Assembly: GCA_902789245.1 (NCBI GenBank)
Contig: CADAND010000015.1
Span: 1-46,771, forward strand
Length of the DNA stretch: 46,771 bases
DNA from: an uncultured Bacteroidia bacterium
GTDB lineage: Bacteria > Bacteroidota > Bacteroidia > Bacteroidales > UBA932
Reading direction: 5' to 3'
The notes under the pieces were generated by a model. It was not told the DNA's origin and searched no databases. It saw nothing but the letters and a program-made list of their open reading frames with translations. Of the stretch, positions 1-46,771 are shown one piece after another (position 1 is the stretch's first letter; each line of letters begins with the position of its first letter). The translations under genes were made by a program, and so were the position numbers.

Positions 1-169
1 TGGTGGTGCCGGGAACCATCACGGCAGCACCGATGACCGGCTGTCCGCCAGCATCAAGCACCTTACCGGAGATGGCCTGGTTCTGGGCAAAGGCGGAACC
101 TGAGCCCAACAGAACAACAGCGAAGATCGATACGATCGTCGCTGCTCTCGCAATTAATTGCTTTAACAT
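1..169 (-). CDS. SusC/RagA-type TonB-dependent receptor, N-terminal fragment
   Basis: The reading frame begins at the ATG complementary to 167-169 and runs off the left edge, giving 56 residues. Residues 1-28 form a signal peptide with a hydrophobic core and an AFAQ cleavage site. The mature protein opens with ISGKVLDAGGQPVIGAAV, the first strands of the carboxypeptidase-regulatory-like (CNA-B type) domain that starts SusC/RagA outer-membrane receptors. Such receptors import glycans or peptides with a SusD partner, which would lie beyond the left edge. A similar domain opens some other outer-membrane proteins, so SusC is the most probable call but not certain. A -7 promoter element lies about 60 bp upstream. 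Confidence 0.8.
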   Translation of the reverse strand, partial: MLKQLIARAATIVSIFAVVLLGSGSAFAQNQAISGKVLDAGGQPVIGAAVMVPGTT

Positions 170-227
170 ACGTAATAAATTTGGTTAGTGGGTTGGTGTC
201 GTATTGTGTGGCCAATTTGGCGCAGAA

Positions 228-235
228 CAAAAGTA
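228..235 (-). promoter_or_regulatory. Bacteroidetes -7 promoter element of the SusC-like gene
   Basis: On the minus strand this reads TACTTTTG, matching TAnnTTTG, the -7 element of the Bacteroidetes primary sigma factor. It lies 58 bp upstream of the ATG, so a leader of about 50 nt is expected. No TTG at the usual -33 spacing was found. Confidence 0.5.
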
Positions 236-504
236 GAAAAACGCAAAAGTTGTTACTTTAAAATTTGTGTCAAACCCTCTTAAAAATCATTCAATTTTTT
301 AATAACTGCTACATGGTGGAATTCCGTCACGGCTGGATATTTTTCCACCAATATCGCGTTTGTACAAGGCTCTGTTTCGGTCGTTTCGCTCTTTGTTGCG
401 CGCATTGTTTGTAATAGGTATTTTTCTATTTGGTTAACAGTTCGATTGTCCTCCCTTCAGGCAAAAACAGCGGGCTATTCCTTTCATAATCGTCTCGAAA
501 TGCT

Positions 505-512
505 TACATTTG
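505..512 (+). promoter_or_regulatory. -7 promoter element of rpiB-truB
   Basis: TACATTTG matches TAnnTTTG exactly and lies 19 bp before the rpiB ATG. The -33 position holds TTTC, a near match to the expected TTTG. Confidence 0.55.
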
Positions 513-531
513 TCCTGTTATTCACACTCAC

Positions 532-966
532 ATGAAAAGAATCGGAATCTGCAGCGACCACGCAGGCGTGGACTACAAGACCCGGCTCATCGCCTACCTG
601 CTGGGCAAGGGCTATGAGGTCGTCAATTTCGGCACGGACAGCACGGACAGTTGCGACTATGCAGACTTCGCCCACCCGATGGCGAATGCCATTGAGGCGG
701 GAGAGATCGAGGCCGGCATCGCACTTTGCGGCACCGGTAACGGCATGGCCCTGTGCCTGAACCATCACAAGGGGATTCGTGCCGGCCTGGCCTGGAACCA
801 GGAGGTCGCCCATCTTGTCAAAGAACACAACAACGCCAACGTCCTCGTGATGCCGGCCCGCTTCGCCTCCTACCGCATGGTGGTGATGATGGTGCGCGAA
901 TGGCTGAATACGGAGTTCGCGGGCGGCAGACACCAGCGCCGGATTGACAAGATCGTTCAGCCGTAA
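532..966 (+). CDS. rpiB: Ribose-5-phosphate isomerase B (RpiB/LacAB family)
   Basis: Cytosolic isomerase interconverting ribose 5-phosphate and ribulose 5-phosphate in the pentose phosphate pathway. The 144-residue length is normal for the family. SDHAG (8-12) is the phosphate/substrate loop, CGTGNGM (66-72) contains the catalytic Cys66, and His99 in the EHNNANVL segment matches the second catalytic residue. The usual CGTGIGM appears here as CGTGNGM, a mild variation. The ATG follows a -7 box by 19 bp. The 3' end overlaps truB by 23 bp, so the two genes are probably co-transcribed. Substrate specificity within the RpiB/LacAB family (ribose, allose or galactose 6-phosphates) cannot be read from the sequence. 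Confidence 0.92.
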   Translation: MKRIGICSDHAGVDYKTRLIAYLLGKGYEVVNFGTDSTDSCDYADFAHPMANAIEAGEIEAGIALCGTGNGMALCLNHHKGIRAGLAWNQEVAHLVKEHNNANVLVMPARFASYRMVVMMVREWLNTEFAGGRHQRRIDKIVQP

Positions 967-1777
967 TATAGAGGATTACCCGGAAGGGATCGTGCTGCCG
1001 GTGGACAAGCCCTACCGCTGGACTTCCGCCGACGTGATCCGCAAGATCAAGTACGCGGCGATCCGTCATTTCGGGAAGAAGAATCTCAAAGTCGGTCACG
1101 CGGGGACGCTCGATCCCCTCGCGACCGGCATTTTGTTGGTCTGTATCGGCCCCGCTACGCGGCGTGCCGAGGAACTGCAGCGCTCGGCGAAAGAATACGT
1201 GGCGGGGGTGAGCTTCGGCGCCACCACACCCTCGTACGACCTCGAGAAGGAGATTGACCGCCGCTGTTCGCTCGAAGGCGTGAGCGAAGCTGCGCTGCGC
1301 GCGGTCCTGCCCGACTTTGTCGGCGAACAGGACCAGGTGGCGCCGCTCTTCAGCGCAAAGTCCGTGGACGGCGTGCGCGCATACGAGACGGCGCGGCGCC
1401 TGCTCAAGGCCGCGCAGCGTGAGGGCCGCGCCTTCGATCCCGGCGAGATCCTCCAGTCCAGCCGCATCAACATCTATGACCTGGAGCTCCTTTCGTGGCA
1501 CGATACGCCCGTGCAGGACTTCACGGACGACGGGCTCGGGCGCATCCGGGTGGCCGACATCTCCGGGGAGCAGCTGCCCACGGCGATGATCCGCGTCGCC
1601 TGCAGTAAAGGCACGTACATCCGCGCCCTCGCGCGCGACCTGGGCGAGGCCCTCGGCAGCGGCGCCTTCCTGAGCTCGCTGCGCCGCACGAAAAACGGCG
1701 GCTTCGGGATTGAAGACGCCGTTTCTCTGGAGGAGGTTCTGCGGGTGCTTGGAGATTCCGGGTCAAGCCCGGAATGA
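944..1777 (+). CDS. truB: tRNA pseudouridine(55) synthase TruB
   Basis: Converts U55 of the tRNA T-loop to pseudouridine. The motif GHAGTLDPLATGIL (51-64) carries the catalytic Asp57, and an LPVDKPYRWTS segment (18-28) precedes it as in the family. A later CSKGTYIRALARDLG segment is the conserved tRNA-binding KGTYIR region. The start is uncertain. No ATG is available at the expected place, and TTG at 944 gives 277 residues and a 23-bp overlap with rpiB. The stop codon lies inside a short palindromic repeat (1755-1799), so the last few residues are encoded by repeat sequence. The gene converges with gltX, only 20 bp away. Confidence 0.93.
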   Translation: MTRSFSRNIEDYPEGIVLPVDKPYRWTSADVIRKIKYAAIRHFGKKNLKVGHAGTLDPLATGILLVCIGPATRRAEELQRSAKEYVAGVSFGATTPSYDLEKEIDRRCSLEGVSEAALRAVLPDFVGEQDQVAPLFSAKSVDGVRAYETARRLLKAAQREGRAFDPGEILQSSRINIYDLELLSWHDTPVQDFTDDGLGRIRVADISGEQLPTAMIRVACSKGTYIRALARDLGEALGSGAFLSSLRRTKNGGFGIEDAVSLEEVLRVLGDSGSSPE

Positions 1778-1799
1778 CTCTAAATAGCCCGGAATGACT
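1755..1799. repeat. Palindromic repeat (ATTCCGGG-TCAAG-CCCGGAAT) plus direct repeat at the truB/gltX junction
   Basis: ATTCCGGG (1755-1762) and CCCGGAAT (1768-1775) form an 8-bp stem with a 5-nt loop. The 14-mer AGCCCGGAATGACT occurs at 1766-1779 and again at 1786-1799, a 20-nt period. Read on the minus strand it encodes the VIPGLTRNL-like peptide familiar from spurious ORFs over short interspersed palindromes in many bacteria. It contains the truB stop codon and fills the gap to gltX. It may also act as a bidirectional transcription stop, although no T-run follows. Confidence 0.65.
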
Positions 1800-3321
1800 A
1801 ATTACCAAGTACTTCCTTCATCTTTCTGACGCGGGCGAGGCCTTCCTCCTTGCCGATGCAGTGCAGGATGTCCGTGATGCCCAGGCCGCTGGCCGAGCCG
1901 GTCAGCGCGAGCCGCAGGCAGTTCATCACCTTGCCCATCGGCATCTCATGCGAGCGCACGTATTCTTCCAGCGTATCGGCTTCTGAGTTCGACAGCGCCT
2001 CGAGCGCCATGTCGTAGAACTCCGGCTTGTAGAACTTGTCCACATCCTTCTGCACGTACTCCTTCGGCGCCACGAAGAGATAGGACGCGATGTCCCAGAA
2101 GTCCTGCACGAAGGTCGCGCGCTCCTTGATCAGCGCCACGACGCGCTCGACGTAGGCCGGATCGGCCTGGACGCCTTTCTCCTGCAGCATCGGCAGCCAG
2201 CAGGCCGCCAGGTCCGCGTCGGAGTGCATGCGCAGGTACTCGCGGTTGAACCACTTCGCCTTGTCGGGGTTGAACTTGGCGCCGGCCTTGCCCACCTTGT
2301 CCAGGGAGAAGGCCGCCACGAGCTCGGGCAGGGAGAAGATTTCCTGCTCCGTGCCGGGGTTCCAGCCCAGCATGGCCAGCAGGTTGACGAACGCCTCCGG
2401 GAAATAGCCGTCCTCGCGGTAGCCGCGGGAAGTCTCGCCGGTGGGGGAGGTCCAGCGCAGCGGGAAGACGGGGAAGCCCATCTTGTCGCCGTCGCGCTTG
2501 GAGAGCTTGCCGTTGCCGACCGGCTTGAGCAGCAGCGGCAGGTGAGCGAAGCGCGGCTGCGAATCCTGCCAGCCGAAAGCCTCGTAGAGCAGATAGTGCA
2601 GCGGCAGCGACGGGAGCCACTCCTCGCCGCGGATGACCTCCGTGATTTCCATCAGGTGGTCGTCCACGATATTGGCGAGGTGGTAGGTCGGGAGCTCGTC
2701 GGCGCGCTTCCACAGGACCTTGTCGTCCAGGGTGGCCGTGTCGACGGCGATGTGGCCGCGGATCAGGTCGTCCATCTCCACGACGCGCCCTTCGGGCATC
2801 AGGAAGCGGACGGTCCAGTCCGTGCGCTCCGCGAGCAGGCGCTCGACCTCGTCGGCGGGCAGGGTCAGCGAGTTGCGCAGGCCGCCGCGGGTGAGGTGGT
2901 TGTAGATGAAGGTCTGGCCCTGCGCCTCCGCCTCGGCGCGCTTCTTCTCCAGCTCCTCGGCGGTGTCGAAGGCGTAGTAGGCGTGGCCGGAAGCGACGAG
3001 CTGCTCGGCGTATTTGCGGTAGATGCCGCGCCGCTGGCTCTGGCGGTAAGGCGCGTGGGGATGCCGCTCGGAGGGAGTCTCCACCACCTTGCCGTTCTCA
3101 TCCACGCCCTCGTCGGGGTAGATGCCGCACCAGCGCAGGGACTCGATGATGTACTGCTCTGCGCCGGGCACGAAGCGGTTGGAGTCGGTGTCCTCGATGC
3201 GGAGGATGAAGTCGCCGCCATGCTGCTTGGCGAAAAGGTAGTTGTACAGGGCGGTACGCACGCCGCCCATGTGCAGCGGCCCGGTCGGAGACGGGGCGAA
3301 TCTTACGCGGGTTTTACTCAT
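1798..3321 (-). CDS. gltX: Glutamate--tRNA ligase
   Basis: Class I aminoacyl-tRNA synthetase charging tRNA-Glu. The HIGH-type signature is in PSPTGPLHMGG (10-20) and the KMSKS-type signature is KLSKR (272-276). At 507 residues it is full length, with an alpha-helical anticodon-binding C-terminal part. Its ATG overlaps the ftsZ stop codon as ATGA (3318-3321), implying translational coupling to the division operon. A housekeeping tRNA ligase as the last dcw gene is an unusual neighbour. The gene ends 20 bp from the convergent truB. I see no discriminating (tRNA-Gln misacylating) feature that can be judged by eye. Confidence 0.96.
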   Translation of the reverse strand: MSKTRVRFAPSPTGPLHMGGVRTALYNYLFAKQHGGDFILRIEDTDSNRFVPGAEQYIIESLRWCGIYPDEGVDENGKVVETPSERHPHAPYRQSQRRGIYRKYAEQLVASGHAYYAFDTAEELEKKRAEAEAQGQTFIYNHLTRGGLRNSLTLPADEVERLLAERTDWTVRFLMPEGRVVEMDDLIRGHIAVDTATLDDKVLWKRADELPTYHLANIVDDHLMEITEVIRGEEWLPSLPLHYLLYEAFGWQDSQPRFAHLPLLLKPVGNGKLSKRDGDKMGFPVFPLRWTSPTGETSRGYREDGYFPEAFVNLLAMLGWNPGTEQEIFSLPELVAAFSLDKVGKAGAKFNPDKAKWFNREYLRMHSDADLAACWLPMLQEKGVQADPAYVERVVALIKERATFVQDFWDIASYLFVAPKEYVQKDVDKFYKPEFYDMALEALSNSEADTLEEYVRSHEMPMGKVMNCLRLALTGSASGLGITDILHCIGKEEGLARVRKMKEVLGN

Positions 3322-4565
3322 ATCTGTGCCCTCCGGATGGCGGGAATGTTCTCCAGCTCGGCGCGGGACTCGTTGCTGGCCACGATGAGGGCCGGCTTCT
3401 CGTCCGGGTCGAACTTGAAACTCCGCACGTTGCTTTTGCTGTTGAATCCTATGGTCTTGGAACCGGCGTCCTCGGCGAGGGAAATGCCCTCGGCGCGGGC
3501 GACGTCGTTCTTGTTGTACTTGAAGTTGCGGCCGATCATGATGTAGTTGCCCATGTCGCGGGCGGGACCGATCACGTCGGCGAAGCGCAGACCCGTGACG
3601 ATGGAGGTGATGCGGACGGTGTCGCCGATCTCGGGATCGTCGTCCCAGATGAGGCCGCGCTTGAAGTTGTTGGCCCGGCCGGTGTACTCGTCGATCTTCT
3701 TGTTGATCTCGTTGAGGTCGTCCATCGTCAGGCCCTGGTCGTTGTGGCCGCAGGTGATGTTGACGAGCACCTTCTTGGCGCTCTTGAGGTCGAAGTCGTT
3801 GAGGAGCGGCGACTCGAAGGCGGCGCGCACGGCGTCTTCGATGCGGTTCTGCCCGCTGCCCACGCCGCAGCCCATCAGGGCCATGCCGCTGTTCTTCATC
3901 ATCGTCTCCACGTCCTTGAAGTCCACGTTGATGTAGCCCGGCTTCTTGATGATCTCGACGATGCCGCGCACGGCCGTGGCGAGGACCTCATCGGCCTGCG
4001 GGAAGGCGTCCTGGATCAGCTGGTTGCCGAAGTACTCGTGGAGCTTCTCGTTGTTGATCATCAGCAGGCTGTCCACGTTCTTCTCAAGCTCGTGGATGCC
4101 GTCGATGGCGCGCGAAAGCGCTTCGTTGCCCTCGTTCAGGAAGGGGAGCGTGACTACGGCCACGGTGAGGATGCCCTTGTCCTTGGCCATCTTGGCGATG
4201 ACGGGCGCGGCGCCCGTGCCGGTGCCGCCGCCCATGCCGGCGGTGATGAAGAGCATCTTGGTGTGGGTGTCCAGGACGATCTTCTCGATCTGGTCCTGGC
4301 TCTCGAGCGCGGCGTTGCGGCCGTTGATCGGGTTGGTGCCGGCGCCGAGGCCGCGGCCCATCTGGATTTTGACGGGCACAGGGCTGCCCTTGAGGGCCTG
4401 TGCGTCGGTGTTGCAGACCACGAAGCTGCATCCCTTGATCCCCTGGGCGTACATGTAGTTGACGGCGTTGCAGCCGCCTCCGCCCACGCCGAGGACCTTG
4501 ATGATTTCGTCGGATGTCGCCCAGTTCATCGGGGCGATGGCATCGATCATGCTGTCATCTATCAT
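3318..4565 (-). CDS. ftsZ: Cell division protein FtsZ
   Basis: Tubulin-like GTPase that forms the Z ring. The nucleotide-binding GVGGGG (26-31) and tubulin signature GGGTGTG (112-118) are intact, and NVDFKD supplies the T7 catalytic loop. The C-terminus, IPAIRRAQI, resembles the conserved C-terminal peptide that binds FtsA (IPAxxRR). The linker between the globular domain and this peptide is short, making the protein (415 residues) compact. It starts 14 bp after ftsA and ends in an ATGA overlap with gltX. Confidence 0.97.
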   Translation of the reverse strand: MIDDSMIDAIAPMNWATSDEIIKVLGVGGGGCNAVNYMYAQGIKGCSFVVCNTDAQALKGSPVPVKIQMGRGLGAGTNPINGRNAALESQDQIEKIVLDTHTKMLFITAGMGGGTGTGAAPVIAKMAKDKGILTVAVVTLPFLNEGNEALSRAIDGIHELEKNVDSLLMINNEKLHEYFGNQLIQDAFPQADEVLATAVRGIVEIIKKPGYINVDFKDVETMMKNSGMALMGCGVGSGQNRIEDAVRAAFESPLLNDFDLKSAKKVLVNITCGHNDQGLTMDDLNEINKKIDEYTGRANNFKRGLIWDDDPEIGDTVRITSIVTGLRFADVIGPARDMGNYIMIGRNFKYNKNDVARAEGISLAEDAGSKTIGFNSKSNVRSFKFDPDEKPALIVASNESRAELENIPAIRRAQI

Positions 4566-4579
4566 AGCTGTATCCTTTT

Positions 4580-6019
4580 TTATTTCATTTCATCGAACAG
4601 GCTGCCCATCGTGCTGTCGAAGGCGCCTTCGGCCGCTTCGCCGACCTGGTGGCTCTTCTGTCGGATCCAGGAGACGAACTTGTTGGGTTTCTTCTCGGCT
4701 TTCTGCTTGCGCGGTGTGATGACCTCGCCCGGTTCCTCCGGGAAGAGTGTCTCGGGTGCCGGCGCGGCATCCTGGCCCTCCTGCGCGGTGCCGTCGCCGG
4801 CCGCGGCGGAGGGGTGCGGCGCCTCGTCGAGGCAGTTCAGGCGCGGGTCCCGCTTCGCTTCAAGGATCATGCCGATGGAGGCCACGGCGCCGGTCTCGCC
4901 CGTGCCCGAACAGCCGATGGCGCTGAAGGCCTGGCTGCGCGGATAACCGATGCGTACCGTGTAGCCGGAGATCTCCTTGAGGAGGTTGGCGAGGTTCACG
5001 AGATTGGCGCCGCCGCCGGTGAGCACGATGCCGTTGCGGAGCTTGTCGGCGTAGCCGCTGTCCTGGATCTGCCAGAGCACGGCCTCGATGATCTCGCGGG
5101 CGCGGCAGGTGATGATCTCGGACAGGTATTTGACCGGGAGTTGCTCGTAGGAACCGTTCTCCTCGTCATTGATCTGGATGATCTTCTCGCTGAGCGACTG
5201 CAGCTTCTCGGGCATGCAGGCGCCGAAGGCAAGCTTGATGTTCTCGGCCAGCTCCTCGTTGAAGCCGCACTCGTACTTGATGTCCGTGGTGATGCTGCGG
5301 CCGCCGAAGGGGATGGCGGAGTAGTGCCGGAGGATCTTGCCCCGGTAGATGGTCAGCGAGGTCACGCCGGCACCGATCTCCACGAGGGCCACGCCGTTCT
5401 CCTTTTCCGCTTCGGAGAGGACCGCGCGGGCCACGGTGTTCGGGAGGAACATCTTGCGTGCAGGTGCGACGCCGACCTCGTTGAGCATGATGTCGATGTT
5501 GCTGACCGCCTTCTGGGCGCCCACGAAGACCTTGAAGTTGCCCTCGATGGCGTTGGCGGTCACGCCCACGACGTCGTGCTCGCTGGCGCAGACCAGCTCC
5601 TCGTCGGCCGAGAAAGATTGCGCCACCGCGCCGTAGATCTCTTCCTTGCCCTCGTCGGCGATGGGGTAGGAGTCGATGGCGATGCTCTTGAGGGTGTTGA
5701 TCTCATCGCGGGTGATGCAGGACGAGGGGTCGCTGCGCTCCATGCGGGCGCTGGCGATCTCCTGCCGGACGTCGTAGCGCGGCAGACCCACGACCACCTG
5801 GAGAATCTTGATGTTCAATTCTTCTTCCGCCTCGTTAATGGCGGCGCGTAAGGGGCCGGCTGCGCGCTTCGGGTTGAAGACGTAGCTGTTTCGGATGCCG
5901 TCGGACGGCGTCTCCTTGTAGTAGATGACCTGGATGTCATCTCCCTCGATCTTGGCAACGCTCAGGGCGATCTTGGAGGAGCCAAGGTCGGCTGCTGCTA
6001 TGTATCTTTCTGCCTGCAT
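4580..6019 (-). CDS. ftsA: Cell division protein FtsA
   Basis: Actin-fold ATPase that tethers FtsZ to the membrane. I chose the ATG at 6019 (MQAERYIAAADLGSSKIA), which places the ADLGSSK phosphate-1 motif at residues 9-15. The open frame extends farther upstream, but that part is a shadow of ftsQ. The protein has 479 residues. IEIGAG-type phosphate-2 and VLTGGGANL-type adenosine motifs are present. The C-terminal tail is long, charged and proline-rich, and it ends in a segment (NKFVSWIRQK and following) that could be the membrane-targeting amphipathic helix. The gene overlaps ftsQ by 22 bp and is followed by ftsZ after 14 bp. Confidence 0.95.
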   Translation of the reverse strand: MQAERYIAAADLGSSKIALSVAKIEGDDIQVIYYKETPSDGIRNSYVFNPKRAAGPLRAAINEAEEELNIKILQVVVGLPRYDVRQEIASARMERSDPSSCITRDEINTLKSIAIDSYPIADEGKEEIYGAVAQSFSADEELVCASEHDVVGVTANAIEGNFKVFVGAQKAVSNIDIMLNEVGVAPARKMFLPNTVARAVLSEAEKENGVALVEIGAGVTSLTIYRGKILRHYSAIPFGGRSITTDIKYECGFNEELAENIKLAFGACMPEKLQSLSEKIIQINDEENGSYEQLPVKYLSEIITCRAREIIEAVLWQIQDSGYADKLRNGIVLTGGGANLVNLANLLKEISGYTVRIGYPRSQAFSAIGCSGTGETGAVASIGMILEAKRDPRLNCLDEAPHPSAAAGDGTAQEGQDAAPAPETLFPEEPGEVITPRKQKAEKKPNKFVSWIRQKSHQVGEAAEGAFDSTMGSLFDEMK

Positions 6020-6786
6020 ATGATTTGTTGTTTGTATTTCACGTTGACGGTATGATAGTAGCCTTGCGGCTTGGAAGGTGCGATGATGCCGAGGTAGCGG
6101 TCGATGCGCTGCAGCTTGTCGGGGATGCCCTGCGGCTGGCCCACGAAGAACTCCTCGCTGCGGCCGGTCAGGCTCAGGAGCAGCTCCCCGCCTGGACGGA
6201 CGCGGACGTGCTCGATGCGGCGCTGCCAGCTGCGGTTGGCGGCGATGTGGCGGTTCATCGCCAGCACGCCGGCGATCCATGCGCGCTCCCGCTCGTCCTG
6301 GGCCTCGCCCTTGTAGTCCGCGGGGACGTTCACGGGGATGGCGCCCTCGACCACGGGCACGGGGGCGGTGAAGGTCGGGTGCAGCGGGAAGATGTAGCCG
6401 CCGTCGTCCACGTAGAAGCCGTCCTTCTCGCTGCGCATGAAGCGCAGCACGGGGGCGCGCTGGGTGACGTCGAGGTGCAGGACGCCGTCGTCGGTGGTCC
6501 ATGCCTCGCAGCGGCTCACGGCGCTGCGGCTTTCGATGATGTCCTCGATATGCGCGAGCTGCACGCTGTCCATGCGCTCGCCGATGTAGGCGCCGTAGCG
6601 CTCGTCCAGATAGTCCCGGATGTCCTGCTCGCTGACGAAGCGGAGGCTGTCGGCGAAGTGCACGTCCAGCCGCCCGCACACGATCTGGGCGGCCTCCTGC
6701 CGCACGGTGCGGTAGAGGAAGGCCACTCCGACGCAGAAGGCGACGGCGATCACGGCGGCAAGGGAATATCGGACGGCAGCTTTCAT
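5998..6786 (-). CDS. ftsQ: Cell division protein FtsQ/DivIB
   Basis: Bitopic membrane protein linking early and late division proteins. One transmembrane segment (about residues 7-26) follows a short cytoplasmic N-terminus. A POTRA-like region follows, with FVSEQDIRDYL and an RAPVLR segment typical of the FtsQ beta domain. At 262 residues its length is normal. Sequence conservation in this family is low, so the call rests on topology and on its place between murC and ftsA. Its ATG shares one base with the murC stop codon (TAATG). Confidence 0.9.
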   Translation of the reverse strand: MKAAVRYSLAAVIAVAFCVGVAFLYRTVRQEAAQIVCGRLDVHFADSLRFVSEQDIRDYLDERYGAYIGERMDSVQLAHIEDIIESRSAVSRCEAWTTDDGVLHLDVTQRAPVLRFMRSEKDGFYVDDGGYIFPLHPTFTAPVPVVEGAIPVNVPADYKGEAQDERERAWIAGVLAMNRHIAANRSWQRRIEHVRVRPGGELLLSLTGRSEEFFVGQPQGIPDKLQRIDRYLGIIAPSKPQGYYHTVNVKYKQQIICRQKDT

Positions 6787-8147
6787 TACAGGCGCTTGCG
6801 GAGCATGTCGGTGATGGGTTCGATGAAACGGTCAATGTTGCCGGCGCCCAGGGTCACGAGCACGTCGAGCGGCTCCTGCTCCAGCAGGGGCATGAGCTCG
6901 TCGCGCGTGATGAGGACCTTCTCGGGGGCGGTCACGTCGCGGAAGACAATCTCCGACGTGACGCCCGGGATGGGCTCCTCGCGGGCGGGGTAGATGTCCA
7001 GCAGGATCAGTTTGTCCAGCCCGCTCAGGGCGCGGGCGAAGTCGGGGGCGAAGTCGCGCGTGCGGGTGTACAGGTGCGGCTGGAACACGCCCGTGATCTT
7101 GCGGCCCGGGAAGATCTGCCGGATGGAGGAAATCGCGCTTGCCAGCTCGGCCGGATGGTGCGCGTAGTCGTCGATGTAGGTCAGCGCCGGGGTGTTCAGA
7201 TGCACGTCGAGCCGGCGCTGCGCGCCCTCGAAGGTGCCGATGGCGTGGCGGACCTTCTGCGCGTCCAGCCCGTAACAGAGGCAGATGGCCGCGGCGGCGA
7301 TGCTGTTCTCTACGTTCACCCAGCCCAGGGCGCCCACGCGGATGTCGTTCAGCACGCCGTTCGGATAGACCAGGTCGTAGGTATAGTGGCCGCTGTCGTC
7401 CAGACGCAGGTGCGTGCTGTGGAAGTCGGCCCGGCTGTCGTCGAAGTGGTAGGTGAAGATCTTCGCCGGCGTGTCGCGCGGCTGGATGGGCAGGCCGTAC
7501 TTGAGGATGAGGGTCTCGCTGACCTGCGAGGCGAAGATGCGGAAGGACTCCTGCACGTGCGCCAGGTCGCCGTAGATGTCGAGGTGGTCGGCGTCCATGG
7601 CCGTGATGGCGGCGATCGCCGGGTGCAGCTGGTGGAAGGAGCGGTCGAACTCGTCGGCCTCTGCGACCACGGTCGGGGTGTGGCTGACGAGCAGGTTCGT
7701 GCCGTAGTTCTTCGAGATGCCGCCCAGGAAGGCGGAGCATCCGGTGCCGCTCTCCGTGAGGATGTGGGCGACCAGGGTGGACGTGGTGGTCTTGCCGTGG
7801 GTGCCCGCGACGGCCAGGCACCGCTGGCCGGTGGTGATCTCGCCCAGCATCTGCGAGCGCTTGATCACGCGGTAGCCGTGCTCGCGCACGTAGCGGAGTT
7901 CCTGCAGCTCTGCCGGAATGGCCGGGGTATAGACCACGAGGGTGTCCTTGGGGTCGGCGGGGATGCGGGAAGGATCGTCTTCATAGTGGACGGCGATACC
8001 CTCCGCCTCCAGGGCATGCGTGAGGTCGGAGGGGGTGCGGTCGTAGCCGGACACGGCGCAGCCCTTGAATTTGTAATACCGGGCGATGGCGCTCATGCCG
8101 ATGCCGCCGATCCCGATGAAATATACGTTATGGTAGGTCTTTTTCAT
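6786..8147 (-). CDS. murC: UDP-N-acetylmuramate--L-alanine ligase
   Basis: Cytosolic ATP-dependent Mur ligase adding L-Ala to UDP-MurNAc, the first amino acid of the peptidoglycan stem. The Rossmann motif GIGGIGMS (12-19) begins the UDP-binding domain, and the ATP loop is GTHGKTT (115-121). The 453-residue length is typical. The start ATG overlaps the murG stop by 4 bp (8144-8147), and the stop shares a base with the ftsQ start. Confidence 0.96.
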   Translation of the reverse strand: MKKTYHNVYFIGIGGIGMSAIARYYKFKGCAVSGYDRTPSDLTHALEAEGIAVHYEDDPSRIPADPKDTLVVYTPAIPAELQELRYVREHGYRVIKRSQMLGEITTGQRCLAVAGTHGKTTTSTLVAHILTESGTGCSAFLGGISKNYGTNLLVSHTPTVVAEADEFDRSFHQLHPAIAAITAMDADHLDIYGDLAHVQESFRIFASQVSETLILKYGLPIQPRDTPAKIFTYHFDDSRADFHSTHLRLDDSGHYTYDLVYPNGVLNDIRVGALGWVNVENSIAAAAICLCYGLDAQKVRHAIGTFEGAQRRLDVHLNTPALTYIDDYAHHPAELASAISSIRQIFPGRKITGVFQPHLYTRTRDFAPDFARALSGLDKLILLDIYPAREEPIPGVTSEIVFRDVTAPEKVLITRDELMPLLEQEPLDVLVTLGAGNIDRFIEPITDMLRKRL

Positions 8148-9268
8148 ATCAGTTTATACACTTCGTCTACGATAGTCTGGGCCGCGTCGAGGCGGGCGAG
8201 CGGCGCCACGTTGGCCTCGATCTGCCGGATGCGCTCTTCGTCGCGGAGCAGTTCCAGGGCCGTGGGGAGCAGTTTCTCCGCCGCCTCGGCGTCGCGCACG
8301 ATCAGCGCCGCGTCCTTGCGGACCAGGGCCATGGCGTTGTGGGTCTGGTGGTCCTCCGCCACGTTGGGCGAAGGGACGAACACTGCGGCCTTCCCGGCCG
8401 CGCAGATCTCGGATACGGAGGAGGCTCCGGCGCGGCTGATCAGCACGTCCGCGCAGGCGTAGGCCAGGTCCATGCGGGCGATGAAATCCGTATAGTGGAT
8501 CTGCGGGAGCTCGCGTCCCGCCATGAATTCGTCGATTCCTTTCTTATAATATTTCCCGCACTGCCAGAGCACCTCGACGTCCTCGCCGCCGGGGCAGCGG
8601 GCCTCGATCCAGGCGCGCATGGCGCGGTTCAGCGTGCCGGCGCCGAGACTGCCGCCCACGATGAAGAGGTGGCGCCTGCCCTCGGACAGGCCGTAGAACT
8701 TCAGCCCCTCGGCGCGGTCTGCGGCCGTGTAGGCATGGATTTCCGGACGGATGGGGTTGCCGCTGAAGACGATCTTGTCGGCGGGGAAGAATCTCTCCAT
8801 CCCCTCGTAGGCCACGCAGATGCAGCCTGCGCGCCGGCCCAGGATTTTGTTGGTCAGGCCGGCGAAGCCGTTCTGCTCCTGGATCAGGGTCGGGATCTTC
8901 CTGCGCTCGGCCTGCCAGAGCAGGGGGGCGCTGGCGTAGCCGCCCACGCCGATGGCGATGTCGGGTTTGAACTCGTCCAGGATCCTGCCCGCGAGCCGGA
9001 CGCTCCGGGTGAGTTTCCCGGGCACGCGGAGGTTGTGCCGCAGGCCCTCCAGGCTGAGCTGACGCTGGAGGCCGGCCATCGGCAGGCCCACGATCTCGTA
9101 GCCCGCGGCCGGGACCTTCTCCATCTCCATCCGCCCCTCGGCGCCGACGAAGAGGATCTCCGTGTCGGGGTTCGCTTCTTTGAGCTTGCCCGCGATCGAG
9201 ATCGCGGGGAAGATGTGGCCGCCCGTGCCGCCGCCACTGATGATTACGCGCAATTTCTTATAGTTCAT
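8144..9268 (-). CDS. murG: UDP-GlcNAc:lipid I N-acetylglucosaminyltransferase MurG
   Basis: Peripheral inner-membrane GT28 transferase converting lipid I to lipid II. SGGGTGGHIFPA (11-22) is the diagnostic N-terminal glycine-rich loop. GGSLGA and the C-terminal RAGASSVSEI segment form the UDP-GlcNAc site. The protein has 374 residues. It overlaps ftsW by 11 bp and murC by 4 bp, consistent with tight co-translation. Confidence 0.96.
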   Translation of the reverse strand: MNYKKLRVIISGGGTGGHIFPAISIAGKLKEANPDTEILFVGAEGRMEMEKVPAAGYEIVGLPMAGLQRQLSLEGLRHNLRVPGKLTRSVRLAGRILDEFKPDIAIGVGGYASAPLLWQAERRKIPTLIQEQNGFAGLTNKILGRRAGCICVAYEGMERFFPADKIVFSGNPIRPEIHAYTAADRAEGLKFYGLSEGRRHLFIVGGSLGAGTLNRAMRAWIEARCPGGEDVEVLWQCGKYYKKGIDEFMAGRELPQIHYTDFIARMDLAYACADVLISRAGASSVSEICAAGKAAVFVPSPNVAEDHQTHNAMALVRKDAALIVRDAEAAEKLLPTALELLRDEERIRQIEANVAPLARLDAAQTIVDEVYKLI

Positions 9269-10631
9269 AGCTTTCGTCTGTCAATTGTCCGGAATCGTAA
9301 GCGTCCAGCTCGTCCAGGCGCTGCTGGACCGCCGTGCTCTCGTGCATTTCCATCAGCGGCGCCGCCATGCGCGTCTCCCTGTCGATGCGGCGCGCGGCGA
9401 TGCGGCTGAACGAGAGGATGATGCCGAAGGCGATGCTGAAGCAGAGGAAGGCGCTGTTGCCGTGGCTGATGAGCGGCAGGGTCTGGCCGGTCATCGGACC
9501 GATGTCCGCGTTCACGAACATGTGCAGGAAGGCCTGGCCCGCGATGAGCAGGCACAGTCCCGCCACGGTCAGCTTGGCGTAGTGGTCGCTGCCGCAGTTG
9601 CGCACGATGATCGAAGCGCGCGCGAGCAGCGACACATAGAGGAAGATGACGAAGATACCGCCCAGGAGGCCGTATTCTTCGATGATGAAGCTGTACATGA
9701 AGTCCTCGGACATGTCCGGGACCACGTAGCGCTGGGTGCTCTGGCCGGGGCCCTTGCCGATCAGGCCGCCCTGCTTGACGGCGATCTTGGCGCTGTAGGG
9801 CTGACGGATGGCGTCCAGGGCCTCCTGGTAGGCAATCGTTCCCTTGGGGTTGTCCAGGACCTGCTGCTCCCAATCGTCGTCGTCGAACACGCGGGCGATG
9901 CCGGTGCCGATGCGCTCGAAGAGCGGGTGCTCGTTGTTCTTGGTGGCGCTGTACAGGCCGAAGATGGCGCCCAGCAGCAGCATGGCCGCCAGGGCGAGCA
10001 CCGTCATGTCGGGCAGGTTGCCGCCGCCCAGCAGGATCATCACGAACATCAGCAGGCCGATGATCAGGGCGCTGGAGTTGGAGCCCGGGATGATCATGCC
10101 GAAGATGATGAGGAAGGGGGCGTACAGGTAGATGATCTTCTTGTAAATCTCCTTCTCCGGGCCGCGGAGCTCGCCCCGCTTCAGGGCGTCCATCGCCCAG
10201 GCGAGGTAGAGGACCATCGCCACCTTGACCACCTCGAAGACGTGCACCTGGAAGCCGCCGACCGACAGGATGCGGTAGGCGTTGTTGATGTTGAGCGCCT
10301 TGAGGAAGGGCAGGCTGACGTGGGCGTCCAGCAGGGCCAGCAACAGGAAGGAAATCAGGAAGCCCCACTGGCTGCACCAGCGGAAGAACTTGATGTTCTT
10401 GATGTTGTAGAGGATGATGATGACGACCATGCCTGCCATGACCACGAAGAACTGGTTCTTCACGAGGTCCAGGCGGGTCATCCCGTCGCGCAGCAGGCGT
10501 GACGACGAGGAGAACATGCAGACGATGGAGAACAGGAACAGCATGAGCACGATGATCCACACCACCTTGTCTCCTTCAAAGTGGTCTGCGAACGTCCAGA
10601 TGCTGGTCTTCCTGCGCTTCTCTTCTGCCAT
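9258..10631 (-). CDS. ftsW: Peptidoglycan polymerase FtsW (SEDS family)
   Basis: Multi-spanning inner-membrane glycosyltransferase that polymerises lipid II at the septum together with FtsI. Many hydrophobic segments are visible, and the SEDS family signature near the C-terminus appears as GPMTGQTLPLISHGNSAF. The SHGNS element differs from the commoner SYGGS. A long extracytoplasmic loop rich in charged residues (FDDDDWEQQ) lies in the middle. The family also includes RodA, but the position between murD and murG supports FtsW. It starts 5 bp after murD. Confidence 0.93.
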   Translation of the reverse strand: MAEEKRRKTSIWTFADHFEGDKVVWIIVLMLFLFSIVCMFSSSSRLLRDGMTRLDLVKNQFFVVMAGMVVIIILYNIKNIKFFRWCSQWGFLISFLLLALLDAHVSLPFLKALNINNAYRILSVGGFQVHVFEVVKVAMVLYLAWAMDALKRGELRGPEKEIYKKIIYLYAPFLIIFGMIIPGSNSSALIIGLLMFVMILLGGGNLPDMTVLALAAMLLLGAIFGLYSATKNNEHPLFERIGTGIARVFDDDDWEQQVLDNPKGTIAYQEALDAIRQPYSAKIAVKQGGLIGKGPGQSTQRYVVPDMSEDFMYSFIIEEYGLLGGIFVIFLYVSLLARASIIVRNCGSDHYAKLTVAGLCLLIAGQAFLHMFVNADIGPMTGQTLPLISHGNSAFLCFSIAFGIILSFSRIAARRIDRETRMAAPLMEMHESTAVQQRLDELDAYDSGQLTDESYEL

Positions 10632-10636
10632 GGCTT

Positions 10637-11980
10637 TTACAGGTGCCGGACCGCCTCCTTGAACAGGCGGCCGCGGTCTTCATAATTCTTGAATAAATCG
10701 AAACTCGCGCAGCACGGGCTCAGCAGCACCACGTCGCCCGGACTGGCGAGGGCGGCGGAGGCTTTCACGGCCTCCTCGGCCGAGCGGGTGTCCACGATCT
10801 TGTCGCTGCCGACGATGCCCTCGAAGGCTGCGTGGATCTTGGCATTGTCCACGCCCAGGCAGACGATGGCCTTGACGTGCTTCCGCACCAGGTCGTTCAG
10901 GACGCTGTAGTCGTTGCCCTTGTCCGTGCCGCCGACGATCCAGACGACCGGCCGGCTCTGGCACTCGAGCGCGTACCAGGCGGAGTCCACGTTGGTGGCC
11001 TTGGAGTCATTGATATAGAGCACGTCGCGCACGCTCAGCACGGGCTCGAGCCGGTGCTCGATGGGCGCGAAGGTCTTCATGCTTGCGCGGATGCACTCGT
11101 CGCTGATGCCCGTGGCCTTGGCGGCCAGGGCCGCGGCCATCGAGTTGTACACGTTGTGCTTGCCGCCCAGGGCCAGCTCCTGCAGCAGGATCTCGGTCTC
11201 GTCCTGCTCGTAGCGCAGGACGATGCGGTCTCCGCCGCGCAGGAAGGCGCCCTGCGCCACTTCCTTCTCCTGGGAGAAGGGGAGCATCTTGGCCTTGATG
11301 ACCACTTCCTCCAGCTGGCGGATGGTGATGGCGTCATCGGAGTCGAAGATGAAGCAGTCGTCGGGGCGGAGGTTGCGCGTGATGCGGAACTTCGCCCGCG
11401 CGTAGTTCTCGAGCTTATGGTCGTAGCGGTCGAGGTGGTCGGGGGTGATGTTGGTGATGATGGCGATGTCCGGCCGGAAGTCGTAGGCGTCGTCCAGCTG
11501 GAAGCTGCTGATCTCCAGCACGTAGTAGTCGTGCTTCTCGGTCGCGACCTGCAGGGCGTAGCTCTTGCCGATGTTGCCGCCCAGGCCCGCGTCGAGGCCG
11601 GCCTCCCGGAGGAGGTGGTAGATCAGGGAGGTGGTGGTCGTCTTGCCGTTCGAGCCGGTCACGCAGATCTTCTTCGCGCTGTCGTAGCGCGCCGCGAATT
11701 CAATCTCGGAGACGATGTGCGTCCCCTGCTCGCGCAGGGCCTTGATCATGGGCGCCGTGCCGGGAATGCCGGGGCTCTTGACGACCTCGTCCGCATTCAG
11801 GATCTTCTCGGGCGTGTGCCCGCCCTGCTCGAAGGGGATGTCCCACTTCTTCAGGGTCGCGAGGTAGTCCTCCTTGATTTTCCCGTTGTCGGACAGGAAA
11901 ACGTCGAATCCCTTGACTTTCGCGAGCACGGCGGCTCCGACGCCGCTCTCTGCTCCTCCCAAAACAACAATTCTTGCCAT
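10637..11980 (-). CDS. murD: UDP-N-acetylmuramoyl-L-alanine--D-glutamate ligase
   Basis: Mur ligase adding D-Glu to UDP-MurNAc-L-Ala. The P-loop is GSNGKTT (109-115). ITNITPDHLDRY is the conserved central Mur motif, and HRLEPV with DSKATN follows as in MurD. The 447-residue length is normal. It lies 9 bp downstream of mraY and 5 bp upstream of ftsW. Confidence 0.95.
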   Translation of the reverse strand: MARIVVLGGAESGVGAAVLAKVKGFDVFLSDNGKIKEDYLATLKKWDIPFEQGGHTPEKILNADEVVKSPGIPGTAPMIKALREQGTHIVSEIEFAARYDSAKKICVTGSNGKTTTTSLIYHLLREAGLDAGLGGNIGKSYALQVATEKHDYYVLEISSFQLDDAYDFRPDIAIITNITPDHLDRYDHKLENYARAKFRITRNLRPDDCFIFDSDDAITIRQLEEVVIKAKMLPFSQEKEVAQGAFLRGGDRIVLRYEQDETEILLQELALGGKHNVYNSMAAALAAKATGISDECIRASMKTFAPIEHRLEPVLSVRDVLYINDSKATNVDSAWYALECQSRPVVWIVGGTDKGNDYSVLNDLVRKHVKAIVCLGVDNAKIHAAFEGIVGSDKIVDTRSAEEAVKASAALASPGDVVLLSPCCASFDLFKNYEDRGRLFKEAVRHL

Positions 11981-11989
11981 ATTTTTCTA

Positions 11990-13147
11990 CTATCTAACTT
12001 TGAGTAATGCCAATGTGCTGACTGCCAGGATGATTCCGATGATCCAGAAGCGCGTGACGATGCGCGGCTCCGGGATGCCCTTCTTCTGGTAGTGGTGGTG
12101 GAGCGGCGCCATCAGGAAGACGCGCCGGCCCTCGCCGTATTTCTTCTTCGTGTACTTGAAATACCCCCGCTGGATGATGACCGACAGGCTTTCCATCAGG
12201 AAGATGCCGCACAGGATGGGCAGCAGCAGCTCTTTGCGGATCAGCACGGCGCTCACGCCGATCACGCCCCCGATGGTCAGGCTCCCCGTGTCGCCCATGA
12301 AGACCTGGGCGGGGAAGGTGTTGTACCATAGGAAGCCCAGCAGCGCGCCCACGAAGGCGGCCATGTAGATGGCCACTTCGCCGGAGCCGGGGATGTGCAT
12401 GATGCCCAGGTAGTGCGCATTGAGCGCGTCGCCGCTCAGCCAGGCGATGATGCCGAGGGCCACGCCCACGATGGCGGAAGTGCCCGTGGCGAGACCGTCC
12501 ATGCCGTCGGTGAGGTTGGTGCCGTTGGAGCAGCCCAGGACCACGAGGATGATCATGACCATGTAGATGCCCCAGGAGCAATAGACGCCCAGCTGCCCGC
12601 GGAAGGGGGAAAGCCAGGAGTAGTCGAACTCGTGCGCCTTCACGAAGGGGATCGTGGTCACGAGCTGGTCGGTGGGGATTTTCGGGCTCACGCAGACGGT
12701 CAGGGCCACGAACAGGCCCAGGCCGAACTGGAGGATGAGCTTGCCCCGCTCGCTCATGCCTTCCTTGTTGTGCTTGAACACCTTGATGTAGTCGTCGGCG
12801 AAGCCGATGGCGCCGCACCAGAGCGTGGTGCCGATGAGCAGCAGGGTGTAGATGCTGTCGAGCCGGCAGACCAGCAGGGCGGAGCCCAGCAGCGCGGCGA
12901 TGATGATCAGGCCGCCCATCGTGGGCGTGCCCTTCTTCTGCATCTGTCCTTCCAGGCCGAGGTCGCGGATCTCTTCGCCGATCTGCGCACGCTGCAGCTT
13001 GCGGATGATGGCGCCACCGGCGAAGAAGGCGATCAGCATGCTGATCACGGCCGCGAGCATGGCGCGGAAGGAGAGGTAGTTGAACAAACCTGCGCCGGGG
13101 ATGTGCAGGCCGAGGTTTTGCAGCCATTCTACAAAGTGGTTCAGCAT
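11990..13147 (-). CDS. mraY: Phospho-N-acetylmuramoyl-pentapeptide transferase MraY
   Basis: Integral membrane enzyme transferring phospho-MurNAc-pentapeptide to undecaprenyl phosphate to make lipid I. KKGTPTMGG (71-79), the FADDY pair Asp118-Asp119, and NLTDGMDGLA (211-220) are the diagnostic catalytic/Mg-binding motifs. A PLHHHYQKKG segment near the C-terminus is the conserved histidine-rich loop. The 385-residue length is typical. It overlaps murE by 7 bp. Confidence 0.96.
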   Translation of the reverse strand: MLNHFVEWLQNLGLHIPGAGLFNYLSFRAMLAAVISMLIAFFAGGAIIRKLQRAQIGEEIRDLGLEGQMQKKGTPTMGGLIIIAALLGSALLVCRLDSIYTLLLIGTTLWCGAIGFADDYIKVFKHNKEGMSERGKLILQFGLGLFVALTVCVSPKIPTDQLVTTIPFVKAHEFDYSWLSPFRGQLGVYCSWGIYMVMIILVVLGCSNGTNLTDGMDGLATGTSAIVGVALGIIAWLSGDALNAHYLGIMHIPGSGEVAIYMAAFVGALLGFLWYNTFPAQVFMGDTGSLTIGGVIGVSAVLIRKELLLPILCGIFLMESLSVIIQRGYFKYTKKKYGEGRRVFLMAPLHHHYQKKGIPEPRIVTRFWIIGIILAVSTLALLKVR

Positions 13148-14712
13148 GACTCGAGGGTTTTGAAGGTTTCCAGTACAATTTCACGTTCGTCGAAGTGGCG
13201 CTTCTCCGTGCCGATGATCTGGTAGGTCTCATGGCCCTTGCCGGCCAGCAGGATGGTGGCGCCCTTCGGGGCGAGCAGCAGGGCGGTGCGGATGGCCTCG
13301 CGGCGGTCGGCGATGCAGACCGTCTTGGCGAGGGCGGCCGGGTCGAGCCCGCGCCTGATGTCTTCGATGATGTCCTCCGTGCGCTCGGTGCGGCTGTTGT
13401 CGGAGGTGATGACGATGCGGTCCGCGAGGCGGCCCGCCACGGCGCCCATCTCCGGGCGCTTGGTCTTGTCGCGGTCGCCGCCGCAGCCGAACACGCAGAC
13501 GAGCGTCCGGTCGGGGGCGACGTCGCGCAGGGTCTTCAGGACGTTCTCCAGGGCGTCCGGGGTGTGGGCGTAGTCGATCACCACGCTCAGGTCCTTCGGT
13601 CCGCGGAGCGTCTCCAGGCGGCCCGGAGCGGGCTCCAGGCGGGACAGGGCCACGAGCACCTCGTCCTGCGGGATGCCGAGCACGAGGGCGGTGGTGTAGA
13701 TGGCGAGGAGGTTGTAGGCGTTGTGCGCGCCGATCAGGCGCGTCCACACTTCGTTGCCGTCGATGCGCAGCAGCATCCCTTCGGGGCTCTGCTCGAGGAT
13801 GCGGGCGCAGTGGTCGGCGGCGCTCCGGCAGGAGTAGCCGACCACGTGGGCGCCGGTGTTCTGGACCATCACCTCGCCATGCTTGTCGTCCAGGTTGATG
13901 ATGGCCGTGGCTTTGGAGGAGAGGCCGTCGAAGAAGAGTTTCTTGCAGCGGAGGTACTCCGCGAAGGTGCCGTGGTAGTCGAGGTGGTCGTGGGTGAGGT
14001 TGGAGAAGATCGCTGCGCAGAACTCCAGACCGGCGATGCGCTGCTGCTCCACGCCGATCGAGCTCACCTCCATGAAGCAGTACTCGCAGCCGGCCTCGAC
14101 CATCTCGGCGAGCAGGGCGTTGAGCGTCACGGGGTCGGAGGTGGTGTTGGCGGTCTCGCTGCGGCGCGTGCCGACGTAGTTGGCGATGGTCGAGAGCAGG
14201 CCGCACTCGAAGCCGAGGTGGCGGAACATGTGGTAGAGGAGGGTGACGGTGGTCGTCTTGCCGTTCGTGCCTGTGATGCCCACGAGCTTGAGCTTGCCGC
14301 TCGGGTGGCCGTAGAACGCATCCGCGGCCATCGCGACGGCCCGGCGGCTGTCCTTGACTGTCACGACCGACAGCGAGCGTCCCGATGTGCCTGCGGCTTG
14401 CCTTCCATCCTCGCTTCCCTCTGTCGCGGGAACCGGATTCGGCGCCACGAATCCTGCTGCGGCTGAGGCTGCGCCGTCAGGCAACATCGGCGACGCTGAT
14501 TCGCTGTCGGTCTCGTACATAACGGCTGCGGCGCCATTCTCGATGGCTTTGCCGAGGTACGCGCGGCCGTCGTTCCCGCAGCCGTTGACTGCGATGAACA
14601 GGCTGCCGGGCTGCACGCGGCGGGAGTCGTTGGTCACGGACGTGATCTCCACATCCTCGCGGCCCTGGACGGCGAGCACGCCGCAGTTCTTTATGATATC
14701 GCTCAGTTTCAT
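13141..14712 (-). CDS. murE: UDP-MurNAc-tripeptide synthetase MurE with an in-frame repeat-derived insert
   Basis: Mur ligase adding the third stem residue. The P-loop is GTNGKTT (148-154). DNSR (438-441) stands where meso-diaminopimelate-adding enzymes have DNPR; the arginine is kept, so diaminopimelate is still the likely substrate, with the Pro-to-Ser change noted. At 523 residues it is longer than the usual size. The excess lies at about residues 70-112, an Ala/Pro/Gly/Ser-rich stretch just before VVTVKDSRRA, where I would expect only a short loop. Residues 83-104 are encoded by the core of a dispersed repeat that also occurs near 18.5 kb. The insert sits at the N-terminal/central domain boundary, away from the ATP site, so the enzyme is probably active. 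Confidence 0.93.
   Translation of the reverse strand: MKLSDIIKNCGVLAVQGREDVEITSVTNDSRRVQPGSLFIAVNGCGNDGRAYLGKAIENGAAAVMYETDSESASPMLPDGAASAAAGFVAPNPVPATEGSEDGRQAAGTSGRSLSVVTVKDSRRAVAMAADAFYGHPSGKLKLVGITGTNGKTTTVTLLYHMFRHLGFECGLLSTIANYVGTRRSETANTTSDPVTLNALLAEMVEAGCEYCFMEVSSIGVEQQRIAGLEFCAAIFSNLTHDHLDYHGTFAEYLRCKKLFFDGLSSKATAIINLDDKHGEVMVQNTGAHVVGYSCRSAADHCARILEQSPEGMLLRIDGNEVWTRLIGAHNAYNLLAIYTTALVLGIPQDEVLVALSRLEPAPGRLETLRGPKDLSVVIDYAHTPDALENVLKTLRDVAPDRTLVCVFGCGGDRDKTKRPEMGAVAGRLADRIVITSDNSRTERTEDIIEDIRRGLDPAALAKTVCIADRREAIRTALLLAPKGATILLAGKGHETYQIIGTEKRHFDEREIVLETFKTLESC
14388..14483. repeat. Structured dispersed repeat, copy A, inside murE
   Basis: The core 14402-14466 matches 18458-18520 (copy B) at 57 of 60 aligned bases, plus a 3-5 nt variable segment. 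It contains a hairpin GGATTCG-GCGCCA-CGAATCC and beside it TTCCC...GGGAA. Outer arms TGCCTGCGGC (14388-14397) and GCCGTCAGGCA (14473-14483) pair with one bulge. Between these arms the element is 96 nt, a multiple of three, so murE stays in frame. Exact ends are inferred. Confidence 0.75.
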
Positions 14713-16610
14713 CTTGATGCAGTGCTTCTTCTCAGTTCATCCCGGAAGCAGGGGTCTATGTTGTACAGTTCGTCCACCACGGTGCGGATGGCGGCGGCGG
14801 GGATGCCGCCTCCCTGGAACTGCTTGGAAGTCGGTTTGGAGTACACCATGCAGATCACGCTGTACTGGGGTTTGTCGGCGGGGAAGAAGCCGACGAAGGT
14901 GCCCTGGTACTTGCGGCGTCCCTGGGCGTCCTGGTACTGGCCGTTGGCGTAGGTGCCGAAGGACGTGCCGGTCTTGCCGGCCACGGCGCATCTGGCGCCT
15001 TTCAGCCGGCGGGCGGTGCCGTCCTCGGTCACGGCCTTGAGCGCGCGGGTGATGGTGTCGGCCACGGCCTTGGAGCAAATCGCGGCGTTCAGCACGCCGG
15101 GGCCGCGCCGCTCCGTGATGATGCCGTTCTCCTCGATGTCCTCGACCAGGTAGGGCTTCATCATGCGGCCCTTGTTGGCGATGGCGTTGTAGAAGGTCAG
15201 GATGTGCAGCGGCGTCTCCTCGGTGCTGTAGCCGAAGCCGATGGAGCCGAGGTCGGTGTCGGTCCAGTAGCGCGTGGACGGGTTGGGGATGGTCGGTGTC
15301 TGCAGGCCGTCCAGGTCGAAGGCGAAGGCCTCGCCGAGCTTGTAGTTATAGATGTTCTGCAGGAAGCGCTCGGTCTTGTCCAGGCCCTTGCCGCGCCCCT
15401 TGCTCTTGTCGATGCCGTAGTTCTTGACCGCCAGGGTCGCGAAGACGTAGTTGGAAGAGATCTTGAAGCCGTCCAGGATCGAGATGCGGTTGGTGCGGTG
15501 CTGGGCGGCGAATTCTGGGATATGATGGTCCTTGATGGTCGTCCCGGCCACGTTGCCGTTGGTGGCGGGGAGGGTCTCGTCGAGGCTCTTGATGAAGCCG
15601 TCGTTGAGCACGGACATCAGCGTGACGGTCTTGAAGACGGAGCCCGGCTCGGCCTTGCGGCCGATGGCGAGGTTCTGGATCTCCTCGAAGGGGCCGTTGC
15701 CGTCCTCGCGGACGAGGTTGACCATGGCGCGGATGGCGCCGGTGGAGACCTCCATCAGCACGAAGCAGGCGCCCTCGAGATCCTGTTCACCCGCGATCTG
15801 CTCGCGCAGCGCGCGGTCGGCGATGTCCTGGTAGTCGATGTTCAGCGTGATGCGCAGGTCCTTGCCGTCCACGGCCTTGACGTAGGCGCTGTCGCTGTTG
15901 CGCACGCGGCCGTAGTCGGTCACGCGCATCCACTCGCGGCCCTCCTGGCCGTGCAGGACGTAGTCGAATTTGCCTTCGAGGCCGATGTGGGTGTTGGTGA
16001 CCTCGGACTTGTTGTTGCGCACGAAGCCGATGGTGCGGCGGGCGAGTTTCCCGTAAGGGTACTGGCGGATGTGCTCCTGCTCCACGATCATGCCGCTGCG
16101 GTAGCGGCCGTCGCGGAAGAGCGGCAGGGCGATCACGCGGTTGTAGACGTTGCGGTCGACCGGGTGGCCGAGGCGCACGTATTTGCGGCCGTTCCGGCGG
16201 CCGTCGGTGATGAGCTTGTAGTACTGGTCGGCCGAGCGGTCGCCGAATTCGGCGGCGAGGCCCTCGGAGAGCTGCCGCGCCTTGTCCAGCCAGGCCTGCT
16301 CCTGCTTCGGCGTGTTGGTGTCCTTGAGCACGGTGCAGTCCATGTAGAACTGGTAGATCGGGCAGGAGATGGCGAGCAGGCGTCCCTGGGCGTCGAGGAT
16401 GTTCCCGCGGGCGGGCTCCACGATGCTGATGGTGTTGGACGGGGTGAGGGCGGCTTCGATCTTGGGCTCCGGCTTCCAGAAGAGCTGGATGCCGGCGATT
16501 TTCGCGATGAGGATCAGCGCGGCGATGAGCAGCGCCACGTAGAGCAGGTACAGGATCACGCCGATCCTGTCGCGCTTCTTGATCTTGGGGGCGGTGGCTT
16601 CCGTACTCAT
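14709..16610 (-). CDS. ftsI: Septal transpeptidase FtsI (class B penicillin-binding protein)
   Basis: Division-specific class B PBP cross-linking peptidoglycan in the periplasm. One membrane anchor (about 18-40) is followed by the PBP dimerisation domain (EPARGNILD) and the transpeptidase domain. The active-site serine is Ser324 in PGSVFK, the SxN triad is S385-S386-N387, and the KTG box is 546-548. The protein ends about 70 residues after a VCMVYSKP segment and shows no PASTA domain; some relatives carry one. The start overlaps the ftsL stop by 4 bp and the stop overlaps the murE start by 4 bp. Confidence 0.94.
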   Translation of the reverse strand: MSTEATAPKIKKRDRIGVILYLLYVALLIAALILIAKIAGIQLFWKPEPKIEAALTPSNTISIVEPARGNILDAQGRLLAISCPIYQFYMDCTVLKDTNTPKQEQAWLDKARQLSEGLAAEFGDRSADQYYKLITDGRRNGRKYVRLGHPVDRNVYNRVIALPLFRDGRYRSGMIVEQEHIRQYPYGKLARRTIGFVRNNKSEVTNTHIGLEGKFDYVLHGQEGREWMRVTDYGRVRNSDSAYVKAVDGKDLRITLNIDYQDIADRALREQIAGEQDLEGACFVLMEVSTGAIRAMVNLVREDGNGPFEEIQNLAIGRKAEPGSVFKTVTLMSVLNDGFIKSLDETLPATNGNVAGTTIKDHHIPEFAAQHRTNRISILDGFKISSNYVFATLAVKNYGIDKSKGRGKGLDKTERFLQNIYNYKLGEAFAFDLDGLQTPTIPNPSTRYWTDTDLGSIGFGYSTEETPLHILTFYNAIANKGRMMKPYLVEDIEENGIITERRGPGVLNAAICSKAVADTITRALKAVTEDGTARRLKGARCAVAGKTGTSFGTYANGQYQDAQGRRKYQGTFVGFFPADKPQYSVICMVYSKPTSKQFQGGGIPAAAIRTVVDELYNIDPCFRDELRRSTASR

Positions 16611-16954
16611 CGTTTCACGACCGTTGCAGGCTTTTCAGCCTCTTTGACATTCGAACCCAGCTGCCCGAGCATCTGCTCCACGCTCGAGCGCCGGCTCACG
16701 TTGACCAGCTCGAAGACCTTCTGCGAGTGCACGATCTCGAGCTCCTTGAGCACCGCCTTGTTCTTCTCGACCTTGCTCATCGTGGTCTCGATCATCAGGC
16801 TGAACCAGATCACGAGTCCGAAGAGCAGGAAGGTGTAGGCGATGTGGACGAAGTAGCGCCCGATGTTGAGGCGGAGCAGGAACTCTCCCTTCAGGATCGC
16901 CTGAATACTGTTCTTGAAGAACATGCCGATGTCTGCTATCTTCCAGGTCTTCAT
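16607..16954 (-). CDS. ftsL: FtsL-like cell division protein
   Basis: Small bitopic membrane protein of 115 residues. A cytoplasmic N-terminus of about 35 residues precedes one transmembrane segment (about 37-56, YTFLLFGLVIWFSLMIE). An extracytoplasmic heptad-like helix follows (KVEKNKAVLKELEIVHSQKV). This topology and the position between rsmH and ftsI match the Bacteroidetes FtsL-like family, which bridges FtsQ and FtsI/FtsW. Primary sequence similarity in FtsL is weak, so the name rests on context. ATGA overlaps join it to both neighbours. Confidence 0.85.
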   Translation of the reverse strand: MKTWKIADIGMFFKNSIQAILKGEFLLRLNIGRYFVHIAYTFLLFGLVIWFSLMIETTMSKVEKNKAVLKELEIVHSQKVFELVNVSRRSSVEQMLGQLGSNVKEAEKPATVVKR

Positions 16955-17853
16955 ACTTTTTCGGCGATTCTGAGTTTGGCGCTGCGCGCGCGGGTGTTGC
17001 TTGCGATCTCCGCCTCGTCGGGCAGGATCGGCTTGCGGTCGACGGCCTTCAGGGGCGCGCTGCTTCGCCCGAAGACGTCCTTTTCCTCCTCGCCCGCGAT
17101 GTTGCCGCTGCGGATGAAGTTCTTCACCATGCGGTCCTCGAGGGAGTGGTAGGTGATGACGGCCAGGCGGCCGCCTTTCTTGAGGGATGCGGCCGCGCCG
17201 GAGAGGAATTTCTCCAGCGCGCGCATCTCTTCGTTGACCTCGATGCGCAGGGCCTGATAGACCTTGGCGAGGTACTTATGTTCAGCGAATGAGGGCAGGG
17301 CCGCCGCGATGGCACGGTCGAGGTCGTCAGTGGTGAGGATCGGCGCGGCGCCGCGGGCGGTCACAACGAGTTGTGCCACCCGGCGGGCGTTGTCGAGCTC
17401 GCCGTACAGACGGAAGATCTTTTCCAATTCTTCTTGCGTATAAGAATTGACGATGTCAGAGGCGGTCTTACCGCCCTGCCTGTTCATCCGCATATCGAGC
17501 GGAGCGTTGAAGCGGAAGGAGAAACCCCTTTCCGCCGTGTCGAACTGGTGGGAACTCACGCCCAGGTCGGCGAGGATCCCGTCGAGCCCTCCTGCCGCGT
17601 GGAGGAGGGTGTAGTTATGGATAAACCGGAAATTGTTGTGTATAAGAATGAAGCGCGGGTCGTTCGGCGCCTGGGCCAGGGCGTCCTCGTCGCGGTCGAA
17701 TGCCATGAGGTGCCCCTGCGGGGAGAGGCGGGAGAGGATCTCGCGGCTGTGTCCGCCGCCGCCGAAGGTCGCGTCGGCATAGAAGCCGTCGGGGTTGAGG
17801 ACCAGCGCGTCGACGCTGGGATGCAGCAGGACGGGATTGTGGTACTCAGACAT
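16951..17853 (-). CDS. rsmH: 16S rRNA (cytosine(1402)-N4)-methyltransferase RsmH (MraW)
   Basis: SAM-dependent methyltransferase modifying C1402 of 16S rRNA in the decoding centre. DATFGGGGHS (27-36) is the SAM-binding loop; ADLGVSSHQ and the YHSLEDRMVK segment are family hallmarks. I chose the ATG at 17853 (MSEYHNPVLL), giving 300 residues. The frame stays open for 37 more codons upstream, but that part overlaps mraZ and does not resemble the family. The gene overlaps mraZ by 8 bp and ftsL by 4 bp. Confidence 0.95.
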   Translation of the reverse strand: MSEYHNPVLLHPSVDALVLNPDGFYADATFGGGGHSREILSRLSPQGHLMAFDRDEDALAQAPNDPRFILIHNNFRFIHNYTLLHAAGGLDGILADLGVSSHQFDTAERGFSFRFNAPLDMRMNRQGGKTASDIVNSYTQEELEKIFRLYGELDNARRVAQLVVTARGAAPILTTDDLDRAIAAALPSFAEHKYLAKVYQALRIEVNEEMRALEKFLSGAAASLKKGGRLAVITYHSLEDRMVKNFIRSGNIAGEEEKDVFGRSSAPLKAVDRKPILPDEAEIASNTRARSAKLRIAEKV

Positions 17854-18316
17854 TTGCGGGCCCCTTCGTTTTCGAGAGGCTTTCCGCGATGGCAATGAAA
17901 TCGCCGCTTGACAGTCTGGACGTCTCGTAACGCTCTTTGGCCCAGATCTCAATCTTGAAATCATTGCCGGAGAAGACCACCTCTTTGTTCACACCGATGG
18001 AATCAAGGAGTTTGCGGCTGATCGAGATGCGGCCGAACTTGGCGTCCGGCTCGACGATGTCACGGTCCCGCATATATTCTCTCCAGAACATTGCGTGTTG
18101 ACGGTTGAAGGTGAGGTCGAGACTGTCTTTGACCTTGCCGGACTGCCGCTCCCATTCTTCGAAGCAGTACATCTCGAGGCAAGGCTCGAAAAGATCTTTC
18201 TTGACGACGAACCTCATGTCGCTTCCCGGCGGCATCGCACCCTTGAGCGGCGCGGGAAGGACCAGCCTTCCTTTGTCGTCCACGCGGGATGTGTATTCGC
18301 CGATGAAAGTGACCAT
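17846..18316 (-). CDS. mraZ: Transcriptional regulator MraZ
   Basis: AbrB-fold DNA-binding protein that controls the dcw operon it heads in other bacteria. Two MraZ half-domains are visible, with the DxxxR signatures DDKGR (13-17) and DAKFGR (91-96). The ATG at 18316 (MVTFIGEYTS) gives 156 residues and fits family N-termini. A TTG three codons upstream (18325) is the alternative. The -7 box ends 27 bp before this ATG, so the leader is short and MraZ-type operator repeats would have to overlap the promoter. I did not recognise clear GTGGG-type boxes there. Confidence 0.94.
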   Translation of the reverse strand: MVTFIGEYTSRVDDKGRLVLPAPLKGAMPPGSDMRFVVKKDLFEPCLEMYCFEEWERQSGKVKDSLDLTFNRQHAMFWREYMRDRDIVEPDAKFGRISISRKLLDSIGVNKEVVFSGNDFKIEIWAKERYETSRLSSGDFIAIAESLSKTKGPANV

Positions 18317-18342
18317 TTCGTTCAATTCTTATACGCAATGGA

Positions 18343-18376
18343 CAAAGGTAGCAATTTTTTTCCATTTTCTTCCAAA
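18343..18376 (-). promoter_or_regulatory. Promoter of the dcw operon
   Basis: On the minus strand TACCTTTG (18343-18350) matches TAnnTTTG. TTTG (18373-18376) lies 22 nt upstream as a possible -33 element, slightly wider than the 19-20 nt seen at the tRNA promoters here. It is the only recognisable promoter upstream of the chain from mraZ to gltX. Confidence 0.65.
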
Positions 18377-18437
18377 CTCTTACATTTTTTTCCACTTTCC
18401 CGCCTTTTCCTTGCCTCGCAAGCCTTTGCTGCGGCGG

Positions 18438-18542
18438 CAGGGCGGCCCTGGCCTCGGCTTCCATCCTCGCTTCCCGCTCGCGGGAACCGGATCCGACGCC
18501 ACGGATCCTGCTGCGGCTGAGCTTTCGGCCCGGGCCGCCCTG
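18438..18542. repeat. Structured dispersed repeat, copy B, intergenic
   Basis: The core (18458-18520) is the second copy of the element found in murE. It holds a perfect hairpin GGATCCG-ACGCCA-CGGATCC, in which a T-A pair of copy A is replaced by C-G. Beside it is TTCCCG-CTCG-CGGGAA. It is bounded by a 16-bp inverted repeat with one mismatch (18438-18453 and 18527-18542) whose sequence differs from the bounding arms of copy A. Confidence 0.75.
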
Positions 18543-18750
18543 TCGCCTGGCTCCTCTCCCGTCCTGCCCCAACTGTGGGTGCCCCCAAGCACTGCCAGCG
18601 GCACCAAACGCCCCGGCCAGCACATTGATTACCCGCGGGAGCCGCCGGAAATCGTATATTCCGGCGGTGACCGCCCAAGCTCACCCCGAAAAACAGCTTT
18701 GAGAGTTTTTGTTGTGAGGAGGAAGTGGCTGCGTGCCAGGGTGTTAAAAC

Positions 18751-18783
18751 ATTATACTCCCCCTGGAATTGGAGGAGTATAAT
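18751..18783 (-). terminator. Candidate terminator after the GH127 gene
   Basis: ATTATACTCC (18751-18760) pairs perfectly with GGAGTATAAT (18774-18783), a 10-bp stem with a 13-nt loop. It lies about 115 bp downstream of the GH127 stop. On the minus strand it is followed by GTTTTAAC, a weak T-run, so termination is plausible but unproven. Confidence 0.4.
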
Positions 18784-18896
18784 AAGGCATTTTGCTGATT
18801 AATAATCAGATACGTCTCACAGCAGCATGGTGTGCCATCTGGGAAACACGCTGTCTGTGGGGGAAACTACCCACAGTTGGATGGGTGTGGGGATGG

Positions 18897-20813
18897 CTAT
18901 TCCTGGCGGAGCCAGACGGCCATGTCGCCGGCTCCGCGGTGATTCCAGGCGTAGTAGGGGATGAGCGTCAGGCCGCTGCGGCCGACGACAAGCTCGTCGA
19001 TCCCGTAGAGCTTGTCCGGCTCATGCCGGACGGTCAGCTCCGGATTCGCCTCCAGGACGACCTCGCGGACCTTGACGCCAGGGTTGTCCGGCCATTCGGC
19101 GCAATAGACGATCGGCCCGCGTTCGAAGGCCACGCGGCCGGCGTCATCCTGCACGCTGGGGTGCGCCCGGACGATGCGCGCGGGCATGTCCATCAGCAGC
19201 TCGACCTTATCCCCGGGCTTCCACGCCCGGGAAATGCAGAAGTAGCCGTCCAACAGCTCCGCATGCAACTCCTCGCCGTTGACGAGGACCTTGTAGCCCG
19301 GCTGCAGGCCGTCGGCGTAGCTGTACAGGTCGGAGGGAAGGACCTCGCCCCGGACCCAGCCCGGGATGCGCAGCTTGAGCGTGAAACCCTTGCGGGGCGC
19401 CTTGTCGACGGTGATGGCGACGTCGCCGTTCCAGGGATAGCCCGTCTCCGTGGTCAGGGCGACTTCGCCGCCCTTCAGGGTTTCGGACATCCGGCTGGAC
19501 AGGTAGAGATTGACATACAGGTCGTTGTCGCGGAAGGCGTAGGCGTAGCCGGCCACCGACGGGATGAAGCGGGCGATGTTGGACGGGCAGCAGGCGCAGC
19601 CGAACCAGGGCTGGCGCTGGTGGCGCCCGTCGGACTCCAGCGGGTTGGGATAGAAGAAGGACCCGCCGTCGAGCGACACGCCCGAGAGCACACCGTTGTA
19701 GAGGGTGCGCTCCAGCACGTCATAGTATTTGGAAGAGCCGTGCAGCAGGAAGAGCCGGTAGTTGGTGTAGACGTTGCCGATGGCGGCGCAAGTCTCACAG
19801 TAGGAGGTCAGGTTGGGCAGCTCGTAGGCGTCGCCGAAGGCTTCGCCCTCGCGCCGCGCTCCGACGCCGCCGGTGAGATAGATCTTCTTCCCGACCATGT
19901 TCTCCCAAATGCGGTCGATGACCTCGGTGTACTGCATTTCGCCCGTCAGGGCGGCCACGTCCGCGATGCCGGAGTACCAGTACTCGGCACGGACGGCATG
20001 GCCGACGGCCTCGTCCTGCTCCATCACCGGCACGTCTGACTGACGGTAGGCGTCCATGCCCTTCTCCCCGTGTCCGCGCATGTCGATGAAGAACTTCGCT
20101 TCGTCGAGGTACTTGCGGTCGCCGGTCACGGTGTAGAGCTTGGCGAGGGCCATCTCGGCGATCTGGTGGCCGGGCACGCGGACCTGCTGGTCCGGCCCGG
20201 GCCCGATCTCGTGGCACACGCAGTCGGCGAACTTGATGGCGATGTCCAGGAAATTGCGCTTCCCCGTGGCCCGGTAATGGGCCACGGCGCCTTCGATCAG
20301 GTGCCCGAGGTCATAGAGCTCGTGGCTGTCCTCGATCTGCACCCAGCGCTCCGCACCGGACCAGCGGTGCGGATGCTCGGGGTTGCGCGTCCGCGCGGTG
20401 TACAGGTAGCCGTCCGGCTCCTGGGCCGCTGCGACGATGACCAGGACGCTGTCGATGTAGGCCTCCAGCTTCGGATCCGGATAGGTCTGCAGGAGGTAAG
20501 AAGCGCCCTCGATGGTCTTATAGACGTCCGTGTCGTCGAAGGGAAGGCCGCCGACGCGGAAGCCGAGGTTCTCGTCGGCGTGCATCTGCTGCGCCGCTTC
20601 TTCGAAGTTGCGGTAGCGTCCGGTCTCCTCGCACTTCGAGAAGGCGAGGGGAATGGTGACTTCGCGGGAAGCCTGCAGCCGCTGGCCCCAGAACGGGTCC
20701 GTGACCTGCACGGCCGTGAAGGGGACGGGGCGGAAGGGATAGTCGTGCCCCTGCGGGGCGGAGCATGCGGCCAGCGCAAACGCCAGCAGCACGGCGAGGG
20801 CGGTCTTCTTCAT
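18897..20813 (-). CDS. GH127 beta-L-arabinofuranosidase-type lipoprotein
   Basis: Predicted exo-glycosidase removing beta-L-arabinofuranose, as found in hydroxyproline-linked arabinosides, arabinogalactan proteins or rhamnogalacturonan II. The signal peptide ends in a lipobox with acylated Cys17, so the enzyme is probably membrane-anchored. The family's unusual zinc/cysteine active site is recognisable: Glu324 in GEAF (acid/base), Glu340 and Cys342 in CETC, and the Cys408-Cys409 pair in GCACCPSN (nucleophile plus ligand). The Glu324-Glu340 spacing of 16 equals that in the characterised enzyme HypBA1 (Glu322/Glu338). At 638 residues it has the usual catalytic (alpha/alpha)6 barrel plus beta domains. 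It is the last gene of the glycosidase operon, 5 bp after the GH27 gene. The exact substrate linkage is inferred from family only. Confidence 0.88.
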   Translation of the reverse strand: MKKTALAVLLAFALAACSAPQGHDYPFRPVPFTAVQVTDPFWGQRLQASREVTIPLAFSKCEETGRYRNFEEAAQQMHADENLGFRVGGLPFDDTDVYKTIEGASYLLQTYPDPKLEAYIDSVLVIVAAAQEPDGYLYTARTRNPEHPHRWSGAERWVQIEDSHELYDLGHLIEGAVAHYRATGKRNFLDIAIKFADCVCHEIGPGPDQQVRVPGHQIAEMALAKLYTVTGDRKYLDEAKFFIDMRGHGEKGMDAYRQSDVPVMEQDEAVGHAVRAEYWYSGIADVAALTGEMQYTEVIDRIWENMVGKKIYLTGGVGARREGEAFGDAYELPNLTSYCETCAAIGNVYTNYRLFLLHGSSKYYDVLERTLYNGVLSGVSLDGGSFFYPNPLESDGRHQRQPWFGCACCPSNIARFIPSVAGYAYAFRDNDLYVNLYLSSRMSETLKGGEVALTTETGYPWNGDVAITVDKAPRKGFTLKLRIPGWVRGEVLPSDLYSYADGLQPGYKVLVNGEELHAELLDGYFCISRAWKPGDKVELLMDMPARIVRAHPSVQDDAGRVAFERGPIVYCAEWPDNPGVKVREVVLEANPELTVRHEPDKLYGIDELVVGRSGLTLIPYYAWNHRGAGDMAVWLRQE

Positions 20814-20818
20814 AAGCC

Positions 20819-22138
20819 TTATTTCACCGGGGTGAGGCGATAGGCGACGACATCGTGGGTGGGGACGGTGACGGTGCGGGCGGCGACGTTGAACTGACCC
20901 TTGCGGCGGCCCTTGGTGCGGGTGGTGAAGGGCTTCGCCTCGGGATGCCAGATGTCGCGGACGGAGTAGGTCGTGCCGGCGAAGTCGGTGCGGCGCTTGC
21001 TCAGCGCGTCGTTGACTTCGAGCGCGGACCAGTCGAGGGTGATGGTGACGTCCTCCTCGCGGGTGTTCATCACGCAGAAGGCCCAGTCGCCGTCAGCGAG
21101 AGGCTTGAACCAGTACTGGACGCCGTCCTCATTCTTGAGGCGCAGGCCCTGGATGCCAAGCGGATCCTGGTCCACGGCGATCATCTCGCGGTTGGTGATG
21201 ATCGCGAGCGTCTCGGGCGTGATCTTCGTCAGGTCGTTGCCGAGAATCAGAGGCGCGGCCATCATGCACCACATCGTGAAATGCGCACGGTCCTCGCTGT
21301 CCGTCATGTCGTAGAAAATGCCGTCCACCGTGGCGCTGTTGCCCACTTCGAGCATGTCCGGATCGTTCCAGTGGCCGGGACCGGCGTACTCGCGCAGCGG
21401 CTCGTTGATGTCGATGATCTCGAGCACGCTCATCGGCTTCCACTTGCGGCGGCCCTGCTCGTCATAGCTGACGGGCACGGGCGCGAAGGCCGGGCCGATG
21501 TCGCCCGTGGTGCGCCAGGAGTGACCGACGTCCTGCGCCCATTCCCAGGGCTTGTTCACACCCCATTCGCAGATGCTGAAGAGGATGGGGCGGCCGGCCT
21601 TGCGCAGGGCGTTGCGCATCAGGGTGTAGGAGCCCTTGGCGTTGGCGTTCGTGGTGAAGCACCAGTCGTATTTGAGGTAATCCACGCCCCAGTGCGCGTA
21701 GGTGATCGCGTCCTGGTACTCATGGCCGCGGCTGCCGGTGTAGCAGGCGCAGGTGAAGTCGCCGGCGTCGCTGTAGATGCCGAGCTTGAGGCCACGCGCA
21801 TGGAGGTAGTCCGCGAGGGATTTCATGCCGGAGGGGAACTTCTCCCGGTCCTCGAGCACGAAGCCGCTCGCGTCGCGCTCACCGTGCCAGCCGTCATCGA
21901 GGTTGAGATAAACGTAGCCGGCGTCCACGAGGCCCAGCTCCACCATCGCGTCGGCGGTGGCCTTGATGAGGTCCTCGTTGATCTCGGTCATGAAACAGTT
22001 CCAGGAGCTCCAGCCCATCTGGGGCGTGTCGGCCACGCCTTCCCACTTCGGGAGGTCGGCCGTCGGCCGGGGCCGCTGGGCCAGGGCCAGGGTGCCGGAC
22101 AGGAACGCGGCACCAAGCAGAAGAATGGCTTTTTTCAT
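20819..22138 (-). CDS. GH27 alpha-galactosidase-like secreted glycosidase
   Basis: Retaining glycosidase of family GH27, removing alpha-galactose or, in some members, beta-L-arabinopyranose. Residues 1-20 form a signal peptide (cleavage near ALAQ). The catalytic barrel starts with MGWSSWNCF (41-49). LNLDDGW (79-85) binds substrate, Asp158 in KYDWC is the nucleophile, and Asp213 in RTTGD is the acid/base. A C-terminal beta-sandwich follows (about 345-439). The protein has 439 residues. It begins 3 bp after the GH43 stop and is followed by GH127 after 5 bp. The neighbours (GH43, GH127) make an arabinopyranosidase role a real alternative to alpha-galactosidase. Confidence 0.9.
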   Translation of the reverse strand: MKKAILLLGAAFLSGTLALAQRPRPTADLPKWEGVADTPQMGWSSWNCFMTEINEDLIKATADAMVELGLVDAGYVYLNLDDGWHGERDASGFVLEDREKFPSGMKSLADYLHARGLKLGIYSDAGDFTCACYTGSRGHEYQDAITYAHWGVDYLKYDWCFTTNANAKGSYTLMRNALRKAGRPILFSICEWGVNKPWEWAQDVGHSWRTTGDIGPAFAPVPVSYDEQGRRKWKPMSVLEIIDINEPLREYAGPGHWNDPDMLEVGNSATVDGIFYDMTDSEDRAHFTMWCMMAAPLILGNDLTKITPETLAIITNREMIAVDQDPLGIQGLRLKNEDGVQYWFKPLADGDWAFCVMNTREEDVTITLDWSALEVNDALSKRRTDFAGTTYSVRDIWHPEAKPFTTRTKGRRKGQFNVAARTVTVPTHDVVAYRLTPVK

Positions 22139-22141
22139 ATG

Positions 22142-23653
22142 CTATCGGCGATTGTAGCCGGACTCGCTGTCCGGCGGAAGGTTCGAGAAAACGGGGGTCG
22201 CGACGGCTGCGGGATCGTATCCGTCGGGATAACCGAAAACGGTGAAGTCGATCACGCCGAGCGGGAATTCCTTCGGCCAGTCGGTGACGGTCAGGCGGAC
22301 GAAGCGGCAGTTCGCGGGCGCGAACTCCTCGTAAATCGTGTCGCGGCTGACCGTATTCCGGGTCTTGTCCAGCACGGTGACATACTTCTCGCCGTCCTGG
22401 GAGACTTCGAGCTTGTACTTATAGACGGGCAGGACCTGCGGAGCGCCGAAACGGCGTCCGGCGCCGGAGAACATCACGCGCATGCCGTCCACGGTGAAGT
22501 GCTGCACGACGTCGAAACGCGTGGCCGGGGAGAGCTCGACCGTGATGGACGGCTGGGTGTCGCCGGCTTCGGGCATCCACACGGTGCCGCTGTAGTTGTC
22601 CACCGCGAAGGCGGCCGGGAATCCGGGCTGCTGGGAGGAGAACTTGGACAGCGCGTTCATCGCGTTGATCTTGTTGATGGTCACGGGAATGGAAGCGGGA
22701 ACACCCTTCTTCGCCACGTTGCCCGGCGCGGGCTGGGGCGTGTCGGTGACCGTGCAGGACATCAGGCCGTCCGCGTCGAACTCGACGCGGTCCATGCCGA
22801 TGCGGCGGCCGCCCGGCGGGTTGGACAGCACGATGGTGTAGAACTGCCACCACTCATCTTTATATTTCACGATGGAGCCGTGGGCCGTACCGGTCACGAG
22901 TCCCTCCGTCTTGCGGAGCAGCGGATTGTTGGGCGCGTAGGTGTAGGGACCGAGCGGGGAAGTGGCTGTGTAGTAGCCTTCTGCGTAGGTCTTCCACTGG
23001 GTGCCGGAGGCGGAATATTCGAGATAATAGATGCCGTTCCGCTTGATGATCCAGGGGCCCTCGATCCAGGCGACGGCCGGATACTCGTTCATCTCGCCGT
23101 AGCGCTCCCAGGCGTGCATCGGGTTGAAGCCGAAGAGGTGGGTCGGCTTTTCCGCGAAGCGGGTCAGATCCTTGGGATCCAGCCTGACGCCGTAGATGCC
23201 GCTGATGCCGCGGCCCGGCCAGAAGAGGTAGGGCTGGCCGTCGTCGTCGACGAAGATCTTGGTGTCGAAGCCGCCGTTCCAGCCGTCCTCGATGGGGCCG
23301 GTGTCCTTGAACAGGCCCAGGTCCTTGTAGGGGCCGAGCGGATGGTCGGCCACGAAGACGTGGTCGCTGTTGCCGGTCAGGTAGAACTTGCCCTGGTATT
23401 TGACCAGGTCCGGAGCCACGGGGATGTGCTCCACGGCGTGGAATTCCCAGTTGAGCAGGTCGTCGGACACCCACATGCCGCCGCCGGTGCAGCACATATA
23501 ATACTTCCCGCCCTCTTCGAGGACGGTGACGTCGCCGCTGGCGTTGCCGCCGGGACCGATCGGCATCGGGAGCGGGTTGCAGTAGTGTTGCCCATGGGCG
23601 ATGATCCCCATCGCGAGTGAAAGGGCTGTGGTCAGGAGGAATTGGAGTCTCAT
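22142..23653 (-). CDS. GH43-like arabinofuranosidase/xylosidase with C-terminal discoidin-like domain
   Basis: Predicted inverting glycosidase with a five-bladed beta-propeller. Residues 1-22 form a signal peptide. Candidate catalytic residues are Asp41 in ASGDVTV (base), Asp130 in GFDTKIF (pKa modulator) and Glu198 in WIEGPW (acid). Residues from about 330 to 490 look like an F5/8 type C (CBM32-like) carbohydrate-binding module. It is the first gene of the three-gene glycosidase operon. A -7 box ends only 4 bp before the ATG, suggesting a leaderless or very short-leader transcript. Activity (alpha-L-arabinofuranosidase, beta-xylosidase or galactosidase) cannot be assigned more finely by eye. 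Confidence 0.87.
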   Translation of the reverse strand: MRLQFLLTTALSLAMGIIAHGQHYCNPLPMPIGPGGNASGDVTVLEEGGKYYMCCTGGGMWVSDDLLNWEFHAVEHIPVAPDLVKYQGKFYLTGNSDHVFVADHPLGPYKDLGLFKDTGPIEDGWNGGFDTKIFVDDDGQPYLFWPGRGISGIYGVRLDPKDLTRFAEKPTHLFGFNPMHAWERYGEMNEYPAVAWIEGPWIIKRNGIYYLEYSASGTQWKTYAEGYYTATSPLGPYTYAPNNPLLRKTEGLVTGTAHGSIVKYKDEWWQFYTIVLSNPPGGRRIGMDRVEFDADGLMSCTVTDTPQPAPGNVAKKGVPASIPVTINKINAMNALSKFSSQQPGFPAAFAVDNYSGTVWMPEAGDTQPSITVELSPATRFDVVQHFTVDGMRVMFSGAGRRFGAPQVLPVYKYKLEVSQDGEKYVTVLDKTRNTVSRDTIYEEFAPANCRFVRLTVTDWPKEFPLGVIDFTVFGYPDGYDPAAVATPVFSNLPPDSESGYNRR

Positions 23654-23657
23654 ATTG

Positions 23658-23665
23658 CAAATATA
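23658..23665 (-). promoter_or_regulatory. -7 element immediately before the GH43 gene
   Basis: Minus-strand TATATTTG matches TAnnTTTG. It lies just past the terminator of the preceding gene and 4 bp before the GH43 ATG. If used, transcription would start at or next to the start codon. Confidence 0.45.
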
Positions 23666-23672
23666 AATAAAA

Positions 23673-23704
23673 AAAGACCGGCCGCAGCGTGCGGGCCGGT
23701 CTTT
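23673..23704 (-). terminator. Rho-independent terminator of the carboxyltransferase gene
   Basis: AAAGACCGGCC (23673-23683) pairs perfectly with GGCCGGTCTTT (23694-23704). The minus strand runs into seven consecutive T after the stem. It separates the 23724-25505 gene from the glycosidase operon. Confidence 0.85.
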
Positions 23705-23723
23705 CTTGCGGGCGGGGTCGCTC

Positions 23724-25505
23724 TTACTGGATCAGCGCGACAATCTCGCCCTTCTGCACCTTCTTCCCCTGCGGGGCGGTGACGGCGACGATCTGGCCGT
23801 CGGCGGCGGGGAGGAGTTCCTCCATACCGTACCAGGTCTGGACGTAGCCGCAGGGCTTGCCGGATGCGACCTTGGTGCCGACCGCCGGGGCGGTGGACTT
23901 GTCGTTCACGTCCACCTGCCAGAGCATTTGGCCGGCGGCGGGCGCCTGGACGGGCGTGGCCTTGGGATATTTCGCGAGCAGCGCGTCCAGGTCGAACTCG
24001 GGCATCTCCACGACCGCGCGCTTGACGACGATCGGGGCGCCTGCCTTCTCGCGGAAGGCTTCGAGGTCCTTGTTGAAACGCTCCTTGGCGATGCCGCTCC
24101 TGTAGTCGCGGTACTGACGCTCGTGCATGGCCAGCTCGAAGAGCTCTTCGTCGTCCTCGCCGCAGTCCCAGCCTTCTTCCTTCATCATTTCGCGGAACTT
24201 GGGAAGCTCGTCGGGATACATGTCCTGCGGGTTGCCGGTGTAGAACTCCATGCCCTTCTCCTTGGCGAGCTCGACGATTTCCGGAGCGAGCGGGCCGGGC
24301 AGGGTGCCCATCTTGCCGAGGATCATGCCCCAGGTGTCCTTGTCGATCGTGGAGAAGCGCGGCTTGTTCTGCGCCATCGCGAGCAGGTTCATCAGGGCGG
24401 TGTTCTTGACATACTGGCTGAACGGGGTCACGAGGGGCGGGTAGCCGAGGCGCGGCCACACATACTCCACTTCGTTGAAGAGCTGGACCATCAGCGAATC
24501 GAGGCTGCTCTCCGGCTTGCCGTTGGCGCGCTCGGAGGCGTTGATCGCGGCCTTGAAGCCGGTCAGGTCAGCCATCATCGAGCCCATCATGCCGCCCGGC
24601 AGGCCGCAACCGACGAGCAGGGAGGTCATCTGGGCGTTGGTCGGGTTGATCCAGTAGCCGAGGAAGTCGTCGATGAATTCCTGCGTGAGGCTGCGGACCT
24701 CCATGTATGCGTCCATGTTGATATCCTTCACGAGGAAGCCGTCCGCCTTCATCATCTGCTGGATGGTGATCACGTCCGGATGGACCTTGCCCCAGGAGAG
24801 GGGCTCGACGGCCACGTCGAGGTAGTCGGCGCCGGCGCGGGCGACTTCCAGCATGGAGGCGGGGGAGAAGCCCGGGCCGCTGTGGCCGTGGTACTGCACC
24901 TTGATCTGCGGGTGGCGCTTCTTGATGCCGGAGACGATCAGGCCGAGCTCCGTCGGACGGCCGACGCCGGCCATGTCCTTGAGGCAGATCTCGTCTGCGC
25001 CGTACTCAACGAGCTGGTCCACCAGCTTGAGATAATATTCCACCGTGTGCACGGGGGAGTGCGTGATGGAGAGGGCGGCCTGGGAAATCATGCCGGCCTT
25101 CTTCGCGTATTCGACGGAAAGCTTGAGGTTGCGCGGATCGTTCAGACCGCAGAAGGAGCGGGAAATGTCGGTGCCCTGCGCCTTCTTGACCTTGAACATC
25201 AGTTCGCGCACGTCCGCGGGCACGGGATACATACGCAGGGCGTTGAGGCCGCGCTCCAGCATATGGGTCTGGATGCCGGCCTTATGGAAGGGGGCCGTCC
25301 ACTTGCGGACGGAGATGTTCGGGTTCTCGCCGTAAAGGAGGTTCACCTGCTCGAACGCGCCGCCGTTGGTCTCGACGCGGTCGAAGCAACCCATGTCAAT
25401 GATAGCCGGAGCCACTCTAACTAACTGGTCCACACGCGGCTGATATTTGCCGGAGGACTGCCACATGTCCCTGTAAACCAGGGAGAATTTTATCTCTTTT
25501 GCCAT
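23724..25505 (-). CDS. Carboxyltransferase/oxaloacetate decarboxylase alpha-like protein lacking the biotin lysine
   Basis: 593 residues with an HMGL-like carboxyltransferase barrel (about 1-270), a conserved PYC/OADA domain (about 290-480) and a C-terminal biotinyl/lipoyl-like fold (about 520-593), like pyruvate carboxylase subunit B or OadA. YRDMWQSSGKY (11-21) occupies the RDxHQS active-site position with Trp for His. CLKDMAG carries the candidate carboxylated lysine, and YHGHSG the metal ligands. Where the biotinyl domain should have (A/S)MKM, the sequence is QTWYGMEELLPAADG with no lysine. Either biotin is carried by a separate protein, or the domain has another role. The gene is single, with its own promoter (25537-25544) and terminator. 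The family is clear; the exact reaction is not. Confidence 0.8.
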   Translation of the reverse strand: MAKEIKFSLVYRDMWQSSGKYQPRVDQLVRVAPAIIDMGCFDRVETNGGAFEQVNLLYGENPNISVRKWTAPFHKAGIQTHMLERGLNALRMYPVPADVRELMFKVKKAQGTDISRSFCGLNDPRNLKLSVEYAKKAGMISQAALSITHSPVHTVEYYLKLVDQLVEYGADEICLKDMAGVGRPTELGLIVSGIKKRHPQIKVQYHGHSGPGFSPASMLEVARAGADYLDVAVEPLSWGKVHPDVITIQQMMKADGFLVKDINMDAYMEVRSLTQEFIDDFLGYWINPTNAQMTSLLVGCGLPGGMMGSMMADLTGFKAAINASERANGKPESSLDSLMVQLFNEVEYVWPRLGYPPLVTPFSQYVKNTALMNLLAMAQNKPRFSTIDKDTWGMILGKMGTLPGPLAPEIVELAKEKGMEFYTGNPQDMYPDELPKFREMMKEEGWDCGEDDEELFELAMHERQYRDYRSGIAKERFNKDLEAFREKAGAPIVVKRAVVEMPEFDLDALLAKYPKATPVQAPAAGQMLWQVDVNDKSTAPAVGTKVASGKPCGYVQTWYGMEELLPAADGQIVAVTAPQGKKVQKGEIVALIQ

Positions 25506-25536
25506 AATTCGGTAGATTTTCGTGAGAGCAATCTCA

Positions 25537-25544
25537 CAAAGATA
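25537..25544 (-). promoter_or_regulatory. -7 element of the carboxyltransferase gene
   Basis: Minus-strand TATCTTTG matches TAnnTTTG and lies 31 bp before the ATG. The divergent tRNA-His promoter starts about 20 bp away, with the palindrome TTGCATGCAA (25567-25576) between the two -7 boxes. Confidence 0.55.
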
Positions 25545-25566
25545 GTGATTTTTCTTTCTTCCGCGC

Positions 25567-25596
25567 TTGCATGCAAAAAATATTTTCGTACCTTTG
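25567..25596 (+). promoter_or_regulatory. Promoter of tRNA-His
   Basis: TTG (25567-25569) and TACCTTTG (25589-25596) are separated by 19 nt, a full match to the Bacteroidetes -33/-7 arrangement. The -7 box is identical to those at mraZ and tRNA-Met. Confidence 0.7.
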
Positions 25597-25614
25597 CAAT
25601 CCCTTCTGAATATG

Positions 25615-25690
25615 GTGCGATTAGTTCAGTTGGTAGAGCACCAGATTGTGGTTCTGGGTGTCGTGGGTTCGAGCCCCACATCGCACCCCA
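25615..25690 (+). tRNA. tRNA-His (anticodon GTG)
   Basis: The acceptor arms GTGCGAT (25615-25621) and ATCGCAC (25680-25686) pair fully. The anticodon loop TTGTGGT sits between CCAGA and TCTGG. G25614 supplies the -1 guanosine of tRNA-His opposite C25687 (position 73). CCA is encoded at 25688-25690. The T-arm GTGGG-TTCGAGC-CCCAC is intact. Confidence 0.97.
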
Positions 25691-25694
25691 AAAC

Positions 25695-25720
25695 AAAGAC
25701 CTCCCCGCCGGGAGGTCTTT
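25695..25720 (+). terminator. Rho-independent terminator of tRNA-His
   Basis: AAAGACCTCCC (25695-25705), loop CGCC and GGGAGGTCTTT (25710-25720) form a perfect 11-bp stem 5 nt after the encoded CCA. It is followed by TGGTTTTG. Confidence 0.85.
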
Positions 25721-25737
25721 TGGTTTTGGGGCGCGAG

Positions 25738-25815
25738 CCCCCTTCTGTCGGCCTTCGGCCTCCGATCCTCCTTAGCCGGCGAATATGGGGTGCAAATTGA
25801 GGTGCTATTGCACCC
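25738..25815 (+). repeat. tRNA-downstream repeat module, copy C
   Basis: Positions 25756-25796 align without gaps to 46408-46448 with 34 of 41 bases identical. The blocks CGGCCTCCGA, GCCGGCGAAT and GGGTGCAAA keep the same spacing. GGGTGCAA (25788-25795) and TTGCACCC (25808-25815) form an inverted repeat. It lies between the tRNA-His terminator and the end of the fimbria operon. Confidence 0.65.
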
Positions 25816-25827
25816 GGGCGGGTGGGG

Positions 25828-28800
25828 TTAATTGGCGGGTTCGAAAGCCTTGACGACAATGCCGTTGATGAGGGTGGGGTAGTCGGCGTTGGCGGAGATG
25901 GTAATGGAAACGGCGGTTGAGGCGTTCTCTGTGTTCTCGGGGAGCATCCAGAGGCATTGTTCATTGTTGCCCGGATACTTCTCGAAGGTCCCTGGGCCAA
26001 CTGCGGATTCCATGTCGGGGAACAGGCGCTTCGAGCCGTAACTGTTGTTGGTCCCGATGTCGAACTGAACGTAGAAGAATTTGTAGGAGCCTGGCGCAGT
26101 GTTGGTGATGGTGATGATGCCGGTCTGCCCGGCGGCCAGCCAGACGCCGTTTTTGTCTGCACTGAAGCCTTCTCCTGTAAACGTGATATTGCAGCTCCTA
26201 TTGCTACCACCCATGGCGGCATTGTTAAGGGCAAGCGGACTCCCGGTAACGTTGCTTGAATTCAAGCTCGCGCTTTTAACATTTTGCCAATTGTCCGGGT
26301 AAGTACGGATATAGCCGCGGAAGCGAGAGCCCCTGACCGGCACTTCCAGATAGCCCGGTGCGGAAAGTGTAAAGCCGACAGGGATAGTCAGATAATCATT
26401 GGCTGTCGTGAATTCCAGCTCATAATAATAGGGCTCGCTGGTGGCAGTATAGGATCCGGCCGGTGTCCAGGGATACTGCGCTGCTGTAGGAGATTGCCTC
26501 GTTAATCCGTCCAGCCCTGGCAGGCTGATGGCCGGGTACGGATCCTCCGGATCGACGAAAAAGCCGAAGAGGACTGTTTTGCCGGTGTCGCGGTTAACTT
26601 TCCCATTAGCAACATTGGACCATTTCTTGGCAACATTTAACTTATGCCCGTCGATGAATCCGACATCATGGAAGAGGGTGAAATGGTGTGTCTTGAGCGA
26701 CTGGGACTGGTAGTCCTCCGCGCTCAGCTGCAGGTAAACTTCTCCGCTGGCGTCTGTGGTGTAGAAGGGGATGGTGACCTGGCTGCCGGTCGGGGTGAAG
26801 TGGTATTCCACGTCCGACACCTGGGTGAAGCCTGGCGGCAGCGGGAGCCCTTCCCGGGCTTCGGGGATCAGTCCGTCCACCATCAGCTCGACTTCCGGCC
26901 AGCCCGTTTCCGGATCGCTGGGGAGTTCGAAATCCAGCGTCAGGTACTGGTGCGGCGTATCCCGCTTGATCGGCTCCCGGAAGCGCAGGTTCCAGAAGCT
27001 CTTGTCCGTGAAGTTCGCAAGCCGTGTGTTGGCCGGATAGAAATATTCATCATTCCGGACATAGATCCGGGTGGAACTGTTGTCCCTGTTGCTCATGAAG
27101 TGGCAGGTGATGCGGCGCCAGAGCTTGTCGGAGGCGTCCGTCTCCGAGGGAAGCGTCCGGTATTCGTCCCAGTCGAGGGTGCGGATGAAGTGGAAGGCGG
27201 CCTTCCCGCTTTCGGACAGGGACGGACCGTATTCGACCGGCAGGTTGTCGTTTCGGGGCGTGAGCGACATGGCCTCCGGCTCGATCTTGAACTCGAGCGG
27301 GAACATGGACTCCGGCAGCCCGTCCGGGATGCCGATATACAAGTCGACCGGCGTCCCTTTCTGGGACTGGATCCGGCTCTGGGAGCACCGGATGAGCATC
27401 GGCTGGATGTTCTGGATGGTGATGACGATGTCGCGGTAGATGGATTCTTCACCCTGCCCGCCCGTCACGCGGAGGGTCTGGCTGCGGATGGTGCTGGACG
27501 GCCCGTTGGTGGTGAAGTGGATGGTCCGCCAGCCATAGGACGGATCGCCCGGGAGCACGTTGGGATCGGGGCCTTCAATGCTGCAACTGGTGATGACCGG
27601 GTCCACGCCGCGTTTCATCGGGAGCGCCTCCACCGTCACCGATCCGTGTCCCATGTCCGGCTGGCTCGTAGCCACATTGCTCATGAAGTATGCGCTGAGC
27701 TCCGTATTGTCGGTCTGGGCGTCGGTGAAGGTCTTCGCCATCCAGTGCTGGATGGCCAGGCGGCGGAAACCGTCGGAGATGTCCGGCAGGTGCCGGGCGT
27801 TGATGTCGGCCGAGACGTCGGCACTGCCGGCCGCGGCCGCCGCTGCCTGGGGCGTCGCGTGCCCGAAGGAAAGGATACTGTGGATGAGGATACGGTACTG
27901 GAAATTCCGGTAAATGGGATAGTACTTGTGGTCCGTCATCAGGTCAATCTTGTAGAAGCATTTCTGGCCAAAATGCGTCGGATCGTCCGGATTCTTGTAT
28001 TTTCCGTAAACGATGACGAAGGTGGGCGCCAGTTGCTCCGAGGGGACAGGGCGCTCGTAGAGATAGACGGCGCCGTACTGGCCCGCCGGGGCCACGCCGT
28101 TCCGCCAGCCGCTGCCTTCCACTTCTGACGGATCTCCGTGCCCTTGCTCCTCTTGATCCCAGTACTTGAAATCATCGATGGACGGGATGGTCTCATCCAT
28201 GACGGTCTCCGGCGGCAGGTTGGCGGGATAACCCATGCCGACGATGTCGAGGTAGGTCTTTGTCTGATAATTCTGGATGAAGCCGTTGGTGGCGGCGCTG
28301 TACGGGGCCAGCGTGCCGCGGTCCGGGACATGCACGACAGCATAGCTGATGGGCTCGAAGAAAGGATCGTTGGGCTCGGACGCCCCTTCCGGCGTCGAGG
28401 TGTCCGCCTGGACAACGAGCTTCGCCCAGTTGCGTACCAGCGGGATCTCACGGAATTGATCCTGGGTGGCGTCCGCCACCACATAGCCCTCCCCGTTGGT
28501 AATCTTGTTCCCGTTCGCGTCGATGTAATCGCCGATTTCCACATCCTGTCCGTTGCCGTCCGTATAGGCGCTCTCGCTTTGCTTCGCGTGGATGCCGTCG
28601 ATGTTCATCATCTGCCAGTAAGCACGCTCGCCTTGGGTGGACAGGCGCGAAGAAAGCACGGCGTCGGCATAACCGAAGGAGAGCGTGGTGTTCGGACCGT
28701 TGCCGATGAAGTGGATGATACGCCGGCTGTCGGTCAGGGTCAGCTCGGCGGTGAAGCCGTAGAGCGGGACGGTGGTTTTCATCTCGGGGTCGTTGGGATC

Positions 28801-29082
28801 CTCGAAAACCACGGTGCCGGACGGTTCGCTGTCTGGAAAGGCCTCCACATATTCCTTCAGGTAGCCGGAGCTGCCGAATACGGCCAGGTGCATGCTCTGC
28901 AGCGGCTGATCCTCGCCGAGCGCTTGCGCTTTGGTGGGGGCCAGACCCTCGGCCGCCACGGTGAAGCGGACTTTGACCTTGGCGCCTTCGGGGTAGCCGG
29001 ACGGCTCCGGCTCCTGCAGCGGATTTACGCAGGAGCAGAAGGCCAGCGCAGCAGCCAGCAGGTATGACAGGATTCGTTTCAT
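25828..29082 (-). CDS. Large fimbria-associated lipoprotein (putative DUF4906-like tip/accessory subunit)
   Basis: 1084-residue secreted lipoprotein and last gene of the fimbria operon. I chose the ATG at 29082 (MKRILSYLLAAALAFC), which gives an ATGA overlap with the preceding gene; an in-frame start six codons earlier is less likely. The signal peptide ends at Cys16 or Cys18. The mature protein is beta-rich, with fimbrillin-like features near the N-terminus (VKVRFTV, a TKA segment after it) and several repeated beta-sandwich-looking regions, but no catalytic motif. Position and size recall the long terminal genes of Mfa/Fim operons such as mfa5 or fimE, or DUF4906 proteins of Bacteroides. 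The family name is an inference and the role as adhesin is unproven. Confidence 0.65.
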   Translation of the reverse strand: MKRILSYLLAAALAFCSCVNPLQEPEPSGYPEGAKVKVRFTVAAEGLAPTKAQALGEDQPLQSMHLAVFGSSGYLKEYVEAFPDSEPSGTVVFEDPNDPEMKTTVPLYGFTAELTLTDSRRIIHFIGNGPNTTLSFGYADAVLSSRLSTQGERAYWQMMNIDGIHAKQSESAYTDGNGQDVEIGDYIDANGNKITNGEGYVVADATQDQFREIPLVRNWAKLVVQADTSTPEGASEPNDPFFEPISYAVVHVPDRGTLAPYSAATNGFIQNYQTKTYLDIVGMGYPANLPPETVMDETIPSIDDFKYWDQEEQGHGDPSEVEGSGWRNGVAPAGQYGAVYLYERPVPSEQLAPTFVIVYGKYKNPDDPTHFGQKCFYKIDLMTDHKYYPIYRNFQYRILIHSILSFGHATPQAAAAAAGSADVSADINARHLPDISDGFRRLAIQHWMAKTFTDAQTDNTELSAYFMSNVATSQPDMGHGSVTVEALPMKRGVDPVITSCSIEGPDPNVLPGDPSYGWRTIHFTTNGPSSTIRSQTLRVTGGQGEESIYRDIVITIQNIQPMLIRCSQSRIQSQKGTPVDLYIGIPDGLPESMFPLEFKIEPEAMSLTPRNDNLPVEYGPSLSESGKAAFHFIRTLDWDEYRTLPSETDASDKLWRRITCHFMSNRDNSSTRIYVRNDEYFYPANTRLANFTDKSFWNLRFREPIKRDTPHQYLTLDFELPSDPETGWPEVELMVDGLIPEAREGLPLPPGFTQVSDVEYHFTPTGSQVTIPFYTTDASGEVYLQLSAEDYQSQSLKTHHFTLFHDVGFIDGHKLNVAKKWSNVANGKVNRDTGKTVLFGFFVDPEDPYPAISLPGLDGLTRQSPTAAQYPWTPAGSYTATSEPYYYELEFTTANDYLTIPVGFTLSAPGYLEVPVRGSRFRGYIRTYPDNWQNVKSASLNSSNVTGSPLALNNAAMGGSNRSCNITFTGEGFSADKNGVWLAAGQTGIITITNTAPGSYKFFYVQFDIGTNNSYGSKRLFPDMESAVGPGTFEKYPGNNEQCLWMLPENTENASTAVSITISANADYPTLINGIVVKAFEPAN

Positions 29083-31565
29083 CGTTCGGCGTCCCCCCAA
29101 TAGAAATGTGCCCGCCCGTCCGTAGGGTGGTTGGTCTGCTCATCGCCCCAATACCAGACATCATATACGCAGCGGGTCATGGCTACTTTATCGCCGACAT
29201 CAATCACGCTGCTGCCGCTGAGCTGAATGGCTCCGTTGGCAGACCAGTATTTGCCGTTTGTGGAGAACATCTTGGCGAATGCGCCGTTGGCGGAAAGCTG
29301 GGCCATGAACTTGACCTCGCCCTTGGTCGGGAGACGCCAGCGGCCGGCGGGGAAGCCGTCCTCCTGGTAGGATGCGCAGCGCCATTTTGCCTGCTGCTCG
29401 CTGAGGTCACCGAACTCCGTGCCGCCGCATTTGGTGGAGATGCGGAAACTGGGCGCCAGCATGTTGGCCGTACGGGCCGATTTTTCGGCCGGATAGTAGT
29501 ACTGCAGGCTGCGGTACCCGCCATCGACGGTGTCGGCCTCCTTGAACGTCTGGCCCAAATTGTCCACTTCGTCCGTGCGCGGATCTCCGATCACCAGGTC
29601 GGAGTCGTCCGGCAACACCGTGACGTTGATCCTGAAGATGTCGCGGCCGCCGCCCGTGTACCAGACCACGCGCCAGTGGAAATCCTCGTCGGTGAAGTTC
29701 TGTACGGCTTCATCGTTCGGATACTGGCCCCTGAAATACTGCTTGTAGGCGTCGTTGATGGAGCCATTGTGCGCCGGATACTCGTACCATTTGTCCTGGG
29801 CATCCTTTCTCGCTTCGGCGCGCACGATCTGCCGCCCGTCCACATAGACGTAGCCCCAGTTTTCCGAATAGAAAACGTGGTCACTGCCATTCGTGAGGCC
29901 GGTATCTATAAACGTGCCGGAATTCGGCAGGCTCGAGATGTAGATGGCGGGAGTCTGGACCAGGGTGATTCTCTTCCGGTATCTGTCGTCATCCGTGCCC
30001 TCGTGGGCGATGGTGAAGCTCACCGTGAACGGCGAATAATCGAATTTGGGATCCGTGTAGTCGTTGTTGATCGGGTGGGAGAACCGGATGGCCGTGCCGA
30101 TGTCGGTCAGCCAGTCCTCGCCGCCGTTCATCGTCTTGCGATGCGCCAGGTCGTAGTCCAGGTAGTAGCGACCTTCGGGATACAGGTCAATGTATTTGTT
30201 GCCGGTATTGCACGTGATCACGCCGCCGCGCGCTTCGCCCGAAGTCTTCTCTCCGTAGTACGGGCAGGTGGCCTTGATGTCCTGGAGGACGACGGTGTGG
30301 CTGGTCGTGTAGCGGATGTCCGTGGAAGTAATGTTATGCAGGGTATAGCTCGTCCTGTCCACGGACAGGTAGCGCGCGTTGCCGATTTCCGCCTTCCGGT
30401 CAATTTCGCGGTCCACGTTCTGCCAGGGAACCATGAAGATGGAGCCCCTCAGCTCGACGAGCTCGTCGTCGGTGTCGGCGCCGAGCAGGCCCACGTCGAT
30501 GTCCAGGTGGTACCAGCTGTTGCGCGTGAAATGGCGGATATAGTCTCCTCCGCGGCTGTCGTCCGGGATGAAGATCTTGTAGTAGCACTGCTTCTGCGTG
30601 GAGGAATAGCCGCCCTGCGTGGTGCGGTGCCAGGGGAGTTCCAGCTTGAGGTAGGGCTCGACGCTGCCTGAAGCCTCCTCTGTCTCGCCGTAGTCCCAAT
30701 GCTGGGGATACATGTACATGGGGTGGGAATTGTAGTATTCCCCGCTCTTGCTCACCAGCGGCTTGAGCTTGTCGCCGTCCTGGGCGTCTATATACGCGAA
30801 CTTCCGGGGGTTGCCGGAGTAGCTGAAATAGGTCGGGGTGGCGTCTTCCCCGCCGAGCGTCACCGTCTTGGCGCCGTTGACCAGGTAGATGGCCATGTCT
30901 TCCAGCATCGGCTCCCACACGGCATCGCCCAGGGTGACGCTGGGGGCCACTTTGATGGAGACGGTCATCTTGCTGGCATAACGGACCAGGTCGATGACAT
31001 CGGTCGCCACGATGTTGGAGGTGCGGCTGCGCAAGCTGATGACACGGGTGCCGCTCATCATGAAAGTGGCCTGCTTGTAGTTCGGGGCGCTCAGGACGAA
31101 ATCCGTCGTGACCTGCAGCGACTCGAGCGTGTTCAGCGAGGTGCCGCTCAGGTCCCCTTCGTCTTCGACGAGCCGGCCGGGATAGTTGACGACGGTGAAG
31201 ACGGTGGCCTTGCGGATTTCAACCGGCGAGGTCGGGAAGATCCGGGACACGTCGCTGTCGGTCAGGTCCAGCAGGAAAGCATCGCTGCCCCGCTGGCCGG
31301 AGCTGCGGGACACGTGGAAGACGGCCGGCGCATTCCGGTCGGGCGTCTCGCCGGGGTAGAAGAAGAAATCGACGGTCGAGATCAGGTTCTCGTTGTATTT
31401 GTTCTCCCCGTCCCGCGTGTCATCCGTCTCCGCCTTGGTGAGGTCGGGGTCGTCGCAACGGACCGACAGCTCGATGCGCAGCCCGTCATGCGCTTCCGGC
31501 TCCTTGGTGCAGGCGGACACCAGCACCAGGAGGACAGACAGGCAATATGCGAGGCGGCGTATCAT
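29079..31565 (-). CDS. Fimbria-associated lipoprotein with C-terminal Lcl/DUF1566-like domain
   Basis: 828-residue lipoprotein. The signal peptide ends in a lipobox (VSAC) with Cys19. The middle part is beta-rich and fimbrillin-like, with GSIFMVPWQNVDREID, a strand typical of the Mfa-like fold (V-P-W). The last 140 residues carry CASYQEDGFPAGRWRLPTKG and a KYWSA strand, the pattern of DUF1566/Lcl C-terminal (lectin-like) or FISUMP-type domains, which often end surface adhesins of Bacteroidetes. This makes it a candidate ligand-binding subunit. ATGA overlaps join it to both neighbouring genes. The domain call is pattern recognition, not a search result. Confidence 0.7.
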   Translation of the reverse strand: MIRRLAYCLSVLLVLVSACTKEPEAHDGLRIELSVRCDDPDLTKAETDDTRDGENKYNENLISTVDFFFYPGETPDRNAPAVFHVSRSSGQRGSDAFLLDLTDSDVSRIFPTSPVEIRKATVFTVVNYPGRLVEDEGDLSGTSLNTLESLQVTTDFVLSAPNYKQATFMMSGTRVISLRSRTSNIVATDVIDLVRYASKMTVSIKVAPSVTLGDAVWEPMLEDMAIYLVNGAKTVTLGGEDATPTYFSYSGNPRKFAYIDAQDGDKLKPLVSKSGEYYNSHPMYMYPQHWDYGETEEASGSVEPYLKLELPWHRTTQGGYSSTQKQCYYKIFIPDDSRGGDYIRHFTRNSWYHLDIDVGLLGADTDDELVELRGSIFMVPWQNVDREIDRKAEIGNARYLSVDRTSYTLHNITSTDIRYTTSHTVVLQDIKATCPYYGEKTSGEARGGVITCNTGNKYIDLYPEGRYYLDYDLAHRKTMNGGEDWLTDIGTAIRFSHPINNDYTDPKFDYSPFTVSFTIAHEGTDDDRYRKRITLVQTPAIYISSLPNSGTFIDTGLTNGSDHVFYSENWGYVYVDGRQIVRAEARKDAQDKWYEYPAHNGSINDAYKQYFRGQYPNDEAVQNFTDEDFHWRVVWYTGGGRDIFRINVTVLPDDSDLVIGDPRTDEVDNLGQTFKEADTVDGGYRSLQYYYPAEKSARTANMLAPSFRISTKCGGTEFGDLSEQQAKWRCASYQEDGFPAGRWRLPTKGEVKFMAQLSANGAFAKMFSTNGKYWSANGAIQLSGSSVIDVGDKVAMTRCVYDVWYWGDEQTNHPTDGRAHFYWGDAER

Positions 31566-33073
31566 CGGATGAAGCGGTAGTTTTCGCGGTTGATTTCGGA
31601 GTTGGCGTCCCAGTCGCGGCCGTCGGCGGTCTCCACGTAGAAGGAAAGCGTGATGGCGTATTCTTCGTTCGGGTTCGCGGGGAAATCGGGGTTGGGACGG
31701 ATGGTGACCTCGATGTTCCCGCCGTTGACATCCGGGTTGATGTCCCGGACGGCGGGATCGACGACGAACGCGTTGGCGTCGCCGACGGCGTTGATCATCA
31801 CCTTGCCGTGGAGCGGGGCGGTGATGTTGAAGACGCCCTTGGCGGGAGTGTTGAGGTGGAAGAACACATCGTTGCAGTCGTCCGCCTGGTTGTAGATGAT
31901 CGTCGCCGTGCTGGCGTCGAGTTCCATCTTGCTGGCGATGACGGAGCCTTCAGAGAAGTCGATATGGTAATGGGTATAATCCCAGGGGATGGCGTTGATG
32001 GAGAGCTCGAGCTTGCGACCGGTGATGAAGTAGCCGTAGAGGGTCCAGCTGTGGTTGCGGGCGAAATCGCCCGGCGCGGCCATCGAGAAGACGCGGGTGC
32101 GCTGCTCGCCGTCCGTGGTGAAGGTGATGGTGCCCGTGAGCGCCTTGTCGCTCTCGCGGAAATACATCACGCCGCCTTCGGTCAGCTTGCCGTCGGCTAC
32201 GGCGTCGTCCAGAAGCTGCTCGTAAGCTGCGGCGTTCTGGCCGGCGAAGACCAACTTCTCCGGGTTCTCGTTGGGCGCAATGGGGCTGGGGCCGGGTGTC
32301 ACGACGCTGCGGGAATCGTACTGGTTGCCGATCCGGTAGGGCTCCGTGGTTGTGAAGAGGTACTCGGCGATCGGAATCTGGTCTCCGTTCAGGGTGATGC
32401 TCTGGATGGAGACTTTCTCCCCCTGCGGGTCTTCATCGTCCTTCAGCCGGCAGAAGACGTAACGGATTTTGGACACGATGCGGACCACGTCAACGATTTT
32501 TTCCGCGTTCAGCACAATCCCGTCTTCCGAAGGCGTGACGGACATGTTGCGCCGGACGCCGGTCATCGGCAAGCCCTTTTCCGGATCGACGGAAGTGGCG
32601 CGCGGTTCCCCCACGCCAAAATACGAGTCGCTGGTGAAATCGGTGTCGTTGAGGGTCCCCCAGTCGGCATTTCCGTCCAGCGTGACGCCCACGGAGGCGG
32701 CGTTGGCCAGGGCGAACACGTCGATTCGGGGCAGGGGGTTGCGACGGGCGAATTCCGACTCCACCGGGATGGCGTAGCGCCGGGTCTGCCCGGGAGCGGG
32801 CATCTGGCTTTCGTCACTGAGCGACAGGTAATGCAGGAGCTCGTGGTCCTCGCTGGTAAATACCCAGACCTGCAGGGTGTGGACCTTGTATTCTTCCTCC
32901 CTGGCCGGGGAATCTCCCTGGTTGCCGCGGGTGCGCGGCACGCCGGGGCAGGAGATGTAGATGCCCATCTCCTCCGGCTTTGCCTGCGGCCCGTCCTCGG
33001 GCAGCGGATCCCGCCTGCAGCCCGGCAGGACCGCAGCAAGGAGCAGCAATATGAGGGGCAGGCGGCGCATCAT
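31562..33073 (-). CDS. Fimbrillin-like lipoprotein (minor subunit)
   Basis: 503-residue secreted lipoprotein. I chose the first of two adjacent ATGs (33073, MMRRLPLILL); the frame stays open upstream inside the previous gene but that part lacks a signal peptide. The lipobox LPGC has Cys19. The sequence MGIYISCPGVPRTRG near the mature N-terminus and INAIPWDYTHYHIDF (a V/I-PW strand before the last third) fit the Mfa-like/fimbrillin fold. The start overlaps the preceding stop as ATGA and the stop overlaps the next start likewise. Its exact place in the fimbria is unknown. Confidence 0.65.
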   Translation of the reverse strand: MMRRLPLILLLLAAVLPGCRRDPLPEDGPQAKPEEMGIYISCPGVPRTRGNQGDSPAREEEYKVHTLQVWVFTSEDHELLHYLSLSDESQMPAPGQTRRYAIPVESEFARRNPLPRIDVFALANAASVGVTLDGNADWGTLNDTDFTSDSYFGVGEPRATSVDPEKGLPMTGVRRNMSVTPSEDGIVLNAEKIVDVVRIVSKIRYVFCRLKDDEDPQGEKVSIQSITLNGDQIPIAEYLFTTTEPYRIGNQYDSRSVVTPGPSPIAPNENPEKLVFAGQNAAAYEQLLDDAVADGKLTEGGVMYFRESDKALTGTITFTTDGEQRTRVFSMAAPGDFARNHSWTLYGYFITGRKLELSINAIPWDYTHYHIDFSEGSVIASKMELDASTATIIYNQADDCNDVFFHLNTPAKGVFNITAPLHGKVMINAVGDANAFVVDPAVRDINPDVNGGNIEVTIRPNPDFPANPNEEYAITLSFYVETADGRDWDANSEINRENYRFIR

Positions 33074-34980
33074 GAGAGAATCACGTGTGAAGGGGTGGAC
33101 ATGACCCAGTTGACGCTGATCTGGATCCCGAGCGCGATGTTGACGTGCTCCAGGTTGGGAATGGCGTTGCGGGCTTTTGCGAGGGAGGAAATATGACAGT
33201 GGATCGTGGTCGTGCAGTCCCGCTTGAAGACGCTTGATTGCCCCTCCCCGAGGTCGATGCGGCCGACCAGGTAGAACTTGCTGCCGGGCAGGACGATACC
33301 GTCCTCGCCGACGAAGGTCTGGCCGCTGTGGTTGCACAGTTCCAGGCATAGGTAGACATCCTCGTCGTCGGGTGTCTGGGAGACGAGGGTGCGGAAGCCT
33401 GCGGGCGTATCCGTGGGCAGGATCAGCCCCGTGATGCAATCGTCGTAGAGGAAGAAGTTGTTCCCGCCTGCGGGCGTGAAGTCGAAGTTGAGTCGCTGCT
33501 GGGAGCCGATGATGACGCCGGTGATCGGGAAGGTGTCATCTGCCAGGGTAATCGTGGTGGCCGGGTCGCCGTCGCCGTCGTCCAAGGTGGTCGATTCGGC
33601 GATGACGTCGGCGATGAGCATTCCGCAACTGAACTTCAGCGGTTGGTCCATGGCAACGGAAACGGTGCCGCCGGAGACGGTCTTTCCGTAGCGGTATTCG
33701 TCGAGAATGTCAGTCCAGTTCGGCTTTTCGCTCGTATAGGTGTTGCTCTTGTCGGCGCTGGAAGTGCTGATGGTGGAGTTGGCGAAATACCAGAGTTGCG
33801 GCGGGTAGCAGTAGGAGTTGACGGGTGCCACGCCGTCCGTAGCATCTCCCGTCAGGTCCTCCACAGGATAGAAGCGGTTGCCGTTCCAGCGCAGGATGGC
33901 GGCGCCGTCCGGCAGGCCGAGCGTCCCGGGATAATCCTGCCAGGAGGCGTTGGTCAGCGTTACCGTGTTCTCCGTCCGGTCCAGGGTCAGCCCATGGCCG
34001 TCCAAAGCTTCTATACGGTCGATAATCGTGCTGCGCAGCCCATTGTAGAGCTCTCCCCAGGTGAGCGGTTCGTCATTGGGCTTCATGGCCGGATAAACGT
34101 CTCCTGTGCGGATGTACTCAACGGGAGTGTTGTCCTGGATAATGTGGGTCTTGAGCCGGCGGTAGAGGCGTCCGATGATGTATTCGACGCTACGTCCGGA
34201 GCCCGGGGTCATGTTGCCGCTGTTGGTGGTCTCCAGGAAACAGTCCCGCAGAGTGTTCTCATCAATCTCGTCGTTCCAGACCAGGGTGATGGTTTCGTCG
34301 TGACGCGTCACGTCTTCGTACCAGAACGACGCTTCGTAGGTGACCTCGGGGCTGAGAATGGCATTCAGCAGGTCGGCGAGATGCTCTGCGGTGGCGGGCA
34401 GCCCGTCGGGCAGGATGCGAATGGGATCGAAATGGATGTCTCCGGCGGTGCGGAAATCGGCCTGTACACCCAGACCGCTGGCTTCCAAGGCGCCGTTGAG
34501 GTGCCGGGAGCGAATTTCGTTCTCAGCCGGAGCCAGCGGGGCGCGGCCATAAGCCAGAACAGATGCTGTCCCGCTCGGGAAAGAAGTATCGCCGGACGGA
34601 TAGAGATGGGACCAGTTGTTGTCCACCAGCCCGCTCACATAGACGCCGCCAGCGCCAACGGCGCGGTCATAAATGTATTGAGAAATATCGCTTAGGAAAG
34701 TCGGGTGGAAATTGCTCAGGTCATCCGAGACGATGTCTCCCTGCACACTGAACGGCAGGACCGTCACGTCGGTCATGCCACGGAAAGTCACATTGTCGGA
34801 CATTTCCGTGATGATGGCAGGATTGCCCTTGGAGAGACTGGCATTGGCGGGCGCTACACTCAAGGCAAGCTGAATGGGGACGGCAGATGCTTCGCCACTG
34901 CCGACACTGTCTTTTTCGCACGCGGCGAACAAGACCAGGGTGGCAGGAAGAAGCAGGAAATATGCGCGGAATCCTTTCAT
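33070..34980 (-). CDS. Second Mfa1-like fimbrillin lipoprotein
   Basis: 636-residue lipoprotein with lipobox FAAC (Cys21). It is a paralogue of the 756-residue fimbrillin two genes upstream. Both share the ordered segments ITGVIIGS / LRGVLIGG, EDVYLCLELCNHSG / NDVYVALEFVNNGD, GSKFYLVGRI / GGVFYLGAKL, and VFKRDCTTTI / VFIQDFLTKA before the C-terminal strand. The C-terminus INIALGIQIS-type strand (NIALGIQISVNWVM) is where type V pilins supply the strand-exchange region. It could be an alternative shaft subunit or an adaptor between shaft and tip. It starts 3 bp after the anchor gene and overlaps the next gene by ATGA. Confidence 0.75.
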   Translation of the reverse strand: MKGFRAYFLLLPATLVLFAACEKDSVGSGEASAVPIQLALSVAPANASLSKGNPAIITEMSDNVTFRGMTDVTVLPFSVQGDIVSDDLSNFHPTFLSDISQYIYDRAVGAGGVYVSGLVDNNWSHLYPSGDTSFPSGTASVLAYGRAPLAPAENEIRSRHLNGALEASGLGVQADFRTAGDIHFDPIRILPDGLPATAEHLADLLNAILSPEVTYEASFWYEDVTRHDETITLVWNDEIDENTLRDCFLETTNSGNMTPGSGRSVEYIIGRLYRRLKTHIIQDNTPVEYIRTGDVYPAMKPNDEPLTWGELYNGLRSTIIDRIEALDGHGLTLDRTENTVTLTNASWQDYPGTLGLPDGAAILRWNGNRFYPVEDLTGDATDGVAPVNSYCYPPQLWYFANSTISTSSADKSNTYTSEKPNWTDILDEYRYGKTVSGGTVSVAMDQPLKFSCGMLIADVIAESTTLDDGDGDPATTITLADDTFPITGVIIGSQQRLNFDFTPAGGNNFFLYDDCITGLILPTDTPAGFRTLVSQTPDDEDVYLCLELCNHSGQTFVGEDGIVLPGSKFYLVGRIDLGEGQSSVFKRDCTTTIHCHISSLAKARNAIPNLEHVNIALGIQISVNWVMSTPSHVILS

Positions 34981-34983
34981 CAG

Positions 34984-36036
34984 CTACATTTCAATGTCAT
35001 GTTCTTTTCCGGGTTCCCAATCCAACTCCACGCTCGCTCCGACATAGGGGTCTTCGGTGGACATGCTGCCGTTGGCGTGGACTTTGCCCTTGACTGCCTT
35101 GAGCTGCGCGGCGTGTACGGGGGAGTGCACTTCAAGGGTGGACTTGGTGACCGAGCCGTCCTCCATCGTGGCATAGACATCCCAATACCAGAGGGGGTCG
35201 CCCGAGTACTTGTCCCCGTCCGGATCCTCGATATCGATGACGGCCTTCGTGGCCGGATCGACGTCGCGGGAAGGGAAGTGGGTGGAGACGTAGCAGCGCT
35301 CGGTGCTGCCGGCTTCCGTCGCGAGCAGTTTCGTGCGGACCACGTAGTCCGTGTCGAAGGTGTAGGTGCTGTCCGCCAGCCGGAAACCGTCGGCGAGGCC
35401 GCGCAGGAATACCTTGAGGTCCTTGACGCCCGGGGCGTCGGTCATGTCGAGCACGAGGGCCGTGGCGGCGTTGACCATGTAGAGGCTCACGTCGAAGCGC
35501 TGGTCGATGCCGGAGATGATGTCCATCCGCTTACGCGCCGTGAAGATGCCGGACAGGTGTGCGTCGGCCGTGTCCTTGACCGCGAGATGCTGGACCAGGC
35601 GGGCCGAATGGCAGTAGTCGGCGTCTTCCAGGGTGACGTTGGGATCGGTGTCCAGGTTCGCCACACAGGTGTGCATGTAGGGCCTGGCCGGGATGAGGAG
35701 GGAATAGCTGGACTGGCTGGCGTTCATCACCACGTCGAGGTGCTCCAGACGAGCCATGTCGCCCGCGGTGTCGTAGAACGACAGGTCCACGTCGTGGGCG
35801 AAGTCGGTGAAGACTTCCCCGAGGTGCTCCTCGAGGACCGTCGCCACCTGCAGGTCGGCCTGCAGGTCGAGCACCGTCTTGATCTCCGTGCGCATGTTGG
35901 TCACCAGCTGCAGCTCGTAGCCGAGGTCGAGCTTGTCGCCACAGTCGGACATGTCCTCATCCACGAGGCTGTTGCATCCGGTGAGGAAGACAGCCCCGAG
36001 GAGGAACATGCTGAATATGTGGCGAATTTCAAACAT
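34984..36036 (-). CDS. FimB/Mfa2-family fimbrial anchor lipoprotein
   Basis: 350-residue outer-membrane lipoprotein. The lipobox LTGC (Cys21) is followed by DEDMSDCGDKLDLGYEL, the C-x-D-x-C type mature N-terminus shared by FimB/Mfa2 anchors, with Cys32 as the second cysteine. These proteins fix the fimbria base to the outer membrane and limit its length. The LDLGYEL start and the length match the family. The final residues (ASVELDWEPGKEHDIEM) closely resemble the terminal strand of the neighbouring major fimbrillin (LSVELSWESGYVYDIEFG). The gene starts 2 bp after that fimbrillin. Confidence 0.82.
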   Translation of the reverse strand: MFEIRHIFSMFLLGAVFLTGCNSLVDEDMSDCGDKLDLGYELQLVTNMRTEIKTVLDLQADLQVATVLEEHLGEVFTDFAHDVDLSFYDTAGDMARLEHLDVVMNASQSSYSLLIPARPYMHTCVANLDTDPNVTLEDADYCHSARLVQHLAVKDTADAHLSGIFTARKRMDIISGIDQRFDVSLYMVNAATALVLDMTDAPGVKDLKVFLRGLADGFRLADSTYTFDTDYVVRTKLLATEAGSTERCYVSTHFPSRDVDPATKAVIDIEDPDGDKYSGDPLWYWDVYATMEDGSVTKSTLEVHSPVHAAQLKAVKGKVHANGSMSTEDPYVGASVELDWEPGKEHDIEM

Positions 36037-36038
36037 TA

Positions 36039-38309
36039 CTAGTTGGCAGGGCCGGGATTGTTGCCGAACTCAATATCGTATACGTAACCGCTCTCCCAGC
36101 TCAGCTCGACGGAGAGGCCGAAGGACATCTGGCTGGAGCGCAGGTCCGGGACGGTGAAGTAAGCATAGTGCAGGGACTCGCTTCCGATTCGGAAGGTGGC
36201 CTTGGTCAGGAAGTCTTGAATGAATACACGCGGGATTTTCTTGGATTTACCCAACTGGGCGTCGTGTACACCATCGGCAACTTCGTAGATGGGCGGGACC
36301 TCGTGGTCAGTAGGCCAGGTGAGGCTATTCTCCGATTGGGTTTCGTTCTTGGTCGTCAGCTTGGCGCCCAGGTAGAATACACCGCCGCTCGGGATGAGGT
36401 TGTCCCTGCCCCAGAAGGCGTCGCCGTTGTTGACGAACTCCAGAGCCACGTACACGTCGTTTTGGATGTCGTTTTCGTGCGTGTTGTCGTTCTTTGAGTA
36501 ATCGAGGTTGTCGTACACCAGGGTATAGTTGGAGTTGAGTTTCCCGTCGGGGGTGGGGACGGCGGTATTGGAGATGGCGTCGTCATAGATAACACCATCA
36601 AAGACGCCTTCGTTCGGGCCGAGATTAAGCGCTGTCTTTTCTTCGGTAGTAAGCGCGCGCGGCAGGAACTGCCAGTCATAGCGGGGATGGACGCCGCCAA
36701 TCAGAACACCGCGCAGGATAAACTTGGTATCGTTAAGAGCGATCTGACGGTCACTGGTCTCTCCGGTCATGGCCGCCTTGTTGTCCAGGATATACCCGTC
36801 GCGTATAGCATCTGCGCTCCAGTCCACACGGGTTTCCATCAGGGCCACGCCGTAATTGATGTTGTTCCGGATGGCCACGCCACGGGTGCTGGACTCCACC
36901 CTGTCCTGTTTCCAGTTGCCGATCTTCCATTTCTCCCCTTCTTCCGTCAAGCTCTTGTTCCAGTATGTGGTTCCATTGGGGAAATCGGCGATGGAGAGAT
37001 CGGACTTGGATGTGACATAGAGTGGACTGTTGACATAATAGGCGAGTTCGGCCGGATAGACATATTTCCGCGGCTCAAATGTCTTGCCTGGGGTGACAAG
37101 CGCTTTATTGGGATGCAGATACTCGAAACGGTCGATGGACTCTGCCGGATCGCCGGACCCTTTGGGATGGAATGCCAACTGGGCGGCACCTTCGGGGATG
37201 CCGAAATCGCCATAGGGATATTTATTCAGATCCTGAGCACCAGCAAAACGGGCATCCCAATCATTTCCTGAATAGCCATTTTTGATGGTCTCCACGTCCC
37301 AATAGACCCAATTGTTGTCCCTGTTAAAGAAGGAAGACATATTGGCGATAATCTTTTCTGCCAGGCGGATGGCGTTGGCTTCCTCATTACTGGTTGGATC
37401 CGCAGTGTTAACGCTATTGACCACTTTGAAAAGGTCCTGCATCATGTTTTTGATGGCCGTAGAGGAACCAGCGCGATACTCGTTGGTCTTGATATATGTG
37501 AAGGTGGAATAAGCTTGCCCCAGAATGACCTCCAATGGGACCAGATCCCGTGTCCATTCGTTGTCGGTGGATCGATTTAGGGGATTGCCGCCAATCTTAA
37601 GCTCATACTGGTGGCCAAGTTCGGGCCAGCCAAGCCCGTCAAGTTGAGTCGCAGGCGCTTTCGGATAATGTTTATTGTGATTATCATAGCTGGTTGTTGC
37701 AACAACACTGCTTTGGAGGATGGTGTTGATCGCATAGATCATCAGCGCGGCGGTGGCGTCATATTGGGCTACTTTTGTTTCGTCGCCAATGCGGCGCACA
37801 ACGGAAAAACCGGTCTCGGCCGGGTCCTTCTTGACATTGAATTCCATCTGACCCTGAGCTTTTCCGGGAGCGCCGTTGATGGCCTTGCCGTAAAAGAGGG
37901 CAGCATCCGCTCCCAGTGGAATGGCCAGCTGAACGACACGGTTGGAGGAACTGGACGCGTTGTCAGCGGCCGTAAGGGCTCCGGGCGTGAGAATCTCCCC
38001 AAGATCATAGAGCTGCTTGAATTTGGCAAAGTCATCCTTTTTTACAAAAGCGTCATTTTTTCCGGTGGCATAGAGGATGATTTTGGAATTGTCGATGCCA
38101 AGAAAATTCGAGTTCTGCTGGACGTTGTTAGCGCTCATCTTGGTACTGGCGGAAGAGCCGGTGGCAAAGCTCATCACAAAGGCCGCGTTGACCTCATCCG
38201 TCTCCGGATTGAAATTGGGGTTCGGATCGACCTGCGGCTCCCGCTGGCAGCCGACGATCGCGATCGCTCCTAAGAGCAGGCTTGTGAAGAATTTGGAATA
38301 GTGGTTCAT
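36039..38309 (-). CDS. Mfa1-like major fimbrial subunit
   Basis: 756-residue secreted pilin precursor. The signal peptide ends in lipobox IVGC (Cys21); type V pilins are exported as lipoproteins and later cleaved and polymerised. The C-terminal 110 residues carry VFIQDFLTKATFRIG, AYFTVPDLRSSQMSFGLSVE and a final SWESGYVYDIEFG strand, the Mfa1 C-terminal pattern. It is larger than P. gingivalis Mfa1 because of a long central region (about 180-520). Base composition is visibly lower in GC than its neighbours: 26 of 60 G+C at 37681-37740 against 41 of 60 at 39181-39240. It is the second gene of the operon, 11 bp after the OmpA gene. Confidence 0.83.
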   Translation of the reverse strand: MNHYSKFFTSLLLGAIAIVGCQREPQVDPNPNFNPETDEVNAAFVMSFATGSSASTKMSANNVQQNSNFLGIDNSKIILYATGKNDAFVKKDDFAKFKQLYDLGEILTPGALTAADNASSSSNRVVQLAIPLGADAALFYGKAINGAPGKAQGQMEFNVKKDPAETGFSVVRRIGDETKVAQYDATAALMIYAINTILQSSVVATTSYDNHNKHYPKAPATQLDGLGWPELGHQYELKIGGNPLNRSTDNEWTRDLVPLEVILGQAYSTFTYIKTNEYRAGSSTAIKNMMQDLFKVVNSVNTADPTSNEEANAIRLAEKIIANMSSFFNRDNNWVYWDVETIKNGYSGNDWDARFAGAQDLNKYPYGDFGIPEGAAQLAFHPKGSGDPAESIDRFEYLHPNKALVTPGKTFEPRKYVYPAELAYYVNSPLYVTSKSDLSIADFPNGTTYWNKSLTEEGEKWKIGNWKQDRVESSTRGVAIRNNINYGVALMETRVDWSADAIRDGYILDNKAAMTGETSDRQIALNDTKFILRGVLIGGVHPRYDWQFLPRALTTEEKTALNLGPNEGVFDGVIYDDAISNTAVPTPDGKLNSNYTLVYDNLDYSKNDNTHENDIQNDVYVALEFVNNGDAFWGRDNLIPSGGVFYLGAKLTTKNETQSENSLTWPTDHEVPPIYEVADGVHDAQLGKSKKIPRVFIQDFLTKATFRIGSESLHYAYFTVPDLRSSQMSFGLSVELSWESGYVYDIEFGNNPGPAN

Positions 38310-38320
38310 AAGCTTTGTGT

Positions 38321-39829
38321 TTATTTGTTGTTATTATTTGTTTCCACGTAGAATATGCGGACAAAGACGGCGCTGCGCTGGTCGAAGAGGAACTCCTGGC
38401 GGAGCTTCTGGTAGATGGTGCCGCCCCGGAGGGCCTTGAGGTAGCGCTCCCGCTCGTCGAGATCCTGGACGCTATCGAGGATGTGGAGGACCTCCCTGTA
38501 TTCCGCGTCGGTCAGGCCGCTGGTCCCGGCTGCCTGGCGCTCGGCGAGGGCGTCGAGAAGCTCGGCCCAGGCTTCGCCGCCGACGACCAGCTCGAAGAGC
38601 CCATCGTTGAGGCCGGCGACCTTGCTCTGCATGTAGTCCTTGACGGCCGTGGCGCGCTGGAGGGCGAGGCGCTCGTTGCCCCAGCGGCCGCCGTCGATGG
38701 AGGAGAAGCCGACGATCTGGAATTTGACGATCTCGATGGAGTCGTCGGCCAGGGCGTCGCGGGTCACGTCCATGATGGTGTTGAGGTGGGGCATGTTGTC
38801 GTACACGCCCGTGCGGGTCTGTACTTCGCGCAGCAGGCGCGCGTCATTGAATTGGAAGAGGACGGTCTGCGCGTGCCCGTCGCGGCGCAGGGCCATGTCC
38901 GGGGTGTAAGGCTGGTATTCGGCCATCGGGCGCAGCAGCGGATGGCGCTGCCGGGCGGGTGCCGGCTCGGGCTCGGCGACGGGTTGCGGCGCTGCTTCGG
39001 GAGCGGCCTCCGGCTCGTTATCCGAGGCTTGTCCGAGGATCTCTGTTTCGTCGCTCTCAGTGGCATTTTTCTGCTCCTCCAGCACCGCTTCCGCCTCGAT
39101 GCGCCCGATGGCGTCGAGGACCTGCTGGCGCTTCGCCGTGCGGCGCTTGCTGTCCCATGCGATGTTCAGGGCGAGCTGGGGGATGATGACGGCGCCCTGC
39201 TCCGTGCCGACCTTGGCGCTGCAGTGGTCGCACTCGTAGCGGTCGGCGTTGTTGTAGGCGCCCGCCACGCCGGCGGCGAGCTCGAGCCGCCAGTGTTCGC
39301 CCAGCCACCAGGAGTAACCGGCGAAGAGGCCCGCGCCGACGGCGTCTCCCTGGAGACGGGAATTGTTCAGGACGGGGTAGAGCCCGAAGGGAAGATGCAG
39401 GGAGGCGAAGTTGTAGTGGAGGTAGAGCGCGTCTGCGCCGAGGAACCATCCGTCATAGACGCGCTTGGGCCACCAGCGTCCTTCGAGGGTGACGAGGCGG
39501 TGGCGCCACTTGGCCGGGACGGCGTTGTCGTAGTCCCAGGCAAGCCAGCGCGGCCAGGGCTTGAGGCCGATGGATGCGCCGATCGAGCCGTGCTGCCCGA
39601 GGGCGAAATCGATGCCGAGGTTGGGGGTGGCGGTGCCGTCGTAGAGCAGGTTGGTCCGCAGGGCCATTCCCTGCCAGCTGGTGGCGGTGCGCACGTTGCC
39701 GGGCACAACCGTCGAATCGACCTGGGGGCGTGACGATGGGGTGGCGCTGCCAAGTACCGGTTCTTGGATGAAAACAAGAGCTAGAAATAGAACCGGGAGG
39801 TATTTCCGATACAATCTAGAACTGTCCAA
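38321..39829 (-). CDS. DUF3575/OmpA-family outer-membrane protein of the fimbria locus
   Basis: First gene of the fimbria operon. No ATG precedes the signal sequence. I chose TTG at 39829 (502 residues) because GGAG lies 7 nt upstream; TTG at 39814 is the alternative. The frame continues back through the terminator at 39945-39986, which is unlikely to be coding. A signal peptide (about 1-28) is followed by a DUF3575 outer-membrane beta-barrel-like domain (about 52-225, MALRTNLLYDGTATPN and ending LALNIAW). An Ala/Pro/Glu linker follows (270-295), then an OmpA-like peptidoglycan-binding region (about 320-425, VGFSSIDGGRWGNERLALQR). DUF3575-OmpA proteins are common beside Mfa-like loci. Confidence 0.82.
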   Translation of the reverse strand: MDSSRLYRKYLPVLFLALVFIQEPVLGSATPSSRPQVDSTVVPGNVRTATSWQGMALRTNLLYDGTATPNLGIDFALGQHGSIGASIGLKPWPRWLAWDYDNAVPAKWRHRLVTLEGRWWPKRVYDGWFLGADALYLHYNFASLHLPFGLYPVLNNSRLQGDAVGAGLFAGYSWWLGEHWRLELAAGVAGAYNNADRYECDHCSAKVGTEQGAVIIPQLALNIAWDSKRRTAKRQQVLDAIGRIEAEAVLEEQKNATESDETEILGQASDNEPEAAPEAAPQPVAEPEPAPARQRHPLLRPMAEYQPYTPDMALRRDGHAQTVLFQFNDARLLREVQTRTGVYDNMPHLNTIMDVTRDALADDSIEIVKFQIVGFSSIDGGRWGNERLALQRATAVKDYMQSKVAGLNDGLFELVVGGEAWAELLDALAERQAAGTSGLTDAEYREVLHILDSVQDLDERERYLKALRGGTIYQKLRQEFLFDQRSAVFVRIFYVETNNNNK

Positions 39830-39944
39830 ATCTGTTCTCCACGTGCGCGCTTTTTCATCAATCACTCGCGTGCGCGTTCTCAAATTAGCTGAGCAAATAA
39901 CGCGAATATTTGTGTAATTTGCAAGAAATTTATCATAAAAATGC

Positions 39945-39986
39945 CGAAAAATTGGCCTTCCGCCTATTTGGAAGGCCAATTTTTCG
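39945..39986 (-). terminator. Strong terminator hairpin between the DUF4380-like gene and the fimbria operon
   Basis: A perfect 17-bp stem (39945-39961 and 39970-39986) with an 8-nt loop; each arm carries five A or five T near its outer end. It lies 34 bp after the stop of the 40020 gene on the minus strand, so it should isolate the fimbria operon from read-through. Confidence 0.85.
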
Positions 39987-40019
39987 GTCAGGGGGGGGGT
40001 AAAATGACGAAATTTCTGC

Positions 40020-40897
40020 CTATTTCGCGAGCTTCTTGGCGAGCTTCAGAAGGGCCTTGGAAGGGGCGGGCTCGAGCTCGGTTTTGACCACGCTCCAGCG
40101 GACGGTCCAGCTGACCGAAGCGCCCGGCGCGAGGGTGGTGTAGGCGCCCTGCTCCTCGATTTCCACGAAGGTCTTGCCCGGGTTGGCGTAGGCCTGGATC
40201 TCCGCCTCGGCGGGAGCGGCCTGTCCGGCCTTGAGGTCCTGGAACTTCTTCACGAAGAGCAGGCCCTTGGCGCAGTAGGCGAGCCAGCCGCGGCCGTCGG
40301 CGTTGATTTTGCGGTTCTCGCGGGCTTCGTCCATCACGTACCAGGCTGCGCCCTGCGTGAACTCGAAGGGCAGGCCAACCATGTTGTTGGCGGGCTCGAC
40401 GGCCGGGGCGACGAAGAAGAGCACGCCGTCGTTGGGCACGCGGGAGATCTCCCACGGTGCCACCTGGCGGGTCTCGCCGGACTCGTTGACGATGGTGTAG
40501 GTGATGGAGATGGCGTCCTTCTTCGGGACGGCGGTGAATTCCTTGCGGACGCTGTAGCCGAAGCGGGACTTGTCGCCGGTCAGGACGAGCTTGTCGCCCA
40601 CGATCTCAGCCTGGAAGGGCTTGGAGTCATATTCCGCCACCGGAGGCCAGTTCCACTCGCTCTGCGGGCTGGTCCAGAAGGTGCTGCCGAAGGAGTTCGG
40701 CATGCGGCCCTGGTTGAGGACCTCGGCGTCGCCGAGCTTGTAGGAGAGGATCTTGCCGCCACGGGTGGCGTCAATGGTCATGGTGGTCTGTCCGACGGCG
40801 ATGGTGTACTTGCCGTCGGCCTCGGTAATGGTCTGCGCGGAGGCGCTGGCGGCCGCTGCGAGCAGGCAGACGGCCAGAGGGAGAGCTTGCGTTTCAT
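40020..40897 (-). CDS. DUF4380-like secreted protein with apparent frameshift in the signal peptide
   Basis: The mature part is a galactose-mutarotase-like beta-sandwich protein. GSTFWTSPQSEWNWPP and the KILSYKLGDAEVL segment fit DUF4380 proteins, whose function is unknown. The ATG at 40897 follows a -7 box and opens MKRKLSL, but this frame fails. One added base near 40877 (in CTCTCCCTCTGG) would join it to LAVCLLAAAASASAQ, a perfect signal peptide continuous with the rest of the protein (about 290 residues). No alternative ATG lies in the downstream frame before the signal cleavage site. So either the assembly lacks one base, or the gene is inactivated or subject to slippage here. Confidence 0.7.
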
Positions 40898-40902
40898 GTG
40901 TA

Positions 40903-40910
40903 CAAAGATA
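40903..40910 (-). promoter_or_regulatory. -7 element immediately before the DUF4380-like gene
   Basis: Minus-strand TATCTTTG matches TAnnTTTG and ends 5 bp before the ATG. This arrangement resembles the GH43 gene and predicts a leaderless transcript. Confidence 0.45.
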
Positions 40911-40942
40911 GCAAAAAAACGCAAACTGCTCCGCCTGTCCGG

Positions 40943-42655
40943 TCAGGCGTTGCGGTGGCGCGGGGCGGGGCCGGGCTCGGTGGCGACGATCTGCGCGGCG
41001 CGCTCGAGGGCCAGGGAGATGTGGCTGCAGATGTTCTCCTGGCCGACCAGTTCGTCCATGCCGGCGTCCTTGAGGACCTTCATCACGGAAGGGTTGACGC
41101 CGGAGAGGACCACGCGCACGCCCATCTGGGCGCACATGCGGCACATGTTCGACAGGTTGTGCACGCCGGTGGAATCGATGAACGGGACCTTGCGCATGCG
41201 GATGATGCGGACCTTGGCGCGGCCGCCCATGTCGCCCATCATCTCCTCGAACTTGTTGCCGATGCCGAAGAAGTACGGGCCGTTGATCTCATAGACCTTC
41301 ACGCCCTCGGGGATGGTCAGGTGCTCCAGGTTGCCGAGCACGTCGGAATCGGCGTTCGGGTCGATCTCGTCGCTGAGCACCGAGACGTTGGTCGTCTCCG
41401 CCATCCGCTTCATGCAGAGCAGGCAGGCGATCAGCACGCCCACTTCGATGGCAATCGTCAGGTCGAAGATGACGGTCAGGAAGAAGGTGACCAGCAGCAC
41501 GATGATGTCGGATTTGGGGTTCTTGAGGATGGCCTTGAAGCTGCGCCACTCACTCATGTTGTAGGATACGACCACCAGCACGCCGGCGAGGCAGGACATC
41601 GGGATGTACTGCACCAGCGGCATCAGGAAGAGGTAGATGAGCGCCAGCACGATGGCGTGCGCGATGCCCGCCACGGGCGTGCGGCCGCCGTTGTTGATGT
41701 TCGTCATGGTGCGGGCGATGGCGCCCGTGGCCGGGATGCCGCCGATCAGCGGCGAGACCATGTTGGCGATGCCCTGGGCCATCAGTTCCTGGTTGCTGTC
41801 GTGGCGGTCGCCGATCACACCGTCCGCCACGGCGGCGGAGAGCAGCGACTCGATGGCGCCCAGCATGGCGATGACCATGGCCGGCTGCGCCAGGCGCGTG
41901 ATGGCTTCCCAGTCGATCCGGGGGACCTCCGGCTGGGGCAGGCTGCTGGAGATGGTGAAGCGGTCGCCGATGGTCTCGATGCCCGTGACGCCCGCCCGTT
42001 TGAGCAGGAGCGTGACCACGGTCATCAGCACGATCGCGACGAGCGAGCCGGGGATGCGGCGGCTGACCTTGGGCGTGAATACGATGATTAGGATGCTGGC
42101 CGCGCCGACCAGCAGCGACCACCAGCTTACGGTGTCGAAATGCTGCGCGTACACGGCCCATTTGTCGATGAAGCCGGCAGGAACGTTCTCGATCTGCAGG
42201 CCGAAGAGGTCCTTGATCTGGGTCGCGAAAATGGTCAGGGCGATACCGCTCGTGAAGCCGACGACAATCGGATAGGGGATGTACTTGATGATGGTGCCGA
42301 GGTGCAGCACGCCCATCAGGATGAGGAACACGCCCGCCATGAAGGTGGCGATCATCAGGCCGTTCATGCCGTATTGCTGGATGATGCCGTAGACGATGAC
42401 GATGAATGCACCCGTGGGGCCGCCGATCTGCACTTTGCTGCCGCCGAAGAAGGAAATGATGAAACCGGCCACGATGGCCGTCAGGATGCCGGCCTCGGGG
42501 GTCGCGCCCGACGCGATGCCGAAGGCGATGGCCAGCGGCAGGGCCACGATGCCGACGATGACGCCTGCCAGGAGGTCCTGGACCAGCGTTTCTTTTTTGT
42601 AGCCGTTCTTGATGGAAGAGAACAGCTTGGGCTTGAAAACAACTTTGAACTCCAT
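40943..42655 (-). CDS. SulP family anion transporter with STAS domain
   Basis: Inner-membrane SLC26/SulP transporter of 570 residues. The N-terminal cytoplasmic stretch is followed by many transmembrane helices (about 25-410), including the SulP core (VALPLAIAFGIASGATPEAG, then GGSKVQIGGPTGAF). A C-terminal STAS domain follows (about 440-555) with FIDSTGVHNL, the loop around the usual phosphorylatable Ser/Thr. Substrate could be sulfate, bicarbonate or a dicarboxylate; the sequence alone does not decide. It is a single gene. No exact -7 box was found upstream; TAATTTCG, with one mismatch, is the best candidate. Confidence 0.93.
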   Translation of the reverse strand: MEFKVVFKPKLFSSIKNGYKKETLVQDLLAGVIVGIVALPLAIAFGIASGATPEAGILTAIVAGFIISFFGGSKVQIGGPTGAFIVIVYGIIQQYGMNGLMIATFMAGVFLILMGVLHLGTIIKYIPYPIVVGFTSGIALTIFATQIKDLFGLQIENVPAGFIDKWAVYAQHFDTVSWWSLLVGAASILIIVFTPKVSRRIPGSLVAIVLMTVVTLLLKRAGVTGIETIGDRFTISSSLPQPEVPRIDWEAITRLAQPAMVIAMLGAIESLLSAAVADGVIGDRHDSNQELMAQGIANMVSPLIGGIPATGAIARTMTNINNGGRTPVAGIAHAIVLALIYLFLMPLVQYIPMSCLAGVLVVVSYNMSEWRSFKAILKNPKSDIIVLLVTFFLTVIFDLTIAIEVGVLIACLLCMKRMAETTNVSVLSDEIDPNADSDVLGNLEHLTIPEGVKVYEINGPYFFGIGNKFEEMMGDMGGRAKVRIIRMRKVPFIDSTGVHNLSNMCRMCAQMGVRVVLSGVNPSVMKVLKDAGMDELVGQENICSHISLALERAAQIVATEPGPAPRHRNA

Positions 42656-42762
42656 ACTTCTAACTACTTCTGTGTCGGCGCCTTACCGACTGATTTGCAA
42701 TACACTGATTCGATTGAGGGCGCGAAATTACATATTATTAAGAAATTTTAAAAATATTTTTT

Positions 42763-42799
42763 AAAAAAGTTCGCGCCGCCCCCTTTTTGAGGAAGCGGC
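42763..42799 (-). terminator. Possible terminator after hisS
   Basis: On the minus strand GCCGC (42795-42799) can pair with GCGGC (42775-42779), with additional CCTC/GGGG pairing toward the loop. Six T follow (42763-42768) after a short GC-rich spacer. The structure is imperfect. Confidence 0.35.
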
Positions 42800-42830
42800 A
42801 CGAAGCTTCGCGTAACCCTTGCCGGCGGGA

Positions 42831-44180
42831 TTATGCCAGGAAGGAAAGGATCCCCGGGATGTCCTCCCGGGAGAAGGATTTCTGTTCGCCGGAGGCGAGA
42901 TTTTTCAGATTCACGACGCCCTGTTCCATCTCGGACGCGCCCGTGATGGACAGGAACGGGATGGCCTTGCGGTCGGCGTAGTCGAACTGCTTCTTGAGCT
43001 TGGCGGCGTCGGGGTACAGCTCCACCGACACGCCTTCCGCGCGGAGCGCCGCGGCGAGCGGGAGCAGGTACCGGACCTCGTCCGGGCCCATGTTCGCGAG
43101 CAGCAGGCGCGTGGCGCTGCACAGCCCTTTCGGGAACTTGTCCAGGCCCTTGAGCACGTCGTAGATGCGGTCGGCGCCGAAGCTCACGCCCACGCCCGAC
43201 ATGTCGGGCAGGCCGAAGATGCCGGTCAGGTTGTCGTAGCGGCCGCCGCCGCAGATGCTGCCGATCTGCCAGTCCTGCGCCTTCACTTCAAAGATGGCGC
43301 CCGTATAGTAGTTGAGCCCGCGCGCGAGGGAGAGGTCGATCTCGGCCGGGGTCTTGATGCCCGCGGCCTCGATGAATCCGAACAGCTCTTCGAGCTCGTC
43401 CAGGCCTTTCAGGCCCGTCTCGGAGGCGCCCATGATGGCGCGCATCTGCGCGAGTTTCTCGGCGTTCGAGCCGCTCAGCGTCAGCACCGGCTCGAGGACG
43501 GCGATGGCGGCGTCGGTGAGGCCCTTCTCGCGCATCTCGTCTTTGACGGCGTCCAGGCCGATCTTGTCCAGTTTGTCGATGGCGACCGTGATGTCCACGA
43601 CCTTGTCGGGGAAGCCGCAGATTTCCGCGAGGCCCGTCAGGACCTTGCGGTTGTTGATCTTGATGAGCACCCGCACGCCCAGCTTCTCGAAGACCTTGTC
43701 CACGATCTGCACCAGCTCCAGCTCGCACAGCTGGCTGCGGGAGCCGATGGCGTCCACGTCGCACTGGTAGAATTCGCGGTAGCGGCCCTTCTGCGGGCGG
43801 TCGGCGCGCCAGACCGGCTGGATCTGGAAGCGCTTGAAGGGAAACGAGAGCTCGTTCTGGTGCTGCACCACGAAGCGTGCGAAGGGCACCGTGAGGTCGT
43901 AGCGCAGACCCTTCTCGCACACCTGCGGGGTCAGCGGCCGGGACATGTCCACGTCCGCGAAAGCGTCGCCGGAGTTGAGGATCCGGTACAGGAGCTTGTC
44001 GCCCTCCTCGCCGTACTTGCCGAGCAGGGTGGACAGGTTCTCCATCGCGGGCGTTTCGATCTGGGCGTAGCCGAAAGTCTTGAACACCGAACGGATCGTA
44101 TCGAAGATGTAATTGCGCTCGGCCGTCTCCTGCGGGCCGAAGTCGCGGGTCCCCTTGGGTATGGAAGGTTTCTGTGCCAT
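42831..44180 (-). CDS. hisS: Histidine--tRNA ligase
   Basis: Class II aminoacyl-tRNA synthetase charging tRNA-His, whose gene lies 18 kb away in this window. The class II motif 2 region is [12 protein letters not shown] (118-129). Histidine-specific elements are [11 protein letters not shown] (92-102), ARGLNYYTG and [11 protein letters not shown]. The 449-residue length, with a C-terminal anticodon-binding domain, is normal. Start ATG at 44180; a -7 box lies 20 bp upstream. Confidence 0.97.
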
Positions 44181-44185
44181 CAGTC

Positions 44186-44217
44186 TTTGAAATATTCTGC
44201 AAATTTACCTACTTTTG
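44186..44217 (+). promoter_or_regulatory. Promoter of sppA
   Basis: TTTG (44186-44189) and TACTTTTG (44210-44217) are separated by 20 nt, matching the Bacteroidetes -33/-7 layout. The -7 box ends 21 bp before the sppA ATG. Confidence 0.65.
44200..44207 (-). promoter_or_regulatory. -7 element of hisS
   Basis: Minus-strand TAAATTTG matches TAnnTTTG, 20 bp before the hisS ATG. It lies between the -33 and -7 elements of the divergent sppA promoter. Confidence 0.5.
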
Positions 44218-44238
44218 TGAAATTATCGATTTTTTGTC

Positions 44239-46008
44239 ATGAAAGATTTTGTAAAAATGGTCCTGGCCGTGATTTGCGGCCTCTTCCTCATGGGAATCAT
44301 CTGCTTCATCCTGACTTTCGGGATGATAGGCTCGATGGCCGCGGCCGGCAGCACCAAGCCGGTCCTGCCCAAGTCCGGTGTGCTCAAGATTGATCTGGGC
44401 GACCTCGTCATCGGCGAGCAGACGCAGGAAGGCAGCCCCTTCGGCAACATGGATCCGACGACCCTGATCATGGGCGGCAGCATGGAGACGCCCGACATCC
44501 TCGGCATCTGGGATGCCGTGCAGGCCGTCAACGCCGCCGCCACGGACCCTGCCGTCAAGTTCATCTACCTGCGCACCGACGGCAACGCCACCGGCGTGAC
44601 CAACCTCGGCGAGCTGCGCGAAGCGCTGGCGCATTTCCGCGCCGCGAGCGGCAAGCCCGTCGTCGCCTTTATGGAGAATCCCGGCGCGGCCACCTACTAC
44701 CTGGCTTCCGTGTCCGACAAGATCTATATGGCTCCCTATCTTGGACTTACGCCCCAGTTCACGGGCATCGGCACCCAGATGTACTTCCTGGGCGACCTGC
44801 TCAAGCGCGTGGGCGTGAACATGCAGCTCATCCGCCACGGCAAGTATAAGTCCGCCGGCGAGATGTACACCCGCGGCAGCGCCAGCCCCGAGAACCGCGA
44901 GCAGTACCAACGCATGATCGATTCGATGTGGGAGACGCTCGGCAGCACCATCGCCGAGGCCCGCGGCATCAGCGTGGAGCAGCTGGACGAGACCATCTCC
45001 GGCCTCAAGCTCCGCCTGCCGGAGGACTTCCTGACCTGCGGTCTTGCCGACGAGCTCCTGGACCAGGACGCCCTGGAGGAGAAGCTCGCCGCCCTCGCAG
45101 TCGTGGATAAGTATAAAGATATCAAGTGGATGAGCCTGTCCGACTACGCCGCCGCCAAGCTGATCCCGTCCAAGGCCAAGCAGAAGATCGCCGTCATCTA
45201 CGCCGACGGCGAGATCATCGACGGTAGCGGCAAGTCCGAGATCGCCGGCGACCGCTTCGCCAAGGTCATCAAGAAGGTGTGCGCCGACTCCACGGTCAAG
45301 GCCGTGGTGCTCCGCGTCAACTCCCCGGGCGGTTCCGTGACCGCTTCCGAGAAGATCAAGGCCGCCCTCGACAAGCTCCAGGCCGAGAAGCCCGTCGTGG
45401 CCTCCTACGGCGCCTACGCTGCCTCCGGCGGCTACTGGATCTCCAACAACTGCAACAAGATCTTCTCCGACGCCGCCACCCTCACGGGCTCCATCGGCGT
45501 GTTCGGTCTCATCCCCGACTTCTCCAAGGCGGTGAACGACATCGCCCACGTGGGCGTGGAAAGCGTCACCTCCCACAAGCACGGCGACATGCTGGGCTTG
45601 ATGCGCCCGTTCGACAAGGACGAGTACGACTTCATGCTGACCGGCATCGAGGCCGTCTACGACCGCTTCACCTCGATCGTGTCCGAGGGCCGCGGCATTC
45701 CCAAGGAGACCGTGGACGCCATCGGCCAGGGCCGCGTGTGGACCGGCGCCGACGCCCTCAAGATCAACCTCGTCGATGAGATCGGCACCCTCGAGGACGC
45801 CATCCACTACGCCGCCGTCGCGGCCGGCGATGGCGACCTGGAGAAGTGGAATGTCAAGGGCTATCCCGCCCCGCCGTCCCCGATGGACCAGATCATGGAC
45901 ATGATCGGCGGCGACAAGGGCAACGACAGCGCGCTGGTCAAGTCCCTGCGCCGCGTCACCCAGCCGCAGGTCTACGCCCGCCTCGACACCGACATCGACG
46001 TCCGGTAA
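44239..46008 (+). CDS. sppA: Signal peptide peptidase SppA (67-kDa type)
   Basis: Membrane-bound Ser/Lys protease degrading cleaved signal peptides. An N-terminal transmembrane anchor (about 8-33) precedes two tandem SppA/ClpP-like domains. The general base is Lys204 in HGKYKSAGE, in the N-terminal half, and the nucleophile is Ser396 in YAASGGYW, in the C-terminal half, as in the E. coli type. NSPGGS (361-366) forms the oxyanion loop. At 589 residues it is full length. It is transcribed alone, divergent from hisS, and followed by a GC hairpin and the tRNA-Met gene. Confidence 0.95.
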   Translation: MKDFVKMVLAVICGLFLMGIICFILTFGMIGSMAAAGSTKPVLPKSGVLKIDLGDLVIGEQTQEGSPFGNMDPTTLIMGGSMETPDILGIWDAVQAVNAAATDPAVKFIYLRTDGNATGVTNLGELREALAHFRAASGKPVVAFMENPGAATYYLASVSDKIYMAPYLGLTPQFTGIGTQMYFLGDLLKRVGVNMQLIRHGKYKSAGEMYTRGSASPENREQYQRMIDSMWETLGSTIAEARGISVEQLDETISGLKLRLPEDFLTCGLADELLDQDALEEKLAALAVVDKYKDIKWMSLSDYAAAKLIPSKAKQKIAVIYADGEIIDGSGKSEIAGDRFAKVIKKVCADSTVKAVVLRVNSPGGSVTASEKIKAALDKLQAEKPVVASYGAYAASGGYWISNNCNKIFSDAATLTGSIGVFGLIPDFSKAVNDIAHVGVESVTSHKHGDMLGLMRPFDKDEYDFMLTGIEAVYDRFTSIVSEGRGIPKETVDAIGQGRVWTGADALKINLVDEIGTLEDAIHYAAVAAGDGDLEKWNVKGYPAPPSPMDQIMDMIGGDKGNDSALVKSLRRVTQPQVYARLDTDIDVR

Positions 46009-46016
46009 TCTCCGTC

Positions 46017-46040
46017 ATTCGCCGGCCCCGACCGGCGAAT
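46017..46040 (+). terminator. Hairpin after sppA
   Basis: ATTCGCCGG (46017-46025), loop CCCCGA and CCGGCGAAT (46032-46040) form a perfect 9-bp stem 8 nt after the sppA stop. No T-run follows, so it is a weak or factor-assisted stop at best. Confidence 0.45.
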
Positions 46041-46048
46041 CGCAAAAG

Positions 46049-46079
46049 TTTGGAGATTTAAAAATTATTGCTACCTTTG
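46049..46079 (+). promoter_or_regulatory. Promoter of initiator tRNA-Met
   Basis: TTTG (46049-46052) and TACCTTTG (46072-46079) are 19 nt apart, the same spacing and -7 sequence as at tRNA-His. Confidence 0.7.
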
Positions 46080-46092
46080 CAGTCCCAAACAT

Positions 46093-46165
<73 letters not shown>

Positions 46166-46171
46166 CGAAGC

Positions 46172-46200
46172 AGAAAGTCAGCCAGTTAGGCTGACTTTCT
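46172..46200 (+). terminator. Rho-independent terminator of initiator tRNA-Met
   Basis: AGAAAGTCAGCC (46172-46183), loop AGTTA and GGCTGACTTTCT (46189-46200) form a perfect 12-bp stem 6 nt after the tRNA. Confidence 0.8.
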
Positions 46201-46349
46201 TGCTTCTCCGCCTTGAGGGGGCGCTGCCCCCTTATCCGCTCACTGCGTTTCACTCCGTTCGCTACCCCCGCGGCTCCCGACCTACCGACATCGCGCTGCG
46301 CGCTCCGTCCCGGTCTCCGCCGGGCGGTCTGAGGACCGCCTTCTTTTCG

Positions 46350-46369
46350 TCCCTCCCTCCCTCCCTCCC
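46350..46369 (-). repeat. (TCCC)5 microsatellite / G-quadruplex motif
   Basis: Five exact TCCC copies. On the minus strand this is GGGA repeated five times, which satisfies the G3-N1 four-tract G-quadruplex pattern. Confidence 0.8.
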
Positions 46370-46388
46370 GATGCATAGCTGGCGCCGT

Positions 46389-46518
46389 CCCCCTTCGGTC
46401 GGTCTGACGGCCTCCGAATCTCCCTTGCCGGCGAATTCCGGGTGCAAAACCCGCCTTTTTGCACCCCGCGGCAAAGAAAAACAACAATCGGGGTGCAAAA
46501 TGGGGCATTTCTGCACCC
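46389..46518 (+). repeat. tRNA-downstream repeat module, copy D
   Basis: Positions 46408-46448 match copy C (25756-25796) at 34 of 41 bases. GGGTGCAAAA (46440-46449) and TTTTGCACCC (46457-46466) form a 10-bp stem. The motif recurs as GGGTGCAAAA (46491-46500) and TGCACCC (46512-46518), so D carries two hairpin units where C carries one. Confidence 0.65.
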
Positions 46519-46699
46519 GGGAAGCGGTTGCCGGGAACAAAAAGGGGCGCTGGTGTGCCCGGCAACAACCGGGGGATGGTGTCAGGCGGCACCATTCAAT
46601 CTGTATTGTGTTATTTCGTATCTAACAGAATCACTTTCTGCAGTTTTTTTATAGTTTTTCGCGATCTTTGTGGTCTAACGGGTGTAGATTCGATTGAAA

Positions 46700-46771
46700 A
46701 TGGATAACAAGGAACAAGTATTCACCCAATTGGTCCGGGAGCACAAGAGCACCATCTACTCGGTGTGCTAC
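46700..46771 (+). CDS. Sigma-70 family (ECF-type) RNA polymerase sigma factor, N-terminal fragment
   Basis: The ATG at 46700 opens 24 codons to the window edge. QVFTQLVREHKSTIYSVCY resembles the start of sigma region 2 (F-x-x-L-hydrophobic...IY-x-VCY) of ECF sigma factors common in Bacteroidetes. Only the first helix is visible, so the family call is tentative. No anti-sigma partner can be seen. Confidence 0.6.
   Translation, partial: MDNKEQVFTQLVREHKSTIYSVCY

Follow-up and report, generated by a model that had tools for sequence, protein, structure and literature searches.

Rickettsia palindromic elements (RPEs) are described in one review as long stem-loops of 105-146 bp that occur in intergenic positions as well as in frame within conserved proteins, with terminal inverted repeats that the review gives as 12 bp, and the same source reports that the targets of the Yersinia YPAL elements span or adjoin dyad symmetry (PMC2229807). 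REPs are portrayed as dispersed palindromes of 20-40 bp, each a single short tagged hairpin, some of them in frame in genes (PMC3733652). Replication template switching is reported to homogenize the arms of inverted repeats and invert their spacers (PMC8604942) and to create and maintain hairpins (PMC8794818), and it is named as a possible cause of the long coding inverted repeats of Nematomorpha mitochondria (PMC6649704). The window analyzed here, the whole 46,771-nt stretch of contig CADAND010000015.1 from an uncultured Bacteroidia bacterium, holds two copies of a dispersed family that we read, with a probability of roughly 0.6, as a non-autonomous palindromic mobile element acting at the DNA level, similar to RPEs, with arms reshaped by template switching.

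The first-pass annotation had recognized two dispersed structured copies, one in murE (copy A) and one upstream of mraZ (copy B), and had weighed the case that the genome might hold only these; both are present where it placed them, and they belong to a family of 10 copies in the source genome (G000). Their cores (14402-14466 and 18458-18520) are nearly identical, as it had said, although a recount gives 59 matches among 63 aligned bases and a single 2-nt gap rather than 57 of 60, and its three substitutions, comprising a loop change and the two halves of the T-A to C-G exchange in GGATTCG/CGAATCC, are joined by a fourth that adjoins the gap. The inverted repeats it had assigned to each copy also exist, at 12/12 positions in copy A (14365-14376 with 14501-14512, to which a second, 14382-14388 with 14484-14490, can be added) and over 21 nt at 90% in copy B (18433-18453 with 18527-18547), and the paired arms extend outward beyond the model units (Table 1). 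The element strand of both copies is the minus strand, on which murE is encoded, and folded as single-stranded DNA these strands gave z values of -7.57 and -4.13, equaled by 0 of 200 shuffles.

Table 1. Positions of the two window copies, their parts and the neighboring genes.
Feature	Position	Strand	Remark
Copy A, 95-nt model unit	14388..14482	-	In frame within murE; E 4.5e-22
Copy A, conserved 5' motif CTCAGCCGCAGC of cap helix	14456..14467	-	Position counted from sequence
Copy A, conserved 3' motif GCGAGGATGGA of cap helix	14404..14414	-	Position counted from sequence
Copy A, first tip hairpin GGATTCG/CGAATCC	14435..14454	-	
Copy A, second tip hairpin TTCCC...GGGAA	14415..14432	-	Position counted from sequence
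Copy A, inner 5' arm GCGTCGCCGATGTT	14483..14496	-	Type common to copies in other genes
Copy A, inner 3' arm CATCGGGACGC	14377..14387	-	
Copy A, outer 5' arm GACCGACAGCGA	14501..14512	-	Extension missing in MurE of G448 and G241
Copy A, outer 3' arm TCGCTGTCGGTC	14365..14376	-	Judged native murE sequence
murE	13141..14712	-	Host gene of copy A
Copy B, model unit	18444..18535	-	GH127 gene–mraZ interval, ~120 nt upstream of assigned mraZ start
Copy B, 3' arm	18433..18453	-	Overlaps model unit
Copy B, 5' arm	18527..18547	-	Overlaps model unit
mraZ	17846..18325	-	Downstream of copy B
GH127 gene	18897-20813		On far side of copy B from mraZ

The element belongs to one clade of a Bacteroidales genus. 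Strong matches occurred in 16 of 400 genomes sampled from that larger genus (ten candidates scored per genome, with 17 genomes rescored), and the relatives carrying it are mostly rumen assemblies. Scans of the family (149 genomes) and the order (295 genomes) matched only the source genome, with so few candidates scored per genome that weak relatives may be missed, and one exact pattern run against IMG/VR gave 0 matches. The 71 copies listed were reduced to 63 for analysis by leaving out two partial tandem copies (G393:C6b and G000:C8a), a copy on a contig titled as Clostridia and five weak matches in G304, G305 and G309. Upstream of mraZ a copy is present in G000 and in G393, with opposite orientation relative to mraZ and different arms, while none was seen by eye in the strongly divergent upstream regions of the 16 other clade members. 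A Y1 transposase was considered as a partner and rejected: all but one of 21 genomes have such a match (over the cut-off in 16) irrespective of whether the element is present, and in the source genome no copy adjoins either of the two matches, both under the cut-off, the one on contig C4 lying ~33 kb from a copy. The linked RAYT that had been suggested as something to look for is likewise unsupported, the exception among 30 of 50 Y1 loci scanned being one G393 copy ~660 bp from a RAYT-like gene.

Conservation across the family resides in a cap at the tip of a long stem, formed by a helix that contains G·A mismatches and bears two hairpins; in this helix CTCAGCCGCAGC faces GCGAGGATGGA, and the number of tip hairpins is none, one or two. 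The stem arms vary among copies yet match each other within a copy, with an arm-pairing score of 24.4 for own arms against 6.4 for swapped ones across 66 copies (the 63 plus three of the weak G304/G305/G309 matches), control flanks scoring 2.5 with a maximum of 10 (n=65). Own arms were the strict best match in only 34 of the 66, and the longest perfect inverted match between 40-nt flanks was at least 8 nt in 43/63 copies versus 3/61 controls. Within a locus the difference between own and swapped arms was small for ABC-F (21.8 to 16.7) and MBOAT (19.0 to 18.0), and larger at MurE, IspG, AtpG and GSCFA. Outer arms differ from copy to copy, certain subfamilies have arms in common, and the termini of the element vary, an observation that bears on possible membership among MITEs, a class marked by conserved terminal inverted repeats and target-site duplication. 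It would be the cap that gives the element its identity, with the long stem built of free sequence.

Covariation in this stem is strong: in an alignment, itself fitted to the structure, that comprised 83 matches (58 distinct rows, mostly from other genomes), 121 cells were changed on both sides of a pair compared with 20.8 in shuffles. Together with a core that diverges less than its flanks, this is what speaks for a functional RNA or mRNA structure under selection. We nevertheless consider that explanation highly improbable, as the coding copies divide into 13 sense and 19 antisense with orientation varying between orthologues, their host genes are unrelated to one another, G-T pairs are scarce in the arms (6.7% of paired positions, 63 copies), and Rfam, at gathering score over 8 sources, matched only two tRNAs in the window and nothing relevant to the element. 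Replication template switching, and not preservation by selection on RNA, probably extended, homogenized and flipped the arms.

The in-frame residence proposed for copy A is borne out across the family, 32 of the 63 copies lying in frame within six genes (MurE, ABC-F, IspG, AtpG, MBOAT and GSCFA); coding status was called only for these, whose G000 proteins are confirmed by Pfam. The same genes and positions recur across species, which suggests old, vertically inherited insertions now selected as useful protein linkers. This is improbable, however, as coding copies that share a locus across genomes differ on average by 0.087 (93 pairs), hardly below the 0.103 between loci of one genome (40 pairs; gaps scored as differences, which inflates the G448 MurE copy), different orientations and frames encode unrelated peptides, and other repeats replace the element at the same linkers. 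Core sequences cluster only weakly, by species or by locus. The core was less divergent than the flanking gene DNA in 55/55 pairs for ABC-F, 12/15 for IspG, 9/10 for AtpG and 6/6 each for MurE and MBOAT, which is not predicted for inert sequence, and ~200 bp of element and arms are nearly identical in MBOAT across three species. Open frames were dropped as a sign of selection because several are open in most copies, near the expectation at host G+C by a rough estimate. Spread of the unit may occur as single-stranded DNA and in either orientation, and we suppose that copies survive within genes, as RPEs do, where linkers are permissive and frames open, probably with no function at the protein level.

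Orthologues, paired by motif, position and flank, provide the clearest view of how the arms may change. At orthologous sites the element is found in opposite orientations. In ABC-F of G156 and G263, which belong to a three-genome clade with support 1.0, a 146-nt segment, arms included, lies the other way round while the gene flanks stay fixed: 134 of its 146 nt align when compared in element orientation, the outer flanks only in gene orientation. Two further pairs show the same pattern. One essential gene can carry the element at a given place in one direction in some species and in reverse in others. Separate insertions could also account for opposite orientations, chiefly at IspG, where the arms differ. 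For murE it had been asked whether relatives keep the segment while losing the hairpin; G204 and G241 retain it in full, whereas only one of the two hairpins is left in G448, and internally deleted remnants are all that G252 and G263 hold. The differing arms had been taken as a sign of selection on structure, which is unsupported because copying of a flank by template switching yields paired, covarying arms without selection. MurE of G000 carries a 15-nt left extension that G448 and G241 lack, and the first 11 of these nucleotides match exactly the reverse complement of the right flank of the same copy, a flank of equal length in G000 and G448. The outer 5' arm extension of copy A is therefore probably a reverse-complement copy of that flank, although the MurE copy of G204 fits this weakly.

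A different origin for the arms would be insertion into pre-existing palindromes, such as terminators or REPs, so that the arms represent the target. The target preference of YPAL offers a precedent, and in relatives some of these linkers do house other palindrome families, with CGTC-type repeats seen by eye in the MurE linker of G225 and the IspG linker of G462. We regard this as rather unlikely, since the outer arm in G000 MurE is a one-sided addition, IspG linkers without the repeat (G241, G294 and G163) show no long palindrome by eye, and the arms do not resemble, by eye, the REPs at those sites. Quite unlikely, in our judgment, is a mobile element that has the cap as its sole defining part, that copies the flank as a reverse complement on inserting, and whose enzyme reads the G·A-mismatched helix; each copy would then gain long arms of its own and become an invertible coding segment. 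Under the mobile palindrome reading that we favor, a resident hairpin would provoke template switching during replication, a flank would be copied as its reverse complement and lengthen the stem, the arms would be homogenized, giving covariation, and the segment between them would at times be inverted. Against this reading count the low divergence of the core, the small own-arm advantage at ABC-F and MBOAT, and two negative results: no linked enzyme was found, nor any clean vacant site that closely matches an occupied one.

With a single palindrome recurring at shared sites in numerous related species, arm growth, homogenization and inversion can be traced in coding DNA. A caution follows for other repeated hairpins, which can covary without any selection on RNA. 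Housekeeping proteins, among them MurE, IspG and the gamma subunit of ATP synthase, would possess exchangeable linkers of mobile origin.

Compared with described systems, REPs of the GTAG and CGTC types share with the element a dispersed palindrome with some copies in frame in genes, but the element carries two hairpins in its cap, and its arms are long and free. No GTAG tag was seen by eye on the conserved unit, and the CGTC tag that the published description (PMC3733652) places on a stem of 8-9 bp was not recognized by eye either. Both G304 matches and the G309 match have GTAG directly after the 3' motif, and CGTC-type repeats are present in the source genome and sit in some of the linkers that the element uses. 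Template-switched inverted repeats in yeast genes and RNA genes, as reported, likewise have homogenized arms and inverted spacers (PMC8604942, PMC8794818), although those are local and do not form a dispersed family sharing a conserved cap. Nematomorpha mitochondria are described as tolerating long inverted repeats in coding sequence (PMC6649704), but there both arms encode conserved protein, whereas here an added linker and a repeated element are involved. The likeness to RPEs that was first proposed holds for behavior: compared by description, both are palindromes found between genes (copy B) and in frame (32/63 copies). The element differs from RPEs in that conserved terminal inverted repeats are absent, its arms varying by copy and only the cap being conserved, and in that its orthologous copies lie in opposite orientations.

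Both repeat copies that the first-pass annotation had claimed were found where it placed them, with small corrections only (see the table). A sequence search with the 95-nt core of copy A, our model unit, returned 10 matches in the genome that carries the window (G000; relatives are given G-numbers and individual loci L-numbers), and a covariance model trained on nine of these recovered the same 10 strong copies together with one extra match at E 0.9. The dispersed repeat proposed from two copies is thus present in ten.

Repeat copies located in the window
Feature	Position (nt)	Element strand	Setting
Copy A	14388..14482	minus	in frame inside murE
Copy B	18444..18535	minus	upstream of mraZ
CGTC-type REP (CATTCCGGGCTTGACCCGGAAT)	1755-1776	minus	

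The strong copies share a common cap, in which CTCAGCCGCAGC faces GCGAGGATGGA with few variants in a helix containing G·A mismatches; two hairpins usually close this cap. Weak relatives retain close versions of both cap motifs and one hairpin or none; in those of G304 and G309 (L147, L148, L151) the 3' motif runs on into TGTAGCC or CGTAGCC, either of which contains GTAG and might link the element to GTAG-tagged REPs. Across 83 aligned matches (58 distinct rows), both members of a pair were changed in 121 cells vs 20.8 after shuffling, and the pairing was lost once partners were slid out of register; the fitting of this alignment to the structure favours the result. Outside the cap the arms are variable: across 66 copies the left arm scored a mean of 24.4 against its own right arm and 6.4 against the right arms of other copies, with 65 control flanks 100 bases away scoring 2.5 (maximum 10). 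The own arm was the strict best partner in just 34 of the 66, because some arms are common to subfamilies, recognized by eye in five G368 copies, four G393 copies and a GCGGCGCCGGTGTT type found across several genes; this sharing indicates that arms can travel with the unit.

The in-frame insertion first noticed in murE extends to five further ORFs, with 32 of the 63 analysed copies lying in frame inside six genes (MurE 4, ABC-F 11, IspG 6, AtpG 5, MBOAT 4, GSCFA 2), whose G000 proteins were all confirmed by Pfam. Thirteen of these copies are sense to the gene, using two reading frames, and 19 antisense. When MurE of relatives was aligned, that of G252 and G263 carried element remnants with internal deletions, and that of G448 a copy without one of its hairpins. 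Inspection by eye also revealed other repeats in linkers that the element uses elsewhere: CGTC-type palindromes in IspG of G462 and MurE of G225; an in-frame ILRSAQDD peptide repeat in the MurE linker of G175 and G444, with a variant in G255 (L170, L173, L174); and an in-frame repeat encoding FSDKFAEKPISAPPSTTPTHG in the AtpG linker of G263, with variants in G425, G241 and perhaps G321 (L208, L211, L215, L216). Since other repeats occupy some of the same linkers in other species, these linkers are permissive sites and not places that it alone targets. In G503 and G448 a longer in-frame repeat, which encodes AGSGSA..PFTR.GS.VSEAKPDSGA, was seen at loci L102 (ABC-F) and L207 (AtpG). The CGTC-type REP of the table has 53 matches in G000 at no more than three mismatches, 26 of them exact; two, in AtpG and GSCFA, are in frame.

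MurE of G000 carries a 15-nt extension to the left of the inner arm that is absent from G448 and G241, the first 11 nt of which are the exact reverse complement of a right flank equal in length in G448 and G000. Own arms paired better than arms swapped between species at the same locus in MurE (19.8 vs 13.8), IspG (22.2 vs 12.3), AtpG (23.2 vs 7.8) and GSCFA (27.0 vs 20.5), with a smaller advantage in ABC-F (21.8 vs 16.7) and almost none in MBOAT (19.0 vs 18.0). Orthologous copies also occur in opposite orientations (sense/antisense: ABC-F 3/8, IspG 3/3, MBOAT 3/1), and a tree built from murE and ispG places some of these side by side: the sense copy of G204 and the antisense copy of G448 belong to sister genomes (support 1.0), and G156 (sense), G263 (antisense) and G163 form one clade with support 1.0, the pairing of G156 with G263 having support 0.2. 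Between G156 and G263, 134 of 146 nt can be aligned in the orientation of the element, the flanks beyond only in that of the gene; the pairs G204/G448 and G400/G393 show the same pattern, so the unit, arms included, is inverted with respect to the gene. Published work reports that template switching between inverted repeats homogenises the arms and flips the spacer (PMC8604942), and that template switching creates and maintains hairpins (PMC8794818). It is plausible that the same process homogenises the arms and inverts the segment here. We give the reading as a whole, a palindromic mobile element probably reshaped in this way, a probability of about 0.60, kept slightly lower by the small advantage of own arms within the ABC-F and MBOAT loci.

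Against it stands the low divergence of the core, which differs less than the flanking gene DNA in 55/55 ABC-F, 12/15 IspG, 9/10 AtpG, 6/6 MurE and 6/6 MBOAT pairs. In MBOAT (L144, L091, L094) about 200 bp of element and arms are nearly identical in three species, two of them differing from G000 at 3 and 2 of 200 bases, and the surrounding gene is more different. These patterns may reflect recent spread, DNA-level constraint on the cap, or conversion at the locus, the last being a possible source of the MBOAT near-identity.

Also against our reading, no mobilising gene was found: Y1 transposase matches, mostly weak, exist in 20 of the 21 genomes examined. The linked RAYT-type transposase suggested earlier did not emerge, a copy lying within reach at only one locus (G393) among the 30 of 50 Y1 loci scanned. 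G000 itself holds a RAYT-like Y1 transposase ORF of 189 aa (L266), shorter than its relatives of about 300 aa.

In the genomes sampled, the element is narrowly distributed. Of 400 drawn from the genus, 19 gave a match to the own-genome covariance model at E <= 0.01, 16 strongly (G000 included) and three weakly (G304, G305, G309); G000 was the sole match among 149 genomes of the family, as it was among 295 of the order when a second model was used. Strong copies occur in 14 of the 18 genomes with MurE at least 86% identical to that of G000; outside this group, a single copy lies close to a contig end in G412 and closely matches one of G393, the two being almost identical. When GTDB representative genomes were scanned with a pattern, 41 stretches matched, of which 40 carry a Bacteroidales or Bacteroidia title; most titles naming a sample refer to ruminant stomach or deer. 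The remaining one, a 3-kb contig titled Clostridia (L044), is probably misplaced or misbinned, as its copy and flanks match those of a G462 copy almost letter for letter.

No description of the element was recognized in the literature searched, mostly by listing and with few subscription papers covered. As conserved termini (a feature of Rickettsia palindromic elements), REP tags and the RAYT link typical of REPs were all lacking when looked for, we do not assign it to either family. In behaviour the likeness drawn by the first-pass annotation holds: the element works like Rickettsia palindromic elements (PMC2229807), and also like intragenic REPs (PMC3733652).
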